Part shown: one piece after another, positions 1-64,000 of the stretch
How the letters are laid out: every line of letters starts with the position of its first letter
Position numbering within the stretch: position 1 is the first letter of the stretch
From: Leptolyngbya sp. 'hensonii'
GTDB lineage: Bacteria; Cyanobacteriota; Cyanobacteriia; GCF-001939115
Direction: 5' to 3'
Length of the DNA: 64,000 bases
Assembly (NCBI RefSeq): GCF_001939115.1
Contig: NZ_MQTZ01000043.1
Coordinates: 124,001 to 188,000, forward strand
Position numbers and translations under genes: made by a program
The notes under the pieces: generated by a model
What the model was told of the DNA's origin: nothing
The model's database searches: none
Seen by the model: the letters and a program-made list of their open reading frames with translations, nothing else

Positions 1-955
1 CCCGGTTATCCCGCTCCAGAATCAGGAACTCAGTATCGCTCAGGGCCACGATCGCGCTGATCCCAATATTACGCCCTTGAGCTGTTGCACTGAAGTCATT
101 CGCAGTGCCAGGAATACGAGCGTTGATATCGTCCCGGCTCTCAAGCTGATAAATATACTGAGCTGTACTCTGACCCGTGGCAGTATCGAATTCGACAATT
201 CTCAGATTCTGACTGCGACGACCGTCGTTTTGAGCCCCTTCATTCACCAGGGGATCCTGCAGCATGGCATACAGCTTCTTGCCATCTGGGCTCAGGGTGA
301 CACCCTCAAAGCCCCGGTTGTCTTGACGACCTGTCGTGATCGTGGGACGACCGGCAACGTAATCCACAGTAGAATCTGCCTTTTTGGAAATCAAGTTCGC
401 GGGAGTTGTAAAAGCCCGCACGAAAACACCCTGGGGTGTGAACTCGTACACTGAAGGACCGTATTCGTCAGATACATAGAAGTTGCCGTTGGGAGCAACC
501 ACGAAACCTTCCGGGTCAAAACTGTTGCCGAGGGTAGCAGGATTGCCATTGAGCAAACCAGGATTGAGGCCATTGAAGCTGTTGCCATTGGCATCTTTGA
601 ACAGAATGGTATCCAGCAGCTTGAAGCCACTGATGGCACCCGTGTTCAGATCCACATCAAGAGAAAACTTGTGTACCCGAGTATCGTAGGAGATCACGCC
701 GCCCCCCGGCCCCCGATCGGCCAGACCGTAGTACACATTGTTGGCGCGATCGTAGTACAAATCCGAACCAATACTGAGCTGGTTCGTGTTCGTTCCAGCA
801 GGCTGACCCGACAAATCCGTGGCATTTCCAGGAATCTCAATCGAGTTCACAAATGTCCCTGCGAAAGCAGTCGTCACTGATCCCACCAGACTCAAACCAG
901 AAAGCAGAACGGAGCAGCCAACCCATGCAGACCAATGCCTTACCCGCAACATCAT
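1..955 (-). CDS. Secreted esterase-like phytase-family protein (3' end outside window)
   Basis: Reading the minus strand from two tandem ATG codons (955-950) gives a secreted protein that runs off the window start. The N-terminus is basic then hydrophobic, with a likely cleavage after TTAFA, so export is predicted. The body resembles the 'esterase-like activity of phytase' beta-propeller family: segments such as GLADRGPGGG, NSFDPEGFV, YVSDEYGPSVYEF and GVTLSPDGKKLYA are visible. Members are thought to hydrolyse phosphoesters or to be propeller proteins of unknown substrate, so the substrate is open. It is divergent from putA. About 318 residues are visible and the C-terminus is missing. The family call is fairly safe; the enzymatic role is inference. 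Confidence 0.75.
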   Translation of the reverse strand, partial: MMLRVRHWSAWVGCSVLLSGLSLVGSVTTAFAGTFVNSIEIPGNATDLSGQPAGTNTNQLSIGSDLYYDRANNVYYGLADRGPGGGVISYDTRVHKFSLDVDLNTGAISGFKLLDTILFKDANGNSFNGLNPGLLNGNPATLGNSFDPEGFVVAPNGNFYVSDEYGPSVYEFTPQGVFVRAFTTPANLISKKADSTVDYVAGRPTITTGRQDNRGFEGVTLSPDGKKLYAMLQDPLVNEGAQNDGRRSQNLRIVEFDTATGQSTAQYIYQLESRDDINARIPGTANDFSATAQGRNIGISAIVALSDTEFLILERDNR

Positions 956-1260
956 TATTGTCACTTTTGAAACAACAATAATTAGACTCTGGCAATCACA
1001 TTAACAAAGCATAATCTTTTGCTTAAGTAGAGATTGTGCCTCTAAGATTGCTCCAAATCTTCATACGTATGCCAGGTTTGCTTAATACCAGCTTCATATA
1101 GATCTGATAATTAACCGTTTCTTTACGGAGGACGTGACAGGGTGGCGGCAAATATCCAGATTTCCTGACAGCCCTGGCAGCCCCTGGCTCGAATGGGGTC
1201 AGGCCCATATCGGTAAAATGGAGATCCCCTCACTCCAATGCTGATAAGGAGCCTTTTTTC
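956..1260. promoter_or_regulatory. Divergent intergenic region with putA leader
   Basis: No gene is seen here. On the plus strand the putA leader holds a potential hairpin closed by CCTGAC (1164-1169) and GTCAGG (1199-1204) with GC-rich inner sequence, a possible -10 box TAAAAT at 1214-1219 and a Shine-Dalgarno AAGGAG at 1246-1251. The AT-rich half near 960-1020 probably carries the promoter of the minus-strand gene. Promoter assignments are visual only. Confidence 0.35.
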
Positions 1261-4245
1261 GTGGTTGCACCTGTGTTTGATCCCCCCTATGAATCCGCGA
1301 CTCAAGCGATCGCCCGCCAACTGCTCGCCGCAACCCGTGAGAACCGCTCTTTCCTCGCTCAAATGCGGGACCAGATGCGCTGGGACGATAAGCTCCTGGG
1401 CTGGGCCATGAGCAATCCCGGTTTGCGGGTGCAATTGTTTCGCTTCATTGACTGCTTGCCTGCTCTCCGCAGTAAAGCTGAGATTGCCCGTCACCTGCAG
1501 GAATATCTGGGGGAGGAGTCGGTTGAACTCCCCCCTACTTTAAAAACCCTGCTTAACTTCGCCCATCCGGATTCAATGCCGGGGCAGATTGCCGCCACAA
1601 CGGTTTCAACTGCCGTGGAAACCCTGGCCCATAAGTATATTTCCGGCGAACGTATTTCCCAGGTGATTAAGACCATTGAACGCCTACGGAAGGAGCGCAT
1701 GGCTTTTACCGTAGATTTACTGGGTGAAGCGGTGATTACAGAAACCGAAGCCCAGATGTATCTGGACCGCTATCTGGAATTGATCACCTGGCTGACTGAG
1801 GCGGCAAAATCCTGGTCGCAAGTGGAGGCGATCGACCGGGCTGATGGGGAAGTCCTGCCCCAAGTGCAGATTTCTGTGAAGCTGACGGCTTTCTATTCCC
1901 AGTTTGATCCTCTGGATGTGCAGGGCAGCCGGGAGCGGGTGACAGAAAAAATTCGGGTGTTGCTGCGACGAGCGCAAGCCTTGGGGGCAGCAGTTCACTT
2001 TGACATGGAGCAGTACATGTTCAAAGACCTGACTCTGGCAATTCTGAAGGATCTGTTGCTGGAGGAGGAGTTCAGAACCCGATCGGATATCGGGGTGACG
2101 CTGCAGGCTTACCTGCGGGATAGTCAGCCGGATCTGCAAGGGCTGATTACCTGGGCTAAACAACGGGGGACGCCTGTGACCGTGCGCCTGGTGAAGGGGG
2201 CCTACTGGGACCAGGAGACGATTAAATCGGCCCAGAAGGATTGGCCTCAGCCGGTTTATGCCCAGAAGTCTTCGACCGATGCCAACTTTGAAGCCATGAC
2301 CCGGCTCCTGCTAGAGAACCACGAGTATTTGTATGCAGCGATCGGGAGCCATAATGTTCGGACTCAGGCCCATGCGATCGCCATTGCCGAAAGTCTCCAG
2401 GTGCCGCGCCGCCGAATTGAGTTGCAGGTACTTTATGGCATGGCGGATAAGCTGGCCAAAGCCCTGGTCGATCGGGGCTACCGGGTGCGGGTCTACTGTC
2501 CCTACGGGGAGCTGATCCCTGGCATGGCCTACCTGATCCGACGCTTATTGGAAAATACGGCCAACAGCTCTTTCCTGCGCCAGAATCTGGAGGAACGCCC
2601 AGTGGAGGAGTTACTGGCGGCTCCAGTGATGGCTGATGGGGAGGCCCAGAAACAGTCTCTCGTTCCGATTGAACTTCCTTTCCATAATGTTCCAGATATG
2701 GACTACGCCAATGCCCAGCAGCGCGATCGCGCCCTCAAAGCCATTCAATCCATCCGGCAGCAGTTGGGCAAAACCTACTGGCCCCTGGTCAATGGGGCAC
2801 CGATGCCAACTCTGGAGACGATCGATTCGGTGAATCCCTCTAATCCCGCTGAAGTGATTGGCAAGGTGGGTTTGCTCTCAGTGGAACAGGCCGAACAGGC
2901 AGTGCAGGCGGCAAAAGCAGCCTTTCCGGGTTGGAAGAACACCCCGGCGACCCAGCGGGCTGCCATCCTGCGTCAGGCTGCGACCTTGATGCTGCAGCGG
3001 CGGGATGAGCTGGCGGCCTGGATTGTGCTGGAGACAGGGAAGCCCCTGAATGAGGCCAATGGGGAAGTCTCAGAGGCGATCGACTTCTGCCGCTACTACG
3101 CCGATGAGATGGAACGGCTGGATCAGGGGGTGGCCTATGACTTCCCTGGCGAAACCAACCACTACCGCTACCAGCCTCGCGGGATTTGTGTGGTGATCTC
3201 TCCCTGGAACTTCCCGCTGGCAATTCCGACGGGAATGGCAGTAGCGGCTCTGGTGGCCGGAAACTGTACCCTCCTGAAACCAGCAGAAACCTCTTCGGTG
3301 ATTACGGCCAAACTAACGGAGATTCTGGTGGAGGCAGGGATGCCCCAGGGGGTGTTCCAGCATGTACCCGGTCGGGGGTCGGTGGTGGGGGCTTACCTGG
3401 TAAAGCACCGGGATGTGCACATGATTACCTTCACGGGTTCCCAGGAAGTGGGATGTCGGATCTATGCCGATGCCGCCCTGCTCCAACCTGGCCAGAAGCA
3501 CCTGAAGCGGGTTGTGGCAGAAATGGGGGGTAAGAATGCCATCATCATTGACGAAAGTGCAGACCTGGATCAGGCAGTTCAGGGGGTCGTGCATTCCGCC
3601 TTTGGCTACAGCGGCCAGAAGTGCTCGGCCTGTTCTCGAGTGGTGGTGCTGGCGTCCGTTTATGAGGTGTTTCTGAATCGGTTGATTGAAGCGGCCCGAT
3701 CGTTGAATGTGGGTCCTGCCGATGCGCCAGGTACGGGGATGGGTCCCGTGATCGATGCCGAGGCTCAGGAGCGTATCCGGGCTTATATCGAACAGGGCCG
3801 CACAGAGGCTGAAGTGGCCCTGGAAATGCCTGCATCGGCGATCGGCTATTTTGTTGGTCCTGTGATCTTTGCCAATGTCTTGCCTACTGCCAAGCTTGCC
3901 CAGGAAGAAATCTTCGGTCCGGTACTGGCGGTGATGAAGGCCCAGACCTTTGATCAGGCCCTGACGATCGCAAATGGCACCCCCTACGCCCTGACCGGCG
4001 GACTCTACTCCCGCACCCCGTCCCATATTGAAAAAGCTCAGGCAGAGTTTGAGGTGGGCAATCTGTACATCAATCGGGGGATCACAGGGGCGATCGTGGC
4101 CCGCCAGCCCTTCGGAGGCTTCAAACTCTCTGGGGTTGGGTCTAAGGCAGGTGGCCCGGACTACCTGTTGCAGTTCCTGGAACCCCGGGTGGTGACGGAG
4201 AACATTCAGCGCCAGGGTTTTGCCCCGATCGCGGGTGCAGACTAA
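1261..4245 (+). CDS. putA: Bifunctional proline dehydrogenase / L-glutamate-gamma-semialdehyde dehydrogenase
   Basis: Oxidises proline to glutamate in two steps: FAD proline dehydrogenase, then NAD-dependent P5C dehydrogenase. The 994-residue product starts with GTG, supported by AAGGAG nine bases upstream. Residues of about 100-460 form the ProDH barrel (QISVKLTAFYSQFDP, VRLVKGAYWD, GSHNVRT). Residues of about 500-980 are an aldehyde dehydrogenase with catalytic Glu754 (AEMGGKN) and Cys788 (SGQKCSACSR) and the FGPVLAV segment. There is no N-terminal ribbon-helix-helix domain, so unlike E. coli PutA it should not repress its own gene. The length fits the shorter bifunctional PutA branch. It is followed 47 bases later by a DUF29 gene on the same strand. 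Confidence 0.96.
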   Translation: MVAPVFDPPYESATQAIARQLLAATRENRSFLAQMRDQMRWDDKLLGWAMSNPGLRVQLFRFIDCLPALRSKAEIARHLQEYLGEESVELPPTLKTLLNFAHPDSMPGQIAATTVSTAVETLAHKYISGERISQVIKTIERLRKERMAFTVDLLGEAVITETEAQMYLDRYLELITWLTEAAKSWSQVEAIDRADGEVLPQVQISVKLTAFYSQFDPLDVQGSRERVTEKIRVLLRRAQALGAAVHFDMEQYMFKDLTLAILKDLLLEEEFRTRSDIGVTLQAYLRDSQPDLQGLITWAKQRGTPVTVRLVKGAYWDQETIKSAQKDWPQPVYAQKSSTDANFEAMTRLLLENHEYLYAAIGSHNVRTQAHAIAIAESLQVPRRRIELQVLYGMADKLAKALVDRGYRVRVYCPYGELIPGMAYLIRRLLENTANSSFLRQNLEERPVEELLAAPVMADGEAQKQSLVPIELPFHNVPDMDYANAQQRDRALKAIQSIRQQLGKTYWPLVNGAPMPTLETIDSVNPSNPAEVIGKVGLLSVEQAEQAVQAAKAAFPGWKNTPATQRAAILRQAATLMLQRRDELAAWIVLETGKPLNEANGEVSEAIDFCRYYADEMERLDQGVAYDFPGETNHYRYQPRGICVVISPWNFPLAIPTGMAVAALVAGNCTLLKPAETSSVITAKLTEILVEAGMPQGVFQHVPGRGSVVGAYLVKHRDVHMITFTGSQEVGCRIYADAALLQPGQKHLKRVVAEMGGKNAIIIDESADLDQAVQGVVHSAFGYSGQKCSACSRVVVLASVYEVFLNRLIEAARSLNVGPADAPGTGMGPVIDAEAQERIRAYIEQGRTEAEVALEMPASAIGYFVGPVIFANVLPTAKLAQEEIFGPVLAVMKAQTFDQALTIANGTPYALTGGLYSRTPSHIEKAQAEFEVGNLYINRGITGAIVARQPFGGFKLSGVGSKAGGPDYLLQFLEPRVVTENIQRQGFAPIAGAD

Positions 4246-4292
4246 AGGCCCACAGTAGAATAGGGGCAGCCAGCAGTAGGAGAGTCAGGAGA

Positions 4293-4757
4293 ATGCAGCC
4301 TCAGTCCTTAGCACAGAATCAATCAACCCTCTACGAGCGTGATTTCTATGCCTGGTGTCAGCAGCAATCTAACCTGCTGAAAAGCCGTCAATGGCAACTT
4401 CTGGATACCAAAAACCTGATCGAGGAAATCGAGAGCTTGGGAAAGCAACAAAAGCAGGAACTCCGGAATCGTTTGGGACTTTTGATCGGGCATTTGCTGA
4501 AATGGCAGTATCAACCCCAAAAGCAGGGCAATAGCTGGAAAGCAACGATTCGGGAGCAGCGCCGTCAGATTCGGTTACTGCTGGAAGACAATCCCAGCCT
4601 ACAGCCTTACCTGCAGGAAGCCCTGGACCAGGCTTATAGCTCCGGCATTGATCTGGCTATTCAGGAGACGAACCTGGATGAGGATACTTTTCCCGAAACC
4701 TGCCCCTATGCCTTAGAGCAGATTTTTGACGCGCAATTTCTGCCGGAAGTTTTATAG
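4293..4757 (+). CDS. DUF29 family protein
   Basis: A 154-residue cytosolic protein of the DUF29 family, common and multicopy in cyanobacteria, function unknown. Typical features are the YERDFYAWCQQQ start, NLIEEIESLGK, and LLKWQYQP followed by SWKATIREQR. The family is mostly helical. An AGGAG lies near 4279-4283. Only nine bases separate it from the downstream glycosyltransferase, so the two are probably co-transcribed, perhaps with putA. No catalytic residues can be proposed. Confidence 0.85.
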   Translation: MQPQSLAQNQSTLYERDFYAWCQQQSNLLKSRQWQLLDTKNLIEEIESLGKQQKQELRNRLGLLIGHLLKWQYQPQKQGNSWKATIREQRRQIRLLLEDNPSLQPYLQEALDQAYSSGIDLAIQETNLDEDTFPETCPYALEQIFDAQFLPEVL

Positions 4758-4766
4758 GCTAAACCC

Positions 4767-6353
4767 ATGAGCAATACATCAGGACGCGCCCGGCTGGCTG
4801 CTCTGGACTGGTTACGCTTGCTGCTCCTGCTCCTAATGCTGATAGGGATTGCCTTTCGTTTTGTCAACCTCGATCGCAAGGTCTTCTGGCATGACGAGGT
4901 CTACACCTCCATGCGGGCTGCTGGATATACTCGGGGGGAGATCGATCAGGACCTGTTTCAGAATCGCATCCTCACGGCTCCTGACCTGCAGCAGTATCAG
5001 CGCCTGAAGCCGGGAAGTAATGCTGGGGATACGATCGCGTCTCTGGTCAACGAAGATCCCCAACATCCTCCCCTATACTTTTTGCTGGCCCGCTTTTGGA
5101 TGCGGATCTTTGGTAGTTCTCTGACTGCAGTGCGATCGCTGCCTACCCTGCTCAGCCTGCTGGCCCTACCCCTGATGGCGGGTCTGGCCTGGGAACTCTT
5201 CCACTCCCGTCTCACAGCTCTGCTGGCGGTGGCTCTGCTGGCTATTTCTCCCTTCGATATCCTGTTCGCCCAGACGGCCCGTCAGTACAGCCTGTTGACG
5301 ATGGTTGCCATTGGGAGCAGCTATTTGCTGCTGCGGGCCATGCGCCTGGGCAGCAGAGCAGCCTGGGGACTGTATGTTTTAAGCAGTACGATCGGGCTTT
5401 ATACCCATCCCTTTTTCGGGCTGACCCTGCTGGCCCAGGGTAGTTATGTTCTCCTCCTGTGGGGCTGGCAAAAATTACGCCCCAGCCGGACTGTTCTGGT
5501 GGTCCCCTTTCCTGCCTCCTTCCTGGCGGCGATCGCCACGACCCTGCTGCTCTATAGCCCCTGGATCTATGTCCTCCTGACCCGGTCTGGACGGGCGATG
5601 GCCACCACCGATTGGGCCAGAATCAAAGTGGGCCTGTTCTATCTGATCAAACTCTGGCTACTCAGTTTCACCGCTCTGTTCTTTGATCTGGATTTCGGGT
5701 TTGACAACCCCTGGACCTACGTTCCCCGTATCATCCTTGCCAGTTTGGTTGGGTGGGGCCTGACTTTAATCTGCCGCCGCACCGATCGTCGGACCTGGCT
5801 CTTTGTGCTGACGACAATTTTGGTGCCATTCCTGGCTCTGGTTCTGCCGGATCTGCTTCTGGGCGGGAAACGATCGGCGGTCAGCCGCTACCTGATTTCC
5901 TGTTACCCCGGTATTCAGTTGGCAATGGCTTATCTCCTGGCCGCAGGGCTCCAATCCGGCAAATTTCTCTGGCGTGGCATCACGGCACTCCTGGTGACCG
6001 GAAGTATTCTGTCCTGTACGGTCAGTGCCCTGGCAGAAACCTGGTGGAGTAAGGACTTGAGCTACTTTAATGCCGATGTGATCCGTCAGCTCAATGCCCG
6101 ACCTGCTCCCCTTGTGATCTGTGACATGGGCAGCGATTTTACCAACACCGGGGATTTAATTTCCCTCAGCTATGGGCTGAAACCGGAGGTGCAGTTTTTG
6201 CTCTTGGGAGCAATGCCCCGGTTGGACCTGGGCGATCGGACCCCAGTTCTCGTCTGGAGACCCTCGCCCCAAGTGGAGGATCTGATCGCTAAGCGTGGGA
6301 CCCGTCTACGCCTGATTTCCGCCCCCGATCGTCTCTGGGAAGTCGAAAAATAA
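4767..6353 (+). CDS. GT39/ArnT-like membrane glycosyltransferase
   Basis: A 528-residue polytopic membrane protein. The first hydrophobic segment is followed by a loop with FWHDEVYT, the position of the acidic residues used by lipid-phosphate-sugar-dependent GT-C enzymes (GT39, ArnT). Many further hydrophobic segments follow (for example LLAVALLAISPFDILFAQ and TLILLYSPW-like stretches), and a soluble C-terminal tail starts near residue 440. Such enzymes move a sugar from a polyprenyl phosphate carrier to lipid or protein on the outer face of the membrane; donor and acceptor are unknown. It follows the DUF29 gene by nine bases. Start by first ATG; no strong Shine-Dalgarno. Confidence 0.82.
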   Translation: MSNTSGRARLAALDWLRLLLLLLMLIGIAFRFVNLDRKVFWHDEVYTSMRAAGYTRGEIDQDLFQNRILTAPDLQQYQRLKPGSNAGDTIASLVNEDPQHPPLYFLLARFWMRIFGSSLTAVRSLPTLLSLLALPLMAGLAWELFHSRLTALLAVALLAISPFDILFAQTARQYSLLTMVAIGSSYLLLRAMRLGSRAAWGLYVLSSTIGLYTHPFFGLTLLAQGSYVLLLWGWQKLRPSRTVLVVPFPASFLAAIATTLLLYSPWIYVLLTRSGRAMATTDWARIKVGLFYLIKLWLLSFTALFFDLDFGFDNPWTYVPRIILASLVGWGLTLICRRTDRRTWLFVLTTILVPFLALVLPDLLLGGKRSAVSRYLISCYPGIQLAMAYLLAAGLQSGKFLWRGITALLVTGSILSCTVSALAETWWSKDLSYFNADVIRQLNARPAPLVICDMGSDFTNTGDLISLSYGLKPEVQFLLLGAMPRLDLGDRTPVLVWRPSPQVEDLIAKRGTRLRLISAPDRLWEVEK

Positions 6354-6370
6354 TCGCCTGCTGCTCACCC

Positions 6371-6395
6371 CTCCAACTTCTTAAAGAAGTTGGAG
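6371..6395 (+). terminator. Perfect inverted repeat after the glycosyltransferase
   Basis: Arms CTCCAACTTCTT and AAGAAGTTGGAG are perfectly complementary around a single A, 18 bases after the stop codon. It can form a strong hairpin but has no following T-run, so it may be a 3'-end stabiliser or a dispersed repeat rather than a classical terminator. Confidence 0.4.
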
Positions 6396-6413
6396 AGCTA
6401 GAGATTCAAGACA

Positions 6414-6445
6414 GATAAAAACCCGGTCTGATATCAGATCGGGTT
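6414..6445 (-). terminator. Rho-independent terminator of apcE
   Basis: Read on the minus strand, an 11-bp stem (6420-6445, ATAT loop, one G-T pair) is followed directly by TTTTATCTG. It lies about 60 bases past the apcE stop and fits a classical intrinsic terminator. Confidence 0.75.
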
Positions 6446-6506
6446 AGAAATACGACGTATTACAGGGGTAGGATTAACCCACCCCGCCAAAGACTATTGA
6501 AGCAGA

Positions 6507-10033
<3,527 letters not shown>

Positions 10034-10057
10034 GGTTGTGCATCAAATAATTGTTGG
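10034..10057. repeat. IS1-family terminal inverted repeat, left
   Basis: Starts GGTTGTGCATCAAA and matches the reverse complement of the right end with a few mismatches. It includes the last codons of the transposase frame. Confidence 0.75.
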
Positions 10058-10543
10058 ATAAGTTGCGAAGTCTTGCCAAGTCCAAGGCTCTGCTGCCAAG
10101 TTTGCTCGTTGAGCCGCAGTTGTTTTGAATCGGCTATGCCGCCAAATCCAATTGAAATAACTGACAACCAATCGTGTAGTCACCTTCGTTTGCTCCCACA
10201 CCTTGCCAAACTTGTTTTGCCGTCGATGCCACCGTCCTGTTTGTTGCCGGATAATACCATTGGTTCTCTCTAATCGTTGGGTTTTATCCTTACCAATGTG
10301 ATGATGAATTTCTGGTGGAAGGACTCGTTCATACCCTCCCCAATCATCGCTATTCCACTGTTTGCACTCCGTTTTTCCTTCCGTTGTGACCATCAGTTCT
10401 TCAATCAACTCATCCGTATGCTTTCCCACACGGGCCGCCAAGATCAGCCCACTGCTATTGGCTAAACTCAACCCCACCCAACAGTCTCCCAAGTCTAATT
10501 CTAGGGGCAGACATTGCTTCTGTTTTTTTGCACAAAGGACCAC
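10043..10543 (-). CDS. IS1-family transposase, second frame (InsB-like)
   Basis: The frame (166 residues from an internal ATG) carries most of the DDE catalytic core: SDDWGGYERV with the second aspartate and RLERTNGIIRQQTGR with the glutamate, followed by a WHRRQNKFGKVWEQ segment typical of IS1 transposases. It overlaps the upstream frame and is expected to be made as a fusion by -1 frameshifting rather than from its own ATG, which lacks a clear ribosome-binding site. Because the first aspartate (SADEMWSF) is encoded just before the slip site, only the fusion has the whole catalytic triad. Confidence 0.88.
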   Translation of the reverse strand: MVLCAKKQKQCLPLELDLGDCWVGLSLANSSGLILAARVGKHTDELIEELMVTTEGKTECKQWNSDDWGGYERVLPPEIHHHIGKDKTQRLERTNGIIRQQTGRWHRRQNKFGKVWEQTKVTTRLVVSYFNWIWRHSRFKTTAAQRANLAAEPWTWQDFATYPTII

Positions 10544-10872
10544 ATCTCATCAGCACTCACCTCCTCGGTTTCAACTTGAGCCACCTCCTGATTGTGGATG
10601 AGTTGAGCTTTGCTACTCGCTCGTCGAATAATACTCACTACCGTGTTATAAGCTAACCCGCTAATCCGACTAATCCCTCGTAAACTGGTGCCCTCACTGT
10701 GAGCTTGCAGGACTTGTTGAATTTGCTCTGGACTGACGTGACGGTAGTAGTAGAGGGTGTCAAAACTCTCTGAGAAGGTTTGTTGGCACCCCAGGCAAAA
10801 GTAGCGTTGATGCCCATTCGGCATCTTGCCATGCTTGTGAGTCTTAGAATGACCGCAGAGCTTACATTCCAT
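10501..10872 (-). CDS. IS1-family first frame (InsA-like)
   Basis: A 123-residue protein with an N-terminal zinc ribbon (CKLCGH and CLGCQQ) and a helix-turn-helix-like segment (GTSLRGISRISGLAYNTVVSIIRR). In IS1, InsA binds the terminal repeats and represses transposition, whereas the frameshifted InsAB' is the transposase. Ribosomes that do not slip terminate at 10501, shortly after VQKNRSNVCP. The arrangement is intact. Confidence 0.88.
   Translation of the reverse strand: MECKLCGHSKTHKHGKMPNGHQRYFCLGCQQTFSESFDTLYYYRHVSPEQIQQVLQAHSEGTSLRGISRISGLAYNTVVSIIRRASSKAQLIHNQEVAQVETEEVSADEMWSFVQKNRSNVCP
10522..10529 (-). promoter_or_regulatory. Programmed -1 frameshift site
   Basis: On the minus strand the sequence reads AAAAAAAC. 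In the first frame this is C-AA AAA AAC, giving the heptamer A AAA AAC used by IS1 for -1 slippage. Slipping here places ribosomes in the second frame (GCA AAA AAA CAG). Confidence 0.8.
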
Positions 10873-10912
10873 AGCTTGAGTAGGTGAATCGTTGATTCCT
10901 TACTCTACCAGA

Positions 10913-10936
10913 CCCACATCAGTTTGACGCACTACC
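10913..10936. repeat. IS1-family terminal inverted repeat, right
   Basis: Reverse complement begins GGTAGTGCGTCAAA, pairing with the left end of the element. It lies about 40 bases upstream of the first-frame ATG. Confidence 0.75.
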
Positions 10937-11065
10937 GCCTATTTGAAGCATCGATAAACTGAGGATATTATTTGCTCTGGAGAATGGTTCTCCTGATAAG
11001 ATTTCATCTCAGTTGATTTCAAGATTTGGCAAACTCTCTTAATACACCACGGAGCTCAAGCGCGA

Positions 11066-12895
11066 ATGTTCCTGGATCGAAGAAGAACTGCCAGGTTAGG
11101 CGCAATGGACCAGGCAATGTCCTCCAATGGCAAGAGCCACCCGCTGCAATTGAGCAGCCTCAGTGGCGCAGGTGAGGCTTTCTTTGCGATCGTGGAAAGC
11201 CTGAATCAGGCTGTTCTGGTTGCAGATGAGAGGGCTTGCGTTTCCTATGTTAATCCTCGCATGGCCACCTTTCTAGCCTGTTCCCAGGCAGACCTGGTAG
11301 GGCAGCCAGTGTTAGACGTCATGTCTACCCGGCAGGGCTGGCCTCAATTTCGTTGGGCTCAAAAGCAATCCTGGGCCAACCGGCGGGAGCTTTGTGAAGT
11401 TAATCTCATGACTTCAGAAGCGTCCAATGGCAGAGCTGACTGGGTAGAAGTGGTCTCTATGCCGTTGCAGTATCGCAACAGTTCACCCATGGGGACCCTG
11501 GTCATCGTAACGGACATTTCCCACCGCAAGTGGGTGGAGGATCAGCTCCAACAGCAGTCAGAATGTTCCCTGGAGCGGAACGGTTCTTATGATGCCCTGA
11601 CCGGGTTGCCGAATCGGACCCTGTTTGTGAAACGACTGGAAGCCGCCATTGCCCGAGCCAGGGATGAACCTGATTACCTGTTTGCAGTGCTATTTATTGA
11701 TCTGGACCGCTTTAAGTTGATTAACGATAGCCTGGGGCATCTGGCTGGGGATCAGGTGCTGATGGCGATGGCCCGCCGCCTGGAAATCTGCGTTCGTCCT
11801 GGAGATACGGTTGCCCGCCTGGGGGGGGATGAATTCACAATTTTGCTGACGGATATTCGTTATACCGAAGATGCCACGATCGTGGCTGAACGAATTCAGC
11901 AGGAACTTTCCCAATCCTTTGATTTGGATGGGAATGAGGTGTTTAGTAGTGTCAGTATTGGTATTGCCATTAACCGGGGGGATTCGATCGATCGCCTCTA
12001 TGACAGCCCGGAAGATCTGCTGCGGGATGCTGATATTGCCATGTATCATGCGAAGACCTCGGGTCGGGCTCGCCATCAGGTGTTTACCACGTCCATGTAT
12101 CTGCGGGCCGTAGAACTGCTGGAATTGGAAAGTGATCTGCGTCGGGCTGTAGAACGACAGGAATTCTGTATTCACTATCAACCGATCGTCGCTCTGGATA
12201 CCGGCAGAATTTCCGGGTTTGAAGCACTCGTGCGATGGTATCGACCTAAGCGAGGGCTGGTATTTCCGGCAGATTTCATTGCGGTGGCGGAGGAGACCGG
12301 CATCATCACGGCCATTGGGGAGTGGGTCTTGCATACGGCCTGTCATCAGCTCTGGGCCTGGCAGCAACGGTTTCCGACCTATCCTCCGCTGACGATCAGC
12401 GTCAATCTCTCTGCCCGACAGTTGACCCAATCCAATCTGGTCAGCCGGATTCACCAGATTCTGGAAGAAACCAAAATTTTGCCTGGTAGCCTGAAGCTGG
12501 AAATTACGGAAAGCACGATCATGAAAAATCCGGAGGCGACGGCCAGCCTCCTGGAAAAACTCCGTCAACATAACATTCAGCTTTGTATCGATGACTTTGG
12601 GACGGGGTATTCTTCCCTCAGTCATTTGCGCCGCTTTCCCATCAACACCCTGAAAATTGATCGCTCCTTCATCACGACCATGCATGGGGATGAGGAGAAC
12701 CTGGAAATTGTCAAAACGATCGTTCATCTGGCCCATAGCTTGGGCATTTACATCACTGCCGAAGGAGTGGAGCGCAATGAGCACCTCCATCAGCTCTGGG
12801 CGCTCCAATGTGAATATGCCCAGGGATTGTTTTTCTCAGAGGCTCTTGATAGTGAGGCTGCGACTGCCTTAATTGCCTCCTACCCTCAGTGGTAG
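11066..12895 (+). CDS. PAS-GGDEF-EAL cyclic-di-GMP signalling protein
   Basis: A 609-residue soluble protein. Residues of about 38-150 are a PAS sensor domain; 175-335 a diguanylate cyclase with intact GGDEF (253-257) and an RxxD inhibitory site (R244-D247) five residues before it; 350-605 an EAL phosphodiesterase with EAL (386-388), ITES, DDFGTGYSSL, LKIDRSF and AEGVE, so the metal-binding and catalytic residues look complete. It could both make and degrade c-di-GMP; the net activity cannot be told. A GGAG lies 12 bases before the chosen ATG; an ATG at 11105 is an alternative. It ends 8 bases from the convergent nadA stop. Confidence 0.93.
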   Translation: MFLDRRRTARLGAMDQAMSSNGKSHPLQLSSLSGAGEAFFAIVESLNQAVLVADERACVSYVNPRMATFLACSQADLVGQPVLDVMSTRQGWPQFRWAQKQSWANRRELCEVNLMTSEASNGRADWVEVVSMPLQYRNSSPMGTLVIVTDISHRKWVEDQLQQQSECSLERNGSYDALTGLPNRTLFVKRLEAAIARARDEPDYLFAVLFIDLDRFKLINDSLGHLAGDQVLMAMARRLEICVRPGDTVARLGGDEFTILLTDIRYTEDATIVAERIQQELSQSFDLDGNEVFSSVSIGIAINRGDSIDRLYDSPEDLLRDADIAMYHAKTSGRARHQVFTTSMYLRAVELLELESDLRRAVERQEFCIHYQPIVALDTGRISGFEALVRWYRPKRGLVFPADFIAVAEETGIITAIGEWVLHTACHQLWAWQQRFPTYPPLTISVNLSARQLTQSNLVSRIHQILEETKILPGSLKLEITESTIMKNPEATASLLEKLRQHNIQLCIDDFGTGYSSLSHLRRFPINTLKIDRSFITTMHGDEENLEIVKTIVHLAHSLGIYITAEGVERNEHLHQLWALQCEYAQGLFFSEALDSEAATALIASYPQW

Positions 12896-12903
12896 GGATG
12901 ACC

Positions 12904-13884
12904 CTAGCGGCTCATCTCCAACATGCGTTGAATAGGGCGTAATGCAGCCACCCGCGTTTCCTCGGCCAGGGTGATTTCTGGAGAACGGTGAACCATGGCC
13001 CAGTACAGCTTCTCCAGCGTATTCAACCGCATGTGGGGGCACTCATTGCAGGCACAGCTATGGAGCGGTGGGGCCGGAATAAAGGTTTTGTGGGGAGCCT
13101 GCTTCTGCATTTGATGGATAATGCCGGGTTCCGTGGCCACAATGAATTGAGAACTGTCACTTTGCAGACAGTATTTCAGGAGCGCTGTTGTAGAACCAAT
13201 ATAGCGGGCATGCTTCAATACGCCTCCTTCACATTCTGGATGGGCGATGATCTCGGCACTGGGATGGTTAACCTGCAATTGCACCAGCTTTTTCTCGGAA
13301 AAAGTTTCGTGAACCATGCAACTTCCCTCCCAGAGCACCAGATCCCGACCTGTCTGAGCCATAACATAGCGTCCCAGATTGCGATCGGGGGCAAAAATGA
13401 TCGGCTGATCCAACGGGATCTGACGCACAATATCCACAGCGTTGGAGCTAGTACAGATAATGTCGCTCAGGGCTTTGATCTCAGCCGTGCAGTTGATATA
13501 GGACACCACTAGATGATCGGGATGGGCGGCCTTAAAAGCAGCAAAAGCCTGCGGGGGACAGCTATCGGCCAGGGAACACCCTGCATTTAGATCTGGTAAA
13601 AGTACCAATTTCTCTGGATTAAGAATTTTGGCTGTTTCCGCCATAAAATGAACGCCTGCAAACACAATCACATCTGCCTGTGTCTGCGCTGCCTGACGGG
13701 ATAGCCCCAGTGAGTCGCCAATGTAGTCCGCAATATCCTGGATATCTGGCTCCTGATAATAGTGGGCCAGAATGATTGCATTTAAGTCTCGCTTTAGATC
13801 CTGGATGGCCTGGAACAGGTCTAAAGGAGATGCCGTTCTAGCAGTAAGGGGGTGGTCTGAACGTACAGTGGCAAACACAGTCAC
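12904..13884 (-). CDS. nadA: Quinolinate synthase A
   Basis: Condenses iminoaspartate with dihydroxyacetone phosphate to quinolinate in NAD biosynthesis, using an oxygen-sensitive [4Fe-4S] cluster. The 326-residue length is normal. Visible family motifs are [55 protein letters not shown] and [13 protein letters not shown], which include the three cluster cysteines. The gene stands alone: nadB and nadC are not adjacent. It is divergent from a metallophosphoesterase across a short AT-rich gap. Confidence 0.97.
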
Positions 13885-14010
13885 CTGTCCAATTAGTTAA
13901 AAGGATACAAAATCATCTTCCTTTAATTATAGTTTTTTCTACCAAAAATGTCGAGATCTATCGGAATTGGTCTGGGTCATTTATCCTGGAGGAGGAATCG
14001 GGAAAACAAT

Positions 14011-14931
14011 ATGACGGAACAGCAGAGAGCCTGCCAGCGGTGGAGAATGGCAGTGGTGGGGGATGTTCATGACCTCTGGGATGACCGTGAAGAGAGGGCA
14101 TTGCGGGCTTTGGGCGTAGACCTGGTGTTGCTGGTCGGAGACTTTGGCAATGAAGCGGTGCCCCTCGTTCGATCGATCGCAGCCCTGGATCTCCCCAAAG
14201 CGGTGATTCTGGGGAATCATGATGCCTGGTATACGGCCTCTGACTGGGGTCGCAAGCAATGCCCCTATGATCCGCGATTAGAGGATCGGGTGCAGCAGCA
14301 GCTAGACCTTCTGGGGGAAACCCATGTTGGCTATGGTAAGCTCGACTTTCCCCAGTTCCAGCTCTCGATTGTCGGAGGTCGCCCGTTTAGTTGGGGCGGT
14401 TCTCTCTGGAAAAATGGCGAATTCTACCAATCTCGGTTTGGAGTCGGTAGTTTTGCCGAATCCACAGCCCGAATTGTGGCAGCAGCCCAGAGTGCTGCCT
14501 ATGAAACCCTGATTATCCTGGGGCATTGCGGCCCCACGGGGTTGGGTAATCAGCGAGAAGATCCCTGTGGTCGAGATTGGGAAGCCCTGGGGGGGGATCA
14601 CGGCGATCCTGACCTGGAAGCGGCGATCGACCAGATGCAACAGATGGGCAAAACCATTCCGCTGGTTACTTTTGGGCACATGCACCATCAGCTCCGCCAT
14701 ACCCAGGACCGTCTTCGGCGGCCCACCCATGTCAGCCCTGCCGGGACCCTCTATCTCAATGCAGCCTATGTGCCCCGACTGGTTCGCAGGGAAACGGGAA
14801 CAATCCGGCATTTTACATTGGTGGAATGGCAGTCTGGGGACGTTTTAGAGGCTTCCCTGGTTTGGCTGGATGAAAATTTTGCCATATCCCGTAAACAAGT
14901 TCTCTTCCACCGGGAAAGGGCATTAGTATAG
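14011..14931 (+). CDS. Metallophosphoesterase, TIGR04168-like cyanobacterial family
   Basis: A calcineurin-like metallophosphoesterase of about 306 residues, in a family found mainly in cyanobacteria and plastids; the substrate is unknown. The metal-binding blocks are in order: VVGDVHD, LVGDFGNE, LGNHDAW, ILGHCGPTG and FGHMHH. The start at 14011 is preferred because a purine-rich GGAGGAGG lies at about 13988-13995. The frame is open back to an ATG at 13948, which has no ribosome-binding site. tRNA-Ser follows 60 bases downstream after a short GGGG/CCCC hairpin. Confidence 0.85.
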   Translation: MTEQQRACQRWRMAVVGDVHDLWDDREERALRALGVDLVLLVGDFGNEAVPLVRSIAALDLPKAVILGNHDAWYTASDWGRKQCPYDPRLEDRVQQQLDLLGETHVGYGKLDFPQFQLSIVGGRPFSWGGSLWKNGEFYQSRFGVGSFAESTARIVAAAQSAAYETLIILGHCGPTGLGNQREDPCGRDWEALGGDHGDPDLEAAIDQMQQMGKTIPLVTFGHMHHQLRHTQDRLRRPTHVSPAGTLYLNAAYVPRLVRRETGTIRHFTLVEWQSGDVLEASLVWLDENFAISRKQVLFHRERALV

Positions 14932-14990
14932 AAAAGAACTCAAAATTCAACCATTGGGGCTTGACCCCTATTTTGGATATTGAGTCATGG

Positions 14991-15077
14991 GGAGAGGTGG
15001 CAGAGTGGTCGATTGCGTCTGACTTGAAATCAGATGGGTGTGCAAGCATCCCCAGGGTTCGAATCCCTGCCTCTCCG
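14991..15077 (+). tRNA. tRNA-Ser(UGA)
   Basis: An 87-base cloverleaf: acceptor GGAGAGG pairs with CCTCTCC, followed by discriminator G. The anticodon stem TCTGA/TCAGA encloses the loop CTTGAAA with anticodon TGA at 15025-15027. There is a long class II variable arm and a T-arm with GGTTCGAATCC. CCA is not encoded. Recognises UCA and related serine codons. Confidence 0.97.
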
Positions 15078-15081
15078 TTTT

Positions 15082-15163
15082 ACAGTCTATAGGTGTTCAC
15101 AGTCTATAGGTGTTCACAGTCTATAGGTGTTCACAGTCTATAGGTGTTCACAGTCTATAGGTG
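15082..15163. repeat. 17-bp tandem repeat, about 4.8 copies
   Basis: Unit ACAGTCTATAGGTGTTC, four perfect copies plus 14 bases of a fifth. Each unit contains the palindrome CTATAG. The array begins four bases after tRNA-Ser, and its last partial unit supplies the stop codon of the RAYT remnant. Confidence 0.95.
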
Positions 15164-15672
15164 CCGCTGCCATTTTTTCGGGTTGTTCGCAATGTATTGC
15201 CGAACCTGTTCAATTTCACTGTCGCTCCTGAGGATGCGATCGTAAAAATGGGGTTGCCAGGTAAATTCTGGAACGGACGATCGAATTTCAAAGGTACACC
15301 GACCTTTGTACCACCGAATGATTTTGCCCAGGGAATGGTCGGATAACATCGGGTTGTGATGTTGGGTAATCCCGCCCGGCGGCGTTGTTGTTGGCATGGT
15401 TGTTCGTGAATCACAATAATGCCATGGATATGGTTGGGCATGGCAACAAATGCATCCAATGAAACTGGGTCAAAGCGTTGGGGAATTTCCCACCAAATTT
15501 TGTTGACAATTTCCCCTGCAGGTGAAGGCTGCATTTCTCCCGCCACAATTCGACCAAAGAAATGTTGGCGATCGTGGGTGCAAAAGGGGACAAAATACCA
15601 GCCTGCAGAGAAGTAGTCCCAGGTTGGATGTCGCGCAGATTCGATGCGATATTTGTTCTGATATAGCGTCAT
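15155..15672 (-). pseudogene. Frameshifted REP-associated tyrosine transposase (RAYT, Y1_Tnp)
   Basis: Two reading frames together give a complete RAYT-like protein of about 172 residues. The N-terminal half starts MTLYQNKYRIES and contains the metal-binding HUH-type motif MPNHIHGII. After about 15355-15397 homology continues in another frame: SLGKIIRWYKGRCTFEIR, WQPHFYDRILRSD with the likely nucleophilic tyrosine, and IANNPKKW. The shift falls in a CAA/CGCC-rich stretch. It is either an authentic frameshift, making this a pseudogene, or a sequencing error. RAYT proteins mobilise REP palindromes; a REP-like hairpin precedes the start codon and a tandem repeat overlaps the end. Confidence 0.85.
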
Positions 15673-15696
15673 AGGGCAATCCTAAGGACTTGCCCT
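15673..15696. repeat. REP-like palindrome before the RAYT remnant
   Basis: AGGGCAATCC and GGA-C-TTGCCCT can pair around a TAA loop with one bulged C, directly before the RAYT ATG. Its position fits a REP-type substrate of RAYTs, but it is a single copy here and could be a leader hairpin. Confidence 0.4.
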
Positions 15697-15765
15697 GGCA
15701 TAGAACCTGCGCCAGAACCCTCATATTCAGCCCTATTCTGATGGATGGTTCCCACAATCTTGCAA

Positions 15766-15797
15766 AAGCAAAAAGGTCCTCTGCCAGCAGAGGACCT
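15766..15797 (-). terminator. Rho-independent terminator of tkt
   Basis: On the minus strand AGGTCCTCTGC pairs with GCAGAGGACCT around two bases, followed by TTTTTGCTTTTGC. It is 26 bases after the tkt stop. Confidence 0.88.
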
Positions 15798-15823
15798 CAA
15801 GGCTTAATCAAAATCAGAGGCTA

Positions 15824-17830
15824 TTAGCCCAGGACTGCCTTAGCCTTGGCTACGACGTTATCAACGGTGTAGCCGAATTTTTCCATGCACACCCCACCCG
15901 GTGCCGAAGCGCCGAAGCGATCGATGCTGAGCGTATCACCTTCGGTGCCAACAAAACGGCACCACCCGAAGCTAGAACCTGCTTCTACGGCCAAGCGCTT
16001 GGTGACAGCCTTGGGCAGAACTGACTCCTTGTAAGCGGCATCCTGCTCATCAAACAGTTCCCAACAGGGCATGGAGACCACTCGAACTTTGGTCCCCTCT
16101 GCTGTCAGTTTTTCAGCGGCCTGAATACACAGGGAAACTTCGCTACCGGTGGCCAGCAGGAGCAGGTCAGGAGTACCGTCGCAATCCAGGACGGTATAGG
16201 CTCCCTTTTCTACCCCTTCGATCGAAGAACCGGCCAACTGGGGTAAGGCCTGGCGGGAGAAGGCCATCAGCGTGGGACGTTTGCGATTTGCAATGGCCAC
16301 TTTGTAAGCACCGGAGGTTTCCGTGCCATCCGCTGGACGGATGACCAGCAGGTTGGGGATGACTCTCAGGGAGGCGATCGTTTCTACAGGCTGGTGAGTG
16401 GGACCATCTTCACCCAGAGCGACTGAATCATGGGTCATCACATAGATGACACCGGCTTGAGACAGGGCCGAGAGTCGGATGGCAGCCCGCATATAGTCTG
16501 CAAAGACCAGGAAGGTGGCACAGTAGGGAATTAACCCAGAGTTATGGAGGGCAATGCCGTTACAAATTGCGCCCATCCCATGTTCCCGAACGCCAAAGCG
16601 GAGGTTCCGGTTTTGGTACTGACCCTTTTGGAAATCTCCAAAACCCTTCAACAGGGTCAGGTTAGAGTGGGTCAAATCGGCAGACCCCCCAATCAATTCA
16701 GGAATAGCCGGGGCCAAGGCATTCAAGGTCTTCTCAGAAGTCTGGCGGGTCGCCAGGGCCTTATCTTCGGGGGCATAGGTCGGCAGACTCTTTTCCCAGC
16801 CTTCCGGTAACTGGCCACTCAGCATCCGCTCAAACTCAGCCGCTTCTGCAGCATATTTGGCCTTGTACTCGGCCAAGGTCTTTTGCCAGTTTGATTCTGC
16901 GGTTGCGCCCTGCTCCACCGCCTTGCGGAAATGGTTCAAGGAATCTTCGGGGATGACGAAAGGCTCATGTGCCCAACCCAGGTTCTCACGGGTGGCTTTA
17001 ATCTCATCTCCCCCCAGAGCCGCACCATGCACCCCGGCTGTATTCTGCTTATTGGGAGAGCCATACCCGATCGTGGTGGTCACCTTAATCAGGGAGGGCT
17101 TGTCTGTTACGGCTTTCGCAGCTTCAATAGCAGCGGCGATCGCGTTCAGGTCAGTGTTGCCATTCTCAACGTGCTGCACATGCCAGCCGTAAGCTTCAAA
17201 GCGCTTGCTGACATCTTCCGTGAAGGATACATCCGTGGAGCCGTCGATCGAAATGTGGTTATCGTCATAGAGGGCAATCAACTTACCCAATCCCAGGTGC
17301 CCTGCTAGCGAGCAAGCTTCACCTGAAACGCCTTCCATGTTGCAACCATCACCCAGAATCACATAGGTGTAGTGGTCTACCACCTGACAATCGGGTTTGT
17401 TGAACTTGGCAGCCAGGTGCGCTTCCGCCATGGCCAGACCCACACCGTTACAAATCCCTTGGCCCAGAGGACCCGTCGTTACTTCTACACCGGGAGTTTC
17501 AAAGTTTTCTGGGTGGCCAGGGGTGGTGGATCCCCACTGACGAAACTGCTTGATATCGTCCAGGCTGACGCTGTCATAGCCAGTGAGATACAGCAGTGCA
17601 TACTGCAACATACAACCATGGCCAGCAGACAGAATAAACCGATCGCGGTTGAACCACTGGGGATTCTTGGGATTGAACCGCATAAATTGGGTCCAGAGCA
17701 CATAGGCCATGGGAGCTGCACCCATAGGTAGCCCTGGATGCCCAGATTTAGCTTTCTCTACTGCATCAATAGCAAGAAAGCGAATGGAATTAATACAAAG
17801 TTCGTCGAGGGATTGGGTTGCAACGGCCAT
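15824..17830 (-). CDS. tkt: Transketolase
   Basis: Thiamine-diphosphate enzyme transferring two-carbon units in the Calvin-Benson cycle and the pentose phosphate pathway. The product is 668 residues, the normal length. Visible motifs are [18 protein letters not shown], the ThDP site GDGCNMEG...[12 protein letters not shown], the pyrimidine-domain [15 protein letters not shown] and [18 protein letters not shown]. It lies downstream of acpP and fabF on the same strand, an order seen in other cyanobacteria, but 255 bases of leader separate it from fabF, so it may have its own promoter. The leader has three 11-bp direct repeats. Confidence 0.98.
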
Positions 17831-17862
17831 AATTACTTCACTGAACGGGTTGGCACGGAACT

Positions 17863-17895
17863 AAGTGGGCAGAAAGTGGGCAGAAAGTGGGCAGA
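17863..17895. repeat. Three 11-bp direct repeats in the tkt leader
   Basis: AAGTGGGCAGA is repeated three times without spacing (17863-17873, 17874-17884, 17885-17895), 33-65 bases upstream of the tkt start. The period of about one helical turn would put all copies on one DNA face, so a regulator-binding array or an RNA-level element is possible. Replication slippage is the simple alternative. Confidence 0.9.
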
Positions 17896-18085
17896 TATCT
17901 CGGTAAGCAAATATCAGGCAGGCAGATAACCAGGCGCTTTGATGGAGCCAGAATAAGAATTTATACTTAATCATCCCACCAACAGGATCACTAGACAAGC
18001 ATTCCCATGGGGAAACTGAATAGTCATCCCACTACCCTATAGACCTTTCCCAATGATTCCACGATAGGGTCAATTTACCCCAAGC

Positions 18086-19339
18086 TTACACAGCGTATTT
18101 CTTGAATACCAGAGTGACGTTGTGACCCCCAAACCCGAAGGAGTTGGACAGGGCCACGTTAACGATCTGGGCTCGGCTGGTATGGGGAATGTAATCCAGG
18201 TCGCAAGCTGAATCCGGATTCTCCAGGTTAATCGTGGGGGGGACGTGATCGTGGGCAACAGCCATGGTTGCAGCAACGGCTTCAATCCCTCCAGAACCGC
18301 CCAACAGATGACCCGTCATGGACTTGGTGGAGCTGACTGTAACCTGATAAGCGGCTTCACCCAGTGCTTTCTTAATCGCTGCTGTCTCAGTCGAATCATT
18401 AGCCGGTGTGCTGGTGCCATGGGCATTAATGTAACTGACCTGCTCCGGGAGCACTCCCGCATCCTTCAGGGCCAGTTGGATTGCCCTCGCTGCTCCCTCC
18501 CCGCCAGGTACGGGGGAAGTCATGTGGTAGGCGTCACAGGTCATGGCATAGCCAACAATCTCAGCATAGATGCGAGCGTTCCGGCTGCGAGCATGTTCCA
18601 ATTCCTCCAGAAGCAGGATACCTGCTCCTTCCCCCATGACAAAGCCATCCCGATCCTGGTCGAAAGGACGGCAGGCATGAGCCGGATCGTCATTCCGGGT
18701 AGATAGGGCGCGGGCGGCAGCAAAACCAGCGACAGACAGGGGCGTCACGGCTGCTTCTGTGCCCCCACAAATCATGGCCTGGGCATAACCCCGCTGGATC
18801 AGCCGAAAGGCGTCGCCGACGGCGTTAGACCCAGCAGCGCAGGCTGTAACGGAGCAGGAGTTTGGCCCTTTGGCCCCCGTGTGAATCGCCGTTAACCCAG
18901 CGGCCATATTGGCGATCATCATGGGAATCATGAAGGGGCTGCATCGATCGGGCCCCCGGTTCAAGTAAATTTCCTGCTGGTCTTCCAGCACTTTCAGGCC
19001 ACCAATACCGGTTCCGATCATCACCCCGACCTGTTCTGCATTCAGGTCATTGATCACGAATTGGCCGTCTGCGATCGCCTGCTTACTGGCAGCGACGGCA
19101 AACTGGGCAAATCGGTCCATGCGTTTGGCATCTTTACGATCCAGATAGGCGTGAGGGTCAAACCCCTTGACCTCTCCGGCAATCCGGCAATCATGCTTTG
19201 AAGCATCGAACAGGGTGATGGGACCAATACCGTTGCGCCCGCTTAGCAGGCCCTGCCAGTACTCTGTCAATGTGTTTCCGATCGGGGTGATTGCACCCAG
19301 GCCGGTCACAACGACACGTTTATTGAGAGAACTTGTCAT
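18086..19339 (-). CDS. fabF: 3-oxoacyl-[acyl-carrier-protein] synthase II
   Basis: Elongating condensing enzyme of type II fatty acid synthesis; joins malonyl-ACP to acyl-ACP. The 417-residue product has the nucleophile Cys167 in SVTACAAGSNA and the two active-site histidines in NAHGTSTPAND and SMTGHLLGGSGG, plus a GFGGHNVTLVF C-terminus. It begins 55 bases after acpP on the same strand and is almost certainly in the same operon, matching its substrate carrier. Confidence 0.98.
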   Translation of the reverse strand: MTSSLNKRVVVTGLGAITPIGNTLTEYWQGLLSGRNGIGPITLFDASKHDCRIAGEVKGFDPHAYLDRKDAKRMDRFAQFAVAASKQAIADGQFVINDLNAEQVGVMIGTGIGGLKVLEDQQEIYLNRGPDRCSPFMIPMMIANMAAGLTAIHTGAKGPNSCSVTACAAGSNAVGDAFRLIQRGYAQAMICGGTEAAVTPLSVAGFAAARALSTRNDDPAHACRPFDQDRDGFVMGEGAGILLLEELEHARSRNARIYAEIVGYAMTCDAYHMTSPVPGGEGAARAIQLALKDAGVLPEQVSYINAHGTSTPANDSTETAAIKKALGEAAYQVTVSSTKSMTGHLLGGSGGIEAVAATMAVAHDHVPPTINLENPDSACDLDYIPHTSRAQIVNVALSNSFGFGGHNVTLVFKKYAV

Positions 19340-19394
19340 GGCTTTTGTCAGGGAAAATCATCCGTCAGCAGAAAGAAAATGAAGGGTTCAGGTT

Positions 19395-19640
19395 TTACGC
19401 TGCAGCTTTGCCAGAGATATAATCAACTGCATCCTGAACTGTTGCAATCTTCTCTGCATCTTCGTCGGGAATTTCAGTCTTAAATTCTTCTTCCAGGGCC
19501 ATGACCAGTTCTACCGTATCCAGAGAGTCGGCCCCTAGGTCATTCGCAAAGCTGGCTTGGGGCTTAACTTCAGCAGCATCAACTCCCAGTTGTTCAGCAA
19601 CAATCTTCTGAACCTTCGCAAAAACTTCTTCTTGGCTCAT
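19395..19640 (-). CDS. acpP: Acyl carrier protein
   Basis: An acidic 81-residue protein that carries acyl chains on a 4'-phosphopantetheine arm in fatty acid synthesis. The attachment serine is in [11 protein letters not shown], and [17 protein letters not shown] is the usual third and fourth helix region. First gene of the acpP-fabF(-tkt) cluster, divergent from an HdrB-like gene across 320 bases. Confidence 0.98.
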
Positions 19641-19960
19641 AGTTGTGATCTCTTGTTCAGTACCTGTACTCGTTAAATTGCGGGTTGAATTGTCAGCAAC
19701 ACAGCTCTAAATTGAACATCCACGGGAAGAAAAATCAGGTTAAAGCCGATTCTTCTAATTTAGATGATCATAAATTGAGCATTCCTTCATAGTATCCGAA
19801 AGGGGAGACAGGATTGTAACTGGTAGTCGGTTTTACAATTGACACTTTAACCGCTCCAGCCTGTTTTAAAGATGTAGAGATGCTGCAGGATTATGCTGGT
19901 TGTCTCGATTTAGCATAGATTGGGAGAGCGTTTGACCTGACTCCGCAGTCTTGATTGCTT
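19641..19960. promoter_or_regulatory. Divergent promoter region acpP / HdrB-like gene
   Basis: No gene seen in 320 bases. It must hold the promoter of acpP (minus) and probably that of the HdrB-like gene (plus). A TTGACA at 19839-19844 and TTTTAA at 19864 are possible plus-strand promoter elements with poor spacing (19 bases). No clear operator is recognised. Confidence 0.3.
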
Positions 19961-20869
19961 ATGCCATCCCCATCTCTCAGATATGCTTATTTTCCAGGTT
20001 GTGTCGCTCAGGGAGCCTGTCGGGAGTTGTATCAATCTACCCAGGCCCTGACCCAGGCTTTAGGAATTGAACTGGTCGAATTGAAAAAGGCAGCCTGCTG
20101 CGGGTCAGGCACCTTCAAAGAAGACTCGCTACTCCTGGAAGATACGGTCAATGCCCGCAATATTGCCCTGGCCGAAGAGTTGCAGTTGCCCCTGCTGACC
20201 CACTGTAGTACCTGCCAGGGGGTCATTGGTCATGTGGATGAGCGATTAAAACAGGCCCAGCAGAGAAATCCGGCCTATCTGGAACAGGTCAATGCCCTGC
20301 TTGAAAAAGAGAGTTGTTCTCCCTATCAGGGGACGACGGAGGTCAAACATCTCCTCTGGGCTCTAGTCGGAGACTATGGCCTGGATGCCTTACGGGAGCG
20401 GGTGACGCGCAAATTAACCGGATTGCGCTGTGCCGCTTTCTATGGCTGCTACCTGCTACGGGCTCAGACCCTGCTCCCCTACGATGATCCCTTTAACCCC
20501 CACACCCTGGAAAGTGTTTTTGCAGCGGTTGGGGCCACGCCGGTCCAGTATCAGGGGCGAACCCAATGTTGTGGTTGGCCTATTTCCAGCTACGCCACGA
20601 CTGCATCTTTTCAAATGGCTGGCAAACATCTGAAAGCCGCGATCGTTGCCGGAGCTGATTGCATGGTTACCCCCTGCCCCCTCTGTCACCTGAATCTGGA
20701 TTCCCGCCAACCCGAAATCGAGCGGACGATCGGAGAAACTCTGGGCCTGCCCATTCTGCACTTGCCCCAACTGGTTGCCTTGGCGCTCGGTGTGACTCCA
20801 CAGGAGCTAGGGCTCAACCGACACATTGTCTCTACCCGATCGATCGTTGAAAAAATCGAGAGCTTGTAG
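19961..20869 (+). CDS. HdrB-like protein with two CCG (cysteine-rich) domains
   Basis: A 302-residue protein resembling subunit B of CoB-CoM heterodisulfide reductase. It starts with the conserved YFPGC motif and has two cysteine-rich blocks: ACCGSGTFK with HCSTCQG, and TQCCGWPISS with PCPLCHLNL. These bind a non-cubane or paired iron-sulfur cluster in Hdr and in the type E anchor of succinate dehydrogenases. Cyanobacteria lack methanogen heterodisulfide chemistry, so a role as an SDH-E-like subunit or another electron-transfer partner is likelier. The ATG at 19961 is chosen over an in-frame TTG at 19955. It is upstream of psaC on the same strand, 247 bases apart. Confidence 0.85.
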   Translation: MPSPSLRYAYFPGCVAQGACRELYQSTQALTQALGIELVELKKAACCGSGTFKEDSLLLEDTVNARNIALAEELQLPLLTHCSTCQGVIGHVDERLKQAQQRNPAYLEQVNALLEKESCSPYQGTTEVKHLLWALVGDYGLDALRERVTRKLTGLRCAAFYGCYLLRAQTLLPYDDPFNPHTLESVFAAVGATPVQYQGRTQCCGWPISSYATTASFQMAGKHLKAAIVAGADCMVTPCPLCHLNLDSRQPEIERTIGETLGLPILHLPQLVALALGVTPQELGLNRHIVSTRSIVEKIESL

Positions 20870-21001
20870 AGGTTCTGATATCCTTCGGGCCAGTATTAAA
20901 TTCTTTGAAGTTTTGCAGCCTTTTGCTCAAGTGAATAGGGCCACACGGTAAACTAAACCCTAACCTTCAAGCTTGCCTAGAGCCTGGAGTGGCTTTCCAA
21001 C

Positions 21002-21033
21002 TGCCGATTAATGCAGATGCCGATTAATGCAGA
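21002..21033. repeat. Tandem 16-bp duplication upstream of psaC
   Basis: TGCCGATTAATGCAGA occurs twice head to tail, 84 bases before the psaC start. The inner TTAA/ATTAAT sequence is partly palindromic. Copies are identical, suggesting a recent duplication in the promoter or 5' leader. Confidence 0.92.
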
Positions 21034-21110
21034 GCATTGAACCCCAACCGCACTAATGCCGAGTGCATAACACTAGTACACAACCCTGAGAACACTAAGT
21101 CTGGAGTTAA

Positions 21111-21362
<252 letters not shown>

Positions 21363-21416
21363 AGTCTGGCTTTGCCAGTTCTGGCAGCGAACTTTCATTA
21401 AGTTTTTGGATTGCAA

Positions 21417-21441
21417 ACAGGAGCTTCTCGCTCCTGTTTTT
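21417..21441 (+). terminator. Rho-independent terminator of psaC
   Basis: CAGGAGC (21418-21424) pairs with GCTCCTG (21430-21436) around TTCTC, followed by TTTTTGTTT. It is 55 bases after the psaC stop. Confidence 0.92.
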
Positions 21442-21518
21442 GTTTGGGTATTAGCAGGCTTGACGCACCTGATTTTCCCCTTCTCCCCTCACTCCACAAG
21501 GCCACTGTGTACCCATAA

Positions 21519-21612
21519 TCCCCTCCTGGGAGGGGTAGGGGTGGGTTCAACGCTCCTGCTCCCGTTCCTAGGCCCACCCTGGCCCTACGGGCTACCCCTT
21601 CCAGTCGGGGAG
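21519..21612. repeat. GC-rich intergenic inverted-repeat element
   Basis: Between the psaC terminator and glmS is a dense set of complementary C-rich and G-rich stretches: CCCCTCC/GGAGGGG at 21520-21535, then GTAGGGGTGGG opposed by CCCACCCTGGCCCTAC. This looks like a dispersed cyanobacterial palindromic repeat rather than a gene. The rest of 21443-21745 shows no coding region. Confidence 0.5.
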
Positions 21613-21745
21613 AGTTGGGAAAGGAGGACTTTAGTGCAAGTTTGCTCTCTGGGTTCAAACAGAATTCAAGATCAGATGTGGCACACTAGAGCTTTGATAT
21701 CCAGGCTGGGATACTCCCTGTAGTGACTGAAGGAGGGAAGGGTTC

Positions 21746-23659
21746 ATGTGCGGAATTGTTGGCTATATTGGCACCCAGACAGCAAGTGGCATTCTCCTGG
21801 AAGGGCTAAAACGGTTGGAGTACCGGGGCTATGACTCTGCTGGGATTGCCCTGGTTGAAGATGGCTTGATCCACTGCATTCGGGCCAAGGGTAAATTGCA
21901 CAGCCTGCAGGAAAAGCTGGAAGGACTGGAGCACAAGGCCCAAATTGGGATTGGTCATACCCGTTGGGCCACCCATGGCAAGCCAGAGGAATATAATGCG
22001 CACCCCCACCTGGATAATGCCAGTCACATTGCGGTGGTTCAGAACGGCATCATTGAGAACTATCGGGAATTGCGGGAGCGGCTGACGGAGCAGGGGCATC
22101 AGTTCCTCTCTGAGACAGATACAGAAGTCATTCCCCATTTGATTGCCGATTTGATGGCCGCCGAAACAGCGGTAGAAAACACGGCTCCTTACAGGCTGCA
22201 TCCGTCGCCTTTCTTTGCCGCCACCCTCAAAGCCCTGCCGCAACTGGAAGGATCTTTTGCCCTAGCCATTCTCTGTGCCGACTATCCGGATGAACTGCTG
22301 GTGGTGCGGCAGCAAAATCCCATGGTGATTGGGTTTGGTCAGGGAGAATTTTTCTGCGCTTCCGATATCCCAGCGATTATTCCCTACACCCATGCCTTTC
22401 TGCCCCTGGAAACTGGGGAACTGGCCAGACTGACTCCCCTGGGAGTGGAGGTCTATGATTTCGCGGGGAATCGCCTGCGGAAGATGCCCCGTACCCTGAA
22501 TGTCAGCATGACTACGGTGGAAAAGCAGGGCTTCCGTCATTTCATGCACAAGGAAATCTACGAACAGCCCAGTGTGGTGCGGGCCTGTCTGGAGGCTTAT
22601 GCCAGGGAAGGAGACTTCCGTGGGGATTCCACGACCTTTCCGATCGAACTGGGGCTCCCGGCAGATCTGTGCCAGGATTTGCAGCAAATTCAGATTATTG
22701 CCTGTGGCACCAGTTGGCATGCTGGATTGGTGGGCCGTTACCTGCTGGAACAACTGGCTGGGATTCCGACGGTGGTTCACTATGCGTCGGAGTTTCGCTA
22801 TGCCCCGCCCCCTCTGACCCCCAACACCCTCACGATCGGCGTCACCCAGTCTGGCGAAACCGCCGATACCCTGGCAGCCCTGGAGATGGAATTGCGGCGG
22901 CGGGCGGACAAATCTCCAGAACTGGCCTGTCGGCTGCTGGGAATTACCAACCGTCCTGAAAGTTCCCTCGGACGCCTGGTTCCGTACCTGATCAATACCC
23001 ATGCTGGGATTGAAATTGGGGTGGCTGCCACCAAGAGCTTCACGGCCCAACTGATGGCCTTTTATTTTCTGGCTCTGGATCTGGCTGCCCGTCGTCAGAC
23101 CCTATCACCAGAACAGCTCCAACAAATTTTGCTGGGCCTGCGGCAACTGCCGACTCAGATTGAGCAGACCCTGGAAAGCCAGGAGAAGCCGATCGAAGAA
23201 CTGGCCCATCAATTCACAGATACCCAGGACTTCATTTTTGTTGGTCGGGGGATTAACTTCCCGATCGCCTTGGAAGGTGCCCTGAAACTCAAGGAAATCA
23301 GCTATATCCATGCGGAAGGCTATCCGGCTGGGGAGATGAAACACGGCCCGATTGCCCTGCTGGACGCGAAGGTGCCCGTGGTGGCGATCGCCGTTCCTGG
23401 TCAGGTCTATGAGAAGGTGCTCTCGAATGCCCAGGAAGCCAAAGCCCGCGATGCCCAGTTGATTGGGGTGACCCCTGCGGATGGGGCCAGTGCGATCGAC
23501 ATTTTTGATACGGTGTTGCCAGTTCCCAAAGTCGAGGAGATGCTCTCGCCCCTGCTGACGGTGGTGCCGCTCCAGCTTCTGGCCTATCACATTGCCGCCC
23601 GTCGGGGTCTGGATGTGGATCAGCCCCGGAATTTGGCCAAGTCCGTGACCGTCGAGTAG
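21746..23659 (+). CDS. glmS: Glutamine-fructose-6-phosphate aminotransferase (isomerizing)
   Basis: Makes glucosamine-6-phosphate from fructose-6-phosphate and glutamine, the first step to UDP-GlcNAc for peptidoglycan and lipopolysaccharide. Starts MCGIVGYIG, so the processed N-terminal Cys is the glutaminase nucleophile; HTRWATHG follows. Two SIS domains hold ACGTSWHAG, VTQSGETADTL, THAGIEIGVAATKSFT and the C-terminal NLAKSVTVE. The 637-residue length is normal. No glmS ribozyme is recognised upstream. It converges with a flavoprotein gene. Confidence 0.98.
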   Translation: MCGIVGYIGTQTASGILLEGLKRLEYRGYDSAGIALVEDGLIHCIRAKGKLHSLQEKLEGLEHKAQIGIGHTRWATHGKPEEYNAHPHLDNASHIAVVQNGIIENYRELRERLTEQGHQFLSETDTEVIPHLIADLMAAETAVENTAPYRLHPSPFFAATLKALPQLEGSFALAILCADYPDELLVVRQQNPMVIGFGQGEFFCASDIPAIIPYTHAFLPLETGELARLTPLGVEVYDFAGNRLRKMPRTLNVSMTTVEKQGFRHFMHKEIYEQPSVVRACLEAYAREGDFRGDSTTFPIELGLPADLCQDLQQIQIIACGTSWHAGLVGRYLLEQLAGIPTVVHYASEFRYAPPPLTPNTLTIGVTQSGETADTLAALEMELRRRADKSPELACRLLGITNRPESSLGRLVPYLINTHAGIEIGVAATKSFTAQLMAFYFLALDLAARRQTLSPEQLQQILLGLRQLPTQIEQTLESQEKPIEELAHQFTDTQDFIFVGRGINFPIALEGALKLKEISYIHAEGYPAGEMKHGPIALLDAKVPVVAIAVPGQVYEKVLSNAQEAKARDAQLIGVTPADGASAIDIFDTVLPVPKVEEMLSPLLTVVPLQLLAYHIAARRGLDVDQPRNLAKSVTVE

Positions 23660-23734
23660 GTTGGCATCTAGCTCCCTGATTACTGATGGGTGAGGAGTGA
23701 TTGGGGTATTCTTGACCCCAATGAACCAACTGAA

Positions 23735-25129
23735 TTAATGACTTGTCATAAGGCGGCTCCACCAGGGACGATGCAGCCCCTGTAACCGTTGTCCCTCCAG
23801 AACGAGCTGTCGCAGTAGATCCGATCGCTGGGAAATCACAGCCCCCGTTGCGATCGTCCCCAGCTTCGACCGCTGCCGCAGGGCCAAGGCGATCGGGCCG
23901 ATCAGATCACTGGCCCCTGTCCCGACAATCTGGGCTCCGACCAGGGTGCCATTGCGCCGCAACAGGAGCTTGCCAAAGCCGGTGGTATCCCCAGAGAATT
24001 GGGCCTGCTCCAGGGCATGCAGGGATTGCTGCACCACGAGCAGATCCTTGCCGTAACGTTGCTGTGCCTCTGGTTCAGTCAGCCCCACTGCTGCCAGTTC
24101 CGGATCCGTGGGCACAATGCGGGGAATTCCCGTCGGATCAAACCGGGCGATCGGCCAGAACAGGGCATTCCGAACCACGATCGTTGTCTGTTCCAGAGCC
24201 ATCTGAGGGACAGGATACCCTGCCCGATCGTCCCGACAGACATAGATCCGGGGCTGGCTCGTCTGCAGTTTCCGGTTCAGGCGCAGGCCCTGCTGGTCCT
24301 GGACCACCCCCACTGCTGGCAGATTCAGGCTGTCCAGATTCAGCCGATAGCCCCCATCCACTAACAGAAGTTCGGCCTGGATGGTTTGCCCTCCCACCTG
24401 GATTTCCTGGGCTCCGGCTAGGGACCGTACCTGGTCGATCGGCTGTCCTGTTAAAATTCGCACCCCTTCAACTTCCAGTTGCGCTTGCAGTAACCGGGTG
24501 GCTTCCCGGTCTTCTCCCGGCAGCAAGTGGGGGGCATCAGTGACCACCGTCACTGAGGTGCCCAACCGGACCAACCCCTGGGCCAGTTGTAACCCGATCG
24601 GACCATCACCGACGATCGCCACCTTTTGAGGCTGTTCCGTCAGGGTGCAGGGATCATCCACCGTCAGACAGGCCGAGGGGGTCAGTCCCGGAATTGCCGG
24701 GATCTGGGGCCGGGCAGGCATAGCCACCAGATACGCAGAGGCCATCAGGGGCCGATCGGCTACTGCCAGCACAGGCCGAGCCTGGGGGAGAAACTCGCCC
24801 ATCCCCATCACCACATCCACCCCCAGCGCCGCCAGCACTGCCGGAGCGTCTACTGCCCGCAGATTCGTCACTACCCGTTGAGTCCAGGCCAGGATCTCAG
24901 CCCAGGAAAGGGGTGCTGCTGTGGTTCCATGCCAGTAGGTGCTCCGCCGATCGACGGTGCCGATTTCAGCCAGGATCCGCCCCACCTGGGCCAACGTTAG
25001 CCCAGCGATCGGCTCGATCCCCTGGGTGACTAGAGCCACCCTGCCCCCCAGAGCTATCCCCTGACGGGCCGCCTGGACACCAGCCTGACTGGCTCCGATG
25101 ATGACTAGATCGTATTGATCTCTAGTCAT
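23735..25129 (-). CDS. Pyridine nucleotide-disulfide oxidoreductase-like flavoprotein lacking the redox disulfide
   Basis: A 464-residue protein with the fold order of the lipoamide dehydrogenase/mercuric reductase family: an N-terminal FAD-binding motif (VIIGASQAG), a central NAD(P)-binding motif (VAIVGDGPIGLQLA, about 180), a second FAD segment (IYVCRDDRAG) and a C-terminal dimerisation domain. The CX4C redox pair expected near residue 45 is replaced by GLTLAQVGRILAEIG, and the C-terminal His-Glu dyad (HPTLSE-like) is absent. It therefore cannot act as a classical disulfide reductase; electron transfer through FAD alone remains possible. It begins six bases after the porin stop, so the two genes form an operon. 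Confidence 0.85.
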   Translation of the reverse strand: MTRDQYDLVIIGASQAGVQAARQGIALGGRVALVTQGIEPIAGLTLAQVGRILAEIGTVDRRSTYWHGTTAAPLSWAEILAWTQRVVTNLRAVDAPAVLAALGVDVVMGMGEFLPQARPVLAVADRPLMASAYLVAMPARPQIPAIPGLTPSACLTVDDPCTLTEQPQKVAIVGDGPIGLQLAQGLVRLGTSVTVVTDAPHLLPGEDREATRLLQAQLEVEGVRILTGQPIDQVRSLAGAQEIQVGGQTIQAELLLVDGGYRLNLDSLNLPAVGVVQDQQGLRLNRKLQTSQPRIYVCRDDRAGYPVPQMALEQTTIVVRNALFWPIARFDPTGIPRIVPTDPELAAVGLTEPEAQQRYGKDLLVVQQSLHALEQAQFSGDTTGFGKLLLRRNGTLVGAQIVGTGASDLIGPIALALRQRSKLGTIATGAVISQRSDLLRQLVLEGQRLQGLHRPWWSRLMTSH

Positions 25130-25135
25130 GGGTCC

Positions 25136-26926
25136 TTAAAACGAAAACGTGGTTCTAATAGTGCCAATAAAAACATCGCTGTTAGCACCCCGCTGGTTAA
25201 TGGCTGGTAGCCAGATCAGGCCGGGGGTAATGGAGATATTATCGTTGACCTGATACTTGTAGAAGCCTTCGATGTGCAGGGAGTCATCCCGATCGGGTAA
25301 AGCGACTTGCTGTCCACCGGACTGGAGGCCCTTCAAAGTAGGCTCAGCCCCGATGATGATGGCGGCCAGGTTACCTTTCTTACCCAGATCCGGAAAAGAT
25401 AGGGTGAGCGCATAGTTCCAGATTTCGGCATCCCCAAAGGTAATCAGGCGGGCAGCGGTGAAGCCTCCCCAGCCGCCGATGACGAAGCCGGGGGCTACCT
25501 GGAAGGAGGCTTCTACCCCGTAGGAGTTGCTGGCGACAGGGGAATTATTGGCGGGAGCCAGGGGATCGGGGGCAAAGGGGAACAACAGGTTACCCCGGAA
25601 GGACCCCACGGCGTTACCGGCTCCACCAAACCGGAAGGTTCCGGCAGCGTTGTAAGCATTGACATAGGTGAAGCCTAGTTTCAACCCTCGGAAGGGCTGG
25701 AAAACTACCTGGGCCAGGGCTGAATAGTTGCCGTTGAATAAACCGGAGCCAGGGGTCGGGGTGCTGGCCCGACTGGCGAGATAGCCCACGTCCAACCGAA
25801 TCGCGTCGGTAGGTCTGAAGGTAAAGCCTACCCCTGCCCCTCCTGGCACCACCGCACCATTATTGCCATTGATGTTGTAAATCGGGTTGCGTTCGCCAAA
25901 CCGGGAAATCGCCCCACTCCCCCCATCTTCACTGTCCAGATAAGGGCTGAGGGTATCAGCATAGTGATAATGGAAGCCAGCATTGGCAAAGATGCTGAGC
26001 TGAGCCTGGGAGCCGATCGGGACCTGGTAGGATAGCAGATCCAGGTAGACCGAGTTATTGGTCAGGGCGATCGTTGTGTTGTCCTGGGCTAACCGTCCCT
26101 CATTGGCGAACAGGTTTACGGCGGCTAATCCTGCGGGAGTGGTGGTTGTCAGAACCGGGATCGTATTCCCCACCTGTAATCGGGTCTGCAGCCGGTCTTT
26201 GCCACTAAAACTGGTAACAAAGTTCAAGCGCACCCGCTCCTGGAAAACCGTGTTACCTTCTGCATTCACAGGAGCATTAGGATTCCCGGCAAAATCCGTC
26301 ACCCCGCTCCCACCAAAGGCATCGGTAATGGCCAGAATGACTTCCCCGGATAGTTTTGTTGTAGTTGAGAATTGCTGGGCTTCTAACCGGGCAGTTCGGG
26401 CTTCCAGGGCATCGACCCGGCCTCGCAGGGTGGCCAGTTCAGCCGCAAACTCTTCCTGCAACCGCTTGACGATTTCCAGGTCCTCTTTGGTCACCAGATT
26501 GGTTGTCGCCGCAGCAATCAGTTCGTTGATCCGATCCATGCAGGCGTTCAAACCTGCCGCGAATTCATAGCGGGTCAGGGGCCGATTCCCCCGGTAAGTG
26601 CCATCGGGATACCCAACAACGCAGCCATAGCGCTCTACCAGAGACTGCAGTGCCTGAAAGGCCCAATCTGTCGGCTGTACATCTGACAACTGGGAAACGG
26701 AAGTGACCTGATTACTGGTGTTAACGACAATAACCGGCATCCCCGAGTGATACCCATTGCGGTAAACCTCAATCTGGTTCAAGGGGGAAAGAACCGACCT
26801 TCCAGGATTGGTTGAGGCTTCATCGGCCCAAGCCGGACCACAGGAGATAGGGATGGCACCCAGTAGCAAGAATCCCGTCAACCGCAACTGTCCCGATAAA
26901 CCCTGCATGGCAATTCTCCTCTGCAA
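25136..26926 (-). CDS. Outer-membrane SLH-domain porin (iron-uptake-porin/OprB type)
   Basis: A 596-residue cyanobacterial porin. A signal peptide ends near AWA. An SLH domain (about 75-135: SQLSDVQPTDWAFQALQ, GYPDGTYRGNRPLTRYEFA) binds the peptidoglycan layer, a coiled coil follows (DLEIVKRLQEEFAAELATLRGRVDALEAR), then an OprB-like beta-barrel ending in a terminal phenylalanine, as required for outer-membrane insertion. Homologues pass small inorganic ions, and some are tied to iron uptake. It is first in an operon with the flavoprotein and divergent from the nitrite/sulfite reductase-like gene. Confidence 0.92.
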   Translation of the reverse strand: MQRRIAMQGLSGQLRLTGFLLLGAIPISCGPAWADEASTNPGRSVLSPLNQIEVYRNGYHSGMPVIVVNTSNQVTSVSQLSDVQPTDWAFQALQSLVERYGCVVGYPDGTYRGNRPLTRYEFAAGLNACMDRINELIAAATTNLVTKEDLEIVKRLQEEFAAELATLRGRVDALEARTARLEAQQFSTTTKLSGEVILAITDAFGGSGVTDFAGNPNAPVNAEGNTVFQERVRLNFVTSFSGKDRLQTRLQVGNTIPVLTTTTPAGLAAVNLFANEGRLAQDNTTIALTNNSVYLDLLSYQVPIGSQAQLSIFANAGFHYHYADTLSPYLDSEDGGSGAISRFGERNPIYNINGNNGAVVPGGAGVGFTFRPTDAIRLDVGYLASRASTPTPGSGLFNGNYSALAQVVFQPFRGLKLGFTYVNAYNAAGTFRFGGAGNAVGSFRGNLLFPFAPDPLAPANNSPVASNSYGVEASFQVAPGFVIGGWGGFTAARLITFGDAEIWNYALTLSFPDLGKKGNLAAIIIGAEPTLKGLQSGGQQVALPDRDDSLHIEGFYKYQVNDNISITPGLIWLPAINQRGANSDVFIGTIRTTFSF

Positions 26927-27116
26927 CTCGAAATACTGCTGTCTACAATGCCTCCAGCAGTATTACTAATACGCTACTGCCAGCAAAAATGGATTTTGGT
27001 CGGGCAAATCATAACAAAACTCTAAATTCCGCTCGAAGTATCGTAGTTTGTATAAAAATGGGAGATCGCGATCAACCTGTGATCCAGCAGGAATTTCCTC
27101 CTCAGGAGACTTAGAC

Positions 27117-29453
27117 ATGACCCAACCCGGCTTAACTTGGAAAACTGTTCTAGCAGATAAAATCCCGCCAACCATGGCAGAAGAGATTGATACCTTCGAA
27201 ACCCAGATGAAGCTGCGTCGTCAAGGGAAGCTAGATGAAAAGGTATTTGCCGAGTTACGGCTGCGTCGGGGTGCTTATGGGCAGCGGTACGATAATGGCT
27301 TTCGCCATGATGGTGAAAAGTCTCAAACCATTCCTTTCCCCCATCCAGCCCTGACCAAAGGACCGGAGACGAAGTGGGAAGCCCCCGGTATGCAGCGGAT
27401 TAAGATTCCCTATGGGGGAATGACCGCTGACCAGATGGAAGTCCTGGCAGATGTGGCTGAGGAATACGCAGACTGCATTCTCCATGTCACGACCCGCCAG
27501 GATTTCCAACTCCACTTTATCTCGCTGGATGATACCCCTGACATGCATCGCCGTCTCGCTGCCGTGGGCATCACCACCCGTGAAGCCTGTGGTAACTCTG
27601 TGCGTAATGTCACGGCCTGTCCCCTGGCTGGAGTCTGTCGGGATGAAGCCTTCGATGTGACGGGATATGCGGGCGAAACCACCCAATACTTCCTGGGACA
27701 TCGGGATGTACAGGATTTTGGTCGTAAGTTTAAAATTGCTTTCTCCGGTTGCAAGCAACATCCCTGTGGGTTGACTTCCATGCATGACCTGGGCCTAATT
27801 GCCACAACCCGAATGGTGGATGGGGTGGAGAGGCAAGGCTTTGAAGTGTATGTGGGGGGTGGACTGGGAGCCGTGCCACATTTGGCCAAACTGCTGGATG
27901 ACTTTGTGCCAACGGAAGAGCTCTTGCCCCTGTCCCAGGCGATCGCTCGCGTCTATGCTCGTCTGGGTGAGAAGAAAAACCGTAACAAGGCCCGGATTAA
28001 GTTTTTGGTCGCAAAATTGGGGATTGAGGAGTTTCGCCGTCTGGTGAAAGAGGAGCGGGCAATTCTGGAGCCAGATCCAGGCTGGGCGGAATGGATTCCT
28101 GAGTTACCCTCCTACGACGAGTCTGGCCTGCCGGAACCCGTTTCTGCCGGTCAGGCGATCGATCTGGAAGCAGATGCCATTGCCTTTGCCCAGTGGAAAT
28201 CCACCAACATCTACCCTCAGCGGCAGGCAGGGTTTGTCTGTGTGACGATCTCCTTGCCGCTGGGAGACCTCACCTCACAGCAGATGCGGGGTCTGGCAGA
28301 TATTGCCCGTCGCTTTACCCGCGATACCACCCGCACCACGGTGGAGCAGAATATTCTCCTGCGCTGGATCCATGAAGCTGATCTGCCTGCTCTCTATCTG
28401 GCACTGAAGGCCATCAACCTGCATGCGGCAGGGGCTGAATCGATCGTGGATATCACGGCCTGCCCCGGCACCGACACCTGCAAACTGGGAATTGCCAGTT
28501 CGCGCGGTCTGGCGGGTGAGTTACGCCAGCGACTGGCCGTCAAGGGTTGGCAGTATAACGAAGCGGTTAAGGACATTCGGATTAAGGCCAGCGGCTGTTT
28601 TAACTCCTGCAGCCAGCACATGGTGGCCGAGATCGGCTTCTATGGGTCGAATCGGCTCGTCGATCGGCGGCGGGTGCCCCACTTCCACCTGATTTTGGGG
28701 GGCGAATGGGACAACAATGCGGCTCAGTATGGCCAATCCCTGGGGGTTGTGCCGTCAAAGCGGGTTCCCGATGTGGTGGAATTCCTGGTGGACCTGTTCC
28801 TGAAGGATCGTCAGAAGGGGGAAAAGTTCTCCCAGTTTGTCCATCGGATTGGGAAGAAGGACATCAAGGAGCGTCTGGCTCCTTTCTTGGAAATTCCGGC
28901 CTATGCGGTGGACAAGTCCTTCTACAGGGATTGGGGCGATACCCGTGAGTTCACGATCGGAGACATTGGCGTAGGCGAATGTGCGGGTGAAGTGGTCAGT
29001 CTGACTGATTTTGGGGTCGCCACGGCTGAAAGTCTCTACTTTGATGCCACCCTCTTGCTGGAAGGGAATAGCAGCAATGGCAATGTGAAACAGGCCGCTG
29101 AAAAAGCACTGGAAGCCATGATCAGTGCTGCTCAGGCTCTACTGAAAGTCCAGAATATCGATATTTCCAAGGATCCTGAAGTAGTGGTCAGGGAGTTCCG
29201 CAAATACTTCTACGACACCGAGCTGTTCTACGATCCGTTTGCCAAAGGTAAGTTTGCCAGCTATCTGTTCCAGGCTTATGACCAGCGTGATCGGGCGGTT
29301 GATCTGGATCAGGCCAGACAACTGATCGAAGAAGCCCGCCTGTTTATTGAAGCGGCCCATGAGTGTAATACACGCATGTTACAGGCTGGAATTACCAGTC
29401 CGGCGAGCTTCCAGAAGTGGCTCCTCGATCGCCAGATGCAACAATCGTCCTAA
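27117..29453 (+). CDS. Nitrite/sulfite reductase family protein with C-terminal extension
   Basis: A 778-residue siroheme [4Fe-4S] reductase-family protein, far longer than the usual NirA (about 510). The start at 27117 is chosen for its AGGAG at 27103-27107; the frame is open to 27048. The C-terminal core has Cys449, Cys455, Cys494 and Cys498, the spacing of the cluster cysteines in E. coli sulfite reductase. The N-terminal half also has a quartet, Cys168, Cys174, Cys212 and Cys217. After about residue 620 comes a helical extension of roughly 150 residues (AEKALEAMISAAQALL...), possibly HEPN-like. It should reduce nitrite, sulfite or a related oxyanion; which one is unknown. It is divergent from a porin and followed by a small conserved gene. 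Confidence 0.88.
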   Translation: MTQPGLTWKTVLADKIPPTMAEEIDTFETQMKLRRQGKLDEKVFAELRLRRGAYGQRYDNGFRHDGEKSQTIPFPHPALTKGPETKWEAPGMQRIKIPYGGMTADQMEVLADVAEEYADCILHVTTRQDFQLHFISLDDTPDMHRRLAAVGITTREACGNSVRNVTACPLAGVCRDEAFDVTGYAGETTQYFLGHRDVQDFGRKFKIAFSGCKQHPCGLTSMHDLGLIATTRMVDGVERQGFEVYVGGGLGAVPHLAKLLDDFVPTEELLPLSQAIARVYARLGEKKNRNKARIKFLVAKLGIEEFRRLVKEERAILEPDPGWAEWIPELPSYDESGLPEPVSAGQAIDLEADAIAFAQWKSTNIYPQRQAGFVCVTISLPLGDLTSQQMRGLADIARRFTRDTTRTTVEQNILLRWIHEADLPALYLALKAINLHAAGAESIVDITACPGTDTCKLGIASSRGLAGELRQRLAVKGWQYNEAVKDIRIKASGCFNSCSQHMVAEIGFYGSNRLVDRRRVPHFHLILGGEWDNNAAQYGQSLGVVPSKRVPDVVEFLVDLFLKDRQKGEKFSQFVHRIGKKDIKERLAPFLEIPAYAVDKSFYRDWGDTREFTIGDIGVGECAGEVVSLTDFGVATAESLYFDATLLLEGNSSNGNVKQAAEKALEAMISAAQALLKVQNIDISKDPEVVVREFRKYFYDTELFYDPFAKGKFASYLFQAYDQRDRAVDLDQARQLIEEARLFIEAAHECNTRMLQAGITSPASFQKWLLDRQMQQSS

Positions 29454-29494
29454 GCGATCGCGGCACGGTACCTTGATCCTGACCTCATGGCTTA

Positions 29495-29517
29495 CCCCTC
29501 TTCCATCGGGAGAGGGG
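29495..29517. repeat. C-rich/G-rich hairpin between reductase and partner gene
   Basis: CCCCTCT (29495-29501) pairs with AGAGGGG (29511-29517), enclosed by an outer CCTGA/TCAGG pair. It resembles dispersed palindromes between cyanobacterial genes and could be a processing site between two co-transcribed genes. Confidence 0.45.
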
Positions 29518-29578
29518 ATCAGGCTTATGAAACCCTACACAATGCCCACCCACCCATTTTTCAAGTATGGAGAACCCC

Positions 29579-30145
29579 ATGAACCCCGATCGCTTCTGTA
29601 TCAAATTCTTTGCTCGACCTGGAAACACGATTGATGAAGCGATCTTGATTGAGATTTTTCAGGAATGGATTCGCCTGCGTAAATTGCCAGGGACATTGCT
29701 GGATGTAGCAGATTACCGCCATGTTCCCAATGGCCCTGGCGTTATGCTGATTACCCATGAAGTGAATTACGCCATGGATCATAGTGAGGGTGAATTTGGC
29801 CTTTATGCTCAGTTGAAGCTGGGGCAGGGCGAAACTCATCAGGAACGGATGTTGGCACTGGTCAAGGCAACAGCAATCTTTGGGGCTTTGCTGGAATCCG
29901 ACAAACGGGTGGCCGGTCAGTTTAGCCTGGATGGCAGTCAGTTCCTTTATCTGGCCAACGATCGCCTGCAACTTCCCAATACAGAAGCAGCCTTTACTGC
30001 CCTGAAGCCGGATCTGGAGGCCGTAGCCGCTAAACTGTATCCCGGTCAGGAGACAACGGTAACCCGGCGGGAGAATGATTCCCGCGATCGTCTGACTGTG
30101 GTGATTCAAGCGCAAGGCCTGTGTGACATCAGTGCCCTGGCTTAG
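29579..30145 (+). CDS. Conserved protein of unknown function beside the reductase
   Basis: A 188-residue soluble protein that I do not recognise. It begins MNPDRFCIKFFARPG; the ATG at 29579 is preferred over one at 29567 because GGAG at 29569-29572 is correctly spaced. It has no signal peptide and no obvious metal or nucleotide motif; its two cysteines are one near each end. Predicted mixed alpha/beta with a long stretch VPNGPGVMLITHEVNYAMD. Its position 125 bases after the reductase, same strand, suggests a linked role such as assembly or regulation, but this is inference. Confidence 0.75.
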   Translation: MNPDRFCIKFFARPGNTIDEAILIEIFQEWIRLRKLPGTLLDVADYRHVPNGPGVMLITHEVNYAMDHSEGEFGLYAQLKLGQGETHQERMLALVKATAIFGALLESDKRVAGQFSLDGSQFLYLANDRLQLPNTEAAFTALKPDLEAVAAKLYPGQETTVTRRENDSRDRLTVVIQAQGLCDISALA

Positions 30146-30337
30146 GGGGAGATAGCCCGGAAATTTGCATCAGATCCGTATTTTTACGGTTCCTGTCCCC
30201 GTGCAAGGCCTGAGGATTACCTGAAAAGAATCACTGACTCCCAATGGCTTACTTGCACCGTTGTTCAGGCTTTGGAGGCGCGGGTAAGATGAGTCACCAC
30301 AACAAAAGTTCTGGCTCGCAACGTTGCATAGGGAAAC

Positions 30338-32026
30338 GTGTCAACCTGCAAGGAACGCTTACAGTCAATCCTGGATGTCTCTAGTGATCCTATCCAGGCA
30401 ACTTTGCCTAATGGGCAATTTATTTACACGAATCAGTCGTGGCAGAAGCTTCTGGGTTATTCCAGCACTGATTTAGAGCAATGCCTGTTTTTTGATCTGG
30501 TTCATCCTGCTCATCGTGACTTGTGTCTGGAGATGTTTCAGGTGGGACAGCCCGATATAGTCACCTCCACCCTCCAGAGCGTCTTGCTCACCCGGGAGGG
30601 ATGTGAGATTGAGGTCACTGGAACCGTCAGCTTTCAGGCACAGGATGATGGTTCTACAGGAATCTGGATCCTCTGGCACCTATCTGATCAAGCCGAGGTA
30701 CAGGACGCCAATTCAGGCAGGACAACCTTAGATCCAAACGGACAACAACTCCTGCAGTTGGCTGAGGTAATTCGAGATGTCCTTTACATTCACGACATCG
30801 AATCCTATCAATTGCTGTATATCAGTCCAGCCTTTGAGCAAGTTTGGGGTCTCTCCCTGGACAAGATTTATCAGGATCCCTACCTCTGGTTAGCAAATAT
30901 ATATCCCAGCGATCGGCCTTCCGTGGCTCAGGCGGTCGAACGCCAACTCACAGGTATGGCCTCTAAGCTGGAGTACCGCATTATCCGACCGGACGGAGAG
31001 CTCCGCTGGATTGAGTCTCGTTCCTTCCCAGTTCGCGATGCCCAGGGCCGGATCTATCGCATTGCCGGGATTGCTCAAGATATCACGGCGCGTAAACAGA
31101 CTGAACTGGCTCTGAAACGATTCAGCCGGGATCTGGAACGGAGAATACAGGAATGTTCGGTGGAATTAGGAGAAACTCGAGCCCGCCTGCAGGCAGAGAT
31201 CACAGCACGTCAGCAGATTGAGGCCGAGCTGCAAACGCGAGAAGAATCATTACGCCACAGCAATACCTTACTTGAAGCACAGCAAGAGACGATCTCCCAT
31301 ACCTTAAAGCAGGAGCGAGAGTTGGGGGATCTCAGGTCCCGGTTCGTGACGGTTGTGTCCCATGAATTTCGCACCCCCCTGACAACGATTCAGTCAGCGG
31401 CTGAATTACTGGAATACTATGACTGGTCTACAGAGGAAAAGCAGGAGCGATTCCAGCAGATCAAGGGAGCTGTCAAGCATATGACGGAGTTGCTGGAGGA
31501 TGCCCTGCTGATGGGCAGAATTGAAGCAGGCAAATTGCAATTGCAACGGCAATGTCTTGACCTGCATGCCCTCTGTAGGGAAGTGCTGGCAGAACTACAG
31601 GTTACAATCAGCCCACGCCATCGGCTGCACTTTCAGGTGCAGGGTCAACCTTATGCAGGGCAACTTGATGGTAAATTGATCCGGCAAATGTTGATCAATC
31701 TTTTGTCGAATGCCATTAAGTACTCTCCCAAGGGTGGACCGATCGGTCTGAGCCTCTTCTATTCCCCAGACCATACGGTTCTCATCCAGGTTCAGGATGA
31801 AGGGATCGGCATTCCCCTGGAAGATCGAGACAAGTTATTCCAGGTTTTCTATCGGGCCATGAACGTGGGTACGATTCAAGGTACTGGGATTGGGCTGGCG
31901 ATCGTCAAGGGTTGCGTGGAGATGCACGGCGGGACTGTAGACCTGATCAGTGAAGTGGGCCAAGGAACCACGTTTACGATTACATTACCGCTGCCACCGC
32001 AGAACGAACCCATAATTGGCCAATGA
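30338..32026 (+). CDS. PAS-PAS sensor histidine kinase
   Basis: A 562-residue soluble kinase with a GTG start. Two PAS domains (about 5-120 and 135-255, the second a PAS_3 type with the EYRIIRPDGELRWIE and GIAQDIT ends) are followed by a coiled coil (about 260-325). The HisKA dimer domain has the phospho-accepting histidine in VVSHEFRTPLTT. The ATPase domain has the N box NLLSNAIKYSP, G1 DEGIGI and G2 GTGIGLAIVK. No membrane segment is present, so it senses a cytosolic signal. No response regulator adjoins. The GTG has only a weak ribosome-binding site. Confidence 0.92.
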   Translation: MSTCKERLQSILDVSSDPIQATLPNGQFIYTNQSWQKLLGYSSTDLEQCLFFDLVHPAHRDLCLEMFQVGQPDIVTSTLQSVLLTREGCEIEVTGTVSFQAQDDGSTGIWILWHLSDQAEVQDANSGRTTLDPNGQQLLQLAEVIRDVLYIHDIESYQLLYISPAFEQVWGLSLDKIYQDPYLWLANIYPSDRPSVAQAVERQLTGMASKLEYRIIRPDGELRWIESRSFPVRDAQGRIYRIAGIAQDITARKQTELALKRFSRDLERRIQECSVELGETRARLQAEITARQQIEAELQTREESLRHSNTLLEAQQETISHTLKQERELGDLRSRFVTVVSHEFRTPLTTIQSAAELLEYYDWSTEEKQERFQQIKGAVKHMTELLEDALLMGRIEAGKLQLQRQCLDLHALCREVLAELQVTISPRHRLHFQVQGQPYAGQLDGKLIRQMLINLLSNAIKYSPKGGPIGLSLFYSPDHTVLIQVQDEGIGIPLEDRDKLFQVFYRAMNVGTIQGTGIGLAIVKGCVEMHGGTVDLISEVGQGTTFTITLPLPPQNEPIIGQ

Positions 32027-32117
32027 CTTAAATCCCTGGCCTGCTGGTCCATCCTGGAGATTGTTGTGTCCCAGGGAACAACTTCCTACAATGATTAAAA
32101 GTTACTGAACTTTTTTT

Positions 32118-32501
32118 ATGTTGACCGAAGTGTTACCGTTCCAGTTTGGGTTGGATGCCACCGCGATCGCGGGAGCCAGTCTCTGGTCGCTGGCCCTATA
32201 CCTGGGATTTTCTCCCCTCAGCCACTGGATTATGGAGCAGTTGAGTCGCTGGTTCAACTTTGCAGAACGGAGTCTATATACTTCAGTCGAGGAATTTGAG
32301 CGGACCCGTAAGGGCAGGGAAGCCCAGAATGCCTTCTATGCTTCTCTCTTCAGCATTGTGCCGTTTTTAATTGTGGGGGGGCTGTGCGATTTCCTGGTGG
32401 AACTGGGACTGGGCAGGAGTTGGGCCATCAGTATGGGAATTATGGCCTGTATGGGATGCGCCGTCTACGAATTGGGCCGCCGGGATGGCAGCGTCCGGTA
32501 G
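32118..32501 (+). CDS. Small conserved membrane protein
   Basis: A 127-residue protein with about three hydrophobic segments (near 15-35, 73-92 and 98-118) separated by a charged region (RWFNFAERSLYTSVEEFERTRKGREAQN). I do not recognise a named family; the composition suggests an inner- or thylakoid-membrane protein. The downstream gene is convergent, 20 bases away. Confidence 0.65.
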   Translation: MLTEVLPFQFGLDATAIAGASLWSLALYLGFSPLSHWIMEQLSRWFNFAERSLYTSVEEFERTRKGREAQNAFYASLFSIVPFLIVGGLCDFLVELGLGRSWAISMGIMACMGCAVYELGRRDGSVR

Positions 32502-32521
32502 AGATGCGATTCATCGCGTCT

Positions 32522-33799
32522 TTATGGGGGGGATGAGAGGACTTCAGCGACGATCGCGGCCAGTTTTTTGGCCGCCCCGGGTTCTCCCCGAACTTTACGC
32601 AGGTTGTCCCGCATCTGCTGCAGCTTTTCGGGATGGTCCAGGTAGTCCATCACCAAGTCTGCTACTCCTTCCGGTCGTAGGTGGTCGAACAACTCTGGCA
32701 CGATCGCCTCACCGGCCCAAATATTCGGCCAGGCCAGCAACCCCAGACGTTTCTCCATATACCGATTAATCAGGCGGGCAAAGAAGGAGCCGAAGCCACC
32801 GGGTAAGTTGGCCAGGAGTCCCGGTAGACCATCCCAAGTACGCATAGCATCCGCCTGGTTTTTGGGAATTAAAACTACCATGGGAATGCCCAGGGCTCCC
32901 AGTTCGGCTGTGTTTGCCCCCACGGTGGTGATACAGAGGCTGCATTGGGCCATCACCTCATAGGCTGGAAAGGTGGTCCAGAGATCTACTTGCATCCCGG
33001 AGGCCGTTTTCAGATATGGCCCTGATTCTGGCTGCTCCGGTAGCACCAGATCCGCTGCCACGCCTTCCACCAGAGAAAAGACAGGGTTCAAATCGGGATT
33101 GGCAAAGTTAGCCAGGGTGACCAGTTCCAGGGAGGGGGCCACCGGAATCACGAATCTGACCTCCGGGCGATGGCGATGGATATGATCGGCGATCGCCACC
33201 ATCAAGGGAACGCCCTGAGCCAGTTTGGCGGCTTTGGAGCCGGGGAGAATGCCAATCAGAGGAGGCAAGGGGGAAGAGTCTGCAGAGGAGGGAGCATCCT
33301 GGGTTGACCAACTACCGGCCTCTGCCATTAGATCACCAACCACAGTAAATTTAGTGGTGTATTGGGGGTTTACCCGATCGAGGATGGCTGGCTTCATGAC
33401 GGCAAAGCGATCGATCCACTGGGGCCAGCGGGCCTCCCATTCCGCATAGGTGACGGTGGGATACCCCAGTCGCTTGCCAATCACCACAGAAAAGAATTGA
33501 TCGCCCCCCAGGAAAATGACCACACCCCGATCGCGCCAGTCCCAACGATCAGCGGTTTGCCCCCAGAGCAGAAAAGGGAAAAACCGATCGGCAGCCTGAA
33601 CCCGATCAACCTCCGGGTAGGACCGGGCAATTTCAGCTTCTTTACCCGTCGCATTGGTGCAGGGGGAAAGGACAACGGAGAGCCGAACCTGGTCTGGATC
33701 GGCTCCCAATTTCTCCCGTAAAGCAGCCACAACTGGTTTAACCCAGGTTGTGAGTTCGCCGGGGCCGTTGGAGAGAATCAGAATATCAATGGCCTGCAT
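32522..33799 (-). CDS. Lipid-A-disaccharide synthase-related protein (cyanobacterial family)
   Basis: A 425-residue GT-B fold protein related to LpxB (TIGR03492-type). It opens with ILILSNGPGELTTWVKPVVAAL, similar to the LpxB N-terminus, and has GILPGSKAAK and TTVGANTAELGALGIPMVVLIPKN, the part that binds the UDP-sugar in LpxB. It is distinct from true lpxB and its product has not been assigned; a role in envelope glycolipid synthesis is a reasonable inference. Confidence 0.85.
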   Translation of the reverse strand: MQAIDILILSNGPGELTTWVKPVVAALREKLGADPDQVRLSVVLSPCTNATGKEAEIARSYPEVDRVQAADRFFPFLLWGQTADRWDWRDRGVVIFLGGDQFFSVVIGKRLGYPTVTYAEWEARWPQWIDRFAVMKPAILDRVNPQYTTKFTVVGDLMAEAGSWSTQDAPSSADSSPLPPLIGILPGSKAAKLAQGVPLMVAIADHIHRHRPEVRFVIPVAPSLELVTLANFANPDLNPVFSLVEGVAADLVLPEQPESGPYLKTASGMQVDLWTTFPAYEVMAQCSLCITTVGANTAELGALGIPMVVLIPKNQADAMRTWDGLPGLLANLPGGFGSFFARLINRYMEKRLGLLAWPNIWAGEAIVPELFDHLRPEGVADLVMDYLDHPEKLQQMRDNLRKVRGEPGAAKKLAAIVAEVLSSPP

Positions 33800-33954
33800 T
33801 GCCTGAAAATCCTATACGATCGTGGGTTGAATCAGGGGGTCCATGTCAACATTAAAGAGCAGGATGCGGTCCTAATGCTGGCCCTGTGCCAGAGCGCATT
33901 TGCCAAATGCTTGAGTCCTGTTTGTATTGTCTGCTCTAACGATCGTGAAAGGAT

Positions 33955-34425
33955 ATGACGGATCTTATATCGGCTGCAAAAAATGGGGATGTGACCACTC
34001 TCAAAGATTTACTGAGTCAGGGAGTGGATGTGAATACAAGAGATGGGGAAAATTCCACCGCTCTGATTGCTGCATCTGAAGCGGGTCACCTGGAACTGGT
34101 TCAGGCTCTGATCCAAAGGGGGGCCGATGTAAATGCCGCAGACCAGGATGGCTGGACGGCTCTGATGGGGGCTTCCGGGTCAGGCCATCTTCAAGTTGTT
34201 CAAGTTCTGCTCCAGGCGGGTGCTCACCTGAATGCCCAAACTGGATTTGGTATGACGGCCCTGATGAGTGCAGCGGCTAAGGGGGATCGGGCAGTGGTGC
34301 AACAGTTGCTGGACCAGGGAGCCGATGCCAGTGTCAAGGACAATAACAATTGGACGGCACTGATCTGGGCGGCTGAGGAGAAACAAACAGAAATTGTAGC
34401 GTTGCTCAAACAGGCCCGTAGTTAG
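33955..34425 (+). CDS. Ankyrin-repeat protein
   Basis: A 156-residue protein made of four to five ankyrin repeats, with the usual pattern ...G(A/V)DVN..D..G.TALM.A...GH...V..LL. The N-terminal cap MTDLISAAKNGDV and the final helix EIVALLKQARS show that it is complete. It is a likely protein-interaction scaffold; its partner is unknown. The Shine-Dalgarno GAAAGG is only about two bases from the ATG. It lies upstream of chlH, 214 bases apart. Confidence 0.9.
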   Translation: MTDLISAAKNGDVTTLKDLLSQGVDVNTRDGENSTALIAASEAGHLELVQALIQRGADVNAADQDGWTALMGASGSGHLQVVQVLLQAGAHLNAQTGFGMTALMSAAAKGDRAVVQQLLDQGADASVKDNNNWTALIWAAEEKQTEIVALLKQARS

Positions 34426-34639
34426 AAAGGATTAAGTGAGGGGCTTAATTTTTACTAAAATTTGCACTCCATGAGTGCTGACTCAATCAAAATTGAATTT
34501 TGATTACAAAGTTTATCGTTTTTTCTATCGAATTGTTTCAGCTCCTCCCTTGAGGACTCAATTGATAGAGACTTTCTGGTACAAACACAAGTGAATCCCT
34601 TGGTAGAAGAGAACAAGCAGTATAAGGAGTTCGTCACGC

Positions 34640-37600
34640 ATGTTCACCCACGTTAAGCCCACCATCCGGCACATTACTCCCGAAAATCTGCAGGGGAGGG
34701 CGCTGGTCAGAGTGGTCTATGTGGTGCTGGAGCCGCAGTATCAAAGTGCTCTTTCGGCAGCCGTTAATTCAATTAATCAGAACAATCCCAACCTGGCGAT
34801 CGAAATCAGCGGTTACTTGATTGAGGAACTCCGGAGCCCGGAGAATTTCGAGGATTTCAAACGGGATGTCGCTCAAGCTGACATCTTCATCGCCTCCTTG
34901 ATCTTTATTGAAGACCTGGCCGATAAGGTGGTAGAGGCAGTTGAGGGCCATCGTGATCGGTTGAGCGCAGCCGTTGTTTTTCCATCCATGCCCCAGGTCA
35001 TGCGTCTGAACAAGCTGGGTAGTTTCTCGATGGCTCAACTCGGCCAGTCCAAAGGGGCGATCGCCCAGTTCATGCGGAAGCGCAAGGAAAAAGCCGGTTC
35101 CTCCTTCCAGGATGGCATGTTGAAGCTGTTGCAGACCCTGCCCAAGGTGCTGAAATATTTGCCTCTGGATAAAGCTCAGGATGCGCGCAACTTTATGCTC
35201 AGCTTCCAGTACTGGTTGGGCGGCTCCCAGGAGAACCTGGAAAACTTCCTGCTGATGCTGGCCGATAAGTATGTGTTCAAGGGGAGTCAGCACGCTTCTC
35301 TGCAATATCGAGATCCAGTCACCTATCCCGATATGGGGATCTGGCATCCTCTGGCTCCAACCATGTTTGAGGATGTAAAAGAATACCTCAACTGGTACAA
35401 CTCTCGTAAAGATATTTCAGACGATTTGAAGGATCCCCTGGCTCCCTGTATTGGATTGGTGCTGCAGCGGACTCACCTGGTGACGGGCGATGATGCCCAC
35501 TACGTGGCCATGGTGCAGGAGCTGGAGTGTCTGGGGGCGCGGGTACTGCCTGTGTTTGCGGGCGGTCTGGACTTTTCCAAACCGGTTGATGCTTACTTCT
35601 TTGATCCCCTCTCCAAGAACCAGACCTCGATCGTGGATACGGTCGTTTCCCTGACTGGGTTCGCTCTGGTAGGAGGACCGGCCCGGCAGGACCATCCTAA
35701 GGCCATTGAATCCCTCAAGCGTCTGAACCGTCCTTACATGGTCGCCCTCCCCCTGGTGTTCCAGACCACGGAAGAATGGCAGGACAGTGACCTGGGCCTG
35801 CATCCGATTCAGGTGGCCCTGCAGATTGCCATCCCCGAACTGGATGGGGCGATCGAGCCCATTATTCTGTCTGGGCGGGATGGGACCACGGGGAAAGCGA
35901 TCGCCCTTCAGGATCGGGTCGAGGCCGTTGCCCAGCGGGCCATGAAATGGGCTGCCCTGCGGCGCAAGCCCAAGATGAACAAAAAGCTAGCGATTACTGT
36001 CTTTAGCTTCCCGCCAGACAAAGGCAATGTGGGGACAGCCGCTTACCTGGATGTGTTTGGCTCCATCTTTAAGGTGATGGAATCTCTGAAGCACAACGGG
36101 TATAACGTGCAGGGCCTGCCAGACTCACCCGAAGCCCTGATGCTGGAGGTGTTGCATGATGCCCGTGCCCAGTACAGCAGCCCCGAACTCAACATTGCCT
36201 ACCGCATGTCGGTGCCAGAATATGAGACCCTCACCCCCTATCATGAGCGGTTGGAACCGTCCTGGGGACCGGCTCCTGGCCATCTCAATACGGATGGGGA
36301 AAGCCTGCTGATCTACGGTAAACACTTTGGTAATGTCTTTATCGGTGTTCAACCCACCTTTGGCTACGAGGGGGATCCCATGCGGCTTCTGTTCTCCCGA
36401 TCGGCCAGTCCCCACCACGGGTTTGCCGCTTACTACACTTACCTGGGGCGGATCTGGCAAGCTGATGCTGTGCTGCATTTTGGCACCCATGGTTCCCTGG
36501 AGTTCATGCCCGGTAAGCAAATGGGAATGTCTGGGGATTGTTACCCGGATAACCTGATCGGCATGATCCCAAACCTGTACTACTATGCGGCAAATAATCC
36601 ATCGGAGGCGACGATCGCCAAGCGCCGTTCCTATGCCGAGACCATCTCTTACCTGACCCCTCCGGCGGAGAATGCGGGTCTGTACAAGGGGCTGAAGGAG
36701 CTGAGCGAGCTGATTGGCTCCTATCAAACCCTGAAAGATACGGGCCGGGGTAGTTCCATCGTCAACACCATTATGGACAAGTGCCGATTGGTGAACCTGG
36801 ATAAGGACATTGCCCTGCCTGAGCAGGACGCGAAAGACATGTCTGCCGAAGAGCGGGATACGATCGTCGGCACCGTTTACCGCAAGCTGATGGAAATTGA
36901 GGCCCGCCTGCTGCCTTGTGGTCTGCATGTGATTGGTAAACCACCCACGGCAGAAGAGGCGATCGCCACCCTGGTTAACATTGCGGCCCTGGATCGGCCT
37001 GAGGATGAGATCTGTAGTCTGCCTCGGATTCTTGCTGAGAGCGTCGGACGGGATATTGACGATCTGTATCGAGCCAGCGATCGGGGGGGTTTGGCGGATG
37101 TGGAACTTCTGCAGGATATTACCCTGGCCACCCGATCAGCCGTGGCAGCTCTAGTGCAGGAGCAGGTGAATACGGAGGGGCGGATCGATCGGGTGGCGGT
37201 GCTGAATTTCTTCAGTATGGGCCGCAAGGAACCTTGGGTAGAAGCCCTGCATGCAGCGGGTTATACCAAAGTAGATGGGGAAAAATTGAAGCCCCTGTTC
37301 GAATATCTGGAGTTTTGTTTGAAACAGGTGGTGGCGGATAACGAGTTGGGAGCCCTCCTGAAGGCCCTGGAAGGGGAGTATATCCTGCCGGGACCGGGGG
37401 GGGATCCGATCCGTAATCCGGATGTGCTGCCCACGGGTAAGAATATCCATGCCCTGGATCCCCAGTCCATTCCGACGACCGCTGCGGTGCAATCAGCTCG
37501 CATTGTGGTCGATCGCTTGCTGGAGCGGCAACGACTGGAGAATAAAGGCCAGTGGCCGGAGTCCATCGCCTGTGTTCTCTGGGGCACGGACAATATCAAG

Positions 37601-38623
37601 ACCTATGGGGAATCTTTGGCCCAGATTCTCTGGTTCGTTGGGGTCAAGCCCGTGGCGGATTCTCTGGGTCGGGTTAACAAGCTGGAGTTAATTCCCCTGG
37701 AAGAGTTGGGGCGGCCTCGAATTGACGTGGTTGTGAACTGTTCTGGGGTTTTCCGGGATCTGTTCATTAACCAGATGAGTCTGCTCGATCGGGCAATTAA
37801 GATGGCCGCCGAAGCCGAGGAACCCCTGGAGATGAACTTTGTTCGCAAACATGCGCTGAAACAGGCGCAAGACATGGGGATTAACCTGCGGCAGGCGGCG
37901 ACTCGAGTCTTCTCGAATGCGTCTGGTTCCTATGCCTCTAACGTCAATCTGGCGGTGGAAAACAGCACCTGGGAAAACGAATCGGAACTCCAGGAAATGT
38001 ATCTGGGCCGCAAGTCTTTTGCCTTCAGCTCTGATAACCCTGGCACGATGGAGCAGGATCGTCGCATTTTTGAATCGGCCTTGAAGACAGTGGAAGTGAC
38101 GTTCCAAAACCTGGATTCTTCTGAAATCAGCCTGACGGATGTCAGCCACTACTTCGATTCAGATCCCACCAAGGTGGTCTCGAATTTGCGGGGGGATGGC
38201 ACTTTGCCAACGGCCTACATTGCAGATACCACCACTGCCAATGCCCAGGTCCGTACCCTTTCGGAAACAGTTCGTCTGGATGCCCGCACAAAATTGCTCA
38301 ACCCGAAATGGTACGAAGGGATGCTTAGCCATGGCTATGAAGGGGTGCGAGAGCTCTCCAAGCGTCTGGTGAATACCATGGGCTGGTCTGCAACTGCTGG
38401 AGCTGTAGACAACTGGATCTACGAGGATACCAATGCCACCTTTGTTCAGGATGAAGCCATGCGGCAGCGGTTGATGAACCTCAACCCCCACTCCTTCCGG
38501 AAAGTGGTCTCCACCCTCCTGGAGGTGAACGGTCGGGGTTACTGGCAAACCAGTGAGAGCAACCTGCAACTGTTGCGGGAACTCTATCAAGAGGTGGAAG
38601 ACCGGATTGAAGGGGTTGAATAG
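34640..38623 (+). CDS. chlH: Magnesium chelatase large subunit H
   Basis: Porphyrin-binding catalytic subunit of Mg-chelatase, which inserts Mg into protoporphyrin IX with ChlI and ChlD and so commits tetrapyrroles to chlorophyll. The 1327-residue product is of normal length and shows typical family blocks: [31 protein letters not shown] (the CobN/ChlH core), [35 protein letters not shown] and [19 protein letters not shown] (34623-34628) precedes the ATG. No other chlorophyll gene is adjacent. A hairpin follows the stop. Confidence 0.99.
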
Positions 38624-38982
38624 AACCTATTGTCACCTGTAGAGCTGTTGCAGGCGTCTCTACAGGTGACGGCATTAATTCCCCTGAAACTGCTAGCTCC
38701 AGCCATTTTCAGGATATTCTAAGCATGCCCCCGATGGATGGGTTACGGGTTCGTGTTCGAGGACAGCCCCAAGGAAGCATGACTGGCAGAAGTTCTGTGC
38801 TTGTGTCAGCGAGTGGCAGAATTAAGTTTGTCGTTACTTACAGATCCTGCAAGATGAATGCCAGGGAGAAATCAGTTTAATCAATGATCGCAGGCATTTG
38901 CGATGCTGCAGGATTGACGCCCCTGCCTAGAAAAGATTAGCCTGGAGAAGGTTGACACAAAAGCCTCCTCCTAATACTTCTT
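38624..38982. terminator. chlH 3' hairpin and noncoding gap
   Basis: The 359-base gap has no recognisable gene. Just after the stop, GTCACCTGTAGAG (38632-38644) and CTCTACAGGTGAC (38658-38670) form a perfect 13-bp stem with a 13-base loop. It lacks a T-run on the plus strand, so it is likely a 3'-end stabiliser or a weak terminator. Nothing else is seen up to the next gene. Confidence 0.55.
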
Positions 38983-39861
38983 ATGCGTAGTCTGTTGCAA
39001 CGGTTGCAGTGGGTCCGATTCAGATTCGCAAACCCCCTACTGACAGTGCTATTGGCGATCGGTGTCTTTTGTTATGTCACGATCGGGGTCCAAAGCCAGG
39101 AGTTGGCTGGGTTATCGATCTCCATCCCAACACCTCCAGCCAGGACTGAGTTGGCCCAGGTGGAAAAGCGGATTCAAGTCATTTACAGCAACACCAAGCG
39201 CCCTTTTCCTAAAGAACTGGAGCGTATATATCAGAAAACTCAGGTTTTTGAAAAGCTCTCTGGTCTGATCGACAACAAAATTAACCTGCCTCGCAATGTC
39301 CGGGTCATTTTGAAAGAATGTGGCGTCACGAATGCCTTTTACCGGCCCAGCCAGCACAGTATTACGATCTGCTATGACCTGACCGAGTATTTTATTGATC
39401 TGTTCAAAAAGAACGGCAAGACTGACTATAAGGCAGGCGAGATGGCGATGTATGCCACCGTCTTTACCTTTTTCCATGAAGTTGGCCATATGCTGACCAG
39501 CGAACTGGATTTACCCATTACGGGCAAGGAAGAAGATGCCGCCGACCAGTTTTCTACCCTGTTACTCTCTAAATCTGATGTCGGGGAACGATCGGCCCTG
39601 GCTGCAGCCAGTTGGTTTAACTATGCCACTGGCCCTACTACCCGAGCAGCTTTTATGGATGAGCACTCTCTGGATCAGCAGCGTCTATACTACATTGTCT
39701 GCCTGTTATATGGCGATGAACCCAAGAAATATACGACCCTGGTACAGGGACTGGGATTTCCCCGGAACCGCTTATCTAAGTGCGTAAAGGAATATGACCA
39801 GAAGACCAAAGCCTGGAGAAAATTGCTTTCTCCATACGCCAAAAAGGGTAGTTTAATCTAA
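38983..39861 (+). CDS. DUF4344-type secreted zinc metallopeptidase
   Basis: A 292-residue protein with a basic N-terminus and one hydrophobic segment (about 18-38), so it is exported or membrane-anchored with the catalytic domain outside. The gluzincin-like motif HEVGH (in TFFHEVGHMLTSELDLP) gives two zinc-binding histidines and the catalytic glutamate, and the following GKEEDAADQF may supply the third ligand, as in the DUF4344 family. Substrate unknown. It is followed on the same strand, 115 bases later, by a kinase-NACHT protein. Confidence 0.82.
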   Translation: MRSLLQRLQWVRFRFANPLLTVLLAIGVFCYVTIGVQSQELAGLSISIPTPPARTELAQVEKRIQVIYSNTKRPFPKELERIYQKTQVFEKLSGLIDNKINLPRNVRVILKECGVTNAFYRPSQHSITICYDLTEYFIDLFKKNGKTDYKAGEMAMYATVFTFFHEVGHMLTSELDLPITGKEEDAADQFSTLLLSKSDVGERSALAAASWFNYATGPTTRAAFMDEHSLDQQRLYYIVCLLYGDEPKKYTTLVQGLGFPRNRLSKCVKEYDQKTKAWRKLLSPYAKKGSLI

Positions 39862-39922
39862 AGAGAATCAATTTGAGAAAGGTAGCCCGCTGCAGCAGTT
39901 GATTCATTACCCGGCATCTCGT

Positions 39923-39955
39923 GTTCAGATGTGATTTTCGTTCAGATGTGATTTT
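39923..39955. repeat. Tandem 16/17-bp direct repeat before the kinase-NACHT gene
   Basis: GTTCAGATGTGATTTTC at 39923-39939 is followed directly by GTTCAGATGTGATTTTA at 39940-39956. The second copy ends about 21 bases from the ATG at 39977. It may be an operator or a leader duplication. Confidence 0.9.
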
Positions 39956-39976
39956 ATCGACAATCCCACTCATCGG

Positions 39977-42721
39977 ATGACCGCTCCTCTCCTGAATAAC
40001 CGGTATCGCATCATTCAGGCTCTGGCTTCCGGTGGATTTGGAGACACTTTTCTGGCTGAAGATACCCATCTGCCATCGGGTCGGCGCTGTGTAATTAAGC
40101 AACTGAAGCCGATCGTTCATCATGCGGGAACCTTCCAATTCATTCAGGAGCGGTTTCAGCGTGAGGCCGCTATTCTCGAAGATCTGGCCAACCAGAGCAG
40201 CCAACTCCCCAAACTGTATGCCTACTTTGCTGAGCAGGGGCAGTTCTATCTGATCCAGGAATGGATTGAAGGGGAAACCCTGCGCGATCGCGTCCAGCGG
40301 CAGGGAAGAATGGGTGAGCAGGAAATCACTGTCATCCTGGGGGAAGTGCTCAACCTGTTGCACTACATCCATCACAAGGGAATCATCCATCGGGATATCA
40401 AGCCCAGCAATTTGATCCTGCGGCAACAGGATGGCAAACCGGTGTTGATTGATTTTGGGGCTGCCAAGGAAATGCTGCACCTGACGGTTGATCCGGATGG
40501 TCAGTTTACGGCTTCCATTGCGATCGGCACCCCCGGTTTCATGCCCCCGGAGCAGGCCGCTGGCTGTCCGGTCTTTGCCAGTGATCTGTACAGCCTGAGT
40601 TGGACTGCCATCTATGCCCTGACGGGCTTCCTTCCCCATCAGTTGCAAAGAAATCCCCAAACAGGGCGGGTGGATTGGCATTCTGGACATTGTTTTGATG
40701 CTCGTCTGATTGCAGTTCTAGATCGAGCGATCCAGACCCAGTGGGTCGATCGCTACGCCTCTGCCGGAGATATGCTGACAGCCCTGCAATCTCCCCCGAC
40801 TGTGGTAGACCGCCTGCCAGAACCCAGTCCGTCTGACCAAACCTTGACCCTGCCTGCTTCGCCTCGCCCTGGGCCGCATGCCTCCCCACCGGCGGTTTCG
40901 TCCAACCGGCAGGACTATCGCAACCGCCAGATTTTGCTGAACAAGGTCAGAAATTACTGGATTAAGGGGGTTTTGGAAACCTCGTTGCACGATCGGGTAT
41001 TGCTGGAACTGGGATTGACCCAGTATGGGGATGCCCTTGAGCGTCCCTGGGGGATGATTTGGGAAGCGGGCCAGGAGCGCCGATCACTCCCTGCTGGGGT
41101 GAAGGTCATCCATCTGTTTGATGAGTTGGGAGCCGGTCGCACCCTGCTGATCCTGGGGGAACCGGGCTCCGGGAAGACTACCACCCTACTGGAGCTGGCT
41201 CGCGAACTCCTGCAACGGGCCGATCTCCAACCAGAACAACCCCTTCCGGTCGTATTTAACCTCTCAGGCTGGGCTGGCCCCAGACAACCGATCGCCGATT
41301 GGTTGGAACAGGAGTTGACGGTCAAATACCAGGTTTCCAGGGAGATTGCCCAAATCTGGGTTCAAACAGAGCAGTTGCTCCTGTTGCTGGATGGTCTGGA
41401 TGAAGTAGAGGTCGATCGGCGACAGGACTGTGTTCTGGCCTTAAACCAGTTCAGCCGTCTCCATGGGCAAACCGAGATGGTCGTCTGTAGCCGTCTCCGG
41501 GATTATGAAGGGTTAAATCAGCGACTCCGGTTTCAAGGGGCTATCTGCTTACAGCCCCTGACGCCGCTCCAGATCCGTCAGTATCTGGCCAGCGCAGGCT
41601 CCGAGTTGGCTGCCGTGCGGGAGTCCCTGGAGGCAGATACCACCCTGCAAACCCTGGCCCAATCTCCCCTGATGCTGAGCATTATGACCCTGGCCTACCG
41701 AGGGCTTGCCCTGACAGCCTTACCCAACATGAGTCTGGAAGAGCGTCGTCGGCATCTATTTGACACCTATCTCGATCGCATGCTCCAAAAACGAACCGGC
41801 AACACCCTTTACGCCAAACAACAGGCCCAGCAGTGGTTAATCTGGCTGGCCCAGCAACTGTTACGACAGGCGGAGACGGTTTTCCTGATTGAACAGATGC
41901 AACCAGACTGGCTGCCGAACCGCGCCCAGCGATGGCTGTATGCCCTGGGGATTGGTCTTTTTGCTGGGATAATTTGTGGCCTGGGTGGGGGCGTGGTCGG
42001 AACCCTGATCAGTGGTATGGCTGTGGGTCAGGTTTATGGTTTGATCTTTGGCCTAACTGGTGGGGTTCTGGTGTCCCTGATTTTTGGCCTGATTAGCCAT
42101 GAGATCCGTCCAGTCGAGACCTTGCGCTGGTCCTGGGCTAAGGCCAGACAGAATTTACTGATTGGACTGGCCGTTGGACTGTTTTGTGGTCCAGTCTTCG
42201 CCATGAGCCTGACTTCCATCTATGGCTTGGTCTTTGAATTGAGTGACCGGTTAATTTATAGCCTGGTCTATGGGCTCTTATCGGGCCTGGGCGTCGGCAT
42301 CATTTTTGTATTGTTGCGAGGTCTGACCGGACCAGACATTGAAATGAAGACCATCCCCAATCAGGGAATCTGGCGATCGGCCCGTAATGCTGCCGTCTTT
42401 GCCCTGATTGGAGTGGTTGGTTTGACGATCGTAACCTTGATGGTCGATGTTCCCCTGTTTTTGGGTACGATCGCGGGTCTGTTATTTGGTTTATTTGGAG
42501 CTGGAGAAGCCTGTGTGCAGCATCTGATCCTGCGCCTGATCCTGTACCTGGATGGGTACATCCCCTGGAACTATGCCCGCTTCCTGGACTACGCCACGCA
42601 ACGGATTCTGTTACAAAAGGTGGGAGGGGGATACATTTTTATCCATCGGCTGATGCTGGAACACGTTGCGAACCTGGAGCCAAAACCAACCCGTGCAACG
42701 GGCAGAACCCTGAGGGACTGA
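39977..42721 (+). CDS. Serine/threonine kinase-NACHT-membrane protein
   Basis: A 914-residue three-part protein. Residues 10-270 are a Hanks-type kinase with a glycine loop (ASGGFGDTF), Lys41 (CVIKQL), Asp140 (HRDIKPSN), Asp159 (DFGAAK) and a PPE motif, so it should be active. After a proline-rich linker (275-310) comes a NACHT-type STAND NTPase: Walker A GEPGSGKTT (394-402) and Walker B LLLLLDGLDEV (467-477). Residues of about 652-845 hold several glycine-rich membrane segments, and the C-terminus has the LQKVGGGYIFIHRL motif common in cyanobacterial NACHT proteins. A signalling or defence role is plausible; partners are unknown. It lies downstream of the metallopeptidase. Confidence 0.92.
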   Translation: MTAPLLNNRYRIIQALASGGFGDTFLAEDTHLPSGRRCVIKQLKPIVHHAGTFQFIQERFQREAAILEDLANQSSQLPKLYAYFAEQGQFYLIQEWIEGETLRDRVQRQGRMGEQEITVILGEVLNLLHYIHHKGIIHRDIKPSNLILRQQDGKPVLIDFGAAKEMLHLTVDPDGQFTASIAIGTPGFMPPEQAAGCPVFASDLYSLSWTAIYALTGFLPHQLQRNPQTGRVDWHSGHCFDARLIAVLDRAIQTQWVDRYASAGDMLTALQSPPTVVDRLPEPSPSDQTLTLPASPRPGPHASPPAVSSNRQDYRNRQILLNKVRNYWIKGVLETSLHDRVLLELGLTQYGDALERPWGMIWEAGQERRSLPAGVKVIHLFDELGAGRTLLILGEPGSGKTTTLLELARELLQRADLQPEQPLPVVFNLSGWAGPRQPIADWLEQELTVKYQVSREIAQIWVQTEQLLLLLDGLDEVEVDRRQDCVLALNQFSRLHGQTEMVVCSRLRDYEGLNQRLRFQGAICLQPLTPLQIRQYLASAGSELAAVRESLEADTTLQTLAQSPLMLSIMTLAYRGLALTALPNMSLEERRRHLFDTYLDRMLQKRTGNTLYAKQQAQQWLIWLAQQLLRQAETVFLIEQMQPDWLPNRAQRWLYALGIGLFAGIICGLGGGVVGTLISGMAVGQVYGLIFGLTGGVLVSLIFGLISHEIRPVETLRWSWAKARQNLLIGLAVGLFCGPVFAMSLTSIYGLVFELSDRLIYSLVYGLLSGLGVGIIFVLLRGLTGPDIEMKTIPNQGIWRSARNAAVFALIGVVGLTIVTLMVDVPLFLGTIAGLLFGLFGAGEACVQHLILRLILYLDGYIPWNYARFLDYATQRILLQKVGGGYIFIHRLMLEHVANLEPKPTRATGRTLRD

Positions 42722-42741
42722 CAGCGGGAAACTGGATGTAA

Positions 42742-43155
42742 CTACTTGGTTTTGAAGAGATTCGTGAGTTTGGGTTTATGTTGACTGCAATATTCTGGAA
42801 CACCAGCCTGGGTCGTAATAATCAGGTAACCCAAAATTGACTTCGTCTTTTGCTGACTGGTGCCCGAAAGCTTCGGAGCTGGAATGTCAAAGAAGTTTTC
42901 TGTCACCACGCCATTAACCAGGTCTTTCACCGTTTCGACTTCAGGATCCTCTAAAATACTGCAAATCCCTTTAGCCATTTTGATATTGTTGTCGTCTCCA
43001 ACCTGGGTGACAATACTCTTAATGCCAGCATCTCGACTTCCCAGCTTGGCCAGACTGGCCAGAAAGGTTTCATCTGAAGCAAAGGCAACCATTGGGGTAG
43101 CCGCGATCGCCATCACCACTGCGGTCGCGCCCAGCAAAAAATTCTTCCCGCTCAT
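42742..43155 (-). CDS. Small secreted protein
   Basis: A protein of 137 residues with a clear signal peptide (about 1-26, ending MVAFA) and a mature part beginning SDETFLASLAKLG. Two cysteines (GICSIL and PEYCSQH) could form a disulfide. The layout resembles the DUF732 type of small secreted helical proteins, but I am not sure of the match. The ATG at 43155 follows GAGG at a good distance; another in-frame ATG is at 43167. It converges with the kinase-NACHT gene. Confidence 0.72.
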   Translation of the reverse strand: MSGKNFLLGATAVVMAIAATPMVAFASDETFLASLAKLGSRDAGIKSIVTQVGDDNNIKMAKGICSILEDPEVETVKDLVNGVVTENFFDIPAPKLSGTSQQKTKSILGYLIITTQAGVPEYCSQHKPKLTNLFKTK

Positions 43156-43260
43156 GAACGTCCTCATTAACTATAAAGATTGTAAGGATAGACGAATTTC
43201 GTCCAGTTTAGTGCCTGCGAAGGGAGGCGCACAGAAATTTACGGAATTAACATCAAATCC

Positions 43261-44250
43261 TTAAGGGGATTCTTTCTGGGGCATGGCAGCCAGCGCAGTG
43301 CGGGCATTTCGCCGCAACATCCCTCGTTTGATGCGTCGCAACGCCGAAGCCGGAAACCGCCGATCGTACTCTGCCTGACTGATCTCGGCTAGCTCTTTCA
43401 GATCCGGGGCCACATTCCAGGGATAGGGCTGAAATTCGCTGACATCCGTGGGCTGGGCAAATCGTTGATTCCAGGGGCACACATCCTGGCAGATGTCACA
43501 ACCAGCAACCCAACCGTCCAACGCTTGGGCAATTGCTGCAGGTATCTCCTCTGAGCGGTTTTCGATTGTGTGATAGGCAATGCACCGATTAGCATCCACA
43601 ACGGCAGGACTGACGATCGCCCCAGTGGGACAGGCGGTGATACAGCGGGTGCAGGTGCCGCAATGGGCATGGTGGGGGCGATCGGGATCCAGGTCCAGGT
43701 TGGTCAGCACTTCTCCCAGAAACACCCAGGAGCCAAACTCCCGCGTGATCAGGTTGGCGTTTTTGGCGATCCAGCCAATCCCGGCCTGCTCTGCCCAGAC
43801 CTTATCCTGAATCGGTCCCGTATCCGCGTAGTAACGGGCCTGAATCCCACTGTTCTGAGCCTGCAGCCAGGTTGCCAGCACCTTCAGTTTTTTGTGCAGA
43901 ACCCGGTGATAGTCCCGTCCCCAGGCATAGCGGGAGATTTTAGCTGGGGCTGGACGATCGGGAGAGGCAGCCGGACGATCAGAGGCCGTGTAATAGTTCA
44001 GAGCCACGCAGACGATCGAGCGAACCTCTGGCATCACCTGGCGGATATCCTGACGTTTCGGATGCGCCATCCAGGCCATGTCTGCCTGATATCCCTCGGC
44101 CAGCCAGCCCGCCAGGGCTGCTCCGGGATGGGTGGCCTGATCGGCCCGATCGAGCCTGACAATTCCAACCTTATGGAATCCCAAACTTAAGGCGTATTGC
44201 TTGACCTGACTACTATCTGGCCATTGATCAGAATTCTCAATCCTTGCCAT
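43261..44250 (-). CDS. queG: Epoxyqueuosine reductase
   Basis: Last step of queuosine synthesis: cobalamin-dependent reduction of epoxyqueuosine in tRNA. The 329-residue product has two ferredoxin-like cluster motifs, [14 protein letters not shown] and [11 protein letters not shown], and an N-terminal cobalamin-binding domain with the typical [14 protein letters not shown] and [12 protein letters not shown] segments. The family fit is strong. queF lies about 5.6 kb away on the other strand, so two queuosine genes are in the window but not in one operon. Confidence 0.96.
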
Positions 44251-44289
44251 AGGGAATATTAATTACATAATATTGCTTTTTGTAAAGAA

Positions 44290-44453
44290 GTGTTGCAATA
44301 TCAATCTTAGGAGTTTTGCACTTCAAGCCGACCTGTAAAAGAGGTCCAGTGGGAAACCGTTTCCATAGGAGCTTTCAAGGTGGCAGTCAAAATTCGTTAA
44401 GTTTCTCGATACCAGAGATCCCTAGACAAGCAGGCTGACCGCCTGCTTTTTTT
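44290..44453 (+). ncRNA. Candidate small RNA ending in an orphan terminator
   Basis: Divergent from queG is a plus-strand stretch with no coding frame but with ordered secondary structure: GACCT/AGGTC hairpin (44330-44346), TGGGAA/TTTCCA hairpin (44350-44365) and a strong intrinsic terminator (44429-44453). Nothing on the plus strand upstream encodes protein, so the terminator seems to serve a short transcript. The 5' end is a guess; an ATAATA near 44271 could be the -10 box. It does not carry the Yfr1 motif ACTCCTCACAC, and I cannot assign it to a known family. Confidence 0.45.
44429..44453 (+). terminator. Rho-independent terminator of candidate small RNA
   Basis: AGCAGGC (44429-44435) pairs with GCCTGCT (44441-44447) around TGACC, and the T-run is seven bases. 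It is one of the clearest intrinsic terminators in the window, yet no plus-strand gene precedes it. Confidence 0.9.
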
Positions 44454-44522
44454 GATAGTTGCTGTGGTCGGTCAACGTTATGTTCGGGGGACAACCCCCC
44501 ACCCCGGCTTCAATTCTTACTT

Positions 44523-44661
44523 AGGAACGGGAATTAAATAACCTGGATTTCTTCAGCCCTCACCCCCAACCCCCAACCCCTGCCCCTCTCCCAAATTTGG
44601 GAGAGGGGGCAGGGGGGGGAGGGCAATCAGGAGTTTGACACTTTATTTAATTCTCGTTCCT
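44523..44661. mobile_element. MITE-like element with 19-bp terminal inverted repeats
   Basis: AGGAACGGGAATTAAATAA (44523-44541) and its near-perfect reverse complement (44643-44661, one mismatch) bound a 139-bp noncoding unit. Inside is a long palindrome of C-rich and G-rich arms (about 44577-44614, centre CCCAAATTTGGG). Flanks share TTA, possibly a short target duplication. No transposase gene is present, as expected for a non-autonomous element. The rest of 44454-44697 shows no gene. Confidence 0.75.
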
Positions 44662-44697
44662 TAACAGACTAATCGGGATCTGGGGCGGGTTAGGGCC

Positions 44698-45243
44698 TCA
44701 ATCAGGATGGGTCAACCGCTGTCTTCCCTGGGCCAAAATTCGGAAGAAGCAAGCCCGCAGGTCAGCATTCACCGATGGACAATTGTTGATCACAGCTTCG
44801 GCCCAGTTCAGATACTCCTGCCGTCGCTCCAGGCTCCAATCCACCGGGGGTGAATGGGTGATATCTCTGACATTATTAATTTTATCGCCCAGTTTAATCA
44901 TGGTTGCTCCTGGACTCAACTCCCGAGCATGTTCGATCTGTCGCTGCTTCCGTTCTAGTTTGGGAAGCTGCTTATCATCCGTGACTTCTTCTACCAAAGA
45001 ACGAACTCTGGCACCAAAGATCTTTTCCAGTTCCTCTGGCGTGGTGCCCGTATCTTCGATCGTATCGTGCAGGATAGCTGCAGCCAGCACTTCCGGGTCA
45101 TTCACGCCACCCACTTCAGCCAGGACCAAAGCAACCGCAATGGGATGGTTAATGTAAGGAGAGGCATTTTCATCCTTCCGCCGCTGATCTCGGTGTTTCC
45201 GAGCAGCAAAATCCATGGCCTGTAAGAGAAAAAGCTGACTCAT
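44698..45243 (-). CDS. HD-domain small alarmone hydrolase (MESH1/SpoT-like)
   Basis: A 181-residue single-domain HD hydrolase. Motifs follow the (p)ppGpp hydrolase pattern: YINHPIAVA, AAAILHDTIEDTGTT with the HD metal pair and the ED dyad, and KLGDKINNVRDI with a late aspartate. It has no synthetase or TGS domain, so it fits the small alarmone hydrolase class, removing the 3'-diphosphate of ppGpp or acting on NADPH-like substrates as MESH1 does. Its ATG directly abuts the stop codon of the upstream ABC ATPase gene, so translation is probably coupled. Confidence 0.85.
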   Translation of the reverse strand: MSQLFLLQAMDFAARKHRDQRRKDENASPYINHPIAVALVLAEVGGVNDPEVLAAAILHDTIEDTGTTPEELEKIFGARVRSLVEEVTDDKQLPKLERKQRQIEHARELSPGATMIKLGDKINNVRDITHSPPVDWSLERRQEYLNWAEAVINNCPSVNADLRACFFRILAQGRQRLTHPD

Positions 45244-46719
45244 CTAAAACTTCCCGCCAATCATCTGGCCTAGTTGATCAACCGTCAGATCGACCACCGG
45301 GATCGCCGCTGAGACCTTGCTACCACTGAAGACCATTACCCGATCGCTGTATTGCATGATCTCATCTAAATCTGACGACATGAAGAGAATAGTCGTGCCC
45401 GTTTCACAGCGGATCATCAGTTGTTGCCAGACCCACTGGGCCGACTCAATGTCCAATCCTCGGGTGGGGTGTTCCATCAAGAGTAGATTCAGGGGGGTAG
45501 GCAGGAGGGCCAGTTGGGTCCGCTGCTGGTTGCCACCAGATAGTTGATCCACCTTAGAGTGGGGTCTGCCACGAATACTGAAAGTGGCAATTGTCTGCTG
45601 GGCGGTCTGCAGAATCTTGCCCCAGTCTATCAGCATCCGCTGTTCCGGTGACCGCAGCGCCACATGCTCCTGGATCGAAAGCCCGCCGATTAACCCCTCC
45701 TTGAGCCGATCGGCAGGCAGATAACCAATCCCAGCTTCCAAATAGCTCCGATAGGGTTGGTGGGCCATGGCAATGCCGTCTACCCACAGAGTTCCGGTGC
45801 AAGCTGTCAAGAGTCCAGCACAAAGGCGCAGGAGCAACTGCTGGCCACTCCCTTCCAAACCCGCCAGTCCCAAAACTTCGCCCTGATGTACGGTCAAATG
45901 GTCGATCGTCAGCCGCAGGCGATCGCTGGATAATGTCACCTGCTTTAGCTCCAGCGCCACCTCTGGTCTGCAAGTTTTAGGCTTGAGGGGTAGGGCCAAC
46001 TCCCGCCCAAACATCAAATCCACCAGTTGGTTGGTAAAGGTAGGGGCCGGTGGATGGGGAACTTCCAGATGGCCTGCCACCTGGCCCTGACGCAACACAG
46101 TCACCCGATCACACAGCACCTCTACATCTTCCAGTTTGTGAGAAACGATGATGACCGACTTGCCCTGCTGAGCCAACCGCCTCATGGCCTCAAACAAGGC
46201 AGTTTTCTGAGAGGCCGAGATCCCGGTCGTTGGCTCATCCAGAATCAGGGTATTGACTCCCAGGGAAAGCAACCGCAGAATCTCCAACTGCTGCCGTTCT
46301 CCCACCGTTAGGTCACTCACCCGGGCCTGGGGATCGAGACTGAAGTTAAATTGGACTCCCAGTTGCTGCAGTTCTCGACGCGCCTGTGATCGAGGGAGCA
46401 ACAACCCTCCAGATTTTCCTACCATGAAATTGTCCAGCACAGACAGCGGCGGGAAATCAAGCGGATCTTGATGGAGCATGCCAATTCCTTTGTGGATAGC
46501 ATCAGCGGGAGTTTTCAGCTCAACAGGCTGTCCATCCAGTAGAATCTGACCCCGATCGCAACTGATGAATCCACTCAGGATTTTAACCAGGGTACTTTTC
46601 CCGGCTCCATTTTCCCCCAATAAACCATGGATGCTGCCTGCTTCCACTGTCAGAGACACGTTTTCGTTGGCCTGAACTGAACCAAAACGCCTGGAAATTT
46701 GCAGCAGTTCAACTTTCAT
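45244..46719 (-). CDS. Double-domain ABC transporter ATPase (sugar/nucleoside type)
   Basis: A 491-residue protein with two fused ABC ATPase domains, as in RbsA/MglA and the BmpA-linked nucleoside importers. The first has a good Walker A (GENGAGKST), signature-like LTVGERQQLE, LDEPTTG and the H-loop SHKLED. The second has a degenerate Walker A (GLEGSGQQLL) but a good LSGGNQQRTQ signature, as is common in this family. No permease or binding-protein gene is adjacent, so its partners must be elsewhere. It is immediately followed, with no spacing, by the alarmone hydrolase gene. Confidence 0.92.
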   Translation of the reverse strand: MKVELLQISRRFGSVQANENVSLTVEAGSIHGLLGENGAGKSTLVKILSGFISCDRGQILLDGQPVELKTPADAIHKGIGMLHQDPLDFPPLSVLDNFMVGKSGGLLLPRSQARRELQQLGVQFNFSLDPQARVSDLTVGERQQLEILRLLSLGVNTLILDEPTTGISASQKTALFEAMRRLAQQGKSVIIVSHKLEDVEVLCDRVTVLRQGQVAGHLEVPHPPAPTFTNQLVDLMFGRELALPLKPKTCRPEVALELKQVTLSSDRLRLTIDHLTVHQGEVLGLAGLEGSGQQLLLRLCAGLLTACTGTLWVDGIAMAHQPYRSYLEAGIGYLPADRLKEGLIGGLSIQEHVALRSPEQRMLIDWGKILQTAQQTIATFSIRGRPHSKVDQLSGGNQQRTQLALLPTPLNLLLMEHPTRGLDIESAQWVWQQLMIRCETGTTILFMSSDLDEIMQYSDRVMVFSGSKVSAAIPVVDLTVDQLGQMIGGKF

Positions 46720-46836
46720 GAATTAGCGATAGTCGTCCCTTGTCATCTATAACTTGGATGGGGTCCAAACAAACTCCACTTTAAAGCAGAAACCTGTGCT
46801 GCTTAAGCATAGAAAAATACCAATGCCCCATGACCA

Positions 46837-47862
46837 TCAAGCCAATTGCGCGATCGGGTCGGCAACGGTTCTGATCGGTAAATTGAAGGCGATTTGAGCA
46901 GCGGGTCGGGTTGAAGCTGATCGGGTCGTGGTGATTTCTGGCATAGGATTATCTGCCGGACAGTTTAAGGTGTCTCGGGTCGCTTTTTGGGTCCAGACCG
47001 AGTTGCCAGAGGCCAGCAGGCAAAGATATCGTCGGGTGAGGTCCGAGAGCTTCACGTTCGTGAATTCAGCCCCATCCACTTTAGCGCCTAAAAAGTGGGC
47101 CTGACTCAGGTCTGCCTCACTAAAATCAGCCTGGTTCAGGTTCGCCCAACTCAAATTGGCCTGGGCCATAGAGGCTCCGCTTAGATTTGCCCCATTCAGA
47201 TGGGCTCCATTCAAACTGGTGCCGCGCAGAACTGCATCACTAAAATTTGCGGCTTCCAGGTGGGCTCCTTCCAGATTAGCGCCACTGAGTTTAGCGGTAC
47301 TTAGGTTAACCCCATCCAACTGGCTCCCCTGCAGGTCTACCCCATTCAAAAAAGCCCCTTTCAGATTGACGTTGTGCAAAAAGGCTCCCTTCAGGCCTGC
47401 CCCGCTGAGTTTGGCAGCTTTGAGATTAGCCCAGTTGAGATTGGCCCCTTGTAAAGTCACTCCCCGCAAGTTAGCGCCACAGAGATTAGCACCACAGAGA
47501 TTAGCGCGATGTAAATCAGAGTTACGGAGATTAGCATGACTCACGTTAGCCCCACTGAGCTTGGCTTTGGAGAAATTTGATTTAATCAAAAAAGCCCCAC
47601 TCAAGTTTGCTTTAGTTAGATCTGCATCTGCGAGGTTGCCTTCACTGAGTTTGGTATAGCTGAGATCAGCCCAGTTCAAAAAGGCCCCACTAAAATTTGA
47701 TTTTGTTAGAAAAGCCCGACTGAGACTGGCACCCATTAAGTTGGCACCCGAAAAATCTACTTCAATCAGCGTGACCCCATTCAGGTTTGCCCCCTGCAAG
47801 TCAATTCCGGAAAAATCTCTTTGGCCTGCCTCATAGAGCTTCAGTAACTCATTAACGTCCAT
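46837..47862 (-). CDS. Pentapeptide-repeat protein
   Basis: A 341-residue protein starting MDVNELLKLYEAGQRDFSGIDL, the usual opening of cyanobacterial pentapeptide proteins, followed by about 50 tandem A(N/D)Lxx-type units up to about residue 260, which fold as a right-handed square beta-helix. The C-terminal tail of about 80 residues is not repetitive. The start at 47862 is preferred for its family match and a GGGAG 11 bases before; in-frame ATG codons exist at 47880 and 47928. The function is unknown. Confidence 0.88.
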   Translation of the reverse strand: MDVNELLKLYEAGQRDFSGIDLQGANLNGVTLIEVDFSGANLMGASLSRAFLTKSNFSGAFLNWADLSYTKLSEGNLADADLTKANLSGAFLIKSNFSKAKLSGANVSHANLRNSDLHRANLCGANLCGANLRGVTLQGANLNWANLKAAKLSGAGLKGAFLHNVNLKGAFLNGVDLQGSQLDGVNLSTAKLSGANLEGAHLEAANFSDAVLRGTSLNGAHLNGANLSGASMAQANLSWANLNQADFSEADLSQAHFLGAKVDGAEFTNVKLSDLTRRYLCLLASGNSVWTQKATRDTLNCPADNPMPEITTTRSASTRPAAQIAFNLPIRTVADPIAQLA

Positions 47863-48420
47863 TTTGATGATGTCTCCCATACCGCTACGGGTGAGCTTGT
47901 CGCTAAAGTGCCCCCCGACTTGGAACATTCAACCAAAGATTAATAAAAGGTATTAAAGGCGTCCAAATCTGCTGCAATAAAGGGTAAGGGGGTGAAGGGC
48001 TCAAGTATGTTTGAGATAAAGCTTGTAAAGGTTGCCCCACCCTGTTCTTTAATTTAAATAGAAAGAATTAAGGTTTTCTCTGCCTTCACCATAGAACAGG
48101 AATTACCCGTTCTGTCGGCAACTTAAAATTGATTCACTAAACGATGAGAAAGATTGCATTCTGACTCCTCTGGGGTGGTTTTATAGCCTATGCTTTTTGG
48201 CTACGATCGAACATAAAGAACCTGGTAGACGAGCTACCAGGTTCAGAAAATCGCCTGATATTAATACCGCTGCTTTTATACCGATTAGGCCTCGCATAGT
48301 ATACAAATCTGCATAACTAGGCGATGACCAACTCAGCTTTTGGAAGTGGGGCAGCCGTTGCCCCCCAGGTGCGAAGTGCTATGGATCGCAGTTCGACAAT
48401 GATCGATGGCAATGCCCCAT
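47863..48420. other. Noncoding region between pentapeptide gene and glnB, with two hairpins
   Basis: No gene of convincing length is seen in these 558 bases. On the minus strand GAACCTGGTAG/CTACCAGGTTC (48218-48244) forms an 11-bp stem followed by TTTAT, a plausible intrinsic terminator for glnB readthrough or for a short transcript. A second hairpin, GGGGCA/TGCCCC (48348-48364), lies just after the glnB stop without a T-run. The remainder is AT-rich and probably holds the pentapeptide gene promoter. Confidence 0.5.
48218..48244 (-). terminator. Probable intrinsic terminator downstream of glnB
   Basis: Perfect 11-bp stem with CTCGT loop on the minus strand followed by TTTATGTT. It is about 180 bases past the glnB stop. 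Confidence 0.55.
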
Positions 48421-48789
<369 letters not shown>

Positions 48790-48834
48790 TTAACTCGCAT
48801 GTCACTTTGTATCACCGCCAGGAATCGGCTTTTT

Positions 48835-48848
48835 GTATCATATTGCAC
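48835..48848 (-). promoter_or_regulatory. Possible NtcA-binding site upstream of glnB
   Basis: On the minus strand the sequence reads GTG-N8-TAC, one base off the NtcA consensus GTA-N8-TAC, about 76 bases upstream of the glnB ATG. A weak -10 candidate (GATACA, around 48808-48813) lies about 21 bases after it, near the 22-base spacing of activated promoters. NtcA activation of glnB is known in other cyanobacteria; the site itself is a visual match. Confidence 0.45.
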
Positions 48849-48994
48849 AATTTCTTCTTTGAATTAGGGAGGGTGGGACCTGATCGGTCTATTCTTTGGA
48901 AAAAGGAGAATCTCAGCAAGATTGCTAAAGCCCTAGCTATGACACTGGATCTTGATCCCCAATGGGTTTAGCCTGCTAGCCCATGGGCGGAGGA

Positions 48995-49651
48995 TTAGCG
49001 ACTAGGCAGGAAAGGGCGAACAATTAAAAAGCCTGCACCAAAAGCAGAGACAACGATCAGGAGAATCACGATCGCCAACCACCAGCCATTAAAGTCTGGC
49101 CCTTGTTCTCCCTTAGGACCGCGATTGTATTGCCCCTCTTCCTGGCCAGTAAAGAGCTCTTCTGACAGGAGAGTGGGGTCAGGACTATCAGGCTTTGAAG
49201 GCTGATTTTTAGACCCTGAGCGTGAATTGGCTGCAGGATGAGCCGATTCCGTTTCTGGATGATGCCGGGTATTTCCATGGCGAACCCCTGGACGACCTCC
49301 CCTGGACCCACTGGGTGGAGGCAATTCATCGGGGACTTCAGGAGGGGTATAGTCTGCTTCCGTTGTTGCACCCCGGTTGCTCGGCTGGAAAGAATCCGCA
49401 ACCTGCCGTAGCCTCAAAGAAACCTGCACCACCCGCTCAATTTCTACACGGAGTTGCTGGTTCTGCCGGGTCAATTGCTGATTCTGATTGTGCAAAGAGT
49501 CCAACATGGTCCGGGCTGCCTGCAATTCTGCACTAACTTCCCGATAAAGAGAAATTGGCACAGATGCAGAATAACTGGGAGCTGGAGCTTGAGATCCTGA
49601 ATTGGCACTATTCTTGGGTGCCGACTTGCCGCCTGCTTTATGATTTGACAT
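48995..49651 (-). CDS. Coiled-coil protein with C-terminal membrane anchor
   Basis: A protein of 218 residues. Its order is a polar alanine- and serine-rich N-terminus, a coiled coil (REVSAELQAARTMLDSLHNQ through RVVQVSLRLRQVADSF, about 35-85), a long disordered Pro/Gly/Ser/Glu-rich region and one C-terminal membrane segment (WLAIVILLIVVSAFGAGFLIV). It is probably an inner-membrane tail-anchored scaffold in cyanobacteria; function unknown. The ATG at 49651 (MSNHKAGG) is chosen; the frame is open further upstream to 49747. A 13-bp duplication covers the start codon. Confidence 0.72.
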   Translation of the reverse strand: MSNHKAGGKSAPKNSANSGSQAPAPSYSASVPISLYREVSAELQAARTMLDSLHNQNQQLTRQNQQLRVEIERVVQVSLRLRQVADSFQPSNRGATTEADYTPPEVPDELPPPSGSRGGRPGVRHGNTRHHPETESAHPAANSRSGSKNQPSKPDSPDPTLLSEELFTGQEEGQYNRGPKGEQGPDFNGWWLAIVILLIVVSAFGAGFLIVRPFLPSR

Positions 49652-49667
49652 GTGCTTTTGACATGTG
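49644..49667. repeat. 13-bp-period duplication across a start codon
   Basis: TTTGACATGTG occurs at 49644-49654 and again at 49657-49667. Read on the minus strand each copy contains CACATGTCAAA, so two ATGs 13 bases apart result (49651 and 49664), in different frames. The upstream one opens an eight-codon frame that overlaps the real start. Confidence 0.9.
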
Positions 49668-49892
49668 TCGTTGCTGTTTTGGTTTACAAATGAGAGAATT
49701 TCAGATGCCCCATTTGAATACCTGCAATTAGAGCAACTTAGGGGCAATTCGTCAAGAAACTCACGGTGGTTTTTTTAACAAGTCTTGCACCTTGAGTCAG
49801 GGGCATTTTTGCATTTGCTTAGGGTCAGACCAATTGCATCTCTAACCTGTTATAAATCAATCCTCACTGTCCTCCCAGGAGTTCCTACCGAT

Positions 49893-50300
49893 ATGACCCT
49901 TACAGAATCTGCAACATCCAATAGCAACAATGATGTCAAGTACGGGGAGCGACTGATCGAAGAAGGTGCATTAATTACCTTCCCCAATCCCCGTCCAGGA
50001 CGGCGTTATGATATACACATTACCCTGCCAGAATTTACCTGTAAGTGCCCTTTCTCTGGCTATCCAGACTTTGCCACTATTTCATTGACCTATGTACCCG
50101 ATCAGAAGGTGGTAGAGCTAAAAACCCTGAAGCTATACATCAACAGCTATCGAGATCGCTACATTTCCCATGAAGAATCGGTCAACCAGATTTTAGATGA
50201 CCTGGTAGCCGCCTGCGATCCCCTGGAGATCAAAGTCAAGGGTGATTTCTCCCCACGAGGAAATGTCCACACCGTGATTGAGGTCGAGCACCGACAGTAA
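49893..50300 (+). CDS. queF: NADPH-dependent 7-cyano-7-deazaguanine reductase
   Basis: Reduces preQ0 to preQ1 in queuosine biosynthesis. The 135-residue product is the short unimodular QueF form. The thioimide-forming cysteine is Cys52 in TCKCPFSGYPDF; LKLYINSYRDRYISHEESVNQ is the QueF NADPH-binding signature with its glutamate and histidine. The ATG at 49893 is preferred for AGGAG at 49877-49881; the frame is open to 49785. No preQ1 riboswitch consensus is visible in the leader. Confidence 0.96.
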   Translation: MTLTESATSNSNNDVKYGERLIEEGALITFPNPRPGRRYDIHITLPEFTCKCPFSGYPDFATISLTYVPDQKVVELKTLKLYINSYRDRYISHEESVNQILDDLVAACDPLEIKVKGDFSPRGNVHTVIEVEHRQ

Positions 50301-50340
50301 TTGTCGAGGGAAGGTTTTTAACCTTCCCCTGCCCAGGGTA

Positions 50341-50931
50341 TTAACCGCGATTGCGCTCCAGCAGCAACATCATTAGCAAGCTGAGAACCGCCTGTTTTTC
50401 CTCATCCTCACTCATCTGATTGACCTGGATAATCGTAAAGATTCTGGATAGAAAAGCCGGAACCTTTTCCAGTCGCATCACCACAGTGCCATCGGTGCGC
50501 GCAACCAGGTACTTAGGGTTGAATACATATCCCGTAAACATCCCCAGAATAGGGATTTCGGCAAATAGAGCGTCTGCCACCTTGACCCAGGGGTTTTCCT
50601 CGCGAATGGTTATGGCGGGAGTCTCTGTATGGGCTGGGGAAATGTCGTAATGGGCAGTCCAGAGCGATCGCATCCCCCGGCGCTTCACAGACCCCAGCTC
50701 ATTGCCATTTTGATCCTTGAAATGATAGCGGGCAGAAAAATCAATGATCCGATCGGCCTTGATAGAGTAGAGGGGGATTTGCCGCTGCTCATCCGCGAAA
50801 AGGGTAATATCCTCTTTGAGTTTGAATAACTTTTGCCTCACATAGAAAACTGGCTTGCCACTTGCATCCACGACAGAAATCTGGGGTGCAAAGGAAAACA
50901 GCTTAAACGTCAGTTTTAAGGGGTAGTCCAT
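50341..50931 (-). CDS. LURP-one-related (LOR/Tubby-like fold) protein
   Basis: A 196-residue protein of the LURP-one-related type, related in fold to Tubby and phospholipid scramblases. Recognisable pieces are PLKLTFKLFSFAPQISVVDASGKPVFYVRQKLFKLKEDITLFADE and YSIKADRIIDFSARYHF. It has no signal peptide; a hydrophobic loop (AEIPILGMFTGYVFNP) may contact membranes. Role unknown. The ATG at 50931 is used; a TTG at 50943 would add four residues. Confidence 0.8.
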   Translation of the reverse strand: MDYPLKLTFKLFSFAPQISVVDASGKPVFYVRQKLFKLKEDITLFADEQRQIPLYSIKADRIIDFSARYHFKDQNGNELGSVKRRGMRSLWTAHYDISPAHTETPAITIREENPWVKVADALFAEIPILGMFTGYVFNPKYLVARTDGTVVMRLEKVPAFLSRIFTIIQVNQMSEDEEKQAVLSLLMMLLLERNRG

Positions 50932-51029
50932 AGCTGCTCTCAAACTTCAAGACGTACTCCAAGACAATAGCACCTGCAGTTTACCCTGATGTAAAAGGTT
51001 ACAGACCAAAGCCCTCATCTGCTGGCTTT

Positions 51030-52517
51030 TTAGAGAAACTTCAGCTTCTGGCAGGCATAGAGACACATTCGCAGTAACACCAATCCTTCCCGGAAATGGG
51101 CAATGTTGGATTGACCGTAACTGCGAGGTTGGTATCGCACTGGCACTTCCACAATGTGCAGATTCAGTTTGGCCGCACCAAACAGAAGGTCAAAGTCTCC
51201 AAAGGGATCAAAGTCTCCAAAGTAGGATCGGCCCTGAACAATGCGATCGTAATCTTCTCGCCAGAGCACCTTGGTACCGCACAGAGTATCTTTCAGCCGC
51301 TGGCCTAACAGGAAAGAAAAGGCAGAGGCAAAGAACTTATTCGCCATGGTATTCAGCCAGGGCATGGCCTCCAGAGAACGCGGATAGACTAATCGGGAGC
51401 CATTAATAAACTCTCCCCGCCCCGTTGCAATCACGTCCAGAAAGTACGCCATCTCCTCGGGAGAAACGGTCAAATCCGCATCCAGGATAAACAGGATATC
51501 TCCCGTAGCTTCAGCAAAGCCCAGCCGAACCGCATCGGCCTTCCCCTTTCCTTTTTGCTGCAAGGCTTTGATCGTGAAAGAACCGTCATAACTGGCGATC
51601 GCCCGTTGAATTTCGCTCCAGGTGTCATCCTGAGAATGCCCCTCGACAAAAATAACTTCGGTGTGGTGGCCCAAAGGCGGGAGGCGGGCGATCGCCCCCG
51701 CAATGTTGCCCGCCTCATTACGAGCCGGGATGATCACAGAGCAGGTATATGGACTGGCCTGGCCCGGAAGAGGCCCCCTGAAGGGTCGAGCTACCACGTA
51801 GTTGGTCAACCCCAGATGGTTGAGGCCAGGAAGCTGAACCAGGTATCGATTGCAAAATTCCGACAACAGAGGAATGGGCTTAGGCATGAGAAACCGACGC
51901 CCTGACTTGACCGGGGTATAGCCTGTAATGGCCAATAGGTTCAGGACATCGGCCATAGACAGCCAATTTTGGGGTGGTTGGGGCCGCCGTTGCCCGACTT
52001 TCTCTGCCACATGTAGAAGGGGTTCCCAGAGAAAATTATGGAATGTCAGAATCAACCGGGTCCGAGGGGTACAAAGGACCTGGAGTTGTTGTAACACCAG
52101 TTGAATGTTGCTCAGGTAACCCAATGATCCGGACAGGAGAATGAAGTCAAACTTGCGGGTACAGGCTGGAAGAGCTTCTGGAGTCAGGGTCTCAGCATCC
52201 AGGCAGTGGAACTGCAACTGAGGATATTTTTCACTGGCAATATCAATAACGGTCTGGGAAAAATCAATCCCCACCCCTACAGCAGGCTCAACAGAAGCCA
52301 GTAAGTCTCCTGTGCCACACCCTATTTCCAGAACGCGACTTCCAGGGGGGATGAGAAATTGGTGCAATCGCTTCAGATCACCGTAGTAATAACGGTTGCG
52401 ATGGTTCCACCAGTCTAAATCCGGCGCGATCTGGTCAAAGTACTTATGAATCTGATCTTTGAATGACTCTCGTTGCATCAGGGGCTTTAACATGGTCCAT
52501 AGAATGCAGACCATCAT
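51030..52517 (-). CDS. Fused SAM-dependent methyltransferase and family 2 glycosyltransferase
   Basis: A 495-residue two-domain protein. The N-terminal part (about 20-240) is a class I methyltransferase with LEIGCGTGDLL, GIDFS and FDFILLSGSLGYL. The C-terminal part (about 255-495) is a GT2 enzyme with VIIPARNEAGNIAGAI, FVEGHSQDDTW, LDADLTVSPEE and DTLCGTKVLWR, resembling dolichyl-phosphate mannose synthase-like transferases. One polypeptide could methylate and glycosylate the same lipid or glycan. The exact start is uncertain; in-frame ATG codons at 52493 and 52478 are possible. Confidence 0.9.
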   Translation of the reverse strand: MMVCILWTMLKPLMQRESFKDQIHKYFDQIAPDLDWWNHRNRYYYGDLKRLHQFLIPPGSRVLEIGCGTGDLLASVEPAVGVGIDFSQTVIDIASEKYPQLQFHCLDAETLTPEALPACTRKFDFILLSGSLGYLSNIQLVLQQLQVLCTPRTRLILTFHNFLWEPLLHVAEKVGQRRPQPPQNWLSMADVLNLLAITGYTPVKSGRRFLMPKPIPLLSEFCNRYLVQLPGLNHLGLTNYVVARPFRGPLPGQASPYTCSVIIPARNEAGNIAGAIARLPPLGHHTEVIFVEGHSQDDTWSEIQRAIASYDGSFTIKALQQKGKGKADAVRLGFAEATGDILFILDADLTVSPEEMAYFLDVIATGRGEFINGSRLVYPRSLEAMPWLNTMANKFFASAFSFLLGQRLKDTLCGTKVLWREDYDRIVQGRSYFGDFDPFGDFDLLFGAAKLNLHIVEVPVRYQPRSYGQSNIAHFREGLVLLRMCLYACQKLKFL

Positions 52518-52616
52518 CTGCCACTAGAACCTGTGGCGTCCAATAGTCTCCAGTCTGATTTCAGTTCCTTAATCTCAACTTAGTCTACAGGGAAGGGGCT
52601 GGTCTTGCATCTATCC

Positions 52617-53432
52617 CTATTTCAATTTGAGGAACTTGTCCAGAGACGCCACCATCGCAGGAGGCCAGCGACGAACTTCCGCGACCCACCGGATATCCTT
52701 GTAGCGCTGGTCCAGGCCAACCACCGACACCCACTGACTTTCTGCCTCTCCCACCTGCCCCTGAGTCCACAGAACTGCCGTCAAAGCCGCTCGCATATCC
52801 GCAAATTTGGGATACTTGCGCACCAGGTTACGGATGAGGCGGAGGGACTCTTCCAATTGCCCATCCTGATACAGGGCCAGGGCATAGTTGGCCTGGGCAA
52901 AAGCAAAGTCAGGGGCCAGAGCAATGGCTTGCTGAAAGTCTGCGATCGCCTGCTGCCATTGGCCCAGACCAGCCTCCGCGTTCCCCCGGTTGTTAAATGC
53001 CGCCGCATCCTGAGGATCCAGTTGCAAGACCTGGTTGTAGTCGGCGATCGCCGCTTCCCAGCGCCCCAACCCTTCCAAAGCTGTGCCCCGGTTCAGATAG
53101 GGGTCGGGGGCATTGGGAGCCAGTTTAATCGCCTGGTCAAAGTCTGCGATCGCGGCCTCCAGCTTGTGTTGACTCACCCTGGAATTTCCCCGGTTACTCC
53201 AGGCTGCGGCATTCTCTGGGAACCGATCGATGACTTGAGTCCAGAGCTGTTCTGCGGTGGCGAAATCGGCGTGATTCGTGGCGATAAAAGCCTGCTCAAA
53301 CAGGGTATCTACCTGCTGCATCAAGGCACTGGGTTCTGACACAGTCTCTGCCAGAACCGGGGATAGGGTACCCAGCCACAGACTTCCCATCAACAACACA
53401 TTGCATAACAGTGACAGAATATGCCGGATCAT
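52617..53432 (-). CDS. Exported TPR protein
   Basis: A 271-residue protein with a signal peptide (MIRHILSLLCNVLLMGSLWLG, cleavage near VLAE) and about five tetratricopeptide repeats (NAAAWSNRGNSRVSQHKLEAAIADFDQAIKLAP and similar). It is probably a periplasmic or lumenal scaffold. The ATG at 53432 is preferred because it begins the signal peptide. It is 29 bases downstream of ruvB on the same strand; co-transcription is likely but a shared function is not evident. Confidence 0.85.
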   Translation of the reverse strand: MIRHILSLLCNVLLMGSLWLGTLSPVLAETVSEPSALMQQVDTLFEQAFIATNHADFATAEQLWTQVIDRFPENAAAWSNRGNSRVSQHKLEAAIADFDQAIKLAPNAPDPYLNRGTALEGLGRWEAAIADYNQVLQLDPQDAAAFNNRGNAEAGLGQWQQAIADFQQAIALAPDFAFAQANYALALYQDGQLEESLRLIRNLVRKYPKFADMRAALTAVLWTQGQVGEAESQWVSVVGLDQRYKDIRWVAEVRRWPPAMVASLDKFLKLK

Positions 53433-53461
53433 GGCTTCGTCCAAATTTGTGAATACCGGAT

Positions 53462-54592
53462 TCAAGGTGTCCCATCGGGTGGAACATAACCCAAATGCCG
53501 CCAGGCTGCTGGGGTGGCGATTCGCCCTCGAGGGGTGCGGTTCAGATAACCAATCTGCAACAGGTAGGGTTCGTACACTTCCTCGATCGTCTGTGCATCT
53601 TCCCCAGTTGCAGCCGCCATCGTTTCCAATCCTACCGGCCCCCCATTAAAATTCTCAATCATGACACTGAGGAGCCGCCGATCGGTCCAATCCAGGCCAC
53701 AGGGATCGACATTGAACAGTTCCAGAGCTTCGGCAGCGATGGCCTCGGAAATCTGGCCAGATGCCTTGACCTCCACAAAGTCACGCACGCGCTTCAGCAG
53801 CCGGTTAGCGATCCGGGGCGTGCCTCGGGAACGGCGGGCAATTTCCAGGGCACCTTCATCAGTAATGGCTGTATTCAGGATGCGAGCCGTGCGCAAAATA
53901 ATGGCGCTCAACTCATCCAGTTCGTAGAATCGCAGGCGCTGAATGGACCCAAAACGATCGCGCAGAGGCGAGGTAAGAGCCCCGACTCGGGTTGTTGCGC
54001 CGACCAGGGTAAAGGGGGGGAGTTTCAGGGACCGGGTGCGGGCACTGTGGCCTTTGCCCACTGTAATATCCACACGATAATCTTCCATGGCTGGATACAG
54101 GATTTCTTCTGTAACCCTGGGCAGACGGTGGATCTCATCGATAAACAGGATGTCCCCAGCCTGCAGGTTCATCAGGAGCCCGACGATATCCCGGGGGCGT
54201 TCCAGGGCTGGGGCTGTGGTGACCCGGCAATTGACCCCCATCTCCGTGGCCAAAATCAGTGACATGGTGGTTTTGCCCAGACCTGGAGGGCCGTACAATA
54301 ACAGATGATCCAGGGATTCTTTACGGGCCTGAGCAGCCTGGATGGTAATTTTGAGGACTTCCTTCAGGTCTTTCTGGCCAATGTAGTCAGTCAGCCGCTG
54401 AGGCCTGATCTTTTCCTCCTGCTTGCTCAGCTCCTCTTCTCTGGCTCTGGGTTCCAGGAGAGTGGCCCGTTCTGCTGGGGCCTGGTGGGGAGCCTCCCGA
54501 TCGGGGGCAGGGGATAGCTCCAGAGGGAGAGAATTTTCCTCAGGTTGGCGGCCTGGTGCAGGGGAGTGTTTTTTGGAAGAGACGATCGCCAT
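53462..54592 (-). CDS. ruvB: Holliday junction branch-migration helicase RuvB
   Basis: AAA+ motor that drives branch migration with RuvA. The 376-residue product has a disordered N-terminal extension of about 55 residues (Pro/Glu-rich) not found in E. coli, then [11 protein letters not shown], Walker [10 protein letters not shown], Walker B DEIHR, sensor 1 GATTR, the arginine finger region and a C-terminal winged helix ending [14 protein letters not shown]. The extension is common in cyanobacterial RuvB. First gene of a pair with the TPR gene. Confidence 0.97.
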
Positions 54593-54814
54593 ATTTGAGT
54601 ATTATCTTACTTAAGGACCTGAAGGCTATCTGATCGATAGCTGGCAAGTCTTGCTGCAAAACCATTACGAATCATTTATTTATTGTAGCTCCCAGCATAG
54701 TTCAGATGTTCTGAAAAGCAAAGGGAGATTTCTGCAAAACTTGCACTCCGTGCTTTTAAAGCAAGAAAATTTATCGGTAACGCTCACCCCTGTATCGTAA
54801 ATCGTCAACTTTCT

Positions 54815-55627
54815 ATGAAGTCCTATCTGGCTGCTGCAATTCAAATGAATAGTGTACCTGACCTGCAGAAGAATCTGGCGCAGGCAGAGGAGCTTATCGA
54901 TCTGGCGGTTCGGCGAGGTGCTGAACTGGTGGCCCTGCCAGAGAACTTCTCCTTCCTGGGCGATGAAGAAGTCAAGTTGCAGCAAGCAAAGGCGATCGCC
55001 CATGAGAGTGGTAAGTTTCTCCGGACGATGGCCCAGCGATTTCAGATCACCATCCTGGGGGGAGGGTTTCCGGTTCCTGTGGAGCACAATAAAGTCTTCA
55101 ATACGGCTTTATTGCTGGGGCCAAATGGAGAAGAACTGGCCCGCTACGAAAAAGTTCACCTGTTTGATGTCAACCTGCCCGATGGCAATACCTATCGGGA
55201 ATCCAGCACCGTTCTGGCAGGGCTGCGAATGCCCCCAGTCTATCCTTCCAAAGAACTGGGTAATCTGGGGTTATCGGTCTGTTACGATGTCCGGTTTCCA
55301 GAGCTGTACCGCCATCTTTCCCAGATGGGAGCAGATGTGCTGTTTGTCCCAGCGGCTTTTACGGCCTATACCGGCAAAGATCACTGGCAGGTTCTATTAC
55401 AGGCCCGGGCGATCGAGAACACCTGTTACGTCATCGCCCCGGCCCAAACAGGTAAACATAACAGCATGCGTCAATCCCACGGTCATGCCATGATTATTGA
55501 CCCCTGGGGAGTCGTATTGGCTGATGCTGGAGATATGCCGGGGATTGCGATCGCGGCGATCGACTTCACCCGTCTGGATCAGGTTCGGCGTCAAATGCCC
55601 AGTCTGCAACATCGCGTGTTTATCTAA
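54815..55627 (+). CDS. Carbon-nitrogen hydrolase (nitrilase superfamily, Nit-type amidase)
   Basis: A 270-residue amidase of the Nit1/Nit2 branch. The catalytic triad is visible: Glu in LPENFSF, Lys in YEKVHLFDV and Cys in SVCYDVRFPELYR. Close relatives hydrolyse deaminated glutathione or omega-amides such as 2-oxoglutaramate. The first is favoured here on overall motif similarity, without certainty. Its stop codon overlaps that of the convergent Nudix gene. Confidence 0.9.
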   Translation: MKSYLAAAIQMNSVPDLQKNLAQAEELIDLAVRRGAELVALPENFSFLGDEEVKLQQAKAIAHESGKFLRTMAQRFQITILGGGFPVPVEHNKVFNTALLLGPNGEELARYEKVHLFDVNLPDGNTYRESSTVLAGLRMPPVYPSKELGNLGLSVCYDVRFPELYRHLSQMGADVLFVPAAFTAYTGKDHWQVLLQARAIENTCYVIAPAQTGKHNSMRQSHGHAMIIDPWGVVLADAGDMPGIAIAAIDFTRLDQVRRQMPSLQHRVFI

Positions 55628-56172
55628 GCAGTAAGTCCTGGATGCCGCTGCCACCATTCCAGCAGAACCGCACGACATTGTAGGCAGGTCAGGTGTTGTA
55701 GTAAGTCCTGGATTCCGCCCTCAGTGATCAGGACGGTAGTCCCAATGGATTCAGGGGATAACCGCACATCTGGGTGGATTTCGGCGACAAAGCCAAACAG
55801 TTTCTGATTGGAAAAGGAGCTGTTGATCGGCCAGCCCTCTACATTAAGGGTCTGGAGATCCTCAATCATCTGGGGGGGCAGACCCAATTCCCGCTGCAGA
55901 ATCCCCGGAATGGCCTCTGCTGCTGTTTGGCCTGTGGGCACGCGACCACCAGGAAAATCAAGGGTGCAGTGACCCACCCCAGGACGGTAGGCAGGCGGGG
56001 GGAGTAGCAGACGATCGGCCTGGATGGGTAGAATGATGACGGAATCCGCCCGCTCCACCCGCCAGTATTCCAGTTGTTCACCCGTCTCTGTCAGCAGGTG
56101 TTCTCCAATCAGGGTCATCCAGCGAGACCGTAATTCCAGAAACCGATCGTGGATTTGCCAATCTGGGGTCAT
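55624..56172 (-). CDS. Nudix-fold protein with degenerate Nudix box
   Basis: A 182-residue protein with the Nudix fold region DFPGGRVPTGQTAAEAI. The usual Gx5Ex7REUxEExGU box reads as GRVPTGQ...GILQRELGL: the first Glu is Gln, REL is replaced by GIL and the EE pair is RE. Metal coordination is therefore partly lost. It may hydrolyse a nucleotide poorly or have become a binding protein. It is convergent with the amidase; the two stop codons overlap in CTAA (55624-55627). Confidence 0.78.
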   Translation of the reverse strand: MTPDWQIHDRFLELRSRWMTLIGEHLLTETGEQLEYWRVERADSVIILPIQADRLLLPPPAYRPGVGHCTLDFPGGRVPTGQTAAEAIPGILQRELGLPPQMIEDLQTLNVEGWPINSSFSNQKLFGFVAEIHPDVRLSPESIGTTVLITEGGIQDLLQHLTCLQCRAVLLEWWQRHPGLTA

Positions 56173-56389
56173 CGTTTGCAGGGATAGGGAATGGGCAATG
56201 GAGAACAGCAGCAGAGGGTGATCAAGCCTGCCTGGGAAGCCCTACCATACTGCACCCTCTCTCTGATTGATGCATGGCTGCGGTACTTCTACCAAGGCAA
56301 TGCTTTGGGCTTCTCCCTCCTCACCAGCATATCCCTTGCTCTGCCACCTAAACTGGCCCAATCCTTGAACAGAAATAATCCAATGAGCC

Positions 56390-57409
56390 ATGAGCCATGA
56401 CCCCATGGAACAGTTTCCCATCATTCTGATTCCAGCAGCCCTCAGAGAAGTTCAAGTAGATGTGACACTATTCCCCATTCCACCGGGACTGAGAGCCCCG
56501 CAGCCGCCCCGTCCCCCTAGGCCCCCCGGGCGCAGGCCACGCCGCTGGAACCAGATGCGGGTCATCCAAGCTAGTTTAACCATTCTCAGCCTGGGGTTTC
56601 TGGCCACGGCCCTGCTGATGATCCTGTATCCCCCCACCAGCCCAACCCTGCTAATCTTCGTACCCATTCCGGCTGTGGTGCTGGGCTTTAGCCTGATGTT
56701 GCTCCAACTCCAGTCCTTTCCCCGACGATTACATCGGTACAGGCGGCGGCAACGGCACTATCAGCAACAGCGGCAGCTTTACGATCGGGCTTTACTGGTC
56801 TTTGCGGAACAGAAACATCAGTACCAGCTCACGCTGGATAGCATCAAATCTGCCGCACCTCAGTATCCTCACAGGCAGGCCCTGTTGCTGCAGGTGCTGC
56901 GCCAAACCGTACTTCCCGACAGGACCAAGAGTGCCGCGCTGCGAGGACGCAGTGAGGGAGAATTTGGCGAATATCTGCGGCGCTACTTTCCAGACAAAAT
57001 CTACACTGGGCTGGCGTTGACAATCCCTGGGTACTCCCACCCTTATACCCCTGATTTTGCCTATGTCGATCGCACGATTAGCCTTTGTCTGGATATTGAA
57101 ATTGATGAGCCTTACCGCCATGGGGAAGCGGACCCCCTCCACTACCGGGGGTCTGAGAAAGACAGACAGCGTAATGCCTTTTTCCTGAATCGCGGCTGGA
57201 TTGTGATTCGGTTTAGTGAAGAGCAGGCCATGCGGCAGGCCAACAGTTGTTGCAAAACTATTGCCGCAACGATCGCCCAAATCCTGACAGACCCTTCCTA
57301 TCTACTTCCCTTTTCTGAAGTGCCGGACCTGCAACCAGTCAGGTGTTGGACCGCAGAGGAAGGGAAACAAATGGCTCGCCAGAATTATCGCGCCCAGTAC
57401 GGATGCTAG
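56390..57409 (+). CDS. Membrane-anchored DUF559/VSR-fold putative nuclease
   Basis: A 339-residue protein. After a proline-rich N-terminus come two membrane segments (about 57-80 and 85-108) and a basic coiled region (110-150). The C-terminal half looks like the DUF559/VSR endonuclease-like fold: SEGEFGEYL, PDFAYVD (Asp222), CLDIEIDEPY (Glu237, Asp239) and DRQRNAFFLNRGWIVIRFSEEQ. DUF559 proteins also use an ExD rather than ExK. Activity is unproven. The start is uncertain: ATGAGCC heptamers repeat just upstream, and an ATG at 56405 is possible. Confidence 0.75.
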   Translation: MSHDPMEQFPIILIPAALREVQVDVTLFPIPPGLRAPQPPRPPRPPGRRPRRWNQMRVIQASLTILSLGFLATALLMILYPPTSPTLLIFVPIPAVVLGFSLMLLQLQSFPRRLHRYRRRQRHYQQQRQLYDRALLVFAEQKHQYQLTLDSIKSAAPQYPHRQALLLQVLRQTVLPDRTKSAALRGRSEGEFGEYLRRYFPDKIYTGLALTIPGYSHPYTPDFAYVDRTISLCLDIEIDEPYRHGEADPLHYRGSEKDRQRNAFFLNRGWIVIRFSEEQAMRQANSCCKTIAATIAQILTDPSYLLPFSEVPDLQPVRCWTAEEGKQMARQNYRAQYGC

Positions 57410-57434
57410 CGGAGACAGTCAGATGGCTCCTGAT

Positions 57435-57800
57435 TCAGTGGGGATCTTGGTACAGAAAAACTTCGTCAATTCGCATCTCGTAAGGAGCCCCTAACCCAGC
57501 CGGAGGACAGATGCGAATGCGAGCGCTGTCAGAGAATGCCTCCAAGCCTGCTGCGATAGCAGTAATGTTATTCAGGATCTGCCAATTTAATCCATGATCG
57601 GGGCAGGCAATGACCAGTGTTAGGGATTGAGCACTGGTCGTTACATACCACTCACAGCGGGTCAGCAAGCCCTGGATAACACCATCGCAGGTTTCATAAA
57701 ATCGTTTGCCGATGGATTCTTCCAATTGACGACGTAACAGTCTGTCCTCTGTCGAGGAATGGGAGGGCTGATCATCGGCGGGTAGCGAGGAATGGCTCAT
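57435..57800 (-). CDS. Conserved hypothetical protein
   Basis: A protein of 121 residues starting MSHSSLPADDQ. It has a charged, helical N-terminal part (DRLLRRQLEESIGKRFYETCDGVIQGLL) and a small alpha/beta domain ending RIDEVFLYQDPH. No motif of known activity is seen and no signal or membrane segment is present. The frame is open upstream to 57866, but the 57800 ATG fits better. It lies between a membrane-anchored DUF559-like gene (convergent) and an RTX gene on the same strand. Confidence 0.6.
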   Translation of the reverse strand: MSHSSLPADDQPSHSSTEDRLLRRQLEESIGKRFYETCDGVIQGLLTRCEWYVTTSAQSLTLVIACPDHGLNWQILNNITAIAAGLEAFSDSARIRICPPAGLGAPYEMRIDEVFLYQDPH

Positions 57801-57991
57801 CGCACCAAACTCCTGAGTTATGGACCTAAGTTTATTAAATACCGAACGCCCTATTTCGGAACACATCTTTATGGGTTCCTAACAATTAGTGCTGGGGGCA
57901 ATGACTGGCAAAATTGCCAGAAGCCCAATCCCCCATGGTTACAGGTTCGTCGAATTGCCAGCCAGGAGACGGGTCCATTTTGTGGCTGGGG

Positions 57992-58516
57992 CTACAGCCA
58001 GTGACTGATGGGAAAGCGGCCATCCTCGGTTTCGATGTACTCCACACCTCGCATTTTGGCGATGACGGTTCCCCGATAAGATACGTGATAGCGCTGATGG
58101 GCTCCAAGCTGGACCTGAACTTCATGGGAGAAAATCTGCTTCAGAATCAGAATATCTGTTCCAGCCGGGTCTTCAATCACATCAACCCCATCCCCTGGAG
58201 CATAGATATAGATATCATCCCCCGGACCCCCATCCAGATGATCATCCCCGGGGCCTCCGATCAGAACATCGTCGCCGTCGCCGCCAAAGAGTCGATCGTG
58301 GCCCGGCCCTCCATCTAGGAGATCGTGGCCTGCTTCCCCGTACAGGGAGTCATCACCCTCATGGCCCAGCAACTGATCATTGCCCAGACCACCGTGAAGA
58401 ATGTCATCTCCTTTTTTACCAACCAGGATATCGTTGCCTGCGTAACCAAGCATCACATCACCCTCATCCGTACCTTCCAGACGATCACCTTGAGGTGTTC
58501 CGTGAATTCCTGCCAT
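57992..58516 (-). CDS. RTX-type calcium-binding protein
   Basis: A 174-residue protein made mostly of about nine glycine- and aspartate-rich nonapeptides of the GGxGxDxLx type (about 20-105), which bind Ca2+ and form a beta-roll. The remaining 70 residues form a C-terminal cap (YIYAPGDGVDVIEDPAGTDILIL...). There is no classical signal peptide, as expected for type I secretion, but no HlyB/D/TolC-type genes adjoin. It is short for an RTX protein and has no enzymatic domain, so it may be a surface or extracellular adhesin-like piece. Confidence 0.9.
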   Translation of the reverse strand: MAGIHGTPQGDRLEGTDEGDVMLGYAGNDILVGKKGDDILHGGLGNDQLLGHEGDDSLYGEAGHDLLDGGPGHDRLFGGDGDDVLIGGPGDDHLDGGPGDDIYIYAPGDGVDVIEDPAGTDILILKQIFSHEVQVQLGAHQRYHVSYRGTVIAKMRGVEYIETEDGRFPISHWL

Positions 58517-58663
58517 GGGGTTGCTCCGACATCACGTCAATTGTTTGAAGGGCATTATTTCTAACACCTCTAGTCCATTATGGTTGCTCAGAGGGATGGC
58601 ATGCAACGCCTTGACGAGAGCAAGTAGGGTGGGCACTGTCTGCTAGGGCGGCCAAATTAGGCT

Positions 58664-60433
58664 TTAGCATTCCTGCTGGTTGGTCTCAATTAAGCGCAGA
58701 TGGCTTGGTACGGGCACAGCCACAGCATGGGGAACCTGAACTGGTCGGCGGTAGAGCGCACTATGGGGAAGAACTCGCAGCACTTCGGAGATGGTCGTGG
58801 CTCCAGCGGTCACTTTTTCGATCGCAGCCAGTCGGAAAGAAGGATAGCTGATCTCATTCAGATAGCGGTGTAACTGGGTAATCGTCCCTTCGTAGATCAA
58901 CTGGCGCACCGTATCATCCACATCCAGCAGTTCAATAATGGCTTCCCGGCCCAGAAAACCAGAGTTAAAGCAGCGGGCACAGCCCCGACCTTTTCGCCAG
59001 TTCTCAGGCTTGGCCTGATCCCGATCCAGACCCAGCACCTTCAGATCGCTATCGGTAGGGTTGTAGGGTTCGCTGCAGTGAGGACACACCCGACGGGCCA
59101 GACGCTGAGCCACAATTCCTAACAACGCATCACTGAGCAATCCTGGATCGGGACCAATATCCTTCAGGCGAGGAATGGCACTGATGGCATCGTTGGTGTG
59201 CAGGGTCGTCAACACCAGGTGACCTGTGAGGGCCGCACGGACAGCTGTCTCTGCCGTTTCATGATCCCGCACTTCCCCCACCATAATAATGTCTGGGTCC
59301 TGACGCAGAATTGCCCGGAGGCCAGCGGCAAAAGTCATGCCTGCCTGTTCGTGAACCTGGGTTTGTGTGATGCGAGGGAGCACGTATTCTACCGGGTCCT
59401 CGACCGTCACCACATTGACAAACTCTGTTGCTACACTCTGGAGGCTGGTATAAAGCGTGCTGGTTTTGCCAGAACCAGTGGGACCGGTGAAGATAATCAT
59501 GCCCTGGGGTTGTTGCAGCCAGCGCTGATAGATTTCCAGAGTTCTGGAGGTAAAGCCCAATTCTTCGATCGTGGAAAAGGGATTTTCCCTCGGCAGCAGG
59601 CGAATCACCGCTTTTTCGCCCCCCATACAGGGTAGGGTGCTAACCCGCATATCCAGCCCAATATCTGTTTCGCCGGAGGTATACTTGTCTCCCAGGCGAG
59701 CGTCCTGGGGCCGCCGACTTTCGGCAATATCCATTTCTGACATCACCTTCAGGGCCACGATCGCCCGCCGACTGATTTCCAGAGGCAGGGTGGTGATATC
59801 TCGCAGAATGCCATCAATTCGGTAGCGAACCCGCAGCCCTTCGGTGGTGGGTTCCATGTGAATATCACTGGCCCGGTTCCGCAGGGCTCCGGCGATGATG
59901 GTCTTGATCCGGCTGATCTGGTCTACGGCCTTCGAGAGATAGAGTTCTGTCACCTCTCCAATATCCTCCTGCTCCAACTCACCCGTGAGGGGATTGATCA
60001 GGGGAGCGGCGTTCATCCTGCCTTCCGTAAAGTTGGTCTTGTGGTACCAGGAGCGATAGCTTTTATCAGAGATGGGAACGACCTTGATATTCGTGAAGGT
60101 GCGATCGCTAAGGCTGCGAATGGTGTCCAGGGAAAGGGTCTGGGGACTGCCCAGGTAAAAGCAGTTGCGCCACAGGAGCAGGGGAATGACCGGGGGCAGG
60201 CTGGCTCGATCGGGAAACTCACGCCAGAAGCGATAGCTGACCTCTGCATCTAGCAATGCCAGATTGACGATTCCCCGATCGCTAACCAGCAGCTTCAGCG
60301 CTTCCTCGCAGGTAATTTCAGCATTTTTCAAGCGTTGCCACACCGATGCAGAGAGGCCATCGGCAGGGAGGGCACCTTTGCGAGGTGGAATCAGTTGCTG
60401 CAGAGCAGATTGAATCGGATTGGAGTCTTGCAT
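58664..60433 (-). CDS. GspE/PulE/PilB-type assembly ATPase
   Basis: A 589-residue type II secretion/type IV pilus ATPase. N-terminal domains of about 170 residues are followed by SDIHMEPT (N2 domain), Walker A GPTGSGKTST, the Asp box VEDPVEY, Walker B IMVGEVRDHETA and the His box LTTLHTND. A tetracysteine zinc motif (CPHCSEPY and CARCFNSGF) is present. It is shorter than the main cyanobacterial PilB, so it may be the second copy (PilB2/GspE-like); a pilus or competence role is inferred. No pilC or pilT gene adjoins. Confidence 0.93.
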   Translation of the reverse strand: MQDSNPIQSALQQLIPPRKGALPADGLSASVWQRLKNAEITCEEALKLLVSDRGIVNLALLDAEVSYRFWREFPDRASLPPVIPLLLWRNCFYLGSPQTLSLDTIRSLSDRTFTNIKVVPISDKSYRSWYHKTNFTEGRMNAAPLINPLTGELEQEDIGEVTELYLSKAVDQISRIKTIIAGALRNRASDIHMEPTTEGLRVRYRIDGILRDITTLPLEISRRAIVALKVMSEMDIAESRRPQDARLGDKYTSGETDIGLDMRVSTLPCMGGEKAVIRLLPRENPFSTIEELGFTSRTLEIYQRWLQQPQGMIIFTGPTGSGKTSTLYTSLQSVATEFVNVVTVEDPVEYVLPRITQTQVHEQAGMTFAAGLRAILRQDPDIIMVGEVRDHETAETAVRAALTGHLVLTTLHTNDAISAIPRLKDIGPDPGLLSDALLGIVAQRLARRVCPHCSEPYNPTDSDLKVLGLDRDQAKPENWRKGRGCARCFNSGFLGREAIIELLDVDDTVRQLIYEGTITQLHRYLNEISYPSFRLAAIEKVTAGATTISEVLRVLPHSALYRRPVQVPHAVAVPVPSHLRLIETNQQEC

Positions 60434-60726
60434 GGGGGTGATGACCTGGCGATAGCGGCAGAGGAACAGCCAGACGCTTTCAGCGTATCCGAAGCGAACC
60501 GGGGCTGTCCTCCCATTTTGGCTGTTTTCCCCTTAGTATGCCCCGATCACGTTATCAGAAGTTTATCGACCCGAAGTTACATTTTTGACTTCTAACTGCA
60601 TAGAGAGTCGGAGGAGGTGAGGCGGGAACGCCTGATCTCCTCTAGTGCTGTCTTAACCTTCATCACAGCTTGACCAGAACTTTGTTGAATCTTTAAAGAG
60701 CGATTGATCGGGTGTATCCCGCGCCT

Positions 60727-61962
60727 TTAAGCTGCATCCTGCAATTCGCCAGTCTTAACCGTGATCTGTTGGACCCGATCGCTCCGTTGTACGGTTACCT
60801 GCAAGGTCTGACCGACCCGAGTGGATTCCACCAGGGTCTGTAGCTGATCAGCTTTGAGGATGCTCTTACCGTCCACCTGAGTGATCACATCCCCTCGACG
60901 CAGCCCAGCACTGGCCGCAGGAGTATTGGGCAGTACTTTCACCACCAGAACCCCCTCAATTTCAGGCACCAGGAAGGCCGAATTTGGATCGATGTTATTT
61001 TCATGGGCCAGTTCTGGAGTCAGGGTCACCATCTGCACCCCCAGGTAAGGATGGGCCACCCGTTCACCCCGAACTAGCCGATCCTGAATGGCTTTAGCCT
61101 GATTAATGGGAATGGCAAATCCAATTCCCATGGCATCTGCCCGAATTGCAGTATTAATCCCAATCACTTCTCCCTGGGCATTCAACAGTGGTCCCCCAGA
61201 GTTACCAGGATTGATGGCTGCATCAGTTTGGATGAAGTCCAGCCGTTTGTCGGGAATACCCACCTGGGCACTAGACCGGTGCAGCGTGCTAATAATACCC
61301 AGCGTAACGGTGTTGTCCAGCCCAACTGGATTGCCGACTGCGATCGCCCAATCTCCGACCTGGACCTGATCGGAATCTCCCAGGGTCGCAACCGGTAGAT
61401 CGTGACTGACCCCTTCCAACTTCACCACTGCCAGATCGGTGACTTCGTCTGCGCCCCGCACTTTTCCCTTGAAGATGCGGCCATCCTTCAAGGTTACGGT
61501 CACTTTATCGGCACCATTGACTACATGGGCGTTGGTTAACACAATGCCACTGCGATCGATGATGAAACCCGAACCTTGGCCCCGGAGCCGCTCTTCTCTG
61601 GGCATGCGAGAGAAACGATCGTCTCCGAAGAATTGCCGGAAGAAAGGATCCTCAAACAGGGGATCAACGTTACGCCGGGTAATCGTTCGCTCTGTATCAA
61701 TTCGGACGACCGCTGCTCCTACCTGGTTCACCGCAGCCGTAACAAAACTGGTTGGCCCCATACTAGGAGTCAGCGGGCGGGCGATCGGAATACCCTCCGG
61801 GGCCACTGCAACTGACTCCGAACTTTTATCCAGAGGGGCTTCAACACCTGCCTGGACGGGGAAAGCCAGGAGGAAGGAGGCTGTCAGTACCACCCCCAAC
61901 AGCAAAGAGAACAGATGCGTGGCCATCCGACGCAAGAGGGAGAGGAAGTCTAACCGTTGCAT
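60727..61962 (-). CDS. HtrA/Deg-type serine protease with PDZ domain
   Basis: A 411-residue periplasmic or lumenal protease of the HhoA/HhoB/HtrA group. A signal sequence or anchor (HLFSLLLGVVLTASFLLAFP) is followed by a trypsin-like domain with His (VLTNAHVV), Asp (EVTDLAVVKL) and Ser (NPGNSGGPLL), then one PDZ domain (PNTPAASAGLRRGDVITQVDGKSI). It degrades or refolds damaged exported proteins. The gene is divergent from an InrS-like regulator. Confidence 0.95.
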   Translation of the reverse strand: MQRLDFLSLLRRMATHLFSLLLGVVLTASFLLAFPVQAGVEAPLDKSSESVAVAPEGIPIARPLTPSMGPTSFVTAAVNQVGAAVVRIDTERTITRRNVDPLFEDPFFRQFFGDDRFSRMPREERLRGQGSGFIIDRSGIVLTNAHVVNGADKVTVTLKDGRIFKGKVRGADEVTDLAVVKLEGVSHDLPVATLGDSDQVQVGDWAIAVGNPVGLDNTVTLGIISTLHRSSAQVGIPDKRLDFIQTDAAINPGNSGGPLLNAQGEVIGINTAIRADAMGIGFAIPINQAKAIQDRLVRGERVAHPYLGVQMVTLTPELAHENNIDPNSAFLVPEIEGVLVVKVLPNTPAASAGLRRGDVITQVDGKSILKADQLQTLVESTRVGQTLQVTVQRSDRVQQITVKTGELQDAA

Positions 61963-62054
61963 AGCTCTAATCCCAACAGCAAGTATTCGAAGAGACAGAT
62001 ATTATCGCTATGATGCCACTCCTTTCAGAAGATTGGGGTCAGAAAATTGGGACG

Positions 62055-62071
62055 GTAGACCCTACTTGACA
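62055..62071 (+). promoter_or_regulatory. Possible promoter and operator of the InrS-like gene
   Basis: GTAG-ACC-CTAC (62055-62065) is a short inverted repeat directly before TTGACA (62066-62071), which could be a -35 box for the downstream metal sensor; the matching -10 box is weak. CsoR-family proteins often act on such sites, but the usual G/C tract is not seen. Confidence 0.25.
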
Positions 62072-62145
62072 ACCGCCGCCTTAATCACAAATTCAGTGAG
62101 GATGAGGTACAATTCTGGTACCGTTTTGGGCTCTCTTTTGAATTC

Positions 62146-62601
62146 ATGACCATCTCCAAGCCGGTCAGTGATTTGACTTCAGATGCATCCAATCTCGAAA
62201 AGATTGCCGCCGCTTCAGACCACTCCCACCCTCATGACCCTCACAATCATGAGGATCACGAGCCTGCATCTGCGTCCTCTCATCACACCCATGTTCACAA
62301 CGAAGATTCTCAACGCCGGATCGTCAATCGCCTCTCTCGGGTTGAAGGGCATATCCGGGGAATTAAGGCTATGGTGCAGCGGAGCGAAAACTGCCCTGAT
62401 GTCCTGATCCAGATTGCTGCTGTTCGGGGAGCGCTGGATCGCATTGCCCGGATGATCCTGGACGAACACCTGACGCAATGTATTGTACGGGCAGCTGCCG
62501 AGGGCAATATCGAGGAGGAACTGGAGGAACTGAAAACTGCCCTCGATCGGTTCTTGCCTAGGGACAAACCCCCCGGCAAAAAATTGGACCAACCCAAGTA
62601 G
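62146..62601 (+). CDS. CsoR/RcnR-family metal sensor, InrS-like
   Basis: A 151-residue transcriptional repressor of the metal-sensitive DUF156 family. Its metal ligands match the Synechocystis nickel sensor InrS in spacing: His51, Cys83, His108, Cys112 (InrS: His21, Cys53, His78, Cys82). The N-terminal extension has ten histidines between 26 and 51, offering extra Ni/Co/Cu binding. Usual targets are metal exporters such as NrsD, but none is adjacent; neighbours are an HtrA protease (divergent) and an SDR (convergent). Which metal is sensed is inferred from the H-C-H-C pattern. Confidence 0.88.
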   Translation: MTISKPVSDLTSDASNLEKIAAASDHSHPHDPHNHEDHEPASASSHHTHVHNEDSQRRIVNRLSRVEGHIRGIKAMVQRSENCPDVLIQIAAVRGALDRIARMILDEHLTQCIVRAAAEGNIEEELEELKTALDRFLPRDKPPGKKLDQPK

Positions 62602-62649
62602 GATTGGCTCCTTTTCTCTCACTGGGGCCTAGTTAACCCCTTGCTGGAA

Positions 62650-63306
62650 TTACACCCCAGCAAACAATGCGGCCAGGGATTTCTGGGGAGCCTCAGCCGT
62701 GGCGACAATCTCCACGATGCGATTCCGGGCTGTCGGCTGTACCAGGGCTTCTACACAGACCTGAGCAACCTTGGTGCGGGAAATGCTCCCTTCCGATAGA
62801 GAATCTGCTGCACCCATCAGGATGGGCCAATCATTATCCTCATTCTTGAGACCACCAGGACGGACGATCGTAAAGGTCAGATCACTTTTCTTTAGATACT
62901 CTTCGGCCTGCTTCTTCCAGATCAGAATCAGCCAGAACAGGTTGAGGGGATGGAAAATCTGCGAGACGCACAGCGACGTGACCAGGACAAACTGTTTGAT
63001 CCCTCTGGCCTTAGACACATCAATTAAGTTTTTGGTCCCTTCAAAGTCCACTTTGTAAGGTCCGGTGGGATCAAGGCTGGGTCTGGCTCCAATCGCGCAA
63101 AGAACCACATTACAATCCCCCAGAGCTGCATTCAGGCTCTCTAAATGCAGAACGTCTCCCTGGACTAACTCTGCTTCCGCTGGGAGCAGTAGTCTAGCCT
63201 GCTCTAAATTCCTGACCAGGGCTCGTACCGGGATCTGGCGTTGTACCAGCTCTGCCACAATTCGCCGTCCTGTTTCACCGGTTGCCCCCGCTACAAATGC
63301 TTTCAT
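62650..63306 (-). CDS. NmrA/Ycf39-like atypical SDR oxidoreductase
   Basis: A 218-residue atypical short-chain dehydrogenase with an N-terminal GATGETG NAD(P)-binding motif and FVLVTSLCVSQI and FTIVRPGGL segments. The YxxxK catalytic pair is not evident (WKKQAEEYLKKS occupies the region), as is common in NmrA-like members that bind but may not turn over cofactor. Relatives in cyanobacteria act in photosystem assembly or as redox sensors. Convergent with the InrS-like gene. Confidence 0.85.
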   Translation of the reverse strand: MKAFVAGATGETGRRIVAELVQRQIPVRALVRNLEQARLLLPAEAELVQGDVLHLESLNAALGDCNVVLCAIGARPSLDPTGPYKVDFEGTKNLIDVSKARGIKQFVLVTSLCVSQIFHPLNLFWLILIWKKQAEEYLKKSDLTFTIVRPGGLKNEDNDWPILMGAADSLSEGSISRTKVAQVCVEALVQPTARNRIVEIVATAEAPQKSLAALFAGV

Positions 63307-63533
63307 AATGACTTCTTGACGATAGGAAAGGTATCTTTACCTGTTGTAGATCATGTCTACCGCCCCCACACCAATAACGGGAAGATTTTTCTGTCTCTCC
63401 GCGAGATCCCCCATCTTTCGTGAGAAAACTTACGCAACTTCGGTGATCTTAGGCATATTGGGCAGAGGGAGTAACCGTTATTCTAAGTAGTCAGGTGGGA
63501 AATCAGAATCAGTAACCAACGGGGACAGGAAGT

Positions 63534-64000
63534 ATGCAATCCAGTGTACAATCGCAGATCGAGTCTCATCAGATATCAGAAGCGCTCTTGAATGTTATGA
63601 CAGGAGATGCGGATAATGACACTCTGATCCTTGCAGAAGCTGCCAGAGTGAGCGAGCCTGTTCGGTTTCAGAGCCAGTTTATTGATTCCATGGAGATGTC
63701 TGCGGATGCGGGTACAGTAGCCCAGTATCTGGATGAACATCAGAATTGGTTCCGCCGCTGTGCCCATCCAATGAAGGCTGAGCCGCTCGGGTGCTATGGA
63801 TATGCACTGGTGATCGGGCGCTATGGTTCTTTTGGCTATGAAGTTGAGCCCAAAATTGGCCTGAATCTGCTGCCGCAGGAGCAAGGCGTCTACCGGATTG
63901 AGACGATTCCTATTCCTGGTTATACAGCTCCGGGCTACGACGTGGACTTCAAAGCCACTATGGAACTGGTGGAGGTCGCTTCAGCCGATGCCCAGGCAGG
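63534..64000 (+). CDS. DUF1997 family protein (3' end outside window)
   Basis: The reading frame from the ATG at 63534 runs off the window after about 155 codons. It matches the DUF1997 family, widespread in cyanobacteria and plants and of unknown function: SMEMSADAGTVAQYLDEHQNWFRRCAHPMK and CYGYALVIGRYGSFGYEVEPKIGLNLLPQ are typical. A START-like lipid-binding fold has been suggested for such proteins, which is not testable here. A purine-rich GGGGACAGGAAG precedes the ATG. Confidence 0.8.
   Translation, partial: MQSSVQSQIESHQISEALLNVMTGDADNDTLILAEAARVSEPVRFQSQFIDSMEMSADAGTVAQYLDEHQNWFRRCAHPMKAEPLGCYGYALVIGRYGSFGYEVEPKIGLNLLPQEQGVYRIETIPIPGYTAPGYDVDFKATMELVEVASADAQA

Follow-up and report, generated by a model that had tools for sequence, protein, structure and literature searches.

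Do fused assimilatory sulfite reductases always give up one of the two sites that they started with? These enzymes have been explained as a duplicated and fused reductase that keeps one of two siroheme-cluster sites (PMC10229431). In the window (the whole 64,000-nucleotide stretch of Leptolyngbya sp. 'hensonii' DNA that was analysed), the gene at 27117..29453 raises this question, because a first-pass annotation had read from it one protein with a cysteine quartet in each half. We asked whether both quartets are conserved, what a second site would do, and which step of metabolism the enzyme would serve.

Two cysteine quartets in one fused chain

The gene (27117..29453, plus strand, stop codon included) starts at an ATG preceded by the ribosome-binding site AGGAG (27104..27108, plus strand) and encodes a 778-aa protein of the fused siroheme sulfite/nitrite-reductase type. 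Pfam domains PF01077 and PF03460 were each found in two stretches (E 1e-52 and 2e-39), giving the two NIR_SIR_ferr plus NIR_SIR repeats in one chain that characterize fused aSir/NirA-type enzymes. The N-terminal half covers residues ∼88–320 (27378..28076, plus strand; PF03460/PF01077 and mapping to Escherichia coli CysI) and the C-terminal half residues ∼366–600 (28212..28916, plus strand; Pfam and alignment). None of the NCBIfam equivalog models reached its cutoff, and the protein was therefore placed with the siroheme reductases outside the named subfamilies. It is not a member of TIGR02042 (ferredoxin Sir; 115 bits vs. a cutoff of 731.5), and it scored below the cutoffs of PRK09566 and PRK09567 (ferredoxin NirA; 261 of 523 and 219 of 594 bits). 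The dsrA and dsrB models gave 35 of 393 and 44 of 342 bits, and a single gene is present where DsrAB would have two.

By sequence and by predicted fold, the closest solved relative is Mycobacterium tuberculosis NirA (PDB 1zj8). The AlphaFold model, built from 12 alignment rows, was of low confidence (pLDDT 63, pTM 0.48) and poor at both cysteine loops, and it served for fold matches only. Residues 93–229 of the N-half matched Fsr (7np8) by sequence (E 1.6e-11), and residues 92–319 of this low-confidence model were superimposed on 7np8 with Z 15.8 and an rmsd of 9.6 Å over 198 residues (VIA-align). The quartet stretch alone picked out Fsr and DsrA weakly.

The C-half quartet, Cys449, Cys455, Cys494 and Cys498 (CX5C-X38-CX3C; 28461..28610, plus strand), aligns with Cys434/440/479/483 of E. 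coli SiR (CysI) and is the canonical catalytic cluster site; the 778-aa frame and the E. coli spacing are as the first-pass annotation had them. Its claim of a similarly spaced N-half quartet also held. Cys168, Cys174, Cys212 and Cys217 (CX5C-X37-CX4C; 27618..27767, plus strand) differ in spacing only by one additional residue at the end (CX4C vs. CX3C). When the profiles of the two halves were aligned (hhalign probability 99.6, E 5e-23, 24% identity), C168 paired with C449, C174 with C455, C212 with C494 and C217 with C498, all four in register.

All eight cysteines were invariant in 75 distinct sequences (116 aligned proteins) from cyanobacteria, Gemmatimonadota, Myxococcota and Latescibacterota. 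Two further cysteines, Cys158 and Cys622, are conserved in the double-quartet proteins. Among the nearest relatives of these proteins the N-half quartet is missing or incomplete in most, and the alignment revealed no full N-half quartet in NirA, CobG, CysI/Sir, or in the alphaproteobacterial, Bacteroidota and several Myxococcota relatives. The more distant L116 and L117 have an N-half with CX5C plus CX3C, and in Thermus oshimai two of the four cysteines remain. Since the halves are in register, the 75 homologues invariant and most close relatives devoid of it, the N-half quartet is not a chance arrangement. The 778-aa protein departs here from the fused aSir/NirA enzymes described so far, with one siroheme-cluster site and the N-half quartet lost, a loss that is typical of them and arguably not defining. 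A lone Cys occupies the Cys212 column in several cyanobacterial NirA proteins (L002, L017, L020, L021, L027, L052 and L053); L053, the Microseira NirA, is a 645-aa ORF with a C-terminus ∼110 aa longer than that of other cyanobacterial NirA.

Beyond the reductase core, ∼150 extra helical residues had been reported. The region is indeed helical, but it is larger than reported (residues ∼594–778). Residues 626–756 (28992..29384, plus strand) resemble a HEPN domain: the match to 2hsb had a TMt of 0.72 (Foldseek) and a Z of 15.0, with 2.9 Å over 118 residues (VIA-align), and several other HEPN chains matched with Z 8–12.5. The R741/H748 pair (R-X6-H, within the HEPN motif R-X4-6-H) is not kept in the Gemmatimonadota homologues, so that ribonuclease activity is not expected. 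The C-terminal extension was also present in Bacteroidota relatives without the second quartet, and the idea that it belongs to a second cluster was dropped for this reason. Cys622 (28980..28982, plus strand) lies in a GECAG motif and is kept in 74 of the 75 homologues. The motif sits after the reductase core, is also kept in single-quartet relatives, and forms the end of the protein in Thermus (L080) and in L150, and so its cysteine may serve as a functional tail at the C-terminus.

A downstream partner gene and the replacement of Sir

Downstream of the reductase gene, positions 29579..30145 (plus strand) encode a 188-aa protein of an undescribed family, which we term the partner on the basis of profile searches and co-occurrence. 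An ATG at 29567 is also in frame, and homologues and an upstream GGAG favour the start at 29579. The partner had no match in Pfam or NCBIfam. Its predicted model (pLDDT 90.8) matched nothing below E 0.001 in Foldseek, and all VIA Z scores stayed below 8; matches to coproheme decarboxylase/chlorite dismutase were weak and were not taken as evidence. An inverted repeat (CCCCTCTTCC...GGGAGAGGGG, window 29496–29520) lies between the two genes.

Profile searches detected a partner homologue adjoining 70 of the 75 double-quartet genes and none beside single-quartet relatives. For three loci at which no neighbouring copy was detected, the partner is encoded elsewhere in the same genome; in G172, a distant double-quartet genome, the one homologue is weak and lies on a different contig. 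Counted by genome, the partner and the double-quartet enzyme had identical distributions: they shared the same 8 of 291 cyanobacterial genomes and, in the phylum sample around the Myxococcales locus, the same 26 of 141. Where a genome had single-quartet relatives alone, the partner was not found; G235, in which the enzyme has lost the N-half cysteines, is one such genome. These data show statistically that the partner is linked to the N-half quartet. The G235 enzyme (L149) lies near the double-quartet clade; its N-half cysteines are replaced by A/E/T/H, and the longer loop is kept. Several Myxococcota encode the partner with a rhodanese domain fused at its C-terminus (L048:6162-7082, L127, L133, L135, L136, L137 and L143).

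The first-pass annotation had proposed a search for a standard nirA and a standard sir in the same genome; a standard NirA was present and a standard sulfite reductase absent. The PF01077 proteins of this genome are NirA, a CobG-like protein, whose gene adjoins an apparent precorrin methyltransferase gene, and the 778-aa protein, with no others. The same pattern was observed across the cyanobacteria. The double-quartet protein occurred in 8 of 291 genomes, the TIGR02042 Sir was missing from 13, and all 8 carriers were among these 13 (hypergeometric P 1.1e-12). Because the samples include draft and metagenome-assembled genomes, single absences are weak, and the pattern rests on the counts. Three Microseira-type genomes outside the 291-genome sample (L036, Microseira wollei, G146; G600; G601) hold both Sir and the double-quartet enzyme, possibly as a transitional state. 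Strict mutual exclusion was therefore dropped; the replacement of Sir, though strong, has exceptions.

PAPS reductase was found in all 16 carriers tested, and the related single-quartet gene of Thermus sits in a sulfate-assimilation and siroheme cluster. Together with the replacement of Sir, these gene contexts make assimilatory sulfite reduction by far the best candidate role for the 778-aa protein. A FAD-dependent pyridine nucleotide-disulfide oxidoreductase is encoded nearby (window 23735–25129); it is MerA/lipoamide-dehydrogenase-like and below all cutoffs shown.

Origin and chemistry of the second site

In the published scheme, aSirs arose by duplication and fusion followed by loss of one site (PMC10229431). 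We built a tree of the separated halves from which the cysteine columns had been removed. N-halves and C-halves formed two clades (100/100), which matches the two half-groups expected from one duplication and fusion. In both half-trees the deepest split was between CysI/Sir, NirA and CobG and the branch with the double-quartet family, and the quartet states were scattered within that branch.

The N-half quartet could have been gained anew within the double-quartet family. It is absent from NirA, CobG, Sir and CysI, and a single gain was not rejected when all quartet-bearing rows were constrained to one clade (AU p 0.094). We nevertheless regard a late gain as rather doubtful, since any duplicated homodimer begins with both quartets, and the full quartets of L115, L116 and L117, the partial one of Thermus L080 and the lost one of L149, with its longer loop kept, look like repeated decay. 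For the first of these reasons, retention with repeated loss is the simpler chemical story. As judged from these alignments and trees, the second quartet probably goes back to the homodimeric ancestor of fused sulfite reductases, and the double-quartet enzyme has the look of an early version of a key sulfur enzyme that has survived.

The catalytic site was located by alignment to E. coli. CysI R83, R117, R153, K215 and K217 correspond to R94, R127, R163, K204 and K206 of the 778-aa protein, and these five residues are invariant. R94, R163, K204 and K206 supply the Arg-Arg-Lys-Lys set of a sulfite-type active site. Position 206 is Lys, as in sulfite reductases, vs. Asn in NirA, and is the equivalent of the tobacco NiR position changed in N226K (PDB 3vlx). 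The C-half counterparts (T377, E410, V444, D486 and R488) are mostly neutral or acidic, and most of them vary. In Fsr, four positive residues bind the substrate, and the positive residues of one protomer anchor the siroheme of a site to which the other protomer gives the cluster (PMC10229431). A second substrate-reducing site is unlikely because the C-half counterparts lack a conserved basic cage. The earlier proposal of two clusters in one chain, DsrAB-like, is retained in part: the register of the halves, the invariance of the N-half quartet across several phyla and the partner that tracks it argue for a second cluster, whereas a site without an Arg/Lys cage is probably not a second catalytic one. 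We infer that the N-half quartet binds a second cluster, the favoured occupant of the second site, whether or not a non-catalytic tetrapyrrole accompanies it as in DsrA.

On these grounds we consider it likely that the protein is an assimilatory fused sulfite reductase with both cluster sites kept, one catalytic and the other an electron-relay or structural [4Fe-4S] site, working with an obligate partner. Sulfite would be reduced at one siroheme-[4Fe-4S] site, where R94, R127, R163, K204 and K206 of the N-half would hold siroheme and substrate and Cys449/455/494/498 of the C-half the catalytic cluster. Cys168/174/212/217 would build the pseudo-symmetric second site, most likely with another [4Fe-4S] cluster, and this site, its C-half partners being without a basic cage, would not be a substrate site. 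During the six-electron reaction the second centre may relay or store electrons, or it may be structural, comparable to the inactive DsrA site. The 188-aa downstream protein would be its putative obligate partner, as a subunit, a docking factor or an assembly factor. More tentatively, and with less likelihood, the chain may have kept two siroheme-[4Fe-4S] centres, one of them non-catalytic, since the duplication and fusion, with the dedicated partner serving the second centre.

That the N-half quartet instead binds zinc, or serves in redox chemistry or sulfur handling through disulfides, appears improbable. The spacing of the fourth N-half cysteine is off by one residue, Cys158 and Cys622 are conserved in the same proteins, and the partner-rhodanese fusions of some Myxococcota hint at sulfur transfer; but the four cysteines stand exactly at the pseudo-symmetric ligand positions, which neither zinc nor disulfides would need. 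Very unlikely is a chain with two full siroheme-[4Fe-4S] reductase sites, as in the Fsr homodimer. Both quartets are intact, and each Fsr protomer has a functional site, with one half anchoring the siroheme and the other giving the cluster (PMC10229431), but T377, E410, V444, D486 and R488 leave the second site without a conserved substrate cage. Hardly more can be said for an enzyme that is chiefly a nitrite reductase: relatives are annotated as nitrite/sulfite reductase and nitrite is also a substrate of many sulfite reductases (PMC10229431), but its own genome already has NirA, position 206 is Lys rather than Asn, and the enzyme is found where Sir is missing.

Taken together, (i) two intact cluster motifs, (ii) a partner gene and (iii) a patchy distribution over several phyla define a new variant of the fused assimilatory sulfite reductase; no description of HEPN-fused or two-quartet sulfite reductases was found in the open-access library searched. 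The scheme of duplication, fusion and loss becomes directly testable with a widespread clade in which both cysteine sets are intact, and the carriers include Picosynechococcus, a laboratory cyanobacterium in culture. The family also lends itself to asking how a second cluster that appears non-catalytic contributes to a six-electron reduction, and it brings to light a partner protein family that is new.

Comparison with known systems

The M. tuberculosis NirA/SirA-type enzyme (1zj8) shares with the 778-aa protein the two-half architecture, the C-half quartet and the EACG context of Cys158, but its 566-residue chain has neither an N-half quartet nor a HEPN-like domain. On the same branch of the family as the 778-aa protein are the 'nitrite/sulfite reductase' proteins of Aureibacter (L081) and Persicobacter (L084), from Bacteroidota and related bacteria. 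They have the C-terminal extension and GECAG, but their N-half cysteines are replaced by Ser/Asp/His and no partner gene is adjacent. The cyanobacterial Sir (TIGR02042) has the two fused halves, the C-half quartet and the presumed pathway step in common with the 778-aa protein; it differs in its single quartet, and the 778-aa protein stands in for it in nearly all carriers.

With regard to the number of sites, Fsr (PDB 7np8 and 7npa) has one quartet per half-sized unit, and therefore two per functional dimer, and is the system that the N-half resembles most. In contrast, Fsr is unfused and homomeric, carries F420H2 oxidase and ferredoxin domains, and is active at both sites (PMC10229431). In DsrAB, too, each pseudo-symmetric unit has two siroheme-cluster sites, of which one is inactive (PMC10229431). 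It is, however, encoded by two genes, has extra ferredoxin domains and a DsrB catalytic cluster motif CXnCCX3C, and its similarity to the 778-aa protein is weak.
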